This document shows, piece after piece, positions 1 to 48,475 of a DNA stretch of 48,475 nucleotides. The position numbers were made by a program, and so were the translations under genes. Under the pieces are notes generated by a model. The model worked only from the letters and a program-made list of their open reading frames with translations. It did no database searches and had not been told where the DNA came from. Position 1 is the stretch's first letter; every line of letters starts with the position of its first letter. Source of the stretch: an uncultured bacterium (GTDB lineage Bacteria; Cyanobacteriota; Vampirovibrionia; Gastranaerophilales; Gastranaerophilaceae); assembly GCA_902795965.1 (NCBI GenBank), contig CADBNI010000066.1:1-48475 (forward strand), read 5' to 3'.

Positions 1-13
1 GGGACTCTGCCGA

Positions 14-107
14 ACAAAACGATTGATAATCGTTTTGTGAGAGGCTTTTCTTAACGAGAACTTTGTTCGAGTTATAGAAAAGGGTTATGGTGGGGGCTGA
101 TTGCCCC
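14..107. repeat. three consecutive intergenic hairpins
   Basis: Three stem-loops follow one another directly. Positions 14-24 pair with 28-38 (11-bp stem, 3-nt loop). Positions 45-61 pair imperfectly with 65-82. Positions 93-97 pair with 103-107 (GGGGC/GCCCC). The last hairpin runs into CCTCGCAATGACA, which resembles the element at 32841-32880. No gene is visible in 1-170. The stretch lies downstream of the prepilin gene ending at 171, so it may contribute to termination. A 16-bp A/T palindrome at 133-148 is the nearest stem to that stop codon. Whether this is a mobile-type repeat is inference. Confidence 0.5.
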
Positions 108-170
108 TCGCAATGACACTTAATGAAAATATTTAAAAAATTTTTTAATAATTCCATATATAATCCTTTC

Positions 171-1223
171 TTACCATATTATCAACACAGCCCCATCATT
201 TCCTTTGCCGGAAGATTTTCCGTTACCGGGTTCTATTGTTGTTATTGCATCAGAAGCATCATATTGAAGCATTTTTATATATTTTGTCATCTGCGATTCC
301 GCAGCCTCTCTTGAGGTATCAATTCTTATTTGCATTTTGTACAAAGAAGGTACTATTTCGTTGTTACTCGTACAGGTAGAAGTATTAACCGTCCAAGCCG
401 CATCAGGGTCTCGCCCCCAATCATCCCAAAGACTCGTATCACAATAAGTCAAAATACCGTTTGCATAATCCCACGATGTATACGGAGATTCTACAATAAC
501 CTGGGTATTCCTAAAATTTGTTTCTGATGCCTCAACGTAATCATCGCTGCCGCTGCTGACACTACGCCTTTGATACGGAAGATATACCGTCCTGTATAAT
601 TCGTTGGTTCTGCAATAGCTTACCTGTATTTTATCGTTACTTACTTCGCAAATCGGACCTTTATCACAAATATAGTCGTCATTAAACGGTCTGTTATCAT
701 CATGTTGAAGTCCCGTAACGGTACAACCGATTATGTTTTCTACAGACGTATTACGAATATCTGTCAAATCAATACCGCCGCCGACACGTATGATTTCATC
801 ATCTTCCGCATTATTAACATGAGTATCTGACCCGTTGTCCGCAGCTCCTTGACCAATATATATTTTATAAGAAGCACTCAATGCCGAATTATAAAAAGTA
901 CTGACAAATTTACCCGCGTTGCCTGTACCTGAACCGCCGCCTACAGCATTTATAATCAAAAATCTCAAATATTTTGGCGGAACAAATTCACAAAAACCTT
1001 GCGAAGTTCTGTCAACAATTTCAGGGTCATTATTACCTTCGGCAAAAGTCCTCTGTACTAACCTGTTACCGCTATAATAGCACTCAAAATGTCCGTGTGC
1101 ATCAGATTCCGTTTTAGGCTTTACTTTGTGCGGAATGACAGTAGCAATTACGGCAATAAATATGCTTACAATAAGCATAACCACGGCAGCTTCCAATAAC
1201 GTATAACCTGATTTTCTTACCAT
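171..1223 (-). CDS. glycine-rich prepilin-like protein (second of a tandem pair)
   Basis: About 350 aa. The N-terminus MVRKSGYTLLEAAVVMLIVS is a type IV prepilin signal: a short basic leader, G|Y cleavage site, glutamate at +5 of the mature protein, then a hydrophobic helix. An upstream in-frame extension exists, but the ATG at 1223 places the basic leader correctly and follows a GGTGGTGAT purine stretch. The start overlaps the stop of the upstream paralogue by 7 nt, so the pair is co-transcribed. After the helix come HGHFECYY and CEFVPP blocks, a VGGGSG stretch and a C-terminal GAVLIIW strand. The last two resemble glycine-rich phage-fibre-like folds. It probably acts as a minor pilin or pseudopilin at the cell surface. 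The exact role is unknown. Confidence 0.85.
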   Translation of the reverse strand: MVRKSGYTLLEAAVVMLIVSIFIAVIATVIPHKVKPKTESDAHGHFECYYSGNRLVQRTFAEGNNDPEIVDRTSQGFCEFVPPKYLRFLIINAVGGGSGTGNAGKFVSTFYNSALSASYKIYIGQGAADNGSDTHVNNAEDDEIIRVGGGIDLTDIRNTSVENIIGCTVTGLQHDDNRPFNDDYICDKGPICEVSNDKIQVSYCRTNELYRTVYLPYQRRSVSSGSDDYVEASETNFRNTQVIVESPYTSWDYANGILTYCDTSLWDDWGRDPDAAWTVNTSTCTSNNEIVPSLYKMQIRIDTSREAAESQMTKYIKMLQYDASDAITTIEPGNGKSSGKGNDGAVLIIW

Positions 1224-2635
1224 AGTATCACCACCGCTCCGTTTCCGCCGCTTCTTGCACCGCAAATATTATTAGAAGAATTTTGTTCTCCGTTCGGACA
1301 AGTAAATGCACTTCCGTTATATTGACAAGTCTGTATACTGTTTGTAACAGTTTTTGAAGTACAGTTTATTTTTAAATTAGTTTCATCAAGAGTACAACCC
1401 GTATAATACGAAGGTACACCGGAAAAAACCCCGTTACTATATATAACAGGTGCCATAAGAGCCGTATTATTAAGCCTGCCTATATAACATTTGTACTGCC
1501 TGTTATTGCCTTCATAAATTTCCTTACACATACCGTCTGTTACAACAGAACCAGAACCGACGGTACACTCGCCCGAAGCTCCGTCACGTCTGTAAAAATA
1601 ATTTTTTATCTTATCGGTTACAACATACCATCTGTCAATTCTTGCAGTTAATATATCGCTATCAGCTTTCATTTGATAACTGTTAATAAGATACCAAAAC
1701 TTTCCGCTTCCGCTGTTTACATAATAATAAGCACCGCTTCCGCCCCAACCTGCTCTATTTGTACCGCCCCAGTTATCGTCATCGTTTATGTGAGTCTTTG
1801 TGTTAGCTTCGGTATCTTCAAGAACATCTTCAAAATTAGATGAGTGCATTCCAACCGCAGTAAACTTTCCGACGCCAAAATCGGTAGAATCCCCGCCTGC
1901 CAAAGCAGCACTGTATCTTGCCAATATATTCCCGCCTTGCCCGCCTGCGGCATTAATAACCTCAGTCATATCCGCCTCACCGGTATATTTAAACCAGACA
2001 AGAGTATTACCTCCATTGTTTCCTTGCCCGGATGTAACGGTTTGTCCCCCCGCACCGGGACGTGCATATATCGTGACGTTTCTTAATCTCGGAAAAAACA
2101 TGGAAACTTTTTCACCGGCACTTCCGCTTACACCGTAAGGTATAGACTGACTTTTGAAAAACTTCTTTATTTCATATGAATTTGAATCAAACGCAAGCCC
2201 CAAACTCGCTCTATTATCCATTATATATCTAAACCATTCGGGCCACAATGCGGCAGATGAAAGGCTGACATAACTCGTAGCAGTAATATCCGCAGCATCG
2301 GCTAATGGAGCATTTAGATTATATCCCGCACCGCCTCCGCCAACAGCATGAATCATTGTATAAATTGAATTTGAAGGAGGTGCAAATTCACATATACCGT
2401 TAGGAGCAGGTTCTATAATCGGATCTTCACCGTCAACAACACGATATTGAGTCAACACACCTAATTTATTGTAATAACATTCAAAGCGGCCATGTTTTTT
2501 TGACATTGTGTCGGTCTTGTACATTTTTTTTGCAATAGGAGGAAGTGAAAGCATCATTATGGAAAAAATCAGCAATACCAAAAGCACTTCCGCCATTGTA
2601 TAACCAACTGTTTTTTTATCCATAAATCCAAACAT
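1217..2635 (-). CDS. large glycine-rich prepilin-like protein (first of a tandem pair)
   Basis: About 472 aa. MFGFMDKKTVGYTMAEVLLV contains the prepilin peptidase site G|YTMAE followed by a hydrophobic helix. I chose the ATG at 2635 because GAGG lies 8 nt upstream; a TTG two codons earlier is less likely. The body is rich in Gly/Asn/Ser/Tyr with GGGGAG, GGQGG and GGNTL tracts and several late cysteines. It ends in GGNGAVVILW. The blocks HGRFECYY and CEFAPP match the downstream gene, so the two are paralogues with different inserts. The protein is far longer than ordinary pilins (150-200 aa), which suggests a surface-exposed adhesive or binding domain on a pilin stalk. Function is inferred only. 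Confidence 0.85.
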   Translation of the reverse strand: MFGFMDKKTVGYTMAEVLLVLLIFSIMMLSLPPIAKKMYKTDTMSKKHGRFECYYNKLGVLTQYRVVDGEDPIIEPAPNGICEFAPPSNSIYTMIHAVGGGGAGYNLNAPLADAADITATSYVSLSSAALWPEWFRYIMDNRASLGLAFDSNSYEIKKFFKSQSIPYGVSGSAGEKVSMFFPRLRNVTIYARPGAGGQTVTSGQGNNGGNTLVWFKYTGEADMTEVINAAGGQGGNILARYSAALAGGDSTDFGVGKFTAVGMHSSNFEDVLEDTEANTKTHINDDDNWGGTNRAGWGGSGAYYYVNSGSGKFWYLINSYQMKADSDILTARIDRWYVVTDKIKNYFYRRDGASGECTVGSGSVVTDGMCKEIYEGNNRQYKCYIGRLNNTALMAPVIYSNGVFSGVPSYYTGCTLDETNLKINCTSKTVTNSIQTCQYNGSAFTCPNGEQNSSNNICGARSGGNGAVVILW

Positions 2636-2701
2636 CCTCAAGACCTCAAAATCTTATACTTACATATTAACATATCAGCATAAAAAATTCAACCCGAAAA
2701 C

Positions 2702-3568
2702 CTATAAAGATAAAGTTTTATGACCGAATATTTTTACCGATTTCGAGCGGATTGAAACTTCAATATCGCCTTCCAAAAGTTTCTTCTCCCCGTCTATGTG
2801 CAAAGACTTGCTTTTGTTGCGAATTTTCAGTCTGTCCGTTTTGAAATAAACCGCTCTTGAACTGTCTGTTTTGATATTAAAAACAATCCTTAAAAATTCA
2901 TATAAAAAAGAAATTATATTGGAAACTTTAAATATAAAAATATCCGCAAGCCCGTCATTAATCTTTGAATTAACCCCGACAGACACCCAATTTTTATACA
3001 TATTGGGCGCATTTGCAATAATTATACAACTTGATTTTACCTCAAAAGCATTCCCATCGCATTCAATCACATAGTCTTTCGGCTTTAACCTGAGCGAAAA
3101 TAAAATACCCGCAATAAAATACGCAAAATATCCGAATTTATTTTTCAAAGATTGCGGAGTTCTACAAATAATATCCGCATCATAACCCGTTCCGCAACGC
3201 AAAACACAAGGATTTCCGTTTATATCAAGCAAATCCGTTTCAACTGTATTTTCTTCCTCAATAACTTTCAGTGCTTTTTTAATATTTTCCGAAATCCCAA
3301 GATTTGCTGCCAAAAGGTTTGCCGTTCCACAGGGAATAATACCCAAATTTTTTCCGTTAAGATAAGGGATTATCCTGTTAACGGTACCGTCACCACCCAT
3401 TGCAATTATCGTATCAAAAATTGAAATATCAAAATCATCAAGTTCATCAAGTTCAATAAATCTGAAATATTTTGAATGCACAAACAGAAATTTCATCACC
3501 GTCTTTTTATATTTCACGGCTTTTTTCCTGCCCGCATTAAAATTCGTTACTACAAGAACATTTTCCAT
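2702..3568 (-). CDS. diacylglycerol kinase-like lipid kinase (YegS/DgkB type)
   Basis: 288 aa. The catalytic-domain signature GGDGT is at residues 58-62, followed by IPCGTANLLA near 78-87, as in the DAGK catalytic family that also includes YegS and bacterial DgkB. The C-terminal half (about 130-288) has the beta-sandwich pattern with an LHIDGE motif. It should phosphorylate diacylglycerol or a related lipid at the inner membrane using ATP. The gene begins one base after the PAP2 gene ends and has GGAG upstream of its ATG, so the two are translationally linked. A kinase next to a phosphatase suggests turnover of phosphatidate or a polyprenyl lipid. The exact substrate cannot be read from sequence. 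Confidence 0.88.
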   Translation of the reverse strand: MENVLVVTNFNAGRKKAVKYKKTVMKFLFVHSKYFRFIELDELDDFDISIFDTIIAMGGDGTVNRIIPYLNGKNLGIIPCGTANLLAANLGISENIKKALKVIEEENTVETDLLDINGNPCVLRCGTGYDADIICRTPQSLKNKFGYFAYFIAGILFSLRLKPKDYVIECDGNAFEVKSSCIIIANAPNMYKNWVSVGVNSKINDGLADIFIFKVSNIISFLYEFLRIVFNIKTDSSRAVYFKTDRLKIRNKSKSLHIDGEKKLLEGDIEVSIRSKSVKIFGHKTLSL

Positions 3569-3569
3569 A

Positions 3570-4172
3570 TCAACTCCGAGCTGCAGAAAATTTTATATAC
3601 AAAACCAACACTACGGAAGCCAAAATGTATGCCCCCAAAACATCGGAAGGATAATGAACACCTAACCAAATTCGGCTAAATCCCGAAAATACAATCCATA
3701 TTCCCGAAAAAGTTATTATAAAATTTTTCAATAACGGATTTTCAATATATTTTTGCGTAAAATAAATCACCATTCCCCACAAACAAGCCGTTATAAACGT
3801 ATGTCTTGAAACATAGCTAAAACTGTGCGGATGATAAGCGATTTGCAAATAGTAAGGAGGACGCGCCCTGTGTATAACATCTTTTATAATAGTATTAAGA
3901 CAATAAGCAAACAAAGGCACGGAACACAATATTGCGGCATTTTTGTACATTTTTTTGTACAAAAAGCAACCGTTTCCGACAACCAAAGGAACCGCAATCA
4001 TTACGGAATAAGCCGCTTTTCCTGCCATTTTGGGAATTGCAACAGGCAAATTGTGCAATGCATGCTGTACCGCCTTTATTATAAGAATATCATAATTGGT
4101 TATTGCAGGCACAAAGCATACCGCAAGTGTCAACAAAACGAATAATGTCAAAAGTATACCGATATTTTTCAT
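3570..4172 (-). CDS. PAP2-superfamily membrane phosphatase
   Basis: 200 aa with several hydrophobic segments. All three PAP2 motifs are present: K97-x4-R102-P, S122-R-H124 (normally PSGH, here VSRH), and S166-R167-x5-H173-x3-D177. The family dephosphorylates phosphatidate or undecaprenyl pyrophosphate at the membrane. Its ATG is 3 nt after the stop of the radical SAM gene, and the lipid kinase follows 1 nt later. Context therefore points to lipid or lipid-carrier recycling alongside the neighbouring capsule locus. The substrate remains open between phosphatidate, undecaprenyl pyrophosphate and another lipid phosphate. Confidence 0.87.
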   Translation of the reverse strand: MKNIGILLTLFVLLTLAVCFVPAITNYDILIIKAVQHALHNLPVAIPKMAGKAAYSVMIAVPLVVGNGCFLYKKMYKNAAILCSVPLFAYCLNTIIKDVIHRARPPYYLQIAYHPHSFSYVSRHTFITACLWGMVIYFTQKYIENPLLKNFIITFSGIWIVFSGFSRIWLGVHYPSDVLGAYILASVVLVLYIKFSAARS

Positions 4173-4175
4173 ATT

Positions 4176-5690
4176 TTATTTTCCGCAGCCGCAGCACTCA
4201 AGAGTACAAGTATGTTCCGGTTTTACAGTCGAACAGAAATTATCTCTGTCAACATAATATTCACCCTCAAGCGGGAAGATTGTCATCCAAAGATTTTCTC
4301 TCCAATCTTTGTCCAAAATTTCTTTCACCTCACTTGAATACTTATCAATCTGAGATTTAATCTCAGGTTTTGTGAGATAATCCGCAGCACCTTTATGAGT
4401 TTCGTAGGGTTTAAATTTTTCGTAATAACCGCGCAAAACATCCGGTCTGTCGACAATCATGCAAGGTCTTAAAAGGTTTCCGTCCTCATAAGGAATGCCG
4501 TCACGAATTGCACTCATAAAAGGTGACGCGAGAGCTTCGGTCAAGGTACAATCTTTAAGATTGTGAGTTGCAAGGTGAACAAACGTACAAGGTTCAACAT
4601 CTCCGCGCGGATTTACGTGGACATACTGCCTTCCGCCCGCAATACAACCCATCATTTCAGGGCCGTCACCCCAAAAATCAACCGTCATCATAGGCAAAGT
4701 ATTTCTTGCGTTATAAACCGCTTTAAGAATTTTTTGTCTTTGTTCGGCATTCGGAACCATACTTACATCAGGACTGTCGCCAACGGGAACATAGTGGAAA
4801 AACCAAGACCACAAACAACCCTTATCCGAAAGCATCTGCATAAATTCATCAGACGTAACTTCATCACAGTTTTGACTCGTAGCGGTGATACTTGCACCGA
4901 AGAAAATTCCCGCTTCACGGAGCATATCCATTTTCTTCATAACCATATCAAAACAGCCTTCACCTCTGACGGCATCAGTATTTTCCTTCAAACCGCCGAG
5001 AGAAAACATCGGCTGAACATTGCCTAATTTTTGTAATTTTTTAACGGTTTTTTCCGTAATCAAAGAACCGTTTGTAAATGTAATGAACGTACAATCGTTA
5101 AATTCTTCGCAAAGTTCCAAAAATTCCTTTCTTGCAAACGGTTCACCGCCGACAATCGGGAAAATATGGATACCCATAACGTCACGCGCTTCCGTAAAGA
5201 TTTCTCTCCATTTTTCTTTTGTCAAATCGTCTTTAACGTCATATTCGTGCGCCCAACAGCCCTTGCAATTAAAATTACATTTTTTTGTAATACTTGCAAG
5301 AAGCACGGTTGGCGGGAAAAATCCGTTCTTTTCGTTAAATTCGGTACGTTTTCTCAAGTTATCGCCATAATATCCGTTTACGAAAAAGTTTTTAATCCAC
5401 TTATTTCTGCAATTCGGGTTTAATTCGGTTAAAATCTTCTTCCACCACAAAAGATGCGGGTGTTCGGATTTAAAGAGCCACTGCATTCTTCTTGCATGGT
5501 TTATACCGCCTTTTGAGCCTGAGATTTTTTCAAAGATTTTAGCCAAATTTATTAATTTTTCTTTACTGAAATTGTGTCCCAAATAGGCCAAAAGCATATC
5601 AATCGCAAAATTATTTGCTTTTAATTTCAATTTATCAAATTTTCCCATTGAATTGGGCTGCCATACGGTTGATTGTTTTTCTACTCTCAT
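4176..5690 (-). CDS. radical SAM protein with C-terminal cysteine clusters
   Basis: 504 aa. The radical SAM cluster C138-x3-C142-x2-C145 (CNFNCKGC) is clear, followed by the GGEP motif at about 175-178. A further cysteine set lies in the C-terminal third (CIAGG, EPCTF, RPCMIV) and a last group in CTLECCGCGK at the very end. This suggests a SPASM-like auxiliary [4Fe-4S] cluster, although the spacing is not a textbook SPASM. An N-terminal helical extension of about 120 aa precedes the barrel. The start has GAGG upstream and lies 8 nt after the Wzz gene. The PAP2 and lipid-kinase neighbours suggest a lipid substrate. That is inference and no product is claimed. Confidence 0.85.
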   Translation of the reverse strand: MRVEKQSTVWQPNSMGKFDKLKLKANNFAIDMLLAYLGHNFSKEKLINLAKIFEKISGSKGGINHARRMQWLFKSEHPHLLWWKKILTELNPNCRNKWIKNFFVNGYYGDNLRKRTEFNEKNGFFPPTVLLASITKKCNFNCKGCWAHEYDVKDDLTKEKWREIFTEARDVMGIHIFPIVGGEPFARKEFLELCEEFNDCTFITFTNGSLITEKTVKKLQKLGNVQPMFSLGGLKENTDAVRGEGCFDMVMKKMDMLREAGIFFGASITATSQNCDEVTSDEFMQMLSDKGCLWSWFFHYVPVGDSPDVSMVPNAEQRQKILKAVYNARNTLPMMTVDFWGDGPEMMGCIAGGRQYVHVNPRGDVEPCTFVHLATHNLKDCTLTEALASPFMSAIRDGIPYEDGNLLRPCMIVDRPDVLRGYYEKFKPYETHKGAADYLTKPEIKSQIDKYSSEVKEILDKDWRENLWMTIFPLEGEYYVDRDNFCSTVKPEHTCTLECCGCGK

Positions 5691-5700
5691 AATTTACCTC

Positions 5701-7062
5701 TTATAATATAATTTCCTCTAATACTTTTTTATCGGTTTGCATAATAAGTTTTTTAATTTGCTTATAAAACTTTGAATCCGTATAACCGACACTTGCAAAT
5801 AACACGACAAAATCAGCTTCCTCAATATTATCGACAAAATTTTCGGATAATTCGGCATTCACCGTTTTTATATCACTGAATTTTTCAAAGAACTTTATAT
5901 TCCCTTTATTATTTATATCACAAACAACAAAAATAATTTTTTTATTTTTATTTGCGAGCAAAACCGATTTAAACTCTAAATATTCACTTTGCAAATCATA
6001 TATAACATTACCGCCGAGCATAGAATATGATAATTTTTTATCGTTCAATTCGGCAAAAATCAAAGCAATTAAAGAAACTATAATACCAAACACAAATCCG
6101 AGCAAAATATTCATAGAAAATTTTGGAGAAGAGTTTTCAAAACTTCTGAGTTTTCTCGGAGTTTTCAAAACCAAGACTTTTGAAGAATCGGACATATTTT
6201 CAACAAGTTTTGCCCATTCCAATTTTGAAGAAAGATTCGCAACTTTTTGAACATCTTCCGATACTTCAATCCTTGCACGTTCACTTTGAGCATATTGTCC
6301 GGTAATATTTGAAACAGCCTGCTTTGCGGATTGAGAAAACACACTCATTGCGGAAATATTCCCCGTACCCGACACTGCATTGGCAGGTAATCCGCCAACA
6401 TTTGAGAGTTTTTTATTCAAATCCGATTTTGCTTTCTTATATTCGTATTCAATAAGATTTTTATCGGATTTTGATTTTTCGGAATTAAACTCTTTTAGCA
6501 AATCAATATAATTTGTTATTATCGAACATACAACATTATATGCCAAATCGGGATTTTTACTTTTGTATTTTATTGTTATAACATTTGTACCCTTTTTAAC
6601 TTCAAACGAAGGATTTTTGCCTTTACCTATAAACATAGAGGCCGGAATATATTCACCTTCGCGCTTGTTGGGCAAAATTCCCCATTTTTTAGTAAAGACA
6701 AATTTATTTTCTTGAATGACTTTATCAATAACAAGCGGAGATTTTATAATTTCCAATTCATTATTTAAAATTTTGTCAAAATCCGACATTGCCGTAATTT
6801 GTCCGTTGACATCCTCAATAATATACGGATTTACGTCAGTCATATTTGTATTATTGGATTTATTTATGTACAAATCGGCTTCAACGGTATATTTTTTCGG
6901 TTGAACAAAATACAGCGCAACAAAAAACAAAAGAACTGCAGTAAATATTTTTAAAATAAAAAACTTTCTGTACCAAATTACCAAAAATATTTTTTTGAAA
7001 TCTATGTATAATTTTTCATCAAAATCGTCGATAGGGTTGTAATAAGTAACTTGTTGATACAT
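5701..7062 (-). CDS. Wzz-type polysaccharide co-polymerase with cytosolic tail
   Basis: 453 aa. The N-terminal Wzz domain has a first membrane segment at about 30-52 and a long periplasmic region. A second membrane segment follows at about 325-345 after a Pro-rich stretch (PRKLRSF...SPKFSMN), the usual PCP arrangement. The ~100-residue cytosolic tail has the beta-alpha pattern of a BY-kinase (KKIIFVVCDINN, ADFVVLFASVG), but I see no Walker A GxxxxGK[ST] and no tyrosine-rich C-terminus. The kinase is therefore probably inactive. The protein should set chain length of the polymer made by Wzy. AAGGAG precedes the start. The gene sits at the downstream end of the capsule operon. Confidence 0.85.
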   Translation of the reverse strand: MYQQVTYYNPIDDFDEKLYIDFKKIFLVIWYRKFFILKIFTAVLLFFVALYFVQPKKYTVEADLYINKSNNTNMTDVNPYIIEDVNGQITAMSDFDKILNNELEIIKSPLVIDKVIQENKFVFTKKWGILPNKREGEYIPASMFIGKGKNPSFEVKKGTNVITIKYKSKNPDLAYNVVCSIITNYIDLLKEFNSEKSKSDKNLIEYEYKKAKSDLNKKLSNVGGLPANAVSGTGNISAMSVFSQSAKQAVSNITGQYAQSERARIEVSEDVQKVANLSSKLEWAKLVENMSDSSKVLVLKTPRKLRSFENSSPKFSMNILLGFVFGIIVSLIALIFAELNDKKLSYSMLGGNVIYDLQSEYLEFKSVLLANKNKKIIFVVCDINNKGNIKFFEKFSDIKTVNAELSENFVDNIEEADFVVLFASVGYTDSKFYKQIKKLIMQTDKKVLEEIIL

Positions 7063-7105
7063 TCTCTACTCCTTACGTATTAAATTTATCATAAAAAATT
7101 ATAAA

Positions 7106-8122
7106 TTAAAATTTTTCATTTACGTAAGTTGTATAGGCATTTTCCATAGCATCAAAATTACATGATTTTCTTTCATCTTTAGGAACTGACGACAAAACCG
7201 CTTTCAAATCTTTACACGAAATATTATGTTTTTCCCGAAGATACATAACATTGTTGACATGGCAGTGTAATTGCCCCGCAATACCGATAAAGGCATCGTA
7301 ACCCCATTTATAATTTTGCATTATATCTTTCATATACACGTCAATCGTATCTAAAATCAAGTCTAAATCATAATTACGATTATATTTAAGATTTAAATAA
7401 TTTGTTATAAGTTCCGTACACGTGTCACCCGCACCGCGTCCCATACCGCACAAACTTGAATCCGTAATTATATCTCTGCCTGCAGAAAGCCCCAAAGACA
7501 CAAATTCAACGGACAGTGCAAAAGAAAGTTGTAAATTATTATGCGAATGAAAACCAAGTTTAATATCTTTATTCAAATTCTTGTTTAAAAGATTAAAAAT
7601 ACGCTGTAAATCTTTATGGTACATAGAACCGCAAGTATCAACTATTGATATGGCTTCAGGCATAACCTCATTACATTTTTTTGACAAAGCTATTAACTGA
7701 GTATCCGAATAACTTTGAGTATTTGCAGTTTGAAGAAATAATTTGTATCCTTTTTTCTTTATTAATTTTGAATATTCCAAAGCATCTTCAAAATTATCTT
7801 TTGAAAATACAAGCCTTATCGCATCAACCGATTTTCCGTCATAATCCGCCAAATTATCAATATTAAACATTCCGTACTTTATCATAACAAGATAGGTGGA
7901 AGATTTATTTACGGGCAAAAAAGGTTCAATATCCCGAACTTTGTTATAATAAACCGAACCGTCAATTCTCTTATCATCTTTCAACCAGCCGACTTCTATC
8001 ATCTCAATATTTGCATTTTGCAGATTTTCAATAATACCCTTTATGGTGTTATCTCCAAATATGCCGTTATTTATATATGCGCCGTCTCTTAACGTACAAT
8101 CCAATATGCTGATTTTACTCAT
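7106..8122 (-). CDS. DRE-TIM aldolase/HMG-CoA-lyase-like protein of the capsule locus
   Basis: 338 aa. The N-terminus ILDCTLRDGAYINN carries the metal/base signature of the DRE-TIM (HMGL-like) family, as in 4-hydroxy-2-oxovalerate aldolase. A second signature, GFHSHNN, is at about 190-196 and GMGRGAGDT at about 226. These enzymes cleave or form C-C bonds with 2-oxo acids such as pyruvate. The ATG overlaps the end of the Wzx gene by 8 nt, so it belongs to the polysaccharide operon and probably makes or decorates an unusual sugar. Homologues of this type occur in surface-polysaccharide loci, but the substrate is unknown. The C-terminal region lacks an obvious dehydrogenase-partner domain. Confidence 0.8.
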   Translation of the reverse strand: MSKISILDCTLRDGAYINNGIFGDNTIKGIIENLQNANIEMIEVGWLKDDKRIDGSVYYNKVRDIEPFLPVNKSSTYLVMIKYGMFNIDNLADYDGKSVDAIRLVFSKDNFEDALEYSKLIKKKGYKLFLQTANTQSYSDTQLIALSKKCNEVMPEAISIVDTCGSMYHKDLQRIFNLLNKNLNKDIKLGFHSHNNLQLSFALSVEFVSLGLSAGRDIITDSSLCGMGRGAGDTCTELITNYLNLKYNRNYDLDLILDTIDVYMKDIMQNYKWGYDAFIGIAGQLHCHVNNVMYLREKHNISCKDLKAVLSSVPKDERKSCNFDAMENAYTTYVNEKF

Positions 8123-9389
8123 ATTTATTTCCCATCATATTATAGCTCCAAATCTTATATTTAACAATTTTAAAAATTCTAAAACCCAGTACAAACGCTT
8201 CCGTAAAAATTACCAACAACGCAACCGTATAGATATTTACCGATTTAAAAACCAATAAAGCAATCAAACCGATTATGTGCAAAATTGAAGCAAAGATAAT
8301 TGAATAATTTGCATCTTTGGTATATCCCATACCGCCTAATAATGGAAAGCCCAAAAGATTGGAAGTTACCGCAATTATTGATGCAAAACAGAAAATTTTT
8401 AAAATTTTATATGCAGGAATTAATTCCGCACCATAAAAAATCATAACTATATCTTTTGAAAAAATAAATACAACGGATATTGTACAAACAAAAAATAATA
8501 TCGCTAACCCGAAAATCTTTTTGTACCTTTCTATATTTCTGCTCTTTGCAACATACGGGTAAAGTATTTGACTAAATGGAGAAGCCAAACCTCCAAGTGC
8601 CGTATAGATTTTTTCAGCTGAAGCATAATATCCCGTTAAAACAGGATTTACAATTAATCCGAGTACAAACATATTTGTATTTGTGTAACCTGATACCGAA
8701 ACCCTTGCAAGGAAAAATTCCGAACTGTATTTTATTTGATGAATCAATTCCTGTTTAGACGGTATTTTAAAATTTATACCAAATCTTTTATGAGCAAGCC
8801 AAAGAGCAAAAATGCCCGGAATTAAAAAGGCAAACGAATTTATTAACGCGACATATAAATAATCCGATTGAGAACGCACAAAAATAAAAATTAATCCCAA
8901 AAATAACGCTCTGGATACAACATTAAAAAATGTAATGTATTTCATGTGTTCAATGCCTTGAAAAAAATACATTGGATAAAAAGCATTACCGACAATTATA
9001 AAAAATGTCAAATAAAATAACTTCCGCTCGGCATTTATCTGCGGAACAAAAATTACCGCTAATGTAAGAATTAAAAAACAAATACAAACAAAAAACATTT
9101 TTATCAGCAAAATAGAACTGAAAATTTCCGACATTTTTTCGGGATTATCACGATTTATTGAAAACTCCCTCACAGCAGAATTATTAAACCCGAAATCCGT
9201 AAGCATTATGCCGTACATCATCATTGACTGCGCCCAAAACACCAAACCGAATTTTTCCGCACCCAAAACTCTTGACAAATAAGGCAGAGTAATAAGCGGA
9301 AACACATACAAGATTATTTGTGTAAGCGAAACTGAAATAAAATTTTCAAATAAAACTTTTTTATCTTTTTTGTCTTGAATTGAATTCAT
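8115..9389 (-). CDS. Wzx-type polysaccharide flippase
   Basis: 424 aa with about 12 predicted hydrophobic segments. The N-terminal region (LPYLSRVLGAEKFG) and the pattern of polar residues fit the oligosaccharide flippase/MATE-like (PST) family. It should move undecaprenyl-linked repeat units across the inner membrane for Wzy-dependent polymerisation. The start at 9389 overlaps the upstream transferase by 29 nt and has only a weak purine-rich upstream stretch, consistent with translational coupling. The aldolase gene follows with an overlap. The family call rests on hydropathy, N-terminal motif and context. Confidence 0.85.
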   Translation of the reverse strand: MNSIQDKKDKKVLFENFISVSLTQIILYVFPLITLPYLSRVLGAEKFGLVFWAQSMMMYGIMLTDFGFNNSAVREFSINRDNPEKMSEIFSSILLIKMFFVCICFLILTLAVIFVPQINAERKLFYLTFFIIVGNAFYPMYFFQGIEHMKYITFFNVVSRALFLGLIFIFVRSQSDYLYVALINSFAFLIPGIFALWLAHKRFGINFKIPSKQELIHQIKYSSEFFLARVSVSGYTNTNMFVLGLIVNPVLTGYYASAEKIYTALGGLASPFSQILYPYVAKSRNIERYKKIFGLAILFFVCTISVVFIFSKDIVMIFYGAELIPAYKILKIFCFASIIAVTSNLLGFPLLGGMGYTKDANYSIIFASILHIIGLIALLVFKSVNIYTVALLVIFTEAFVLGFRIFKIVKYKIWSYNMMGNKYE

Positions 9390-10545
9390 TTTTATATTTT
9401 TCGTATTTTTCTTTTATAAACTTATTTTCCGATAACAGAGGCTGATTATCAAATTTTGCTTTAAAAATATTAAGCAGTATTTTTTTAAGCTCTAATTTTG
9501 AATATTCGTTTGCATTTATGTTCAAAATCTCATTCACATCAGGATTGTACTCTTTCAAAATATATCTGATTATATCAACATCACCGCAGTTTCCGAGATT
9601 TGGAAATGTTTTTTCGTTTATATTTGAAAAACCGGGAATTTTATTATAATGATATAATTGCAAAGTTATTACGGAAGCTATGGCAACAACCGCAAGGATA
9701 TCCAAATTGTATAACTCAAGAGGCAACATACAATTCGTTTTAACAACTCCGAAAGGAAGTGATATATCCGATTCATCTCTCGGATGCGGTTTATATATCA
9801 CGTCAAATCCGTTTTCAAGGAGTTTTTTCATTATATCATTTTGATAATCATAAAATTCTTTTTTGCCTAATTTAAACGCTTGCCAATGCCCTCCGCAAAA
9901 TATTACGGTTTTGGAATTATCGGGGATTTCAATATCAAAAGGATATTTCTTCGCTATTTTATCGGCAATTTTTCTAAAATTATTTACATCAGGGTGAATA
10001 ATCGGAATATTTTCCCAGCCGAGGCGATCCAATTTGTCACAATATTTTACGGTAATAAGTTGGGAAATATTTTTGTTATTCTTATTCGGCTGTTCTATCA
10101 AAGACCCGAAACCTTCATCAAAAATTTTGAAAGGGCATTCTTTGTATAAAGGTTGTATATGCTTGAAATAAAGCTCTTTTGTATGGGCATAAACTTCGTC
10201 AATTTTAAACAAATTGTGTTTCATAACAACAAAATACGGACTGTCATTTTTTATCTTATATATTTTTTTAAAATTGTGTAATCTTGCCGTTTTAAGATTT
10301 ATATCAAAGAAATTTTTGTTACCGCTTGACGTATCAATAATCAGAATATCCTCATAATTATCTTTCGGAAGTTCGCTGATAATCGTTAAAACATTTACCA
10401 AAGAAATATTTCCGCTTGACCAAAAAATTCTTCTTTTTATTCGTTTGTTTTTTCGGTTTACGTAAAATAATCTCTCGATTTTAAATATACTGTTTTTATA
10501 AACATCATAAATTATACGTTTTATATAAAATATAAACTTTTTCAT
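9361..10545 (-). CDS. GT52/polysialyltransferase-like glycosyltransferase
   Basis: 394 aa. Two features shared by bacterial sialyltransferase families (GT38, GT52, GT80) are visible: an acidic-Gly motif in FDEGFGSL (about 143-148) and an HP motif in YKPHPRDE (about 247-253), followed by a Ser/Thr-containing segment. I therefore call it a polysialyltransferase/GT52-like enzyme, which would use a CMP-activated sugar on a growing glycan. The ATG at 10545 overlaps the upstream stop in TGATG; a TTG one codon earlier is less likely. No CMP-sugar synthetase is in the window, so the donor (sialic acid, Kdo or another nonulosonate) is unknown. A non-sialic donor is quite possible. Confidence 0.72.
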   Translation of the reverse strand: MKKFIFYIKRIIYDVYKNSIFKIERLFYVNRKNKRIKRRIFWSSGNISLVNVLTIISELPKDNYEDILIIDTSSGNKNFFDINLKTARLHNFKKIYKIKNDSPYFVVMKHNLFKIDEVYAHTKELYFKHIQPLYKECPFKIFDEGFGSLIEQPNKNNKNISQLITVKYCDKLDRLGWENIPIIHPDVNNFRKIADKIAKKYPFDIEIPDNSKTVIFCGGHWQAFKLGKKEFYDYQNDIMKKLLENGFDVIYKPHPRDESDISLPFGVVKTNCMLPLELYNLDILAVVAIASVITLQLYHYNKIPGFSNINEKTFPNLGNCGDVDIIRYILKEYNPDVNEILNINANEYSKLELKKILLNIFKAKFDNQPLLSENKFIKEKYEKYKNEFNSRQKR

Positions 10546-11576
10546 CAAATATCCTTTGTGTTTATGACAGATAAAAACTGTTTAGTCACAACTGTTTTAT
10601 CAAAACGTTTCAAATTCTCACAACCGAGTTTGATTAATTCGTTTCGCCTTTGCGAATTGTTTATTAAATACTCGGTTTTTTCGGCAATACTAAAGGCATC
10701 GGTCTTACAATACTCAGCACCATCGCCTGCGATTTCCCTAAATACGGGAATATCCGAACAAATTAAAGGAACTTTGGATAACTGAGCTTCCAATATAGGA
10801 ATTCCAAATCCTTCATACAAAGAAGGAAATATGTATATCAGCGCATTTTTATACAAATCAATTAAATCATCGTCATTTATATAGCCTGTAAATATTATAT
10901 TTTTATTATTGACGTTAAAATTCTTATCATTACCTTTGCCGACAAAAACTAATTTTATATCGGGATATTTTTCCGAAATCATATTAAAAGCCTCAAAAAG
11001 CCTTGCGGTATTTTTACGTCTGTTAAAAGATGCAACCGATAACAAATATTTACCCTTTTCATAGCATTGAAATATCTCATCACTATGCGAATAAAATTGT
11101 TTTCCGAGTGTATTATAAACAACTTTTATTTTGTTAGGACTGACTTTAAATTGTTGAATAATTTCATTTTTTACCGTATTTGATACCGTTATTATCGTAT
11201 CGGCATTTTTAATTCCGTTTTTAACCGCATAAGCGTAAAGAGTCTCCCAATATTTATTCGGCATATAATCTGAATTGAGCGCGGATAAATCATGAATTAC
11301 GCAAATATATTTTGTACCTTTTCTTTTCACGAAAGGCATAAAAAAGTTTGGAAATAATATTATATCAGGCTTTTCAATTAAAGTTTTGATATATAAAATC
11401 GTGTTAAACCAAAGTAATAAAATATAGTGTTTAAATTTTATATGTCTTGCAACTCGGAATTTTGTCAATTCGTAATTAATATTTTCTTTATTTAAAATCT
11501 CCAAAATCGTTTCCAAAAAAGAACTTATCCCTGTCTTTTCGTAATTAAAAATAAAGTCATCAACCCAAATTTTCAT
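10545..11576 (-). CDS. GT4-type glycosyltransferase
   Basis: 343 aa from the ATG at 11576. A longer reading frame upstream crosses the promoter region and is rejected. The C-terminal GT-B half has the usual GT4 features: VASFNRRKN, VFVGKG, and the donor-binding SLYEGFGIPILEAQ with the E-x7-E pattern. It should transfer a nucleotide-activated sugar to the capsule repeat unit on the cytosolic face. There is no Shine-Dalgarno. An extended -10 (TGCTATTAT on the minus strand) ends 6 nt before the ATG, so the mRNA is probably leaderless. It is the first gene of a co-directional run through Wzx and the aldolase. Confidence 0.85.
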   Translation of the reverse strand: MKIWVDDFIFNYEKTGISSFLETILEILNKENINYELTKFRVARHIKFKHYILLLWFNTILYIKTLIEKPDIILFPNFFMPFVKRKGTKYICVIHDLSALNSDYMPNKYWETLYAYAVKNGIKNADTIITVSNTVKNEIIQQFKVSPNKIKVVYNTLGKQFYSHSDEIFQCYEKGKYLLSVASFNRRKNTARLFEAFNMISEKYPDIKLVFVGKGNDKNFNVNNKNIIFTGYINDDDLIDLYKNALIYIFPSLYEGFGIPILEAQLSKVPLICSDIPVFREIAGDGAEYCKTDAFSIAEKTEYLINNSQRRNELIKLGCENLKRFDKTVVTKQFLSVINTKDI

Positions 11577-11579
11577 ATA

Positions 11580-11608
11580 TTGATAATAGCACAAATACTT
11601 GATATAAT
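11580..11608 (+). promoter_or_regulatory. sigma70-type promoter for the + strand glycosyltransferase (leaderless)
   Basis: TTGATA at 11580-11585, a 17-bp spacer and TATAAT at 11603-11608 form a near-consensus promoter. The ATG at 11616 begins 7 nt after the -10, where transcription would normally initiate, and no ribosome-binding site fits in between. The -35 overlaps the opposing promoter's -10 (11583-11588). Confidence 0.7.
11583..11591 (-). promoter_or_regulatory. extended -10 promoter for the divergent glycosyltransferase (leaderless)
   Basis: On the minus strand TGC-TATTAT (plus positions 11591-11583) matches the TGn extended -10 form. It ends 6 nt before the ATG at 11576. No clear -35 is seen at 17 bp. 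It overlaps the -35 of the + strand promoter, so simultaneous occupancy looks impossible. Confidence 0.5.
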
Positions 11609-11615
11609 CCCAAAT

Positions 11616-12782
11616 ATGACCAAGACTAAAGTTTTGTATTTGGGACACGAATATCCTCTGCCCGCAACACAGGGAGGACAAAAAGGAATTTGGGCAAATT
11701 CACGGGAATTGTTACCGCTCATAAAAAGCACGGGCGGACAATTTATTTATGTAAACGTAAACGTAAAAAATCCCGAACCTTTACCCAAAGAGTTTGAAAA
11801 CCGTTACACCGTAGTCAACGGAAAGCATAAGGGATTTTTTGACAATCTTGACAAATTACGAAATACATTTCTGTCAATTTATCCGCGCGGTTTTGAAAGA
11901 ACTTCGGTAAAACAACTTTTCAAAACAATAAACGAACTAAATCCCGAATTTATTATCGCCGACGGTATAAACTTTTATCCGCTTATCAAAAAACAATATA
12001 AAAAATCCAAAATCATTTATATTGCCAACAATTTTGAAACAGATTTAGCACTTGATTTAGCAAAATTACACAAAGGTTTTGTAAGTTTTTGCTACTATTT
12101 ACAGTATTTGAAAATGAAATTTGCGGAAAAAGATTTGTTTAAAATTGTTGATAAAATTATTTGTATCTCCACCTCCGATTACAAGACTATTTCAAAATTA
12201 CAACCTGAAAAAACACTGCTATGTCCGCATAATATTACACCAAAGTTTGTTGAAAACCGTATATATTCACAATCACTGTTGTTTGCCGGTTCAATTTCAT
12301 TCCCGCCCAATCGTGATGCCGTAAGATATATTTGCGAAGAATTAGCCGAAAAAATTCCCGATATAAAAATTCTTATTACAGGAACAAATAAAAATGACAT
12401 TCCGAAAAAATGGCTAAAAAATAATATTGAATTTTTAGGATTTGTTTCAAACGAAAAATTGGAAGAACTCTATAAAACAACAGGCGGATTTATTTGTCCG
12501 ATAAATTTTGGAAGCGGAATAAAAATAAAGATATTGGAAGCGTTGCAATATAATATGCCGATTTTTGCAACCGAAAAATCTCTTTCAGGGCTGAAATTTA
12601 TTGATATTCCCGCATACATTGATATAAATAATATCGACAAAACGGTTAAAAATATTGAAACCGTATTGTTTGACGAACAAAAATACAATTCCTATTCAAA
12701 CGATATAAAAATAAAAGTTCAATCTTATTACAACGAAAGACGAAACAAGCTCTTAAATTTAATCAGTTCTTTGATACTTTAA
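11616..12782 (+). CDS. GT4-type glycosyltransferase on the opposite strand
   Basis: 388 aa from the ATG at 11616. The GT-B fold is indicated by the N-terminal VLYLGHEYPLPATQGGQ and the C-terminal donor site GSGIKIKILEALQYNMPIF, typical of family 4 transferases. It is the only + strand gene inside an otherwise minus-strand capsule locus. Its 3' end overlaps the Wzy gene by 24 bp tail to tail, and its 5' end is 39 bp from a divergent transferase. Independent transcription from its own promoter is therefore expected. The arrangement suggests later insertion or local inversion. The acceptor sugar is unknown. Confidence 0.85.
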   Translation: MTKTKVLYLGHEYPLPATQGGQKGIWANSRELLPLIKSTGGQFIYVNVNVKNPEPLPKEFENRYTVVNGKHKGFFDNLDKLRNTFLSIYPRGFERTSVKQLFKTINELNPEFIIADGINFYPLIKKQYKKSKIIYIANNFETDLALDLAKLHKGFVSFCYYLQYLKMKFAEKDLFKIVDKIICISTSDYKTISKLQPEKTLLCPHNITPKFVENRIYSQSLLFAGSISFPPNRDAVRYICEELAEKIPDIKILITGTNKNDIPKKWLKNNIEFLGFVSNEKLEELYKTTGGFICPINFGSGIKIKILEALQYNMPIFATEKSLSGLKFIDIPAYIDINNIDKTVKNIETVLFDEQKYNSYSNDIKIKVQSYYNERRNKLLNLISSLIL

Positions 12783-14216
12783 CGTTATATCAATTACATT
12801 GAGTATAAAAGGATTTATTACACCAAGCATAAACCACTCCAAATAATTTGTGAACAAAACTCCCGTATAAAAACTTACACACATCAATGAAATGCAAGAA
12901 ATTGCAAAACCTTTTATAAAAAGATGTTCCGCACCACTGTAATACTTGCAAGCCTTCATTGAATATTCAACCGTTTTTGAAAGAAACAAATAAAACAATA
13001 TCGCCCCGAAAATACCCGATTCACAAAGCAATAAAAATAATATGCTTCCATTTAACGACATTTTGCCGGTAGTTGTATATTTATGAATATTCAAAATTAT
13101 TTCTTCAGAAAAAGGTATCTTCAATGATATTAAATAATCATAAATATGATTTTGAGAATTAACCCACCCGACACCGCAAACAGGATGTGCCAAAAACAGT
13201 TTAAATTCGGCAATATATGAAATAACGCGACTGGCAAGAGAATTTTCAAAAATTACAAATCTGTTAAAATCTTTAAAAGTTTCAAAAAATCTGATTATTC
13301 TGCCCAAAACATCTTTTAACAACTCATTTTCATAAATCAAATCATAAAGCGTATTTTGATTTGTAAATATTAATACGCAAATTAATACGATTATAACAAC
13401 AGTAACAAAAAGTTTTATCGGATGATGGCAAAATTCATATATACTTTTCCAAAAACAGTATAAAAATGTCAAAATAATTGCAAATATCAACCAAATCGGA
13501 GATTTTGTCAGCACAAGACTGACAAACACAAGCGGAAGCATTGTATATTTAAAAAATTTATTTACATAAAAATTTTCAAACACTTTATACTTTGAAAATG
13601 TAAACCCGTAAACAAAAGGTAATGACAAAAATAAAAATTCCGCATACCAACCCGGCTCAAGAAATACACTTGTTGCACGAACTGTTTTGTTATTAACAAA
13701 CAACAATTTCTGATTAAGAATTACCTCATTACAAAAGAATGTATGTATATTTTTAATTAAATTAACATTAAATTTATAACCGACATAAAAAAGAATTCCC
13801 AAACTCATAAAAATAAACAATACGACAAAAAATCCCCTGATTATTTGACGAAGATTAAAATTCTTCGGAAAAACAATCGAAGGCAAAATATACGGTAATA
13901 AAAACAGACAAAAACAGGTTAAAAACATCTTTGAAATATAATACAAAGGATTGTAATACCCTCTTACAACAAGCAACAAGCCGTCCAAAACCAACCACAA
14001 AAGAAAATATATAAGATATTTTAAAGGTGTAAATTTATAAAGCAGTTTAAATTTTGTTGCCAAAATATTCGGATACAAACAGGCAAATAAAGCTATTATC
14101 GGAATTAAAACCACAAAAAATACCATAAACGAAGTTCCAAACACAGGCAATCTCATTGAAGGGAAAAGCATAACAAAAAATAGAATTATAAAAAGATACT
14201 TAAAATCTAATTTCAA
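12759..14216 (-). CDS. O-antigen/capsule polymerase (Wzy-like) membrane protein
   Basis: 485 aa, highly hydrophobic with about 11-12 membrane spans and a large loop in the second half containing AHPVCGVGWVNSQNH, the sort of loop seen in O-antigen ligase/Wzy proteins. It should polymerise repeat units at the periplasmic face. The start codon is TTG at 14216. AGGAAG lies 6 nt upstream and the preceding gene's stop codon sits in the same stretch, which supports this unusual start. The 3' end overlaps the opposing transferase. Wzy sequences diverge strongly, so the call rests on topology and context. Confidence 0.8.
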   Translation of the reverse strand: MKLDFKYLFIILFFVMLFPSMRLPVFGTSFMVFFVVLIPIIALFACLYPNILATKFKLLYKFTPLKYLIYFLLWLVLDGLLLVVRGYYNPLYYISKMFLTCFCLFLLPYILPSIVFPKNFNLRQIIRGFFVVLFIFMSLGILFYVGYKFNVNLIKNIHTFFCNEVILNQKLLFVNNKTVRATSVFLEPGWYAEFLFLSLPFVYGFTFSKYKVFENFYVNKFFKYTMLPLVFVSLVLTKSPIWLIFAIILTFLYCFWKSIYEFCHHPIKLFVTVVIIVLICVLIFTNQNTLYDLIYENELLKDVLGRIIRFFETFKDFNRFVIFENSLASRVISYIAEFKLFLAHPVCGVGWVNSQNHIYDYLISLKIPFSEEIILNIHKYTTTGKMSLNGSILFLLLCESGIFGAILFYLFLSKTVEYSMKACKYYSGAEHLFIKGFAISCISLMCVSFYTGVLFTNYLEWFMLGVINPFILNVIDITLKYQRTD

Positions 14217-14217
14217 A

Positions 14218-15318
14218 TTACACTTCCTGATACACTCTTAACATCTTCTTATTAAATTTTTCTTCGGAAAAATTCTTAACTCTTGCGTTACCTCTATGAA
14301 TCAAATTTTTTGCGATTCTCGGATTTTTAATCAAATATTCAATCTTTTCCGCATAATTTTCCGGAGTAGGGTCAATCATAATACCCGCATCTGCTACGAT
14401 TTCGGGCATAATGGTTTTGTTTGACGTGATTAACGGCAATCCGAAATACATAGCCTCTAATATAGGAATCCCAAAGCCTTCTGCTAATGATGGAAAGACG
14501 AAACAGTCAGCTTGTTCATACAAAGCAGTTAACAAAGTATCATTAACCTTTCCAAATATAAAAACGCAATCTTCAAGATTATATCGCGCAATTTCTCTTT
14601 TCAAAAATAACGTATATTTTGTTTCCCCGCCTACAATATTAAATCTGACATTAATATTTTTCTTCTTTAACATAACAACCGCCTTTATAACGGTATAAAT
14701 ATTTTTGTGTTCAAAATTCGTACCGACAAAAAGCAGGTTATAACAAGAATTTGTTAAGCATTTTGAATAATTTTCGCTATGATGTAACGAATACGAATTA
14801 TAAATCTTTGTAATCCTTTTTGCAGGAACTTTCAACGTATTGATTATTTCAGTGCGTGAAAAATTTGAAACGGTAAGAATTTTTGAAGATAATAACGCAC
14901 ACATTCTGTACATTATTTCAAAATAAATATTTTTTATAAAACTTCTTTTATGAATATTTTTATATTTTATCGGTATCAAATCATGAATTGTAGAAATTAA
15001 CTTACATTTTGGTGCTAAAAACATAAACAAAGGCACGTCAAAATTTATCGAATGAAAAACATCAGCTCTATATTTTTTGATTAAAAACGGAATTTCTATA
15101 TTTTGATAAAATGAAAAGGGTTTTGATTTGGCTTTGACAAATTTTATATTCTTATTATGTTGTAAATATTTTCCGAAATCAAAATTATTCTCGTTAACAA
15201 GCAGTAAAAATCCTTTATCCGAAGAATTCAAAGCTCTCAGTATCATAATCAAATAACTGGAAAAGCCGTTTTTCTTATCTATATGACGAAAGTCAATCAT
15301 AACTCGCCTGCTATTCAT
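14218..15318 (-). CDS. GT4-type glycosyltransferase
   Basis: 366 aa from the ATG at 15318, which has GGAG 6 nt upstream; the in-frame TTG four codons earlier is rejected. The N-terminal domain has VMIDFRHIDKKNGFSSY and STIHDLIPIKY. The C-terminal donor domain has LLFVGTNFEHKN, VFIFGKV and SLAEGFGIPILEAMYFGLP, with the family-4 E-x7-E pattern. It is similar in plan to the transferase at 10545-11576, and both are probably mannosyl- or rhamnosyl-type enzymes. It begins a transcription unit preceded by a 125-bp intergenic region with a hairpin. Confidence 0.87.
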   Translation of the reverse strand: MNSRRVMIDFRHIDKKNGFSSYLIMILRALNSSDKGFLLLVNENNFDFGKYLQHNKNIKFVKAKSKPFSFYQNIEIPFLIKKYRADVFHSINFDVPLFMFLAPKCKLISTIHDLIPIKYKNIHKRSFIKNIYFEIMYRMCALLSSKILTVSNFSRTEIINTLKVPAKRITKIYNSYSLHHSENYSKCLTNSCYNLLFVGTNFEHKNIYTVIKAVVMLKKKNINVRFNIVGGETKYTLFLKREIARYNLEDCVFIFGKVNDTLLTALYEQADCFVFPSLAEGFGIPILEAMYFGLPLITSNKTIMPEIVADAGIMIDPTPENYAEKIEYLIKNPRIAKNLIHRGNARVKNFSEEKFNKKMLRVYQEV

Positions 15319-15360
15319 TAATTGCTCCAAAATGTTTAAAATTATTCCAACACAAACGTG

Positions 15361-15382
15361 AAATATTACATACGTAATATTT
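15361..15382. promoter_or_regulatory. perfect 9-bp inverted repeat in the leader of the downstream capsule genes
   Basis: AAATATTAC (15361-15369) and GTAATATTT (15374-15382) pair perfectly around a 4-nt centre. It lies between a candidate extended -10 (15426-15434) and the ATG at 15318, so it would be in the mRNA leader, or could be an operator. No run of U follows it on the minus strand, so it is unlikely to be a terminator. Confidence 0.4.
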
Positions 15383-15425
15383 CTTTTGAGATACTCTACC
15401 CTTATTTATCTTAATTCCACATTAG

Positions 15426-15434
15426 AATATAACA
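15426..15434 (-). promoter_or_regulatory. candidate extended -10 promoter for the 15318 operon
   Basis: On the minus strand TGT-TATATT (15434-15426) fits TGnTATAAT. It lies just upstream of the end of hddA and would give a leader of about 100 nt containing the 15361-15382 hairpin. No -35 is evident. Confidence 0.35.
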
Positions 15435-15443
15435 CAAAAATAA

Positions 15444-16469
15444 TTAATTGTTAACTGTCCAGCTTTCGGCACCGAGATTTGTAAATCTGAAACGTCTGAA
15501 CTCACCGCCAAGTTTCAGCAATTCTTCCACAACTTTGTATCGGCTGTTATCGGGGCAATAGAACATAAAAAATCCGCCTCCGCCCGCGCCTGATATTTTT
15601 CCGCCCGTAGCTCCCGCTTTTATTGCGGTTTCATAAATATTGTCAATAACGGGATTTGATATCGCAGATGACATCTTCTTTTTGTTTTCCCAACCGTCAT
15701 TTAAAAGTTCACCCATTTTATACATTTGACCCGTCAAAAGAGCCTCCTTCATGTCATAAGACTGTTTTTTCAGCTTATGCATGGCATCAATCGCTTTTTC
15801 ATTTTTATTCTTCGCATTCTGCGCCTGACTTTCAATAATCTTTGCAGACAAACGGCTTGTTCCCGTATAGTAAAGCAAGACATTAAATTCAAGTTCATTA
15901 ATATATTCTTTTTTAATGCGAAGGGGATTTACAAGCACTTTTTCCCCGTTAAATTCCATAAAATTAAACCCGCCGAAAGCAGCAGCATACTGATCCTGAC
16001 GTCCGCCCGCCATTTTCAAATCTTCTCTTTCAATGCTCCAAGCCAATTTTGCCAAATCATATTCGCCCAAAGGAAGATTTAACCATTCCTGAAAAGCCTT
16101 AACAATCGCAACGACAAGAGTGGAGCTTGAGCCTAAACCCGAACCTGCGGGCGCATCAACGTAAGTTGTAAGTTTGAAACTTAAAGGTTTTTTGATAAAA
16201 TCTTTAACAAGTCTGTTATAAACACCTTTCAACAAATCAAATTTTCCGTCAATTTCAAGAAATTCTTTTGAATCAAAAACTCCGTTTTCGCCTCTGTCGG
16301 CGCAGTGAAATTCGATTTTGCCGTCATTTCGGGGTTCTATTGTTGCGTAAGCATACATATTTATGCAGGCATTCAATATGCAGCCTCCAAATTCGTCACA
16401 ATACGGTGAAACATCAGTTCCTCCGCCTGCCAAACCAATTCTCAACGGTGCTTTTGCTCTTATTATCAT
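15444..16469 (-). CDS. hddA: D-glycero-D-manno-heptose 7-phosphate kinase
   Basis: 341 aa GHMP kinase. The N-terminus MIIRAKAPLRIGLAGGGTDV is characteristic of HddA and related sugar kinases, and the ATP loop DAPAGSGLGSSST is at about 103-115. GRQDQYAAAFGG and the C-terminal GATGGKISGAGGGGF complete the fold. It phosphorylates heptose 7-phosphate at C1 to the 1,7-bisphosphate for GDP-activated D,D-heptose. The ATG at 16469 overlaps the gmhA stop in TAATG and has GGAGG upstream; the longer frame upstream is rejected. Flanking gmhA and the hddC-gmhB fusion fix the pathway. Confidence 0.93.
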   Translation of the reverse strand: MIIRAKAPLRIGLAGGGTDVSPYCDEFGGCILNACINMYAYATIEPRNDGKIEFHCADRGENGVFDSKEFLEIDGKFDLLKGVYNRLVKDFIKKPLSFKLTTYVDAPAGSGLGSSSTLVVAIVKAFQEWLNLPLGEYDLAKLAWSIEREDLKMAGGRQDQYAAAFGGFNFMEFNGEKVLVNPLRIKKEYINELEFNVLLYYTGTSRLSAKIIESQAQNAKNKNEKAIDAMHKLKKQSYDMKEALLTGQMYKMGELLNDGWENKKKMSSAISNPVIDNIYETAIKAGATGGKISGAGGGGFFMFYCPDNSRYKVVEELLKLGGEFRRFRFTNLGAESWTVNN

Positions 16470-17047
16470 TATTTTTGCCCTCCAAACACAGCTTCTTCCA
16501 CAATAGCACAAATAATATGCCCTATCATAATGTGCGACTCCTGAATTGTCGGAGTGGAAGATGACGGAACATGAATTATATAATCACATAAATTATCCAT
16601 GGCACATTCTTTTTCGCCAACAAGCCCTACGGCTACAATCCCTTTTTTCTTTGCTTCTTCAAGTGCTAAAACAATATTTTTGGAATTTCCTGAAGTCGAT
16701 ATTCCGATAAAAATATCACCTTCATTCCCGTTAGCCTGAACCTGTCTTGAAAAAGATTTTTCATAACCGTAGTCGTTTCCTATTGCAGTCAGAATTGATG
16801 TATCAGTTGCAAGAGAAAACGCACTCAAACCGGGTCTGTCAAAAAAGAATTTTGAAACAAGTTCACCCGCAATATGCTGAGCATCACCCGCCGAACCGCC
16901 GTTTCCCGCAGTCAAAACTTTTTTACCTTTTTTGTAAGCATTAACAATTTCATCAGCTATTTTTTGAATTGTCGATAATATCTTTTCATCATTTAAAATT
17001 TTGGTTTTTGTATCTATTGACGCTTGAATATAATTTTTAATATCCAT
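16469..17047 (-). CDS. gmhA: sedoheptulose 7-phosphate isomerase
   Basis: 192 aa, the normal GmhA length. The SIS-domain motifs are complete: TAGNGGSAGDAQHIAGEL (about 45-62), ATDTSILTAIGNDYG, GISTSGNS and the late TPTIQESHIMIGH with the zinc-ligand His. It converts sedoheptulose 7-phosphate to D-glycero-D-manno-heptose 7-phosphate, the first step of heptose activation. GAGG precedes the ATG, which starts 2 nt after the fusion gene ends. It lies in the middle of the three-gene heptose block, transcribed together with hddA. Confidence 0.95.
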   Translation of the reverse strand: MDIKNYIQASIDTKTKILNDEKILSTIQKIADEIVNAYKKGKKVLTAGNGGSAGDAQHIAGELVSKFFFDRPGLSAFSLATDTSILTAIGNDYGYEKSFSRQVQANGNEGDIFIGISTSGNSKNIVLALEEAKKKGIVAVGLVGEKECAMDNLCDYIIHVPSSSTPTIQESHIMIGHIICAIVEEAVFGGQK

Positions 17048-17049
17048 TT

Positions 17050-18210
17050 TTATTCCTCTATAATTCTACATTTTAAATACGGTAATTTTATATTGTCGAT
17101 TTTTGGGTTATCACCGAGCATTATTGAATTTTTTAAGTCGATTTTAAGTTTTTCACATGCCTTCAAAATCATTCCGGGATTAGGTTTCCTTAAAATTGTA
17201 TCGTAAGAATACTCTTTTATGACACCGTCTTTGTGATACGGGCAAAATTCAATATCATCAAAATTTATTCCTTTAGACAAATAAAATTCTTTTATTCCGT
17301 CAAAACCTTCCTGCATGCCCTGAAAATCAAACTTTCCTTTGGCAATTCCCGCCTGATTTGTAACCATTACAATATAAAAATCTTTCTTTGCATATTGCTC
17401 GACTGTACTAATTGTATTTTCGATAATTTGAAAATCTTTTCCATGCGGATATTCGGTGTTTACAATCAAAGTTCCGTCTTTATCGACAAACAGAGCGGGT
17501 TTTTGAGTTTTTGAAATCCAATTCGGAATTAAATCCTGAGCTTTGTAATAATCTTCGGGAATACCGATATCAATAAAACACCCGCCTAAAGGCAAACCGT
17601 ATAATTGACCGTCAGCAAGAAGTTTCGGGAAAATTTCGGTTTCAAGCGAGACAAATTGCCCGTCAAAATTTTGGGCATATTTTGCAAGAACTGATTTTTT
17701 TATAAAATAAATACCACCGTTAATAAACCCGTCAATTCTGTCTTTTGGCAAATTACCTTTTTCGATAAAAGATTTCACTTTAAAATCATCATCAATATCA
17801 ACAAACCCGTATCTTTCCGCGTTATCTGTATATCTTAAAGCTATTGAACATGGTTTTCCAAAATCTTCCAACAGCGAATAATCAATATCAAAGAAGGTAT
17901 CACCGTTGATGACAAAAAACTCATCATCAAGTTTACCGTAAGCGTTCAAAATCGCTCCGCCCGTACCGAGAGCGGTTTCCTCTTTTATAAAACAGACGTT
18001 TTGTAAATCTTTAAAATAATTTTCAATACATTCGGATTTGTAACCGGTGAGAAAAACGAATTTTTCAAAGTTTTGAGACTTTAAAGTTTTGACTATATAA
18101 TCCAAAAACGGAATGTTTTTAATCGGAGCCATAGGCTTAGGCACATCAGAAACAACGTGAGAAAGTCTTGTACCGAAACCACCCGCAAGTATAACCGCCT
18201 GTCTACCCAT
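17050..18210 (-). CDS. hddC: fused heptose-1-phosphate guanylyltransferase / heptose bisphosphatase
   Basis: 386 aa with two enzymes in one chain. Residues 1 to about 230 are a nucleotidyltransferase with GGFGTRL and the VPKPMAPI motif, best matching HddC, which makes GDP-D-glycero-D-manno-heptose. From about 240 to the end is a HAD phosphatase of GmhB type with FVDKDGTL, TNQAGIAKG, RKPNPGM and LGDNPKID. GmhB normally has a zinc loop with C-P-x-H and a later C-x-C; here CPYH is present but the later pair is absent. The start follows GGAGG and overlaps the WbaP stop by 8 nt. The fusion supplies steps 3 and 4 of the pathway. Confidence 0.88.
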   Translation of the reverse strand: MGRQAVILAGGFGTRLSHVVSDVPKPMAPIKNIPFLDYIVKTLKSQNFEKFVFLTGYKSECIENYFKDLQNVCFIKEETALGTGGAILNAYGKLDDEFFVINGDTFFDIDYSLLEDFGKPCSIALRYTDNAERYGFVDIDDDFKVKSFIEKGNLPKDRIDGFINGGIYFIKKSVLAKYAQNFDGQFVSLETEIFPKLLADGQLYGLPLGGCFIDIGIPEDYYKAQDLIPNWISKTQKPALFVDKDGTLIVNTEYPHGKDFQIIENTISTVEQYAKKDFYIVMVTNQAGIAKGKFDFQGMQEGFDGIKEFYLSKGINFDDIEFCPYHKDGVIKEYSYDTILRKPNPGMILKACEKLKIDLKNSIMLGDNPKIDNIKLPYLKCRIIEE

Positions 18211-19573
18211 GCCTGCCTCCGAGAGCTAAAAATACGGCTTTTATCAGTATTCCGATTTCCCACAAAACATTTCTGTGTTTGAGATAATACAGATCGTATT
18301 GAAGTTTTTCAGCAATATCGTCATTCAAAACACAATGTCCCTGATTAATTTGAGCCCAGCCCGTCCAACCTGTTTTTACCCATTGACGGCAGGTATAATA
18401 AGGAATTTCTTTGGAATAAATCTTTACCAAATCTTCCCATTCCGTACGAGGCCCGACAATAGACATTTCGCCTTTTAAAATATTTATCATCTGAGGAATT
18501 TCATCAAATCTTGCACGTCTTACAAACTTGCAAAAGGGAATTACTCTGTCGTCTTTGTCCTGATCGCCCGTATCAGCGACTTTACCTTCTTTCGGAACGT
18601 AATCATTCATATACATTGTACGCAATTTGTACATTTTAAAATGTTTTCCGCCCCTGCCTATTCTCATTTGAGTGTAAACAGGATTACCGCCGTCCGTCAA
18701 TTTTACTCTGATTGCGATATACAAAAGTATCGGGAACGTAACCGTTAAAATTATTGATGCGGCAATTATATCGTAAGCTCTTTTACAAAATTTATATACA
18801 TAAGAACGCTTGTTCATATATGTATAAAAAAGCCAATTTATCGACATTCTGTCCACAAAATATTTACCGGTAACCATTTCGTAAAAATCGGGCATTTTAT
18901 AAACTTTTATGCGATTTGGAATACCAAAAACCATTTTTGATAAGAGGGTATCTTCCATTCTGCGTGTAACCGCAACAATTACAATGTCGATTTTTTCGGT
19001 TTTTATAATATCTTTCAAATCTTGAGAATGTCTGAAAACTTTCAAATCGGTATCAAAATTCATTTCGTCTTCGGGCTGATTATCTTCCCAAAATCCTGCA
19101 ACATTCATCTTTAGAGCTTTTTTATTAATAATTTCTTCCGCAATAAGTTTTGCATTCTTGTTTGTACCGACAATTAAGACATTTTTAGGCTTTTTGATAT
19201 AAAAAAGATAATAATGGAACATTGCCCGATAAAGATACATAAAAATATAAACAATTAAAATATTTTTTACCAAAAACCAAAGCGTAAAAATCCAATTAGC
19301 AAGTATCAAGAGCAAAAGTGCCGCGGGTACATGAGCAAATATCACCCCTTCAAAAAGCAGATAGGCATTCTTCTTTGTAATGTTAAATTCGCGAATTTTA
19401 TAATGCCCCTTGAGAAACATCGTAATAATTCCCGCAGTAACAATCAAACCTGCCGTAAGCATCGCTCCCGCATACGACAAACCCAAATGATAACCCGTAT
19501 ATATTGAGGTTATCGAAAGGATTATGAAATCAAATAAAAACATTAACAGAACTGATTTTGATAACATATGCAT
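18203..19573 (-). CDS. undecaprenyl-phosphate sugar-phosphate transferase (WbaP/WcaJ type)
   Basis: 456 aa. Four to five N-terminal membrane helices are followed by a Rossmann-like CoA-binding domain (VLIVGTNKNAKLIAEEI, about 130-147), another hydrophobic segment near 275-295 and the conserved catalytic domain. That domain shows KMYKLRTM, RRARFDEIPQMINILKGEMS, VGPR and GWTGWAQI. This is the full-length polyprenyl glycosylphosphotransferase architecture, which loads the first sugar-1-phosphate of the repeat unit onto undecaprenyl phosphate. Two closely spaced ATGs exist (19573 and 19567); the first is better spaced from GGAAA. It lies just after the export gene. Confidence 0.92.
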   Translation of the reverse strand: MHMLSKSVLLMFLFDFIILSITSIYTGYHLGLSYAGAMLTAGLIVTAGIITMFLKGHYKIREFNITKKNAYLLFEGVIFAHVPAALLLLILANWIFTLWFLVKNILIVYIFMYLYRAMFHYYLFYIKKPKNVLIVGTNKNAKLIAEEIINKKALKMNVAGFWEDNQPEDEMNFDTDLKVFRHSQDLKDIIKTEKIDIVIVAVTRRMEDTLLSKMVFGIPNRIKVYKMPDFYEMVTGKYFVDRMSINWLFYTYMNKRSYVYKFCKRAYDIIAASIILTVTFPILLYIAIRVKLTDGGNPVYTQMRIGRGGKHFKMYKLRTMYMNDYVPKEGKVADTGDQDKDDRVIPFCKFVRRARFDEIPQMINILKGEMSIVGPRTEWEDLVKIYSKEIPYYTCRQWVKTGWTGWAQINQGHCVLNDDIAEKLQYDLYYLKHRNVLWEIGILIKAVFLALGGRHG

Positions 19574-19576
19574 ATT

Positions 19577-22009
19577 TTATTTCCATCTGGTGACTGCAAA
19601 TGCCATTACGACAATAGATGCCATGGACTGCAACGTTTGGCAAATCGGGGTAATCCAATCATTACCCGCGATTCTGCGCGGTACAACAATCGTATCACCG
19701 GGTTTTATTGCACTTTTCATACGAATTTTTTCGGCACTGCCGTTTACACCAACTTTATAAATTCTGAATTTGTTGGCATTCGGAGTATAGCCTCCTACTT
19801 CTTTTATGTAATATTTTGCTTTTGCACCGTCTTTGTATATAAATGACTGTTCATTATAAACCTCACCGATAACACTTACGTGGTTAGGAATACGAGGAAC
19901 GTAAATATCATCTCCGTCCTGAACCTCAATATTATAATGACTTTTTCTCAATTTATCCAAGTCGTTGCTTGAAATATTCAAAGAAATTTGACCGTTATAA
20001 TTATCTTTAATTTCGCTTTCACCGTCCTGCAATGTTTTAATCATTGCCAATTTGGTTTGCTGATCGCTGCTTGCCTGTTTATAACCGCTTGCAAGTCTGC
20101 CTTCAAGAAGTTTTACATCTCTTTTGTTGTTTTTTATTGCAAGATTAATTTGATTTCCTCTGATGTTATTTCTCAAGAAAACAACACCGCGCATATCGGC
20201 ATCTTTAGATAAACCGCCCGCCATTTCAATCATATCAACAAGTTTTTTACCTTCAACAAAAGTAAATACACCGGGAGTGTTTACAAAACCCGAAACTTTT
20301 ACTTTTTTCATAATTTCGTTGCTTCTCAAAGGTCTGAAAAATACCTTGTCATCAGGAGCAAGTTTTATTGTTTTAATTCTGTCCGAATTAATCATTATGT
20401 CATAAAGATAATACATTGAAGTATCACCCGAAGCACTTGTAATTTCCACGGCTATATTTTCGGTCGGAATTAAACTGTTGGAATTTGTTGTATTACCCAA
20501 GAGCTGAGGATCGTTTTCTTCAACAGTACCCTGTAAAGCAACGGGTTTTTCTACTCCTTGGGTATTGTTACTTTCAAGTTCCAATCCGGTAACATCGGAT
20601 TCAATAAATTTGATGTTGGTAATTGCATCTTTCAAAGTCATTCCGCTCGAATAAGTCAAATGGCGCGGACTGTCTATACAACCGTAAATATCTACGAATT
20701 TTGAATTTGTATTTTTATAAATACTGATAACATCTTTCGGTTTTAATACGGGATCGTTCATTCCGGAGAAAAATTCTTTCAAAAATACGGGAATATTTTC
20801 TACCGTATTATCTTTACCCGAAACCCTTCTTATTACCGCTTGAGTAATAAACGTTTCTTCCAAAAGTTCATCTTCGCTTTTGAGGATATCCGAAAGGCGC
20901 ATACCTTCTTTATAGGCATATGTTGCGGGATGTTTTATGTTACCCTGCAATACAACGACATTTTCCGTATCGTTGTACAATTTTCTAAACTCAATCGCAT
21001 CACCGCTTTGGAATTGAGTCTTTTGCGCCTCGTCCCAAGAGATATTGACAGCACTGCGTTGTTTGAGTTTTGAATCAATTCTTGAAAGAGTAACCTCATT
21101 TGTTTGAGTAAGAGGCAACAGTCCTCCCGCATAATTTTTTGCTATATACTGGAGAGTTTCGCCGTCTTTTACTTCGTAAATAGCGGGTGTTGCAACTCCG
21201 TTTTTGAGCGCGATAACCTTACCGATTTCACCTACAAAGATTTTGTCGTTAGGTCTTACGATAATATTGTCGTCATTACCCGTAAATATCATTTTGTAAA
21301 GATCTACATATTTTGTTTTGCCGTAAGATACATATTTGATGTTTCTCAAAGTACCTGTCTTTTTAACACCGCCTGCAGCATTCAAAGCATCAAATACGGA
21401 GGAATTGTTTCCGACAATAACTTTACCGGGGTGAGCAACATGCCCGTATACAAATACGGAAAATTCCTGACCTGATGCAACCGTCAATTTTACCTGCAAG
21501 TTTCTGTATTTACCCGAAGCCATTCTTGCGATTGAGGCTTCAACTTCGCTTACTGTACGGTTTTCTGCCTGAACAAGTCCTATCCCTTGAACAAAAATAT
21601 TACCTTTTGAATCTACTTCGGTACGAGTTCTCGGATTTAAAAGGGTTGAACCCGACATTGCCATAACGTCAGCGGCAGCTCCGTAAAGGTATACGTTAAC
21701 TTTTTCACCGATACTTAATTTGTAATTTCCGTCAAATTTTCCGCCGGTTGCACCCGTTGCACCCGAAAATCCAAACAAGTCGTATCCTGCTTGACGTAAA
21801 ACATTTCCCGAACTTTGAGCATCTTTGGTATTAAACATATCTTCTATCCTGCTCAAGCCTGAAGCCTTTTTATCGGAAACACTTTCCTGATAATTATTAT
21901 CAAACGGATCCGCTTTTGCCGTATCGGATGTCATAACAGATGCCAAAGCCGGCACATGTACAAACAACAAAGATGTAATCATTAAAAAAGTTATAATTTT
22001 TTTATACAT
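19577..22009 (-). CDS. long SLBB-domain polysaccharide export protein (Wza/OPX family)
   Basis: 810 aa, about twice the length of E. coli Wza. A cleavable signal peptide is followed by a Poly_export domain (YKLSIGEKVNVYLYG and VDSKGNIFVQGIGLV, about 95-165). About six SLBB-like repeats follow, seen as V-x-G-x-V-x-x-P-G (VYGHVAHPGKV, LQGNIKHPATY, YGCIDSPRHL, VSGFVNTPGVF, VIGEVYNEQSF). A hydrophobic C-terminal segment (SMASIVVMAFAV) ends the protein. The signal peptide ends ALAS with no lipobox Cys, so it is not a Wza-like lipoprotein. It should form the periplasmic and outer-membrane channel for the capsule. AAGGGA precedes the start. Confidence 0.9.
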   Translation of the reverse strand: MYKKIITFLMITSLLFVHVPALASVMTSDTAKADPFDNNYQESVSDKKASGLSRIEDMFNTKDAQSSGNVLRQAGYDLFGFSGATGATGGKFDGNYKLSIGEKVNVYLYGAAADVMAMSGSTLLNPRTRTEVDSKGNIFVQGIGLVQAENRTVSEVEASIARMASGKYRNLQVKLTVASGQEFSVFVYGHVAHPGKVIVGNNSSVFDALNAAGGVKKTGTLRNIKYVSYGKTKYVDLYKMIFTGNDDNIIVRPNDKIFVGEIGKVIALKNGVATPAIYEVKDGETLQYIAKNYAGGLLPLTQTNEVTLSRIDSKLKQRSAVNISWDEAQKTQFQSGDAIEFRKLYNDTENVVVLQGNIKHPATYAYKEGMRLSDILKSEDELLEETFITQAVIRRVSGKDNTVENIPVFLKEFFSGMNDPVLKPKDVISIYKNTNSKFVDIYGCIDSPRHLTYSSGMTLKDAITNIKFIESDVTGLELESNNTQGVEKPVALQGTVEENDPQLLGNTTNSNSLIPTENIAVEITSASGDTSMYYLYDIMINSDRIKTIKLAPDDKVFFRPLRSNEIMKKVKVSGFVNTPGVFTFVEGKKLVDMIEMAGGLSKDADMRGVVFLRNNIRGNQINLAIKNNKRDVKLLEGRLASGYKQASSDQQTKLAMIKTLQDGESEIKDNYNGQISLNISSNDLDKLRKSHYNIEVQDGDDIYVPRIPNHVSVIGEVYNEQSFIYKDGAKAKYYIKEVGGYTPNANKFRIYKVGVNGSAEKIRMKSAIKPGDTIVVPRRIAGNDWITPICQTLQSMASIVVMAFAVTRWK

Positions 22010-22052
22010 ATTCCCTTACCTATATCTCTCTGAAGTTATTGAAACACAAACT

Positions 22053-23102
22053 TTATGTAATAGCAATTTCCATTAAAGATTTTATTGCGGGCCATTCAAG
22101 TTTCCAAAGTCCCGAAGCATCAAGCGCATAGTTACCTACGCATGCCAATTTGCAATCTTTACATTTATTAACGGTTTCAATAAATAACGGGTCTTTAATA
22201 ACATCTTTCAAAGGTCTGTTTTTTACGCTGATAAAGGGCTTTCTGTCATAGCATCTCAGCATATCACCGTTTGAGTATATAACGGTCGCAATTCTCGGCC
22301 AATGACATTCGTAGTAATCCTTCTTGGCAATAATATAATCCATAAAGTAGTATGAATTTCTGATAGGATATCCTTGTTTTTTAAGCTCTTTTATTTTGAT
22401 AAACATTTCCGATAATTGTTCGTTTTCAAGTTCCGTATTGACGACATTTTCTGCTTCTTCGGGTCTTGATGCAGCTTTATTAACCGTAAAATATAACAAA
22501 ATATCGGCATCTTTACAATATTGCGCAACTTCTTTAATCTGTTCAAAATTTGTTTGAGTTGAAACAGTACAGCATACGTAAATTCTCATTTTGGGAGAAT
22601 GAATTTTGTGATATTCAATCCCGCTCATAACTCTGTCGCAAATTCCGGGTAAATGACGAATACTGTCGTGCGCTTCACCGATTGCATCAAGAGAAACAAA
22701 CATCAAGTCGGTATATTGAGCAAATCCGGGGTTAGTTTCCAAAAACCAACCGTTTGTAGCGATTTTTGTGTACATTCCCGCATCATGCGAAGCCTTGCAA
22801 ATTTCCGTAAAATCTTGTCTTAACAAGGGTTCACCGCCCCAAAGAATACTGTCCAGGTAACCCATTTGACCTGCTTCCGTCAACAGTCTGACAATTTCTT
22901 CGGTCGGCATATCGTCAGTACCTTTTTTAGATTTCCAAAAACAAAAATCACAGTCACAGTTGCATGCGCTCGTAACCATTAACGAAAAACACAACGGTTT
23001 CGGGTGTTTTGAAAGACGGCTTTGAATACATTCCAAAGCACCGCCAAACAAGTGTTTGTAATACTTGACACGTTCAAGGGTCATTTGATTTCTTGATTGC
23101 AT
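22053..23102 (-). CDS. radical SAM protein with C-terminal auxiliary-cluster-like cysteines
   Basis: 349 aa. The radical SAM motif is C47-x3-C51-x2-C54 (ACNCDCDFC), followed by LWGGEPLLR. The C-terminal part has MLRCYDRKPF and CKDCKLACVGN, like the twitch/SPASM region of peptide- or sugar-modifying radical SAM enzymes. AAGGAG 6 nt before the ATG at 23102 decides this start over a later in-frame ATG at 23084. It overlaps the upstream HgdB-like gene by 22 nt, making it the last member of a four-gene overlapping module, with the export gene 43 nt further on. The substrate is unknown. Confidence 0.87.
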   Translation of the reverse strand: MQSRNQMTLERVKYYKHLFGGALECIQSRLSKHPKPLCFSLMVTSACNCDCDFCFWKSKKGTDDMPTEEIVRLLTEAGQMGYLDSILWGGEPLLRQDFTEICKASHDAGMYTKIATNGWFLETNPGFAQYTDLMFVSLDAIGEAHDSIRHLPGICDRVMSGIEYHKIHSPKMRIYVCCTVSTQTNFEQIKEVAQYCKDADILLYFTVNKAASRPEEAENVVNTELENEQLSEMFIKIKELKKQGYPIRNSYYFMDYIIAKKDYYECHWPRIATVIYSNGDMLRCYDRKPFISVKNRPLKDVIKDPLFIETVNKCKDCKLACVGNYALDASGLWKLEWPAIKSLMEIAIT

Positions 23103-24247
23103 TTTTTACTCCTTTTTATTTTTCTTCTTCTTATTAAATCCGCAAAAGCCTCAATTCTTGTGATATTACCCGCTTTTCCCGTTTGTTCGTCAAGAACGAG
23201 CGTTAATACAGGAATATCTTCTTCTTTGCTAACTTTTGATAAAATATTTTGAGAAACGATTTCGGGCATACAGGAAAAGGGCATAATATGGACAATTCCG
23301 TCAATTCCATGTCTTGCCGCATAAACCGTATCTCCGACCGTTTCAATACATTCTCCCCCTATTGCGCGTTTCATGTATTTTTCCGCGTACCTTACCGCAC
23401 GTTCGCGGTGTGATTCTTTCTTATAAAACAACGAGGGTTTCAAAACATGTTCCAGCCAATCCGAGAAAAATATCTGACGCTGAACCTCTATTCCCAAATC
23501 GCCCAAAGTTTTTTCAATTTCCTGATTTGTGTACGGATCCAAAAGTACAAAAAATTCACCTAACAAAAATACTTTAGGAACAATTCTGTCTTTATCAATT
23601 TGAATTTTATTAAAATCCTCAATAACGCGTTTTTTCAACTTTTTACATTCTCTTACGCTTGTTGTTTCATCAATAATTTTGTACCATTTTTTGTAGCATT
23701 TCTCGGCTTCACCTTTGTGAATTTCTCTCGGACGAATATAAAACAATAATCTTTCCGCCGTATCAATCGCAAATGCTTTATTAAATCCCGTACTGAAACC
23801 TTTGTAATACTTATAAGGATTCAAACATCTTGTTACATGCCAGAAAGCCTCAAGCGTTTGTTTCATCTTGCTTTGGTACATATCAAACACACACATATCG
23901 TATTTGTAACCTAATTTATTTAAGGTTTTTTGCGCCATTTTTGTATAATTTCCGAATCTGCAAGACCCCGGAGCCTGAAACATCATAAGAGTATTTGCGC
24001 CTTTTTCAAGTGCCATAATATAGTTAGCAAGATTAAGTTTGTAAGGCAGACAGATATCTTCAATACTGTTTTTTACTCCAATCTCAAGTGCTTCATTGGT
24101 ATTTTTGGGCGGTAAAATAAATTTTGCATCTAAACCCATAACAAGTGCTTTCATTGACAGGTCGATATTGCCCATACGCGGCCAAGCTATAATACGGTCT
24201 TTTGTGCGTATTGAATTATCTCTCTGTGAATATTGGTTATTGCTCAT
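23081..24247 (-). CDS. HgdB/DUF2229-like Fe-S protein (acyl-CoA dehydratase activase-related), copy 2
   Basis: 388 aa. The pattern EDICLPYKLNLANYI, QAPGSCRFGNY, MPFSCMPE and the late GKAGNITRIEAF matches the stand-alone protein family annotated as acyl-CoA dehydratase activase-related (COG3581/DUF2229 type). Each of the first three segments holds one conserved Cys, a plausible set of [4Fe-4S] ligands. In many clostridia this domain is fused to ATP-dependent activase (BcrA/HgdC) domains; no activase is present here. The ATG overlaps the PHP gene by 11 nt. It shares the C-terminal 'T-G-x-A-G-x-x-T-R-x-E-A-F' block with the gene at 25208. Confidence 0.75.
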   Translation of the reverse strand: MSNNQYSQRDNSIRTKDRIIAWPRMGNIDLSMKALVMGLDAKFILPPKNTNEALEIGVKNSIEDICLPYKLNLANYIMALEKGANTLMMFQAPGSCRFGNYTKMAQKTLNKLGYKYDMCVFDMYQSKMKQTLEAFWHVTRCLNPYKYYKGFSTGFNKAFAIDTAERLLFYIRPREIHKGEAEKCYKKWYKIIDETTSVRECKKLKKRVIEDFNKIQIDKDRIVPKVFLLGEFFVLLDPYTNQEIEKTLGDLGIEVQRQIFFSDWLEHVLKPSLFYKKESHRERAVRYAEKYMKRAIGGECIETVGDTVYAARHGIDGIVHIMPFSCMPEIVSQNILSKVSKEEDIPVLTLVLDEQTGKAGNITRIEAFADLIRRRKIKRSKKCNQEIK

Positions 24248-25211
24248 ATTGCACCTCTATCGGATTTGAGTATGCAAATCCTCTGCCGTTCACCAAAATT
24301 TCAACCCTGTATTTACCCGATTTTTCAAGCAAAAATTTACATTTTTTACCAACTGTTTTAAAAGTTTCTTTCCCGTTAAAAATAATTTTAATTTCCGCCT
24401 TTTTGCCCGCATCAACGCATAATTCTTTATCTGCAACTTTGATTTCGGGGATTTTCTTACCGTTGTTTCTGTTAAGAATTAAATTTTTTCCGCACTTCAA
24501 AGCAATTAAAATCTGCGATTTTGCAATTTCAAAATCCTCAGACAAATTTTCATCAAGCTCAATCACGTTACAAAGCGATTTAAAAACTGTTTTGTAAGGA
24601 AAAATCGTAAGGGGAATGCCAAATTTCTTCCTTTTCAGGGCATGCGCATCACTTCCCGCAATCGCAGGCACGATTTTATCCGTTTCATTGTTTAATTTAT
24701 CCCACCATTCAAGAGTTTTTGCGTACGGTTTCTTGATTAAACGATTTTTAAACAAATACGCATAAGCCAACGAAAAAATATTTGTATCGTCCAAATAATC
24801 TGCCCACTGAGAAAGATGATTCCATATTTCCACCCCGTCGGGAATAAGATTTTTATCAAGCCAGCGAAGCGGACGAAATCCGTTTTTTCTTGTTTCAGCT
24901 TCATCAGGGTGAGCCGCAAACCCAAACCCTCCCAGTTCTCTGACCTTTTGAACATACAAATTAGGATTGTCAGGTTCGATAACCTCTTTTATACCCAAGG
25001 CGACATAATGATTTGCCTCGGCAGGAGAAATTTCTTCACCCGTAATCACGCAAATCCCGTCATAAAATCCCTCTTTTACTTCCATACAATTATGGTCGGT
25101 TACAATAATCCAATCCAACCCTTCTAATTTAGCGGCACGAACAACCTCATTTATATCACCCGAACCGTCAGAATATTTTGTATGGATATGTATTGCTCCG
25201 AGGTATCTCAT
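24237..25211 (-). CDS. PHP-domain phosphoesterase
   Basis: 324 aa. All PHP metal-binding motifs are visible: HIHTKYSDG (about 8-16), TDHN (about 38-41), TGEEI, AAHPDE and AGSDAHA. It should be a metal-dependent phosphoesterase of the YciV/TrpH-like class. After the catalytic domain about 90 residues form a beta-rich tail with FNGKETF and EILVNGRGFAYS, resembling a small Ig-like domain. The start overlaps the upstream gene in ATGA and the 3' end overlaps the next gene, so it is translated as part of the module. The physiological substrate is unknown. Confidence 0.87.
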   Translation of the reverse strand: MRYLGAIHIHTKYSDGSGDINEVVRAAKLEGLDWIIVTDHNCMEVKEGFYDGICVITGEEISPAEANHYVALGIKEVIEPDNPNLYVQKVRELGGFGFAAHPDEAETRKNGFRPLRWLDKNLIPDGVEIWNHLSQWADYLDDTNIFSLAYAYLFKNRLIKKPYAKTLEWWDKLNNETDKIVPAIAGSDAHALKRKKFGIPLTIFPYKTVFKSLCNVIELDENLSEDFEIAKSQILIALKCGKNLILNRNNGKKIPEIKVADKELCVDAGKKAEIKIIFNGKETFKTVGKKCKFLLEKSGKYRVEILVNGRGFAYSNPIEVQYEQ

Positions 25212-26284
25212 TTTGTGAAAATAGCTTCCTTTTCCGTTTCTTTTGATTTGTATTCAACGGGTTTGACAATATTTCTTTTTCCGCCAAGTTTGCGTTTTTT
25301 TCTTGAAAGCATATCAATAAACGCCTCCAATCTCGTTACAAACCCTGCCTCTCCCGTATGTTCGTCAATATTAAGATGAAGCATGGGCATGCCATCTTTT
25401 TTGGCATGAAACGCTATTTCTTCCGCCATCAAAGAATCAGGTCCGCAGCCGAATGCTGACATTGCAATAATACCGTCAACTTTTTTATTCAAAAGATAAT
25501 AAGCGGCAGTTCCCGTCAAATCAAGTTCATTAGCCCAATACTGAACCTCTCCGAGCGCATTTATGGAATTTCTTGCATCTTCAACGGAGACATTCAACGA
25601 GGTATAAACTTTTACATTCATTTTTTCAAGTTTTTTGATTAAATAAAGTGAAATTCTCTCGTCAAAAAGGTTATAACCATGCGCCATAATAACAACCGAC
25701 AACGGTTTTACAAGCTCTATCTGTTTAATCTCAAATTTGTCATTTATTGCATTATGCAAGGCTTTTTCATAAGACAAACCCGATTTTGCCATCATAATAA
25801 AATTGTCGTAAACTCTCCAACCCTCTTTCATTGCATCTTCAACAAGAGATATATCATTGATATTCAACTGACTCGCGGTATCAAAACAAAAATCTCTCAA
25901 TCCGATATTTTCTGTTTTATCAAGCGTGGGTTCAATCATTTTGAAAGGTTTGTCAATAACGTTTCTTATAATTTCGGGCAAGCCTCTTACCTTACTGCAA
26001 TTATTTATTTTATAACCCGTTGACTGAATAGAGGGAACGAAAATTGTATCACAACCTTTTTCAAGCAAATTAATCACATGCCCGACAAAAACTTTTACGG
26101 GCAGGCAGGTATCTGAAACCACATAGTGAGAACCTTTATTAATAATATCCGATGTGGTTTTATCGGACAGAACAATATCAACCCCTAATTTTTTGAAAAA
26201 TCCGAAGTAAAAAGGGTAATTATTATAATATGATATAGCCCTTGGAATCCCTATTTTATTGATTCTATCCTTAATCATATTCAT
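25208..26284 (-). CDS. HgdB/DUF2229-like Fe-S protein (acyl-CoA dehydratase activase-related), copy 1
   Basis: 358 aa. The N-terminus KIGIPRAISYYNNYPF is typical of DUF2229. It is followed by VSDTCLPVKVFVGH, YKINNCSKVRGLPE and MSAFGCGPDS, each with one conserved Cys likely to bind a shared [4Fe-4S] cluster. The C-terminal block HTGEAGFVTRLEAFIDML is shared with the second copy. It heads the four-gene overlapping module. AAGG lies 10 nt before the ATG at 26284. The partner ATPase (HgdC/BcrA) that energises such proteins is not encoded nearby. The role is unknown, but redox or ligand-activation chemistry is a reasonable guess. Confidence 0.77.
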   Translation of the reverse strand: MNMIKDRINKIGIPRAISYYNNYPFYFGFFKKLGVDIVLSDKTTSDIINKGSHYVVSDTCLPVKVFVGHVINLLEKGCDTIFVPSIQSTGYKINNCSKVRGLPEIIRNVIDKPFKMIEPTLDKTENIGLRDFCFDTASQLNINDISLVEDAMKEGWRVYDNFIMMAKSGLSYEKALHNAINDKFEIKQIELVKPLSVVIMAHGYNLFDERISLYLIKKLEKMNVKVYTSLNVSVEDARNSINALGEVQYWANELDLTGTAAYYLLNKKVDGIIAMSAFGCGPDSLMAEEIAFHAKKDGMPMLHLNIDEHTGEAGFVTRLEAFIDMLSRKKRKLGGKRNIVKPVEYKSKETEKEAIFTK

Positions 26285-26307
26285 ATAAGTTTTACCTTAC
26301 AAAATTA

Positions 26308-26336
26308 ATCTTATCACAAACAAAAAAAGCTGATAA
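26308..26336 (-). promoter_or_regulatory. candidate promoter of the HgdB/PHP/radical SAM module
   Basis: Reading the minus strand, TTATCA (26336-26331), a 17-bp spacer and TAAGAT (26313-26308) preceded by TGA give an extended -10 form. Transcription would begin about 20 nt before the ATG at 26284. Confidence 0.45.
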
Positions 26337-26403
26337 AAAATATTTAGACAAAAGTATAATAAAAAATTTTATATATTATAATTACATTAAGGAGATAAGA
26401 AAA

Positions 26404-27015
26404 ATGCTAAAAAAATTTCTTGCAATTATACTGACACTGTTAATCATGAATATTTCGTTGCTGCCTGCTTTGGCAATTAGTGATAATTTGCCGCGTAAAG
26501 TTTCAATGTCATATACAACCGACATAAATCTTAAAAATTCTTCAATCGGTCAAATTGTGGAATTCAAATTAAATGAGGACTTGAAAGATGCTGACGGAAA
26601 TTTGATACCCGCAGGCTCAGTTTTTCATGGTCAAGTTGTTCACCTTAAAAAGAATAAAATATTTTATCGCAGAGCAAAAGCAAAAATCGCATTGGAAAGA
26701 GTTACTTTCCCTGACGGGCAGACTTATACCCTGCAACACAAAGTCAACAAAAAACTCATAGGACATTTTGCGCCCAATGTAATAAAGGGAATAATCGGAA
26801 CACCTTTTGCCATCGTTGTATGGTGTACGGGCGGTGTGGTAATGTTTGTTGAAAGCATTACCATTGTAGGTTTTATGCTTGTACCGGCTACGTCTGACGG
26901 GTTTGCACATTTAGGCGGAGCCGCAATCAAAGGTATTAACTACAAAGCAAAACCCGGCAAAAAAATCAAAATAAAATTCAACGAAAATTTCAGAATAAAT
27001 AACGTTGAAAAATAA
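26404..27015 (+). CDS. secreted/periplasmic protein of unknown function
   Basis: 203 aa with a clear signal peptide (basic start, hydrophobic core, LPALAIS). The mature part has LNEDLKDADGNLIPAGSVFHGQVV, quoted here only as a pattern of 'd-G-x-L-I-P-A-G-S-x-x-x-G-x-V', a motif common in beta-rich periplasmic proteins such as VirB10/TrbI-like domains. A long hydrophobic stretch at about 130-165 follows. I do not assign a function. AAGGAG is correctly spaced before the ATG, and TATAAT at 26377-26382 could be its -10. It converges with the XRE gene, whose stop codon abuts its own. Confidence 0.75.
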   Translation: MLKKFLAIILTLLIMNISLLPALAISDNLPRKVSMSYTTDINLKNSSIGQIVEFKLNEDLKDADGNLIPAGSVFHGQVVHLKKNKIFYRRAKAKIALERVTFPDGQTYTLQHKVNKKLIGHFAPNVIKGIIGTPFAIVVWCTGGVVMFVESITIVGFMLVPATSDGFAHLGGAAIKGINYKAKPGKKIKIKFNENFRINNVEK

Positions 27016-27345
27016 CTAAACATCTTTACACAACGCGCGTAAAATTCTATAAACCCGTTCCAGAACATCACGCCTTTTGGCGGCACAATCTATATAGTCA
27101 TTAATATCTTCTATAAGTTCGGAATCCGATTTTAAATGTTCATTTTCAAACAAATCCTGTGTAGACATATCCAGTGTTTGCAAAATTTTTTCCAAAGTTT
27201 CCGGTTTAGGATAGCTCAAACCCAATTCAATATTACTCAAATTCCTTGACGAAATATCAATCATTTCCGACAATTTTTCTTGAGTAAAACCACACTTTTT
27301 TCTGTACCTTTTTATTTTTTCGCCTAATTCTTTTTTTATGTTCAT
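27016..27345 (-). CDS. XRE-family transcriptional regulator
   Basis: 109 aa. The N-terminal Cro/C1-type helix-turn-helix spans about residues 8-62 (KIKRYRKKCGFTQEKLSEMI, ISSRNLSNIELGLSYP). The C-terminal 45 residues are charged and helical and may form a dimer. One copy of the 10-bp motif GTACTAATTC lies directly upstream of the ATG (27351-27360), and two more lie 70-100 bp further toward the divergent gene. This is the typical layout of an autoregulated repressor controlling both directions. No Shine-Dalgarno is visible upstream of the start. Confidence 0.88.
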   Translation of the reverse strand: MNIKKELGEKIKRYRKKCGFTQEKLSEMIDISSRNLSNIELGLSYPKPETLEKILQTLDMSTQDLFENEHLKSDSELIEDINDYIDCAAKRRDVLERVYRILRALCKDV

Positions 27346-27348
27346 AAG

Positions 27349-27463
27349 ATGTACTAATTCAAATTTTTAAATTTTTTCTAATTAACAATTATAATATATT
27401 AATTTTTGTAAACCTAAAATGTCGTACTAATTCAGTATTTTCTTAAAATTAGAATTAGTACAT
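27349..27463. promoter_or_regulatory. triplicated operator-like motif GTACTAATTC
   Basis: The same 10-bp sequence occurs directly at 27351-27360 and 27424-27433 and inverted (GAATTAGTAC) at 27452-27461. Copies 1 and 3 extend to a shared ATGTACTAATTCWAATTTT. Copies 2 and 3 form an inverted repeat with an 18-bp centre. Location between the divergent XRE gene and the gene at 27540 makes it the likely XRE operator. Confidence 0.65.
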
Positions 27464-27539
27464 TGAATTTTTGAGCAATTTTGAAGTATCAAATGTTTTT
27501 ATATAAATGTGCGCAGAGTATAAAAAAGGAGGACTACAC

Positions 27540-28487
27540 ATGGGACATGACACTAAAGTAAACGGTTTGACACCGCAAATTGCGGCAACGATAAATGATA
27601 AATTCGGTGCCGAAAACGCAAAAGATTTGAAAAAAGCCGTAAAGGAAGAACTTACACAGGCTTTACAAAACGGGCAAATCTCCAAGCAAGAAATGAAAGC
27701 TGCATTAAAGTATTTGGACAACGAACTTGCAAACGCACTTGTTCGAAGAAACAATGTTGAAAGAACAGCTTATGAAACAGTATACGGATTTGATGATTTG
27801 TCAGATAAAAAAGCCGACAAACTAATGAAAGAGTCAGGATTAACAATCAACGATTTGTATGCCGCAAGCCAATTTGCGGGTGCTGATTATGAAGTAAGCT
27901 ACACAAAATTGTCAAAACAGGAGAGAGAAAAAGCCGAAAACGGAGAAATTACCGCATCCGAATTAAAAAATATTCAAAACGCATTGAACAAAAAAATCAG
28001 AGATAACGGCGGTACAAAATTTCTTGACGAAAAAGAGACAAAAACACTAATGAAAGGACTTGGTTTATCCATAGAAAGCAAATTTAATATAGGCAAAATA
28101 ATTATATCCGCAACATCAGGTTTGCTTGGAGGAGGTTTATTGGGCGGTATCGGGAAAGCCAAAGCCACTGCATCGGCATCAGCAACTACTATTGCCGGAG
28201 GCGCTGCTGCAACAGCAACATCAACCGTAACAGCAGCAGCCTCAAATCTTGCAACGGGAGTTGTAGGTGGAATGTTAGGCGGCATGGTCGGTACGGCTGC
28301 CGAGCTAATTCATCAAACAAACAGAAAAGAAAAACCGTTCGGGGAACAGGGCGGCGCGGAAGGCGGACAAGGCTCGGTAACAAACAAAACCGAAGCCAAA
28401 ATGCATGAGGTCGGAACGCTCGGCGCAAATGCACAACCTCTGCCACCCGTTGAAAAAGACCCGATTAAAGAATTTTTAGAAGAATAA
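27540..28487 (+). CDS. unknown protein with glycine-zipper-like hydrophobic segment
   Basis: 315 aa from the ATG at 27540, chosen because a full AAGGAGG lies 7 nt upstream; an upstream in-frame ATG lacks this. The first two thirds are charged and helical, with KEELTQALQNGQISKQEM and NGEITASELKNIQ segments reminiscent of EF-hand-like loops but without a full calcium site. Residues about 195-265 are Gly/Ala/Thr-rich and hydrophobic (GLLGGGLLGGIGK, VVGGMLGGMVGTAAEL), as in membrane-inserting or translocated proteins. The C-terminus is acidic and Gly-rich. I see no signal peptide. It is probably controlled by the divergent XRE regulator. Function is unknown. Confidence 0.75.
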   Translation: MGHDTKVNGLTPQIAATINDKFGAENAKDLKKAVKEELTQALQNGQISKQEMKAALKYLDNELANALVRRNNVERTAYETVYGFDDLSDKKADKLMKESGLTINDLYAASQFAGADYEVSYTKLSKQEREKAENGEITASELKNIQNALNKKIRDNGGTKFLDEKETKTLMKGLGLSIESKFNIGKIIISATSGLLGGGLLGGIGKAKATASASATTIAGGAAATATSTVTAAASNLATGVVGGMLGGMVGTAAELIHQTNRKEKPFGEQGGAEGGQGSVTNKTEAKMHEVGTLGANAQPLPPVEKDPIKEFLEE

Positions 28488-28493
28488 AAATTA

Positions 28494-28569
28494 CCTCTCC
28501 CCTTGCGGGAGAGGTCTGTTTTCGACTTGAGCCAAACGCGAAAGTCAAAAAACAGGGTGAGGGGTCAAA
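28494..28569 (+). repeat. 76-bp nested palindromic repeat, copy 1
   Basis: The left end is a hairpin CCTCTCCCC-TTGC-GGGAGAGG (28494-28514) and the right end is GGGTGAGGGGTCAAA (28555-28569). Between them CTGTTTTCGACTT pairs with AAGTCAAAAAACAG. An inverted second copy of the same length is at 29944-30019. It separates two convergent genes and could act as a bidirectional terminator. Confidence 0.7.
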
Positions 28570-28572
28570 TTT

Positions 28573-29316
28573 TTACTTCTTATCAGTCCATTCGGCAGAA
28601 ATCATGCACAAATCTTCATCGGTTTGTGCATTTTTCAAAACGTGAACCGTATTATTACCCTCAATTTTCACCTGAGACAAAACACTGTTTCCGTAAGTTA
28701 TTTCTTTCTTAAAAACTATATCAAGAGCTTTTAAAATTTTCGTCTTTCTGAACTCAAAACCAAGCGGTTCAAATGCCCAAACGATATAATTAACATTATT
28801 TGCATGACAATTTACGTCCAAATCTTCAAAACGAATTTCAAAAGTTTTTTCTATATCAAAACTTTCGGGCAGACGAATTTTGCCGTAAGTCAAATCATCG
28901 GGAAGTTTTTCAAACTGATTCATATTCGGTTTGCCCGCCAAAACCTCAGAAGCATTAGCCATACCTTTGTCGTTTTGAAACCCGACCAAGGCCCAGGTGC
29001 TTGCAACACGTCCAATCATTTTATCGCCCGAAAAAATTTCAAAATCACGAAACGCAAAAATTTTGTTATACCCGCGCGGAATCGTATTGATTTTAATTTC
29101 CTGCAAATCTTTCGGATATTCATCAAATTCCATTCTGTACTTTAACAGATACCACGCAAGCCCGTGTTCTCTTACAAACGAATATCCGAAACCGAGATTT
29201 TCCGCATTAACACTTGCCGTATCCTGCAAAAACTGCAAAAGCGCAGAAGGTTTTAAAACCAAATCATAATCCATTTCGGAATATCTTATTTTCTCAACAA
29301 ACCCGAATTTTTCCAT
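28573..29316 (-). CDS. acyl-ACP thioesterase
   Basis: 247 aa, within the usual 240-260 aa of bacterial FatA/FatB-like enzymes. It has tandem hot-dog domains: the first starts IRYSEMDYDLVLKPSALLQF, the second has FEDLDVNCHANNVNYIVW with the conserved N-x-H...N-N pattern. It should release free fatty acids from acyl-ACP in the cytosol. There is no Shine-Dalgarno. An extended -10 (TGCTATACT on the minus strand, 29331-29323) ends 6 nt before the ATG, so the mRNA is probably leaderless. The gene appears monocistronic between two repeat elements. Confidence 0.9.
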   Translation of the reverse strand: MEKFGFVEKIRYSEMDYDLVLKPSALLQFLQDTASVNAENLGFGYSFVREHGLAWYLLKYRMEFDEYPKDLQEIKINTIPRGYNKIFAFRDFEIFSGDKMIGRVASTWALVGFQNDKGMANASEVLAGKPNMNQFEKLPDDLTYGKIRLPESFDIEKTFEIRFEDLDVNCHANNVNYIVWAFEPLGFEFRKTKILKALDIVFKKEITYGNSVLSQVKIEGNNTVHVLKNAQTDEDLCMISAEWTDKK

Positions 29317-29322
29317 AGAATT

Positions 29323-29331
29323 AGTATAGCA
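29323..29331 (-). promoter_or_regulatory. extended -10 promoter of the thioesterase (leaderless)
   Basis: TGC-TATACT on the minus strand fits TGnTATAAT. Six bases separate it from the ATG at 29316. The -35 region is weak, as is common with extended -10 promoters. Confidence 0.5.
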
Positions 29332-29614
29332 TAAATATATTTTTGATAATTAAAAAAGTTTATAGTTTGTAGGGTGCGTTTATACGCATCCAAAATAATA
29401 TAGCTACAAATTTAAATGGTGCAAAAATTGCACTCTACGGATTTTTATTGGGCAAGGGTGGATTGTCTTGCTCGTTCGCCTTTAACGTGTCTGCGGTTGA
29501 TTGCTGCATAATTTTCAATTATTTCACAATCAAGCCTCCGCACTTGGCTCACTCGCGCTCGAACCAAACAAGGCTTTGCCTTGTGGTGGTTCTGAAAATT
29601 TCCACGATTTTCTG
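29332..29614. other. intergenic region with hairpins and a tRNA-Tyr 3' fragment
   Basis: No gene. It holds TGCGT-TTAT-ACGCA (29375-29388), a 16-nt exact copy of the tRNA-Tyr 3' end at 29449-29464, an imperfect long inverted repeat (TGCGGTTGATTG about 29501 with CAATCAAGCCTCCGCA about 29528) and an AACC...CAAGGC-TTT-GCCTTG...GGTT hairpin near 29561-29590. It looks like degenerate repeat and tRNA remnant sequence. Confidence 0.5.
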
Positions 29615-29654
29615 ATACTAAAAAAGACTCACAAATGTGAGTCTTTTTTAGTAT
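29615..29654 (-). terminator. terminator of the tRNA transcript (perfect palindrome)
   Basis: A 40-nt perfect palindrome has 19-bp arms with GACTCACA/TGTGAGTC at the core and A6/T6 flanks, so it can terminate in either direction. It abuts the 3' end of tRNA-Tyr directly: the discriminator base is its last position. Confidence 0.8.
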
Positions 29655-29736
29655 GGGCAAGGGTGGATTCGAACCACCGTAGTCTCGCGACGGCAGATTT
29701 ACAGTCTGCTCCCTTTAGCCACTCGGGCACCTACCC
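29654..29736 (-). tRNA. tRNA-Tyr (GTA)
   Basis: 83 nt on the minus strand. The acceptor stem is GGGTAGG/CTTGCCC with two wobble pairs, the discriminator is A, and CCA is not encoded. The anticodon loop in AGACT-GTA-AATCT reads GUA. A long variable arm (class II) and GGTTCGAATCC T arm are present. It is the last gene of the Thr-Thr-Tyr cluster and runs straight into a terminator. Copies of its 5' 19 nt (29873-29891) and 3' 16 nt (29449-29464) flank it. Confidence 0.93.
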
Positions 29737-29739
29737 TTA

Positions 29740-29943
29740 CGTACCTGTATTAAATTGTCAATTATCGTTTTACTTTACCGTGTATTGCTCCGAGTGGCGG
29801 TACGGCTGACTCACCGCACTGTCGTCAAAAATTGATACTTAATCAATTTTCTTCCGAATCGTCTACCGTGTTACTCGGGCACCTACCCTTATTCATATTG
29901 AATTGTCAAATTAACTTGCGAAATTTTTTCCAAATCGGTGAAG
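29740..29943. other. intergenic spacer with a tRNA-Tyr 5' fragment
   Basis: No gene. ACTCGGGCACCTACCCTTA at 29873-29891 is an exact copy of the tRNA-Tyr 5' end (29721-29739). The following bases (TATTGAATTGTCAAATTA) resemble those after the intact tRNA. A 9-bp hairpin AAAATTGAT/ATCAATTTT is at 29828-29850. This looks like a decayed tandem copy of the tRNA. Confidence 0.6.
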
Positions 29944-30019
29944 TTTGACCCCTCACCCGAATTTCTAAACTCACTTACAGTTCGTTAAGAAATTCTTCCC
30001 TCTCCCGCAAGGGGCGAGG
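29944..30019 (-). repeat. 76-bp nested palindromic repeat, copy 2 (inverted)
   Basis: Reading the minus strand, the ends match copy 1 at 28494-28569: a CCTCGCCCC-TTGC-GGGAGAGG hairpin and GGGTGAGGGGTCAAA. The inner stem differs in sequence (GAATTTCTTAAC pairs with GTTTAGAAATTC) but keeps its pairing. It lies between tRNA-Thr and the tRNA-Tyr remnants. Confidence 0.7.
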
Positions 30020-30037
30020 AACACAAGAGTTTAAATC

Positions 30038-30109
30038 TGCCCTTGACGAGATTTGAACTCGTGGCCTCTCCCTTACCAAGGGAGTGCTCTACCCCTGAGC
30101 CACAAGGGC
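30038..30109 (-). tRNA. tRNA-Thr (GGT)
   Basis: 72 nt on the minus strand. Acceptor GCCCTTG/CAAGGGC, discriminator A, CCA not encoded. Anticodon stem CTCCC/GGGAG encloses TTGGTAA, anticodon GGU. T arm ACGAGTTCAAATCTCGT is well formed. Confidence 0.93.
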
Positions 30110-30114
30110 AAAAA

Positions 30115-30186
30115 TGCCGACTATAGGAATCGAACCTACAACCTACGGTTTACAAAACCGTTGCTCTACCATTGAGCCAAGTCGGC
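30115..30186 (-). tRNA. tRNA-Thr (TGT)
   Basis: 72 nt on the minus strand. Acceptor GCCGACT/AGTCGGC, discriminator A, CCA not encoded. Anticodon stem ACGGT/ACCGT encloses TTTGTAA, anticodon UGU. T arm GTAGGTTCGATTCCTAT. It is the first tRNA of the cluster, 5 nt upstream of tRNA-Thr(GGT). Confidence 0.93.
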
Positions 30187-30237
30187 ACATGTGTAAGTAT
30201 ATAAAGAAAATTTTTAAAAGTCAAGCGGTTTTTGTTA

Positions 30238-30243
30238 TATAAT
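30238..30243 (+). promoter_or_regulatory. -10 box of the DUF486 gene (leaderless)
   Basis: TATAAT ends 7 nt before the ATG at 30251 and the spacer (AAAAATT) contains no ribosome-binding site. No strong -35 is seen. Confidence 0.45.
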
Positions 30244-30250
30244 AAAAATT

Positions 30251-30592
30251 ATGATAAAAAATATTTTACCAATCATCATGCTTACAATATCCAACGTATT
30301 TATGACATTCGCGTGGTACGGGCATTTGCGCCATAAATCAACCGCACTTTGGCTCGTCATAATTATAAGCTGGGGAATTGCATTTTTTGAATACTGCTTT
30401 CAAGTCCCCGCAAATCGTATCGGACATGAAGTATATTCCGCAGCCCAACTCAAAACTATTCAAGAAATAATAACACTCGTTGTTTTCAGCGTATTTTCGG
30501 TACTCTATCTCAAAGAAGAATTTCGCTGGAACTACCTCGTAGGATTTGTGTTCATAATATGCGCCGCATTCTTTATTTTTAAAAAATGGTAA
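30251..30592 (+). CDS. DUF486 small membrane protein (DMT-like)
   Basis: 113 aa with four hydrophobic segments, the size and layout of the DUF486 family related to small multidrug/DMT transporters. Characteristic segments are SNVFMTFAWYGHLRHK, FEYCFQVPANRIGH and AQLKTIQEIITLVVF. The substrate is unknown. It lies divergently from the tRNA cluster and converges with the small XRE gene, whose stop begins 1 nt after its own. It has no Shine-Dalgarno, and the -10 box placement suggests leaderless translation. Confidence 0.88.
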   Translation: MIKNILPIIMLTISNVFMTFAWYGHLRHKSTALWLVIIISWGIAFFEYCFQVPANRIGHEVYSAAQLKTIQEIITLVVFSVFSVLYLKEEFRWNYLVGFVFIICAAFFIFKKW

Positions 30593-30593
30593 A

Positions 30594-30797
30594 TCAATCG
30601 GGTATATGTTCAAATATGTCCTGTATTCGGCAATTTAATGCATTGCATAATTTGTCTATCGTCTCCAGTTCAACAGTTTTTGTTTTGTTATGATAAATTC
30701 TAAAAACCGTTACATGTGTCAACCCCGCAAGCCTTGCGGTTTCTGCCATATTCAACCTGCGTCTGCCCATTATCTCGGAAAGTTTGTTTTTAATCAT
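30594..30797 (-). CDS. small XRE regulator (cassette 1)
   Basis: 67 aa, almost entirely a Cro/C1-type helix-turn-helix: MAETARLAGLTHVTVFRIYH forms helices 2-3, followed by VELETIDKLCNALNCRIQDI. It aligns along its whole length with the 67-aa XRE protein at 47204-47407, sharing KL-x-E, the TI-x-KLCN block, the D-[IV]-x-E segment and a C-terminal PD. Both are divergent from a prepilin gene, so each probably represses its neighbour. No Shine-Dalgarno is visible. Confidence 0.85.
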   Translation of the reverse strand: MIKNKLSEIMGRRRLNMAETARLAGLTHVTVFRIYHNKTKTVELETIDKLCNALNCRIQDIFEHIPD

Positions 30798-30827
30798 AAA
30801 ATTTCATGTAACATTTTTCATAACCCC

Positions 30828-30856
30828 TTGTAAAATTTATTATCATATTGTATAAT
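30828..30856 (+). promoter_or_regulatory. promoter of prepilin gene, cassette 1
   Basis: TTGTAA (30828-30833), 17-bp spacer, TATAAT (30851-30856). The -10 overlaps a 30-bp perfect A/T palindrome (30854-30883), a possible operator or leader hairpin. Confidence 0.55.
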
Positions 30857-30883
30857 AATATTATATAATTATATAATATTATT
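30854..30883. promoter_or_regulatory. 30-bp perfect AT-only palindrome
   Basis: AATAATATTATATAA followed directly by its exact reverse complement, just downstream of the prepilin promoter and upstream of its ribosome-binding site. A/T-rich sequence makes chance palindromes likelier, but 15 bp per arm is long. Confidence 0.5.
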
Positions 30884-30913
30884 TAACGATTGTAATATAG
30901 AAAGGAGAATTTT

Positions 30914-31534
30914 ATGAAAAAATCAGGTTTTACCTTAGCGGAAGTCCTAATCACATTAGGTATTATCGGAGTCGTTACGGCAATTACCATGCCTGTTCTT
31001 ATTAACGGACACAGAGATAAGGCTATGGTTACGCACTTAAAAAAGTCCTATTCGACAATAAGTAATGCATTTTACTCTGCTACCGAAGAATACGGTTCAC
31101 CTTTAGGCTGGGGACTTGGAGATAGAGCAAACACAGTTGGCAGAGATAAATTAGCAGACATTTTTTCCAATTATCTTGATGTTGTGGAAAGAGATGAAAA
31201 TGCAAATTTAAGATTGAAAGATGGAACAATTATAACTTTTTATGTTGAGTCGCCTAATTGCAGTTATAGACCGTTTAAATCCTGTTTCCAAATTTATGTA
31301 ACACTTCCTGAGGCAAAAGAGAATAACAGTTTCCCGTTTGCCGTAACGGAAACAAAATTAATACCATACGGAGATGATGACATGATGAATGACCCATACT
31401 GGAGTTCTTTTGAGGCATACAAAGCCGGAAGATGCTCCGTATGCTTTACAGGATGGGTTTTAAAATATGAAAATCTTGATTATTTACGTTGTCCCGACAA
31501 ATTAAGTTGGACAGGAAAACATTCTTGTAAATAA
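30914..31534 (+). CDS. prepilin-like protein (cassette 1)
   Basis: 206 aa. MKKSGFTLAEVLITLGIIGV is a classical prepilin leader with G|F cleavage and Glu5. The globular part has several Cys (NCSY, SCFQ, RCSVCF, RCPD, SCK) that may form disulfides. AAGGAG is 8 nt before the ATG. It is one of four prepilin-like proteins in the window and is paired divergently with a small XRE regulator. It probably serves as a minor pilin/pseudopilin processed by PilD. No pilus assembly genes are nearby. Confidence 0.87.
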   Translation: MKKSGFTLAEVLITLGIIGVVTAITMPVLINGHRDKAMVTHLKKSYSTISNAFYSATEEYGSPLGWGLGDRANTVGRDKLADIFSNYLDVVERDENANLRLKDGTIITFYVESPNCSYRPFKSCFQIYVTLPEAKENNSFPFAVTETKLIPYGDDDMMNDPYWSSFEAYKAGRCSVCFTGWVLKYENLDYLRCPDKLSWTGKHSCK

Positions 31535-31538
31535 TTAA

Positions 31539-32645
<1,107 letters not shown>

Positions 32646-32664
32646 TTTTTAATAAATTATAGAA

Positions 32665-32695
32665 AAAAATAACCTCGCAAGAGGTTATTTTTTTT
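32665..32695 (+). terminator. rho-independent terminator of gap
   Basis: The stem AAAAATAACCTC/GAGGTTATTTTT around a GCAA tetraloop is followed by a run of T. It ends about 20 nt after the gap stop codon. Confidence 0.9.
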
Positions 32696-33105
32696 ATTAA
32701 TTATACTTTATAAATTAATTATTCGACCGCTTTCTTTGTTCGTGCGCGTAGCGCAAGAAACTTCTTATAATCACCACTTAACGAAACAGCAACAAAAGCG
32801 CGTACTGTTTGAGCGGTAAAGTCCTGATATTATTAATGAGATTGCGACGTCCTCACTAACGTTCGTCCTCGCAATGACATAAAAATATAGCGAGTTTACG
32901 TGCCTTAAGTTGAGTTTAGTGGTGATTAAACGGTTATGGCGCAGTTTCTCTTTCTTTCCTCCATTTCTTTTTCTTTGCCTCGCCCAAAAACAAAGAGAAA
33001 GAAATGGAGTGCGGGGTTTTGGGGTGCATAACCCCCACGATAAATAAATATAAAATCATATAATACAAATAGCAATTTTTTGCGTGTTCATGTTTTTATA
33101 TATAA
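32696..33105. other. 410-bp intergenic region made of inverted repeats
   Basis: No gene. It contains an outer inverted repeat AATCACCACT (32769-32778) / AGTGGTGATT (32918-32927) enclosing a hairpin ATTGCGA (32841-32847) / TCGCAAT (32869-32875) with CTCACTAACGTTC in the loop. A second, 19-bp stem with one mismatch follows (32959-32977 / 32991-33009), and then a GGGG/CCCC hairpin near 33020-33036. These are non-coding repeats, perhaps two adjacent MITE-like elements. Confidence 0.55.
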
Positions 33106-35910
33106 GTGGTTAGAATTAGTTCAATTAATAGTGTAAATAATTATTTTGCGCAAAATAAAACTGCATTCAAAGGGTCGCAAACTCAAACAAATCCTCAAAT
33201 TGAACAGTTGAGCGACATCAAACCCGATTTTGCCGTCAAAACTCCCGTTGCATATACAAAGACAGAGGAAATAGAATTTCCTTATGACACAAAGGCTTAT
33301 TGTTATAAACTTTCTAACGGACAGCGAGTCGTAATCGTTCCGCAAGAAGGAGAAACGGTATTACGAACCTATGTAAACACGGGTTCTATGAACGAAAAAG
33401 ATAATATTCGCGGAATCAGCCACTATATTGAACACAATCTTTTTAACGGGTCAAAAGGTCTGGAAGAAGGGGATTTTTTCAAACAGGTTGATAAAATGGG
33501 GGCTTCAACAAATGCGTCAACAGGGTTTGCGGAAACAAATTATTACATAAGTTCTAACCTCTTGAACGAAAATGATTTGGAAAATAAAATTAAACTTCAT
33601 GCCTCAATGCTTGAAAATCCGCTCTTTGCAACGGAAAAATTAGAAAAAGAAAAAGGGATTGTTAATTCCGAAATAAACATGATTACCTCAAATCCCGAAA
33701 ATATTGCGGTAAATAAAATGCTAAAAAATCTTTACGGGATAAAATCGGCTTCTACCGACATGATTGGCGGGACGACAGACAACATAACAAATCTTACACG
33801 CGAAGATGTCGTCAATTATTTCAACAACAATTATTATCCGGCAAATATGGTTACTGTTGTGACCGGTGAAGTTGACCCCGACAAAACAATCAAACTTATT
33901 TCAAAATACTTTTCTTCCAGCAAAAATCCGAAGGAAGGAAGATATTTTGAGAAATTAACCCCTACTCAAAAAGCAGTCAGAGAAGATATTATATCGGACA
34001 AAGCAACCGCAACAACAATAGTAACGGGATTTAACGGTCCAAAATCATCCGACACAAAAGAAAGAATTTACATGGAAGCGATTTTGACAATATTGTCGTC
34101 AAATCCTTCCTCGCGTATAACTTCAAAATTAAAACCTTTGAATGCCGATTGTGCAATTCAGGACGAGAAAATAAGTTCAAACCCGAATGACGGCAGAACT
34201 TATATGATTTTGGCGGAAAGTACGGAAGAAAATTCAGAAAAAGCACTTAAAACAATTTTTACTGAAATTGCAAATATCGCAAACAACCCTCCAAACGATA
34301 CGGAATTAAAAATTGCGAAAAAAGTTTTGCTCAAAGAGTTTTCCGCAATGCTTGAAAATTCTTTTGCAACCAACAATGCGATAGGAACTTCAATTCTCGA
34401 AGACAACAAAGATTATCTGAATATTTTTGAAGAAACCGTAAACAATATGACTTCTAAAGATTTGGCGGAAACCGCTAAAAAATACCTTGATGTAAACAAA
34501 GCCTCCGTAACAGTTGTTCACCCCTCAGGCGCAAGCGAAGAAACTATTAATAAAAATTATAATGCGGTATCTTTTACGGGAAGAAAAGAAGCAATAAATA
34601 TTTCAAACGTAAAAGAATACAATTTGCAAAACAATTACAGACTGATTACGAATAATTCAAAAACGGATAATATAGAAATTTTGTTCAAAATTTCAACAGA
34701 CAAAGATATCAAAACCAAACCTTCGGCTTCTGTTGTATTGAGCGAGCTTTTGAACGAAGGTTCGATATTCAGAAAACAGGAAGAATTGGATTCCGATTTA
34801 GCACAAGAAGGAATCAGCCTCGGATTTTCAGCTTCGGAACATTCAATCAGCTCCGCACTCGGCTGTGATACGACAAATATTGCCAAAACTTTCGCAAGTC
34901 TGAAAGAAGTTATAGACAATCCGAGATTTACCGAGGAAGATTTTCAAAATGTAAAAAGCAGAATTAAAGATGCAATTTTAACAAGCGAAAAATCCGCTTT
35001 TGACAAGTTGGACACGGAATTGTACAAAGGACTGTCCGAAAGCTACTCCAAAGATGAAATTCTAAAAGACCTTGAAACCATTACGCTTGAAGACGTAAAA
35101 AATCTTTATAAGGAATTGATTACTCAAGGCAAGGGAATAATCTCCGTTTCGGCACCGTTTGAGAGAAAACCCGAACTCAACGATATTTTATTTAACTCCG
35201 CGACTTCATTAACTCCGGTAAAATCATTGTTCAACAAAGAAATTCAATCGGCATATACTCCATGTGACAAGGTAAAAGTTCTGACCGATACGGATTACAA
35301 AAATCAGGCGGAAATTGTTGAAGCGTATAAATTTAAAATAACAGGAAATCTTAAAGACACCGCAACTATAAGACTTTTAAACACTATTCTCGGCGGTAAT
35401 CCTTCATCAAGGTTGTTTACGGACTTGCGTGAAAAAGAAAAATTGGCATATCACGTAAAATCAAATTACAGAAGTGTTGAAGATATCGGAGTTTTGACCC
35501 TGAAAATCGGTACGACAACCGATAACAAAGAAACGGGCGAACAAAATTTTGACAACGTAAAAAAATCCATTGACGGGTTTAATCGACATATAGAAAAAAT
35601 GAAAACCGAAAAAGTAACGGAAGAAGAACTTAATAACGCAAAATTAAGCCTGAAAAATTCTATTCTTAATTCCTGTCACGGCTCTGACGGCAAAAACAGT
35701 CATCTTTTGAAATCCGTTGATTCACCTTTTGGAATTTATCGTGACAATATGCTGTTAGACGAAATAGACAAAATCACCGCAGAAGATATTCAAACCGCCG
35801 CTAATTATATCTTTTCTGGCAAACCGACTTATTCAATAGTTGCAACCGAAGATACTTTAAATGCGAACAAAGATTATTTTGAAAATTTAGAAAAGATTTA
35901 TAATGCCTAA
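33106..35910 (+). CDS. M16-family zinc peptidase, two-lobed single chain
   Basis: 934 aa. The inverted zinc motif H106-Y-I-E109-H110 lies in the N-terminal lobe, with a further Glu (E189, NSEINM) at the expected distance. The C-terminal lobe has the non-catalytic NPSSRLFTDLREKEKLAYHV motif of M16 partners, so both halves are in one protein, as in pitrilysin-like forms. There is no signal peptide. The first 25 residues (VRISSIN, then AFKGSQ) resemble those of the two following proteins. The start is GTG; an in-frame TAA directly precedes it and no Shine-Dalgarno is seen. It probably degrades peptides or processes a substrate, with location uncertain. Confidence 0.9.
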   Translation: MVRISSINSVNNYFAQNKTAFKGSQTQTNPQIEQLSDIKPDFAVKTPVAYTKTEEIEFPYDTKAYCYKLSNGQRVVIVPQEGETVLRTYVNTGSMNEKDNIRGISHYIEHNLFNGSKGLEEGDFFKQVDKMGASTNASTGFAETNYYISSNLLNENDLENKIKLHASMLENPLFATEKLEKEKGIVNSEINMITSNPENIAVNKMLKNLYGIKSASTDMIGGTTDNITNLTREDVVNYFNNNYYPANMVTVVTGEVDPDKTIKLISKYFSSSKNPKEGRYFEKLTPTQKAVREDIISDKATATTIVTGFNGPKSSDTKERIYMEAILTILSSNPSSRITSKLKPLNADCAIQDEKISSNPNDGRTYMILAESTEENSEKALKTIFTEIANIANNPPNDTELKIAKKVLLKEFSAMLENSFATNNAIGTSILEDNKDYLNIFEETVNNMTSKDLAETAKKYLDVNKASVTVVHPSGASEETINKNYNAVSFTGRKEAINISNVKEYNLQNNYRLITNNSKTDNIEILFKISTDKDIKTKPSASVVLSELLNEGSIFRKQEELDSDLAQEGISLGFSASEHSISSALGCDTTNIAKTFASLKEVIDNPRFTEEDFQNVKSRIKDAILTSEKSAFDKLDTELYKGLSESYSKDEILKDLETITLEDVKNLYKELITQGKGIISVSAPFERKPELNDILFNSATSLTPVKSLFNKEIQSAYTPCDKVKVLTDTDYKNQAEIVEAYKFKITGNLKDTATIRLLNTILGGNPSSRLFTDLREKEKLAYHVKSNYRSVEDIGVLTLKIGTTTDNKETGEQNFDNVKKSIDGFNRHIEKMKTEKVTEEELNNAKLSLKNSILNSCHGSDGKNSHLLKSVDSPFGIYRDNMLLDEIDKITAEDIQTAANYIFSGKPTYSIVATEDTLNANKDYFENLEKIYNA

Positions 35911-35983
35911 AATCGTAATAATTCTAAATATAATAGCAATTATTTTTTTTCAGCTATATTATAAATAAAAAAGGAGTGTAAAT

Positions 35984-36451
35984 ATGCAAATTCAAGCTAT
36001 TAATTGCAGTAATTGTCCGAAACCGCGTTTTGCGGGCAAGCAGGGGTATGAAAATCCTATCAATAGAAATACGGAGAAAAATCTTGCAATCTGGACATCT
36101 TTGGGAGCAAGTTCTCTTGTCGGTGCATCAATAGCAGGTATCGGAAGCTGTTTTATTCAACAGGGAGCAAAAAACAGAGGTTGGAAATTAGGTGCAATAG
36201 GTGCGGCAGCTGGTTTGATTACGCTTGCACTCACGCTTCCTTCAAAGATTTACAACACTAAAGTCAATGCATTCGCCCGTGAAAAAGAAATGGACGTTTT
36301 CAGCCGCGACAGAGATTTGAAATCAAACATTATGGAAGAAGTCAATAAAGAAGTTAAAAACGAAGAAGTTTCTTTAGACGACAAAATTAATCATTATACT
36401 TCCGTTCAAATGGCAAATAACGGAAACGGAATGTTAATCAAAGGTGCATAA
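35984..36451 (+). CDS. two-helix membrane protein of unknown function (paralogue A)
   Basis: 155 aa. A short N-terminus MQIQAINCSN...RFAGKQ is followed by two hydrophobic helices (about 37-57 and 66-83) and a charged C-terminal tail. The block KIYNTKVNAFAREKEMDVF is nearly repeated in the next protein, as is the pre-helix NPINRNTEK. The two genes overlap by 1 nt (TAATG), which suggests co-translation and perhaps a heteromeric complex. AAGGAG precedes the ATG. No known family is recognised. Confidence 0.75.
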   Translation: MQIQAINCSNCPKPRFAGKQGYENPINRNTEKNLAIWTSLGASSLVGASIAGIGSCFIQQGAKNRGWKLGAIGAAAGLITLALTLPSKIYNTKVNAFAREKEMDVFSRDRDLKSNIMEEVNKEVKNEEVSLDDKINHYTSVQMANNGNGMLIKGA

Positions 36452-37002
36452 TGAGAATAAGTTCGGTTCAAAACAACTTATACTCATTCAAATCCGCCCC
36501 AAAAAATAACGACAAAAACCCAATTTCCCAAACAGGTGAAAAAGCCCTGTTGGTAAAAGGTACATTTGTTGCAGGTTTGGGGCTTGGTGCAAGATTGTTG
36601 TTTGAAATTTTTGACAGCAACTTTGTTTTCGATACCTTAGGTAACGAAGCGGAAAAAATTAACAAAAAAACCAACAAAGGACTTTCGCAAAATAAAAAAT
36701 TTCTGACGGGTCTGGGAATTTGGGCAGGACTTATAATGATGTTTATTGGCGGGTTTGCAACACTTTACACTCTTTTTATGACCCCCAAAATCAAATATCA
36801 GGGAAAAGTCAATGCCTTCCAAAAAAGTAAAGATATGGACGTATATATTAAAGGAAACAAAGCCGAAAAAGAAATTCTTACCCAAATGAACGAAAAGGCT
36901 AAATCCGCAGACGATAATGAAAAAGCCAAACTCAAAGAACAATATATTCAAATGCAGACAGCAAAAAACAGAGTACCTGAGTTTATTAAGCTGAAAAAAT
37001 AA
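36451..37002 (+). CDS. two-helix membrane protein of unknown function (paralogue B)
   Basis: 183 aa. The N-terminus MRISSVQNNLYSFKSAPKNN matches the M16 peptidase start (ISSIN...FKG). Two hydrophobic helices (about 29-47 and 84-108) are separated by a charged loop. The block KIKYQGKVNAFQKSKDMDVY and NPISQTGEK are shared with paralogue A. The tail is Lys/Glu-rich helix. It is translated from an ATG overlapping the previous stop. Function is unknown. A MITE-like repeat begins 25 nt after the stop. Confidence 0.75.
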   Translation: MRISSVQNNLYSFKSAPKNNDKNPISQTGEKALLVKGTFVAGLGLGARLLFEIFDSNFVFDTLGNEAEKINKKTNKGLSQNKKFLTGLGIWAGLIMMFIGGFATLYTLFMTPKIKYQGKVNAFQKSKDMDVYIKGNKAEKEILTQMNEKAKSADDNEKAKLKEQYIQMQTAKNRVPEFIKLKK

Positions 37003-37027
37003 TATTTAGCATAACGTAGAATGAATA

Positions 37028-37192
37028 AAAATTTTTCAAATAAATCTAACCTTTGACGAAGTGAACTATCAAATGTTTGCGACACAATGACAGGGCGGAA
37101 TTTGTTTGAGCGTAGCGAGTTATTCCGCCTTGGGTGGAGCATTAGATTTGATGTGAACGAAGGAGCAGGATAAGATTTATTTGAAAAATTTT
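37028..37192. repeat. MITE-like nested palindrome, copy 1 (165 bp)
   Basis: Perfect 20-bp terminal inverted repeats (37028-37047 and 37173-37192) enclose a core hairpin GGCGGAAT...ATTCCGCC. About 165 bp are closely similar to 42010-42171 in the same orientation. No reading frame of note. Both copies lie between convergent genes. Confidence 0.8.
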
Positions 37193-37218
37193 ATATACTT
37201 TTCAACTTCAAAAAATTA

Positions 37219-38562
37219 TTATCCCAAAACTTCTGTCATACAATCAAATGCAACCTCAACGGCATAATCCATATCTTTTCGTTCAATAATCAACGGCGGA
37301 TTAAAATAAATCACATCACCGAGCGGGCGAAGAATTACCCCTCGTTTTAAAGCCTTTTTATAAATCTGATAACCTGTTCTTAATTTACCGTCAAAAGGTT
37401 CTTTTGTTTCTTTGTTTTTAACAAGTTCAATCGCATTAATCAAACCGATATGGCGCACTTCTCCGACATTTTTATGCAAAAGAAACTTTTCTTTAATAAT
37501 TTTATTGAAATAAACCGCATTTTCTCTTGCACGTTCAAGGATTTTGCCGTCCTCAAGCAAATCCAAAACCGCATTGGCACAAGAACACGCAAGCGGGTTT
37601 CCGCTATACGTATGACTGTGCATAAATGCTTTCCCCGTATTATAATCGTCATAAAACGCATCATAAATTTTTTGTGTCGTAACAAATACCGCCATAGGCA
37701 TATATCCGCCCGTCAAACCTTTTGAAAGGCACATAATATCGGGAGAAACTCCTGCATGCTCAAACGCAAACATCTTACCCGTTCTGCCGTAACCCGTTGC
37801 GATTTCATCCGCAATTAAATGAACATTATATTTGTCGCAAAGCTCTCTGAGTTTTTTTAAATACAAAGGCGGATAAATTTTCATACCCGCAGATCCTTGC
37901 AACAAAGGTTCAACAAGCATTGCTGCCGTTTCGCTGCCGTATTTTGCAAAAGTTTCTTCAGCTTTTTCAAAACATTCACATTTACAAGTTTCACGATTTT
38001 TTCCGTACGGACATCTGTAACAATCAGGCCCCTGAACTCTCACAATATCCATCAAAATCGGTTTATACAATTTTGTATAAAGGTCACAATCCCCAACTGA
38101 CAAAGCCCCTATGGTTTCTCCATGATAAGCCTCGGAAAGTGCCATAAATCTCGTTTTTTGCGGATTTCCCGTTTGCTCGTGATACTGAAAACTAACCTTC
38201 ATGGCAGCCTCAATGGCTGATGAACCGTTATCCGTAAAATTAAATTTACACAAACCCTCAGGCAATATTTTGGAAAGACGCTCACAGAGTCTTATTGCCT
38301 GCTTGTGCGTAAAGTTTGCAAAAATTACATGTTCCAATTCTCCCGCCTGTTTTTTCAGTTCTTCGGAAATATGAGGATTGCAATGCCCCAAAAGATTGCA
38401 CCACCACGAACTTATAACGTCCAAATACTTTTTACCTTCAACATCATAAAGATAAACCCCTTCACCTCTTTCAATAACAGAAGGTTTCAACTCCTCGTAA
38501 TCCTTCATCTGTGAACAAGGGTGCCATATATATTTCAAATCTTTTTCAGCCCAATTTTCCAT
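37219..38562 (-). CDS. bioA: adenosylmethionine-8-amino-7-oxononanoate aminotransferase
   Basis: 447 aa, slightly longer than typical BioA (about 430). PLP class-III features are intact: SSWWCNLLGH, LIADEIATGYGRTGK and LSKGLTGGYMPMA, the last holding the PLP lysine. It transaminates KAPA to DAPA using SAM in biotin synthesis. A cysteine-rich insert CYRCPYGKNRETCKCECFEK at about 180-200 is unusual but known in anaerobe BioA proteins. AAGGAG 7 nt before the ATG and a 1-nt gap to bioD show translational coupling. Confidence 0.94.
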   Translation of the reverse strand: MENWAEKDLKYIWHPCSQMKDYEELKPSVIERGEGVYLYDVEGKKYLDVISSWWCNLLGHCNPHISEELKKQAGELEHVIFANFTHKQAIRLCERLSKILPEGLCKFNFTDNGSSAIEAAMKVSFQYHEQTGNPQKTRFMALSEAYHGETIGALSVGDCDLYTKLYKPILMDIVRVQGPDCYRCPYGKNRETCKCECFEKAEETFAKYGSETAAMLVEPLLQGSAGMKIYPPLYLKKLRELCDKYNVHLIADEIATGYGRTGKMFAFEHAGVSPDIMCLSKGLTGGYMPMAVFVTTQKIYDAFYDDYNTGKAFMHSHTYSGNPLACSCANAVLDLLEDGKILERARENAVYFNKIIKEKFLLHKNVGEVRHIGLINAIELVKNKETKEPFDGKLRTGYQIYKKALKRGVILRPLGDVIYFNPPLIIERKDMDYAVEVAFDCMTEVLG

Positions 38563-38563
38563 T

Positions 38564-39268
38564 TTATATCTCCTTGAAAATTTCTAAAATTTTGTCGTTG
38601 CAAAAGGCATTTGAAAAATGCGACGACTCATTAAAATTAATATCATCTCCACCCGATTTTACGGTTGCAATAACTTTCACACCCGTAAGATTTTCAACTT
38701 GAATTTTATTATCAGCCTGCATAATATCTGATTCATCATAATTGTTTAAAATTATACCTTTTATGTTTATACCTTTACTTTTTGCGTATTCAACAGTTAA
38801 AACGGTAGAATTTATAGTACCGAGACTTGCATTTGCAACAATTACGATATCCAAACCGAGAGCTTTTATAACATCAGGAAGGAGAAGTTTTTCATCAGAC
38901 AAATTAAAAGGACAGACAATTCCTCCCGCACCTTCGACAACAACATAGTCATAGATATTTTTTATTCTCTCAAAATCACTGAGAATTTTTTCAAGTTTTA
39001 TGGGATTTTTTTCAATCTGAGATGCCAAATGCGGGGATAATGCGGGTTCAAACGCATAAGACACAAAATCCATAGGATTTTCATTTATTCCTGCAGTTTT
39101 TAAAACATAAGCACAATCTCCGGGAACACCGTTTTCCGTACCGCTCAGAGCAGGTTTGAAATACCCGCAGTTAAAATTTAATTCTCTCATTTTCTTTACA
39201 ACAAGTGCCGAAACATAAGTCTTTCCGACATCAGTACCCGTTGCCGTAATAAAAATACCCTTGGTCAT
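38564..39268 (-). CDS. bioD: dethiobiotin synthetase
   Basis: 234 aa. The P-loop TATGTDVGKTYVSA at residues 8-21 and VVEGAGGIVCP at about 107-117 identify BioD, which carboxylates DAPA to dethiobiotin with ATP. It is the first gene of a bioD-bioA unit. AGAAAG upstream of the ATG is a weak ribosome-binding site. bioF and bioB are not in the window. Confidence 0.95.
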   Translation of the reverse strand: MTKGIFITATGTDVGKTYVSALVVKKMRELNFNCGYFKPALSGTENGVPGDCAYVLKTAGINENPMDFVSYAFEPALSPHLASQIEKNPIKLEKILSDFERIKNIYDYVVVEGAGGIVCPFNLSDEKLLLPDVIKALGLDIVIVANASLGTINSTVLTVEYAKSKGINIKGIILNNYDESDIMQADNKIQVENLTGVKVIATVKSGGDDINFNESSHFSNAFCNDKILEIFKEI

Positions 39269-39295
39269 AAAATTTGCTTTCTGTATTTCATAATA

Positions 39296-39348
39296 TTATG
39301 AGATTCTTCGCTAACGCTCAGAATGACGAATGTCGAAGAATCTCATAA
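39296..39348. repeat. hairpin element upstream of bioD
   Basis: TTATGAGATTCTTCG (39296-39310) pairs perfectly with CGAAGAATCTCATAA (39334-39348). The loop CTAACGCTCAGAATGACG resembles the loop of the 32841-32875 hairpin (CTAACGTTC ... AATGACA). It lies between the 3' end of the TpsB gene and bioD, so it may terminate the former on the minus strand or be a repeat family member. Confidence 0.55.
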
Positions 39349-39369
39349 ACTTTAGATTTTTTCATTCAA

Positions 39370-41301
39370 CTACAATGAACCGCCGCCACCGTCACGGAAG
39401 TAGTCATAGTGCCTGATATCATCATAGTTATTAACATATTCCGCTTCAACATGTTTTTGGAATGTTGTCTGCGGAGCAGGTGCAGGTTGAACTTTTGTAC
39501 TTCTTGAAGCCAACAATGCATCAATATTCGGAGACATTGTTAATTCAAAGTGGAAACGTCCTACCTTGCTGTACGGTTCATAGTAGTTTCTGATTAACGG
39601 GAAGCCCCAATATAATCTTGCAGTCAAGTCAAGAGGCAACTGAACTCTTAAACCCATACCGATTGATGCTGCAAAGTAACTTCCATCCAAATGTGTTTCG
39701 CTTGCTGCGGGGAAAATACCTGCCGTATCAGCGAATATCGCACCTTTAACATATTTTCCGATAAACGGAATTTTTTCACCCGTTCTTGGGCTTGTAATTT
39801 CTCTCGGCATTAAGGGGAACATCAATTCACCGCTGATGAAGTAACCGTTTTTACCGATCATCAAACCTTCGGAATAACCTCTAACCGTAACCAAACCGCC
39901 TGTTTGCATTTGATCTAAGAATGGAATACGAGGATCTCCCGGAACAATTTGGTAATTACTTCTCAACTGACCGATTACACCGTGTGAAAAATCGTGCAAT
40001 CTTACCAAACTACCGCTGTATTTAAAGTAATTATTATCTCTGTCACTGTGGAAGATAGGAATTGAATAATAAGCATCCTGATTCAAATACCAAATACCGT
40101 ACTTGGTATCTTTTCTTGCCTGCAATGCCAATTCAACAGATGTAATGTTATCAACACTGCCCAATAAATCACGACCGTCAAGATTGAAATCACTGTATGT
40201 TCTTGCGCGTTTGTAGTTCAATGCCGCATACGATTTCAATTCAAAACCTGGTTTTCTTATTAACGGCTGCGAATAGTACAATGAATATTGGTAAGCGTTA
40301 CTGCCGATGCCATAAGGTGACCATTCACCGTATTTAACTTTTGCGAAGGTAGATGAGAACATAAACCCTACACGTCCGTCTTTTTTGTTAACGGGAAAGT
40401 TGTAGTCAGCAAACGGGCTTTGCGCACCGCCTGAGAAATATGAACCTATTGACAATCTGTCCCTATGACCGAACAAACTGTCCGCATAAATCATTGCACC
40501 GCCTCTAAGGCTACCCGTATTGTAACGACCCGCGTTATCCATAACACCCATAATATGGAACGGGAAGTTTTCCTCAGCAACGATATCAATATCCGTTGTG
40601 CCGGGTTTTTCACCTGCTTTAAGATTTGCGGAAAGGTTAACACCGTCAGTATATCTGTTAAAATCAAGAATATCTTTTTCAAGTTCAACGATATCAAACA
40701 ACTGACCTTCTTTTTGAGGCAATCTTCTTGTAATATAACCTTCTTTAGTCCATCTGTTTTGTTGAACCGTAATATTACCGATTTTACTTTCAGTCAAAGC
40801 AATATAAATATTTCCGTTAGAAACCGTTTGCTCCGGTAAAAATGCTCTTGCGGTAACAAATCCCTTTGCCGCATACATATTGTTAATTTGGTTAACAACA
40901 TTTTGAATATCTTGGATATAAACATTTTTACCAATCAACGGTTGAGTTAATTGATTGATTTCTTCTTTTGTAAGAATTTCGGAAGGTGCAACTTCTATCG
41001 AATTTACGAATACGCTTGTCGTATCCGATTCTTCGACACCGGCTTGAAAGCCGTTGTTATCATAGTTTTGAATGACATTTGAAGCATCAGGATTATACTT
41101 AGATTCTTCATATTTACTATAATCCTTATTTTCAATATCTGTTTGATATTTGTCTTTCAAAAAGTCGGAATCATGAACCTGATTTCCGTAAACCGTATTC
41201 GTAAAATTACTGTAAAAATCCGCTTTTGCAGGGGCAACGGATACAGCAAGTGCCAAACATAAAACTGCACCTAAAATATTTGTTCTGTTAATCTTTTTCA
41301 T
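39370..41301 (-). CDS. TpsB/ShlB/FhaC-type outer-membrane transporter
   Basis: 643 aa. A signal peptide (to about 28, VAPAKA) is followed by a linker and a POTRA_2 domain (about 90-165: VNQINNMYAAKGFVTARAFL, ALTESKIGNI). A ShlB-type POTRA/barrel follows with TVRGYSEG, the conserved VRGY motif of loop L6, near residue 470. It ends in a beta-rich barrel. It should export or insert a large partner protein across the outer membrane (two-partner secretion) or act in a related Omp85 role. No TpsA-like exoprotein is in the window. AAGGTG precedes the start. The Skp-like gene is divergent. Confidence 0.9.
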   Translation of the reverse strand: MKKINRTNILGAVLCLALAVSVAPAKADFYSNFTNTVYGNQVHDSDFLKDKYQTDIENKDYSKYEESKYNPDASNVIQNYDNNGFQAGVEESDTTSVFVNSIEVAPSEILTKEEINQLTQPLIGKNVYIQDIQNVVNQINNMYAAKGFVTARAFLPEQTVSNGNIYIALTESKIGNITVQQNRWTKEGYITRRLPQKEGQLFDIVELEKDILDFNRYTDGVNLSANLKAGEKPGTTDIDIVAEENFPFHIMGVMDNAGRYNTGSLRGGAMIYADSLFGHRDRLSIGSYFSGGAQSPFADYNFPVNKKDGRVGFMFSSTFAKVKYGEWSPYGIGSNAYQYSLYYSQPLIRKPGFELKSYAALNYKRARTYSDFNLDGRDLLGSVDNITSVELALQARKDTKYGIWYLNQDAYYSIPIFHSDRDNNYFKYSGSLVRLHDFSHGVIGQLRSNYQIVPGDPRIPFLDQMQTGGLVTVRGYSEGLMIGKNGYFISGELMFPLMPREITSPRTGEKIPFIGKYVKGAIFADTAGIFPAASETHLDGSYFAASIGMGLRVQLPLDLTARLYWGFPLIRNYYEPYSKVGRFHFELTMSPNIDALLASRSTKVQPAPAPQTTFQKHVEAEYVNNYDDIRHYDYFRDGGGGSL

Positions 41302-41523
41302 TATTCACCTTTTTCAAATTTTATATTTTATATAAGTCCGGTCAATTATATTTTTGCGCATAGGCAGACAAAGATAAACATTTTTTTAACTTTTATTACA
41401 ATATGGTAACAAAAGTTAATCTTTAGGCGAAATTATAAATTGACCTGATAATATTATATAGTATACATATAATAATGTAAAGAAGTTTACAAAAAATCAA
41501 ACTTTTGTAGTAGGAGGATAGAA

Positions 41524-41985
41524 ATGAATAACAATATTAAATTCTTAACAGTTGTATTAGCGGCATTTGCAATCGGATTTTCGGTTAACAATTTTGCAAT
41601 GTCCGATGTTCCGTCAAAAATTGCGGTTGTTGACGTTGCACAGGTTGTCAGCTCATCTCCGCAGGTTTTGGCATTAAAAAAAGAACAGGAAGCTAAAGCT
41701 AAAGAATTAATTACTTTTATTGAAAAAGCAAGAAAAGATGTTGCATCAACAACAGATGTTAAGAAGAAGCAAGCACTTGAAGAAAAATATACAAAAGAAC
41801 TAAATTCCAAAAGAACTTATGACGAAAAATATTACACAGATAAACTTGCCGAAATCGACAAAACTATTTCGGCACAAATTGAAGCTCAAGCAAAAGCAAA
41901 TAATTATGACATAGTTTTGGTTAAAGGTGTTGTGCTTTACGGTGGAGAAGATATTACGGAAGCAGTAAAAAAAGCTCTTAAATAA
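41524..41985 (+). CDS. Skp/OmpH-family periplasmic chaperone
   Basis: 153 aa. A signal peptide (AIGFSVNNFAMS) is followed by the OmpH core IAVVDVAQVVSSSPQVLALK, a long Lys/Glu/Ala coiled-coil region and the closing YDIVLVKGVVLYGGEDITE. The family forms a jellyfish-like trimer that holds unfolded outer-membrane proteins in the periplasm. It lies divergently next to the TpsB gene, a plausible client. AGGAGG precedes the ATG. A TTGACC at 41440-41445 with TATACA 16 bp on could be its promoter. Confidence 0.9.
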   Translation: MNNNIKFLTVVLAAFAIGFSVNNFAMSDVPSKIAVVDVAQVVSSSPQVLALKKEQEAKAKELITFIEKARKDVASTTDVKKKQALEEKYTKELNSKRTYDEKYYTDKLAEIDKTISAQIEAQAKANNYDIVLVKGVVLYGGEDITEAVKKALK

Positions 41986-42009
41986 TTATTCGTTGATTTT
42001 AAATATTGA

Positions 42010-42171
42010 GAATTTTTTAAATAAATCTGACCTTTGACGAAGTGAATAATCAAATGTTTGCGATACAACAACAGGGCGGAATTTGTTTGAGCGTAGCGAG
42101 TTATTCCGCCTTTAGTAGAGCATTACATTTGATGTGAACGAAGGAGCAGGTCGAGATTATTTAAAAAATTC
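42010..42171. repeat. MITE-like nested palindrome, copy 2 (162 bp)
   Basis: Terminal inverted repeats GAATTTTTTAAATAAATCTGACC and its near complement at 42149-42171 (each shown as pattern) enclose the same core as copy 1 at 37028-37192. Where copy 1 has C in the left arm and G in the right, copy 2 has T and A, so pairing is kept. It lies between the Skp-like gene and hydA. Confidence 0.8.
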
Positions 42172-42224
42172 TTTATACAATGAAAAAATAAATATTTGAG
42201 CAAATTTTTATAAACTTTATAAAT

Positions 42225-42258
42225 AAAAAGAGCAACTCTTTAAGAGTTGCTCTTTTTT
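42225..42258. terminator. bidirectional terminator after hydA
   Basis: AAAAAGAGCAACTCTT and AAGAGTTGCTCTTTTTT form a near-perfect stem around a single base, with A and T runs on both flanks. It can end the hydrogenase operon on the minus strand and the Skp-like gene on the plus strand. Confidence 0.88.
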
Positions 42259-42259
42259 G

Positions 42260-44011
42260 TTAAATGTCTTTATAAGACCCTGTGAATTTATCTTTATAAA
42301 TCGTATGTAAAAGTTCATGCGCCTTATGCGAATTAGGTTCTTCCAAATACTCATTATAAAGTTTTCTTATCGAAGGATTGAAGTGAGATTTCCTGTACGG
42401 CAGTTCTTTATCTTCTTTATAAAGCCCCTCCGCACGTTCCTGCTTAATCCTTGAATCGTCACAACTTCTCGGTTGACCTCCGCCGTTGATACAACCACCG
42501 GGACAAGCCATAACTTCAAGCATTTGGAATTGAGCTTTACCGGCTTTAATTTCCTGCAAAGATTTTTCGGCTTCTTTCAAAGTTGAAACAACCCTGACAA
42601 CTAACTTTTTGCCTTTCAAATCAAGAACTACATCTTTGCATCTGTTTGAAGTTCCGCGCATTTCTTTGATATCAACATCATTCAAAGGTTCAGATGTTGC
42701 AAATTCATAAGCCGTCCTAACGGCAGCCTCCGCAACACCGCCTGAAGCACCAAAAATCGTAGCTGCACCCGTATATTCACCAAACGGATTGTCGTAAGTT
42801 TCGGGTTCAAGCGCATTGAAATTAATTCCCGCTTCTTTTATCATTCTGCCCAATTCTTTGGTCGTCAAAACATAATCGGTAGTCGGAACACCGTCTATAG
42901 TCAATTCGGGACGTTTACACTCGTATTTTTTAGCCGTACAAGGCATAATTGCCACAACAACCAAATTTTCTTTGGCAATACCGAAATGTTCGGGGACAAG
43001 AGTTTTCAAAACGGGCGAAAGCATGCTCATGGGAGATTTACAGCTTGAAAGATGATGGAGCATATCGGGGTGATGTTCTTCCATATACTTAATCCATGCA
43101 GGACAACAAGAAGTAAACAGAGGAAGATTTTCACCGCTTTGCAAGCGTTTCAAAAACTCCGTAGCTTCTTCCATAATCGTCAAATCCGCACCGAAATTTG
43201 TATCAAATACAAGGTCAAATCCGATTTTTCTGAGTGCCGCATTCATTTTGCCGATAGCATTTTCACCCGGAGCAAGTCCGAAAATTTCACCTATCGCAAC
43301 ACGAGTTGCCGGTGCCATTTGAACAACAACCTTTTTATCAGGGTTTGTAATTTCCTTCCAAACTTTTTCGACATCGGAATTAATCGTCAAAGCACCTGTC
43401 GGACAAACTGCCGCACACTGACCGCAGTTCACGCAGTCAACCTGACCGAGAGGTCTGCCGTTCATAGGCTGTACAACAGTCTTTGAGCCTCGATTTGCAA
43501 ATCCCAAAACCGAATGTCCCTGAAACTCCGTACAAGCTCTGACACAAGCTCCGCAAAGAATACATTTGTTAGGATCTCTTACAATCGAAGGGCTTGAATC
43601 GTCAGTCGGTAAATATTCGTTCAATTCTTTATCGGGATAGCGAATTTTTCTTATTCCGTATTCTTCCGCGTACTGCTGAAGTTCGCAATCTCCCGATTTA
43701 TCACAGGTTAAACAGCTTCTGTCGTGGTTTGCAAGCAAAAGTTCCAGAACCGTTTTTCTGATTCTTCTTGTTTTATCGGTATTAAGATGAATTTTTAAAC
43801 CGTTTTCCGGAGGCATTGTGCAGGAAGACTGAATACCTCTGCCTTCAACTTCCACAACACACATTCTGCAAGCACCGAATGAAGTTAAATCGGGTCGATA
43901 GCAAAATGTCGGAACATTTAGCCCTGCATGCCTTATAACTTCCAAAAGGTTCGGTTCGTCAGTAAATTCAACTTCCTTACCGTCTATAAATAATGTTTTT
44001 TTATCAGTCAT
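42260..44011 (-). CDS. hydA: [FeFe]-hydrogenase catalytic subunit
   Basis: 583 aa from the ATG at 44011, with AAGGA upstream; an upstream in-frame start is rejected. The N-terminal [2Fe-2S] ferredoxin domain is followed by the His-Cys3 cluster (NHDRSCLTCDKSGDC) and two [4Fe-4S] clusters (CILCGACVRAC, CVNCGQCAAVC). The H-domain has all three signatures: TSCCPAW, MPCTAKKYE and CPGGCINGGGQP. The first has the proton-relay Cys, so it is an active group A enzyme. With HydB and HydC it forms a trimeric NAD(P)H-linked, probably electron-bifurcating, hydrogenase in the cytosol. Confidence 0.96.
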   Translation of the reverse strand: MTDKKTLFIDGKEVEFTDEPNLLEVIRHAGLNVPTFCYRPDLTSFGACRMCVVEVEGRGIQSSCTMPPENGLKIHLNTDKTRRIRKTVLELLLANHDRSCLTCDKSGDCELQQYAEEYGIRKIRYPDKELNEYLPTDDSSPSIVRDPNKCILCGACVRACTEFQGHSVLGFANRGSKTVVQPMNGRPLGQVDCVNCGQCAAVCPTGALTINSDVEKVWKEITNPDKKVVVQMAPATRVAIGEIFGLAPGENAIGKMNAALRKIGFDLVFDTNFGADLTIMEEATEFLKRLQSGENLPLFTSCCPAWIKYMEEHHPDMLHHLSSCKSPMSMLSPVLKTLVPEHFGIAKENLVVVAIMPCTAKKYECKRPELTIDGVPTTDYVLTTKELGRMIKEAGINFNALEPETYDNPFGEYTGAATIFGASGGVAEAAVRTAYEFATSEPLNDVDIKEMRGTSNRCKDVVLDLKGKKLVVRVVSTLKEAEKSLQEIKAGKAQFQMLEVMACPGGCINGGGQPRSCDDSRIKQERAEGLYKEDKELPYRKSHFNPSIRKLYNEYLEEPNSHKAHELLHTIYKDKFTGSYKDI

Positions 44012-44082
44012 TTTTATTCTTCCTTCATTTTTAAATAATGAGTTTGTAAGCAAACTTTACTCACTATACTCACCTACTCACT

Positions 44083-45939
44083 TTACTCTAATACTATCGC
44101 CTTGAACGGACAGTTTTTCAAGCATGCCTCACATTTAATACATTTATCCTGATTAATGTGGTGAGGATTTTTAACCGTTCCGTCAATAGCACCGACAGGG
44201 CAGGTTCTTGCACATTTTGTACAACCCTTACACAAGTCCTCTTGAATAACGACTTTTTTCATAGCCGTACAAACACCTGCGGGACATTTTTTGTCTTTAA
44301 TGTGTTTGATATATTCGTCTTTAAAGTATTTCAGAGTAGAAAGAACGGGATTTGGAGCGGTTTTTCCGAGTCCGCAAAGCGAACCGTCTTTTACCGCATG
44401 AGCCAATTCTTCCAAAAGTTCCAAATCGTCCATAGTACCTTTGCCCGCAACAATTTTTTCCAAAATCTTGAGCATATTTTTTGTACCTTCACGACAGGGA
44501 ACACATTTTCCGCAACTTTCGTGCTGAGTAAAGTTCATGAAAAATCTTGCGACTTCAACGATACAGGTTTTGTCACTCATAACGACCAAACCGCCCGAGC
44601 CTACCATTGCTCCCGCTTTGATAAGGTTGTCATAATCCATAGGAATATCGAGATGTTCTTCCGTCAAACAACCGCCCGAAGGTCCTCCGATTTGAACAGC
44701 TTTGAATTTTTTACCGTCACGCATTCCGCCGCCAATATCAAATACGATTTCTCTCAAAGTAGTTCCCATCGGAACTTCAATAAGCCCCGTATTATTAACA
44801 TCACCCGTCAGAGCAAACGTTTTTGTACCTTTTGAAGTTTCCGTACCCATTTGAGCAAACCAGTCCGCACCGTTCAAAATAATCAACGGCACATTGGCAA
44901 GGGTTTCGACGTTATTAATCAAAGTCGGCCTGCCAAACAAACCTTTATTTGCGGGAAACGGCGGTTTTGGGCGAGGCATACCGCGTTCGCCTTCGATTGA
45001 AGCGATAAGAGCGGTTTCTTCACCGCAAACAAATGCGCCTGCGCCTTCTTTTATGTGAAGTTCAAGCGAAAAATCGCTTCCCATAATATTTTTGCCCAAA
45101 AAATGTCTTTCTTCGGCATCTTTTATTGCTTTTCTGAGACGTTTAATCGCAAGCGGATATTCGGCACGTACATAAATATAACCTTCGTCCGCACCGATAG
45201 CAAATGCGGCAATCGCCATACCTTCAAGAAGTTTGTGCGGGTCGCCTTCCATAACACTTCTGTCCATAAACGCACCCGGATCGCCTTCATCACCGTTACA
45301 AACGATATAAGATTTACCGCCTTTATTTGCCGCGGTAAATCTCCATTTTCTGCCTGTCGGGAAGCCTCCGCCTCCTCTGCCTCTCAAACCTGATTTTTCA
45401 ATGGTTTCGATAACGGCATCGGGATTATTTTCTTCCAATACTTTTGCCAACGCTTCGTAACCTCTAACGGCAATCGCCTCATCTATTGATTCCGCATTAA
45501 TATTACCGCAGTTTTTCAAAGCCGTACGTGTTTGTTTTGCATAAAAATTAATATGTTCGTCATCCTGAACATGTTCATGCGTTTTCGGATCAACGTACAT
45601 CAATCTTTCAACAGGTTTATTATTTTTAATATGGCTTTCATAAATTTCTTCAACGTCTTTTTCTTTAACTTTGACGTACGTAACGTGCTTGTCAGGAATT
45701 ACGACAAGAACGCCTTGTTCACAAAAACCGTGGCAGCCTGTCGGAACGATTGTCATTTTGTCATAATCAGACAAAACGGCTACATCAGCACCGAGTTCTT
45801 TAAATTTTGCAATAACTTTCAAAGAACCGTTTGCGACGCAACCCGTTCCCGCACATACCAAAACTCTCAAACCTTGAGATTTTATATCTTCCTGCGCTCT
45901 TTTTTGTTCGTCTTTTATATTAATATTAAGTGTTTCCAT
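44083..45939 (-). CDS. hydB: NuoF-like subunit of the bifurcating hydrogenase
   Basis: 618 aa. An N-terminal thioredoxin-like [2Fe-2S] domain (CAGTGCVANG, TGCHGFCEQG) is followed by the NuoF core with the NADH/FMN site GRGGGGFPTGRKW, SGGCLTEEH, and the [4Fe-4S] motif ESCGKCVPCREG. A C-terminal 2x[4Fe-4S] ferredoxin domain (CKGCTKCARTC, CIKCEACLKNC) ends it. It binds NAD(H) and passes electrons to HydA. GAGGAGG upstream of the ATG is a strong ribosome-binding site. It begins directly after hydC. Confidence 0.95.
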   Translation of the reverse strand: METLNINIKDEQKRAQEDIKSQGLRVLVCAGTGCVANGSLKVIAKFKELGADVAVLSDYDKMTIVPTGCHGFCEQGVLVVIPDKHVTYVKVKEKDVEEIYESHIKNNKPVERLMYVDPKTHEHVQDDEHINFYAKQTRTALKNCGNINAESIDEAIAVRGYEALAKVLEENNPDAVIETIEKSGLRGRGGGGFPTGRKWRFTAANKGGKSYIVCNGDEGDPGAFMDRSVMEGDPHKLLEGMAIAAFAIGADEGYIYVRAEYPLAIKRLRKAIKDAEERHFLGKNIMGSDFSLELHIKEGAGAFVCGEETALIASIEGERGMPRPKPPFPANKGLFGRPTLINNVETLANVPLIILNGADWFAQMGTETSKGTKTFALTGDVNNTGLIEVPMGTTLREIVFDIGGGMRDGKKFKAVQIGGPSGGCLTEEHLDIPMDYDNLIKAGAMVGSGGLVVMSDKTCIVEVARFFMNFTQHESCGKCVPCREGTKNMLKILEKIVAGKGTMDDLELLEELAHAVKDGSLCGLGKTAPNPVLSTLKYFKDEYIKHIKDKKCPAGVCTAMKKVVIQEDLCKGCTKCARTCPVGAIDGTVKNPHHINQDKCIKCEACLKNCPFKAIVLE

Positions 45940-46437
45940 TTATGCAGCCTCCTCTTTCAACAATGTATCCAAAACTATTGTTATTGCATCGGAAGTCATC
46001 TGAGGATAAACTTTGTCATTAATAACCACAACGGGAGCAAGTCCGCATGCACCGAGGCAACTTACCGTTTCCAAAGAAAACAGACCCGTTTCGCTTGTCA
46101 GTTTTCCTTCAGGCATGTTAAGTTTTGCTCTGATTGCGTTCAATACGGGCATTGAGCCTCTAACGTGGCATGCCGTACCGTCACAAACCTTAATTTCATA
46201 CTTGCCTTTCGGCTCTAATGAAAATTGTGCATAAAAAGTAGCCACCCCAAACACTGTTGCAGGCGACAAACCTTCTATTTTCGTACCGATATAAATCATA
46301 GCATCTTCGGGAAGATATCGGTAAACTTCCTGAACTTTCTGCAAAATCGCAATCAAATTAGATTTCTTACAATCGTAAGATTGAATAATTTCATCCAACT
46401 TTGATGTGTCGATTTTATGAGGGGTTTCTACACTCAT
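45940..46437 (-). CDS. hydC: NuoE-like subunit of the bifurcating hydrogenase
   Basis: 165 aa, normal length. The thioredoxin-like [2Fe-2S] fold is shown by CDGTACHVRG and SCLGACGLAPVV, the four-Cys pattern of NuoE/HydC. It is the first gene of the hydC-hydB-hydA operon. AGGAG precedes the ATG and a candidate promoter lies about 30-56 bp upstream. Together the three subunits would interconvert NADH plus ferredoxin and H2. Confidence 0.95.
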   Translation of the reverse strand: MSVETPHKIDTSKLDEIIQSYDCKKSNLIAILQKVQEVYRYLPEDAMIYIGTKIEGLSPATVFGVATFYAQFSLEPKGKYEIKVCDGTACHVRGSMPVLNAIRAKLNMPEGKLTSETGLFSLETVSCLGACGLAPVVVINDKVYPQMTSDAITIVLDTLLKEEAA

Positions 46438-46465
46438 ACTCTGACTCCTATTCTATATAACCCTG

Positions 46466-46493
46466 ATTGTAAACACTGAAACAATCTTGACAA
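46466..46493 (-). promoter_or_regulatory. candidate promoter of the hydrogenase operon
   Basis: On the minus strand TTGTCA (46493-46488), 16-bp spacer, TACAAT (46471-46466). This leaves a leader of about 22 nt containing the AGGAG ribosome-binding site of hydC. Confidence 0.5.
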
Positions 46494-46533
46494 CATTATT
46501 ACACAGTACAAAAACAAAATCAATAGTTTTATT

Positions 46534-47172
46534 TTAGTAAATATTTTTGGCGCAAAATTTTTCAATGGGGCAAACTGCGCAATTCGGCTTTTGGGGTTTG
46601 CATACATTTTGACCGTGCGTAACAATCAATGTATTAATATCAATCCAATATTTTACGGGTAATTTGTCACGCAGAGCAAATTCGGTTTCTTCGGGGTTTT
46701 TGGTTTTTACGTATCCGAGCCTGTTAAAAATTCTGTGAACATGAACATCTACGCAAATCGCGGGTTTGTTAAACCCTCTTGCCACAACCAAATTTGCGGT
46801 TTTTCTCCCGACACCGTTAAATTTACACAATTCTTCGATTGAATCGGGAACTTTTGAATTATATTTTTCAACAATTTCTTTTGAAAGTTCAACTATTTGT
46901 TTTGCCTTATTCGCATAAAACCCTACGGGATAAATAGCTTTTGCAAGTTTTTCGGGGTCAATTTCAGCCATTTGTTTTGGAGTTTTTGCAAGTTTGAGCA
47001 TTCGCAAAGTTGCGGGATAAGTCGTTTTGTCATTGGTTCTCAGACTCAAAATACAAGCGATAAGTACAAGATACGGATCGTTAAAACTGTCCATAAGTCC
47101 GACAAATTCGCTCTTTTGCTGTTTTGCGTCTTGTAGAAGCTCAACAACTTTACCGATATCCCCGTCTTTCAT
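46534..47172 (-). CDS. nth: endonuclease III
   Basis: 212 aa. The helix-hairpin-helix CKFNGVGRKTANLV with the catalytic Lys, the catalytic Asp in VDVHVHRIFNRLG and the [4Fe-4S] cluster C-x6-C-x2-C-x5-C (CKPQKPNCAVCPIEKFC) are all present. It removes oxidised pyrimidines by glycosylase/AP-lyase action. The ATG at 47172 has no Shine-Dalgarno and lies 6 nt after TATAAT, so the mRNA is probably leaderless; an upstream in-frame start lies inside the promoter and is rejected. Confidence 0.95.
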   Translation of the reverse strand: MKDGDIGKVVELLQDAKQQKSEFVGLMDSFNDPYLVLIACILSLRTNDKTTYPATLRMLKLAKTPKQMAEIDPEKLAKAIYPVGFYANKAKQIVELSKEIVEKYNSKVPDSIEELCKFNGVGRKTANLVVARGFNKPAICVDVHVHRIFNRLGYVKTKNPEETEFALRDKLPVKYWIDINTLIVTHGQNVCKPQKPNCAVCPIEKFCAKNIY

Positions 47173-47178
47173 AGATTT

Positions 47179-47207
47179 ATTATAATACAAAGATAATTTA
47201 TAATCAA
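47179..47207 (-). promoter_or_regulatory. sigma70-type promoter of nth (leaderless)
   Basis: On the minus strand TTGATT (47207-47202), 17-bp spacer, TATAAT (47184-47179). The -35 overlaps the stop codon of the upstream XRE gene. The ATG starts 6 nt after the -10. Confidence 0.7.
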
Positions 47208-47407
47208 TCGGGTCTGTATTCTATAACGTCTTTCAAATCACACTTGAAATAGTTGCAGAGTTTGTTGATTGTGCTTAATTTAACATCAATATCTTCACCT
47301 TTAACAAGTTTAGAAATCGTAGCTTTGCTTAAATCAGTCGCTTCCGCAACCTGATAACCCTTTACTCTGTACTGCCAAATTAATTCATGTAACTTAACTA
47401 TAATCAT
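47204..47407 (-). CDS. small XRE regulator (cassette 2)
   Basis: 67 aa from the ATG at 47407. The Cro/C1-type helix-turn-helix is VAEATDLSKATISKLVKGED, followed by LSTINKLCNYFKCDLKDVIE. It has the same length and overall sequence pattern as the XRE protein of cassette 1 (30594-30797). The ATG lies 6 nt after TATAAT with no Shine-Dalgarno. The divergent neighbour is a prepilin gene, and the two promoters share their -35 region, which suits a repressor of both. Confidence 0.87.
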   Translation of the reverse strand: MIIVKLHELIWQYRVKGYQVAEATDLSKATISKLVKGEDIDVKLSTINKLCNYFKCDLKDVIEYRPD

Positions 47408-47413
47408 ATTGCA

Positions 47414-47442
47414 ATTATATATTTGCAAAAATGTATTGACAG
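47414..47442 (-). promoter_or_regulatory. promoter of XRE cassette 2 (leaderless)
   Basis: On the minus strand CTGTCA (47442-47437), 17-bp spacer, TATAAT (47419-47414), 6 nt from the ATG. Its -35 overlaps the -35 of the divergent prepilin promoter. Confidence 0.6.
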
Positions 47443-47463
47443 AAAATTAAATTACAGTATAAT
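47436..47463 (+). promoter_or_regulatory. promoter of prepilin gene, cassette 2
   Basis: TTGACA (47436-47441), 16-bp spacer, TATAAT (47458-47463), a near-consensus sigma70 promoter. An ATG 6 nt after the -10 opens a 10-codon frame before the prepilin ribosome-binding site. Confidence 0.7.
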
Positions 47464-47515
47464 AAATTCATGTGCGATAGAATATATTTTAAAATAATTT
47501 AATAAGGAGAAAAAC

Positions 47516-48184
47516 ATGAAAATAAAAAGAAGTGCTTTCACTTTGGCAGAAGTTTTAATCACCCTCGGCATCATTGGTGTCGTTGCAGCCATGACCTTGC
47601 CGACATTGATTGCCAATTATCAAAAACAGGCAACGGTTAATAAAATAAAGAAATTTTATACAAATATTAATCAAGTATATTTACGCGCACAAATAGACAA
47701 CGGTGAATATTCAACCTGGTCTTATAATGATGTTGAGGATTATTACAACAAATACCTGAAACCTTACCTAAAAAATGTTGACAGTATTCAGAAAAATACA
47801 GGACTATGGGGTTTTTTCACTAATGGTTGCGCTATAAGAGTGGTTTTTGCGGACGGAACACAGGCTATTTTTTCAACAGCTTCAACATCAAGTATGAGAA
47901 ATAATGGCGGAGCGGTTATTTTATTTGATACAAAAGTTCAAAAACATAATTCCGATAAATCATTATACATCAAATACCCAACACGAGAAAGATTTACCTT
48001 TATTATAAATAATAAAGGAGTTGTAACGTTACCCGGTTTGTCAGATACAAGGGAGCAGAATTTAAGTGAATGTAAGAAATTTAACCCTAATAACGGAAAA
48101 GATTACGGCAATAACGGATATATAACCTGTTCGACAGTCATATACAAGGACGGTTGGAAAATAGCTCCCGACTATCCATGGTAA
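47516..48184 (+). CDS. prepilin-like protein (cassette 2)
   Basis: 222 aa. KIKRSAFTLAEVLITLGIIG is a prepilin leader with A|F in place of the usual G|F at the cleavage site, which may affect processing. The hydrophobic helix is followed by a globular domain with a central CAIRVVFADGTQAIF segment and a few late Cys. AAGGAG lies 6 nt before the ATG. It resembles the prepilin of cassette 1 in the N-terminal 60 residues. The 3' end overlaps lpxK by 13 bp tail to tail. Confidence 0.87.
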   Translation: MKIKRSAFTLAEVLITLGIIGVVAAMTLPTLIANYQKQATVNKIKKFYTNINQVYLRAQIDNGEYSTWSYNDVEDYYNKYLKPYLKNVDSIQKNTGLWGFFTNGCAIRVVFADGTQAIFSTASTSSMRNNGGAVILFDTKVQKHNSDKSLYIKYPTRERFTFIINNKGVVTLPGLSDTREQNLSECKKFNPNNGKDYGNNGYITCSTVIYKDGWKIAPDYPW

Positions 48185-48475
48185 ACCAAACCTTCAACAT
48201 CAACAACCGTTTTCAACTTTAAAGCATAAATATCGTTGCGTTCGAAATCCATCATTTTGACCGCATCTTTTTCGGTCGTAATCACAATACCCTGAGGGAT
48301 TTCATTTTGAACATAAGCATGATGATCGTCAAATGCTATTTTTTCTTTCAAATTATAATCCTTCAAAAATGCAAAAAACTGTTCGGGCTGACCGATAGCA
48401 CAAATCGCCGTAATATCAATATTTTTATCAAGTTTTTCACCCGTTTTTATATTATAAACATAATCGGGTTCGGTA
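48172..48475 (-). CDS. lpxK: tetraacyldisaccharide 4'-kinase, C-terminal part
   Basis: About 101 codons, running off the right edge of the window; the 5' part is missing. The pattern AICAIGQPEQFFAFL, then FDDHHAYVQNEI and IVITTEKDAVKM matches the LpxK C-terminus (FpDHH and TTEKDAVK). LpxK phosphorylates the lipid A precursor at the inner membrane, so the organism makes lipid A. It ends at 48172, overlapping the convergent prepilin gene. Confidence 0.9.
   Translation of the reverse strand, partial: TEPDYVYNIKTGEKLDKNIDITAICAIGQPEQFFAFLKDYNLKEKIAFDDHHAYVQNEIPQGIVITTEKDAVKMMDFERNDIYALKLKTVVDVEGLVYHG

What the first reader, a model, noticed from the sequence alone, without database searches (positions are those of the whole stretch)
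33106..37002. Shared N-terminal 'ISSIN...F-K-G' tag on three adjacent, otherwise different proteins
The M16 peptidase (VRISSINSV...AFKGS), paralogue A (IQAINCS...RFAGK) and paralogue B (RISSVQN...SFKSA) share a short N-terminal pattern x-I-S/Q-S/A-I/V-N/Q followed by F-K/A-G/S within 25 residues. None has a classical signal peptide. A common sorting or secretion tag would explain this, and the peptidase could even process it.
Basis: partly seen in the sequence, partly recalled or inferred. Interest (0 to 1): 0.65.

Follow-up and report, generated by a model that had tools for sequence, protein, structure and literature searches.

The report
Shared two-part N-terminal address tag
Three neighbouring proteins of a gut bacterium related to cyanobacteria begin with the same kind of short, disordered two-part tag, which turns out to sit on roughly 2-4% of its proteins and most likely addresses them out of the cytoplasm, possibly through a flagellum-type secretion machine that non-flagellated relatives also keep.

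Summary
The window is a Gastranaerophilales (Melainabacteria) genome. All three proteins begin M-x-[IV]-x-x-[IV]-[N/Q], a polar linker, then F-x-[G/S/A]. In M16 orthologues the two blocks are 96% conserved, the linker 65% and the enzyme body 78%, and AlphaFold models the tag as disordered. A leave-one-out tag model finds 24 tagged proteins among 950 in about half of this genome (3.0 expected) and 8 among 183 in a held-out relative (0.9 expected). Two genomes lacking a type III export gate give 0 (0.3-0.5 expected). No tagged protein has a Sec signal peptide. The M16 and 5'-nucleotidase homologues in other families of the class do, and a tagged PRPP synthetase has an untagged housekeeping paralogue. 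All 57 Gastranaerophilales genomes searched keep a flagellum-type FlhA, even the 35 without flagellin; this genome also has FlhB, FliPQR, FliEFH and rod proteins. Best reading: a bipartite export signal, probably for that machine, like the FlgD signal. That it addresses proteins is well supported; the type III route is inferred. Adjacency of the peptidase to A/B is incidental, and nothing supports tag processing by it.

The parts
33106..33177 (+). tag of the M16 peptidase (residues 1-24): N block VRISSINSVNN, linker, F-K-G at 33166-33174
   Evidence: N block and FKG 96% conserved in 17 near orthologues, linker 65%, body 78%; residues 1-44 pLDDT < 50
33178..35910 (+). body of double-domain M16 peptidase with intact HxxEH (H106-x-x-E109-H110 invariant)
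   Evidence: Pfam PF00675, PF05193; alignment A2; nearest NCBIfam models YfmH/YfmF, below their cut-offs
35984..36037 (+). tag of protein A (MQIQAINCSNCPKPRFAG)
   Evidence: orthologues keep M[QKR]I[SQ]AI[ND]...F[TAN][SAG]
36038..36451 (+). body of protein A, small membrane protein with two Gly/Ala-rich hydrophobic helices; no Pfam family
36451..36495 (+). tag of protein B (MRISSVQNNLYSFKS)
   Evidence: orthologues keep M[RK][IV][SGE][SAPT][IV][NQ]...F[KTG][SAQ]; residues 1-21 pLDDT < 50
36496..37002 (+). body of protein B, helical membrane protein, paralogue of A
   Evidence: no PDB fold match
33093..33105 (+). conserved TTTTTATAT(T/A)AA(T/G) directly before the GTG start, possibly a -10 box of a leaderless mRNA (inference)
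   Evidence: same motif before the GTG/ATG in near relatives

Best explanation
The shared pattern is a bipartite, intrinsically disordered N-terminal address signal: small hydrophobic residues at positions 3 and 6, a polar Asn/Ser/Gln-rich spacer of variable length, and a Phe-x-Gly/Ser/Ala motif. Shown here: it is a genome-wide feature of Gastranaerophilales, it is under stronger constraint than the enzyme behind it, and it marks proteins or isoforms that lack Sec signal peptides although homologues have them. Inferred: the signal sends its carriers out of the cytoplasm through a flagellum-type III export apparatus (FlhA, FlhB, FliPQR, FliEFH and rod proteins in this genome), whose FlhA every Gastranaerophilales genome searched keeps, with or without a flagellum. 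By analogy with early flagellar subunits, the Phe motif would dock at the gate and the terminal hydrophobic residues would then open it. Confidence 0.43 is for the whole chain including the type III route; that it is an address signal at all I put at about 0.8.
For: Excess of tags in own genome (24 vs 3.0) and held-out G045 (8 vs 0.88), none in two genomes without FlhA (0 vs 0.47 and 0 vs 0.28). Two conserved islands around a free linker in M16; tag disordered in models. No signal-peptide-like start in 37 tagged proteins against 292 of 1272 others. M16: tag within Gastranaerophilales, Sec signal peptide in nearly all homologues of f10-f13 and f15. 5'-nucleotidase: Sec signal peptide in all 13 homologues from FlhA-less families f8/f9, none in 17 from FlhA-bearing families. 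Tagged PRPP synthetase with untagged 45-47% identical housekeeping paralogues in other Gastranaerophilales. Bodies of tagged proteins look compositionally like exported proteins: 16 of 24 called exported against 19% of cytosolic ones; Cys 0.59% vs 0.63% (Sec) and 1.45% (cytosolic). FlhA in 57 of 57 Gastranaerophilales genomes searched, flagellin in none of 35 of the own family; FlhB, FliP/Q/R, FliE, FliF, FliH, FliM/N-like, FliK-like and rod proteins in own genome. Same order of parts as FlgD: SIAV at 2-5, spacer, FLTLL at 36-40 (PMC8983047).
Against: No direct link between tag and machine: tagged genes are not in the type III loci. f10 and f14 genomes have two FlhA copies but no clear tag excess (G059 1 vs 0.2; G064 hits are mostly other things). 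M16 in FlhA-bearing f10-f13 and f15 still uses Sec. The 5'-nucleotidase swap is a single change on the tree across a long branch, so it is one event, perhaps between paralogues. Untagged proteins with equally polar N-termini also look exported by composition (p = 0.27 against tagged). Some tagged proteins carry ATP-dependent domains (PRPP synthetase, AAA, M41), which fit export only if they act inside another cell. The spacer is often shorter than the 19-24 residues FlgD needs, and the Phe motif (FxG) is not the FlgD motif.
Confidence: 0.43

Rival explanations
1. The tag is an export or sorting signal, but for another machine (an undescribed one, or recruitment to the cell surface).
For: All evidence for an address signal is neutral as to the machine; not every FlhA-bearing lineage has a clear tag excess.
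Against: Only one secretin was found, probably that of the type IV pilus (inference); other secretion systems were not searched. Architecture and lineage distribution fit a flagellum-type export gate best.
Confidence: 0.2
2. The tag is a docking tag inside the cell: it recruits proteins to a membrane site, a scaffold or a compartment, comparable to encapsulation peptides.
For: ATP-dependent domains among tagged proteins; A and B are membrane proteins; paralogue pairs with and without tag.
Against: Sec-exported homologues of M16 and 5'-nucleotidase; low Cys content like exported proteins. Shell or scaffold genes were not searched for.
Confidence: 0.2
3. No signal: the pattern comes from A/T-rich start codons, N-terminal composition and selective reading.
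For: Loose patterns give near-chance counts (10 vs 6.4 by shuffling).
Against: Position-preserving permutation and leave-one-out still give 24 vs 3.0, and a held-out genome 8 vs 0.88; two conserved islands with a free linker in M16.
Confidence: 0.05
4. The tag is a presequence cut by the tagged M16 peptidase.
For: M16 peptidases include presequence-processing enzymes (general knowledge); the active site is intact.
Against: The peptidase bears the tag itself, its homologues elsewhere in the class are Sec-exported, and it is not linked to A/B in relatives; no cleavage data.
Confidence: 0.05

Closest known systems
Early flagellar subunit export signal (FlgD: N-terminal SIAV plus gate recognition motif FLTLL; PMC8983047)
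   Same: small hydrophobic residues near the N-terminus, polar unstructured spacer, downstream Phe-containing motif; flagellum-type export gate present in the same genome
   Different: Phe motif is F-x-[GSA], not FLTLL-like; spacer from about 3 to 45 residues; carriers are enzymes and membrane proteins, not axial flagellar parts; export not shown
N-terminal signals of injectisome substrates (general knowledge)
   Same: first 20-50 residues disordered and rich in Asn, Ser, Ile, Thr; unrelated passenger proteins
   Different: those have no conserved motif as clear as this; no injectisome secretin of its own was seen here
Incomplete flagellar gene sets of Gastranaerophilales (PMC4040986, PMC3787301)
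   Same: the same partial gene sets, reported as not encoding a functional flagellum and read as loss or genome reduction
   Different: here FlhA is found in all 57 genomes searched, 35 of them without flagellin, which argues for a retained function
Encapsulation peptides of bacterial microcompartments (general knowledge)
   Same: short N-terminal address tags on selected enzymes
   Different: those are amphipathic helices; this tag is modelled as disordered
YfmF/YfmH M16 peptidase pair (NCBIfam NF047422/NF047421)
   Same: the two halves of the tagged peptidase match them best
   Different: fused into one chain, below both cut-offs, and tagged

Membership tests
Bipartite flagellar type III export signal | small non-polar residues near the N-terminus | tested here: met
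   [IV] at 3 (or 4) and 6 (or 7) in all three proteins and nearly all near orthologues
Bipartite flagellar type III export signal | downstream Phe-containing docking motif at a distance of about 19-24 residues or more | tested here: inconclusive
   a Phe motif is present, but as F-x-[GSA] and often only 6-15 residues away
Bipartite flagellar type III export signal | export gate FlhA/FlhB/FliPQR in the same genome | tested here: met
Bipartite flagellar type III export signal | signal needed for export in vivo | not testable with these tools
   no experiment possible
Sec signal peptide | hydrophobic core of about 10-15 residues after a basic start | tested here: not met
   0 of 37 tagged proteins; window proteins read directly
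Peptidase family M16 | HxxEH zinc motif and M16 domains | tested here: met
   PF00675 8e-27, PF05193 7e-44; H106, E109, H110 invariant in 25 orthologues
Encapsulation peptide | amphipathic helix and shell genes | tested here: inconclusive
   tag modelled without secondary structure; shell genes were not searched for

The most novel reading that the evidence does not exclude
Gastranaerophilales, including the non-flagellated gut lineages, run a filament-less flagellum-type secretion system that exports dozens of tagged proteins (peptidases, nucleotidases, duplicated metabolic enzymes, small membrane proteins), possibly into other cells, with a lineage-wide, readable N-terminal signal that lists its substrates.
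Probability: 0.3. Interest if true: 0.9.

Novelty: new variant of a known kind. Interest (0 to 1): 0.72.

Why it matters
Nothing in the papers searched describes such a tag, or a working secretion system without a flagellum, in this common group of gut bacteria. If right, a simple sequence rule lists the proteins these mostly uncultured bacteria send out, and the 'degenerate' flagellar genes become a conserved secretion machine with a testable substrate set. Type III export signals are usually poorly defined in sequence, so a lineage with a readable one would be useful for that open question.

Tried and rejected
Regular expressions alone: too loose to separate tags from chance. The D-x-V-[ST]-F-x-G core seen in some tags is not a general element in this genome. 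G064 (f14) seemed enriched, but its hits include repeated copies of one ORF and a ribosomal-protein-like start, beside flagellar FlgK and a Flagellin_N protein: not counted as tags. Body composition as proof of export: weakened because untagged proteins with polar N-termini look nearly the same. Fold search of protein B: no significant match. Orthology of the tagged M16 against the second Gastranaerophilales M16 (about 864 aa) could not be settled. The protein between FliF and FliH has no convincing Pfam match even at E 5.

Full report
What was checked. The three ORFs are at the stated coordinates. The window lies in a 1.81-Mb, 85-contig genome; the close peptidase homologues come mostly from records named Gastranaerophilales or Melainabacteria. 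The peptidase is an M16 double-domain enzyme with an invariant HxxEH. A and B are paralogues, so the likeness of their tags is partly inherited; the peptidase is unrelated to them.

Conservation. Peptidase orthologues in near relatives begin VRINSINSVNNY...FKG. In 17 of them residues 3-12 are 96% identical on average, residues 13-19 65%, the F-K-G residues 96%, and the body 78%. More distant orthologues keep the kind rather than the letters (MLRINPLTPN...VLFKG; MIRITPSFGSG), and some (L047, L053, L054) keep little of it. A and B orthologues, read in about 27 genomes, mostly keep M-[QKR]-[IV]-x-x-[IV]-[NQD]...F-x-[SAQG] while the linker changes in length. AlphaFold gives pLDDT below 50 for residues 1-44 of the peptidase and 1-21 of B, although the rest of the peptidase is modelled well (mean 85.6). 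A strongly conserved disordered tail is what an address signal looks like.

Genome-wide occurrence. About 0.96 Mb of this genome was sampled as stretches and ORFs were called by script. A two-block model (N block, Phe block, free polar linker) built from 19 seeds was scored leave-one-out against a null in which residues are permuted within each position, so that start-codon and N-terminal composition biases are kept. At threshold 11: own genome 24 vs 3.0 expected (Poisson p 3e-14); G025 (same genus) 3 vs 0.68; G045 (another family of the order, held out) 8 vs 0.88 (p 4e-6); G059 (f10) 1 vs 0.20; G057 and G083 (f8) 0 vs 0.47 and 0 vs 0.28. G064 (f14) gave 6 vs 1.35, but inspection shows these are mostly not tags; among them are flagellar FlgK and a Flagellin_N protein, which are themselves type III substrates by general knowledge. 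The seeds were picked by eye, so the held-out genome is the cleanest test.

Carriers. Tagged proteins include the M16 peptidase, a 5'-nucleotidase, a protein with a weak glycogen-synthase-like stretch, one with a weak RelA/SpoT-like stretch, several small Gly/Ala-rich membrane proteins, and in G045 a PRPP synthetase, AAA and AAA-M41 proteins and a nucleotidyltransferase. The tagged PRPP synthetase is 45-47% identical to untagged copies in other Gastranaerophilales, including this genome: the tag appears to mark an extra isoform, although the untagged copy of G045 itself was not in the sampled stretch. None of 37 tagged proteins has a signal-peptide-like start, against 292 of 1272 others; the tag model itself disfavours hydrophobic starts, so this is a weak test.

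Swap with Sec signal peptides. Across the class, homologues of the peptidase in f10-f13 and f15 begin with classical Sec signal peptides (hydrophobicity maximum mostly above 2.0); those of Gastranaerophilales begin with the tag. For the 5'-nucleotidase all 13 homologues from families f8/f9, which lack FlhA, have Sec signal peptides, and all 17 from f1, f10, f14 and f15, which have it, lack one, with no overlap in hydrophobicity. On the tree this is a single change across a long branch, so it is one event and could separate paralogues. It still says that proteins exported by Sec elsewhere carry a different N-terminus here.

Composition. A classifier trained on the bodies (residues 61 onward) of Sec-type and cytosolic proteins of 24 tagged bodies exported, against 19% of cytosolic and 78% of Sec-type ones; Cys content is 0.59%, 1.45% and 0.63% respectively. 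Untagged proteins with equally polar N-termini score nearly as high (49% called exported), so this supports but does not prove export.

The candidate machine. FlhA (PF00771) is present in 57 of 57 Gastranaerophilales genomes searched; the one miss among the 58 relatives, G057, belongs to another order. Flagellin is absent from all 35 genomes of the own family and present in most genomes of the other families, which usually hold a second, higher-scoring FlhA. This genome has FliE, FliF, FliH, FlhA, FlhB, FliP, FliQ, FliR, a FliM/N-like C-ring protein, a FliK-like protein and about five rod or hook-type proteins, with a FliJ-like and a FliO-like neighbour by reading. It lacks flagellin and the P ring. 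Earlier papers read such partial sets as loss or genome reduction (PMC4040986; PMC3787301). Retention in every genome argues for a function, and an export gate with a rod but no filament could be a secretion system.

Mechanism. In Salmonella FlgD an N-terminal hydrophobic signal (SIAV, 2-5) and a gate recognition motif (FLTLL, 36-40) act in sequence: docking at FlhB, then opening of the gate; the spacing matters (PMC8983047). The tag has the same order of parts. The differences are an F-x-[GSA] motif and a spacer that is often short. That the tag works this way is inference from architecture, not shown.

Verdict. A real, previously unremarked (in the papers searched) N-terminal address tag of Gastranaerophilales. 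That it is an address signal: about 0.8. That it leads out through the flagellum-type apparatus: about 0.43.

Noticed in passing
L116:3947-5425 (G000:C59): A 492-aa protein with only the C-terminal (cytoplasmic) half of FlhA (PF00771 positions 307-655) behind an unrelated N-terminal part; a similar protein of about 470-520 aa occurs in nearly all Gastranaerophilales genomes searched. Possibly a soluble receptor for tagged proteins.
   Followed up: partly
window 33093-33108: TTTTTATAT(T/A)AA(T/G) directly before the GTG start of the peptidase is conserved in near relatives and no Shine-Dalgarno is seen: possibly a leaderless mRNA.
   Followed up: no
L016:6128-7381, L018:2731-3975, L089:14821-16197: Three copies of a 414-437-aa protein starting MGMAASQAR, no Pfam family over its cut-off in the one tested, body composition of two of them like exported proteins; candidate axial or secreted parts of the type III machine.
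   Followed up: no
L154:15112-16752 and 16766-18379: Tandem tagged paralogues with a [IV]PRT motif shared with a tagged 100-115-aa protein near the peptidase locus of many relatives (e.g. L040:11223-11540).
   Followed up: no
window 39370-41301: A 643-aa outer-membrane transporter-like protein (reads like the ShlB/FhaC type) with a Sec signal peptide; untagged.
   Followed up: no
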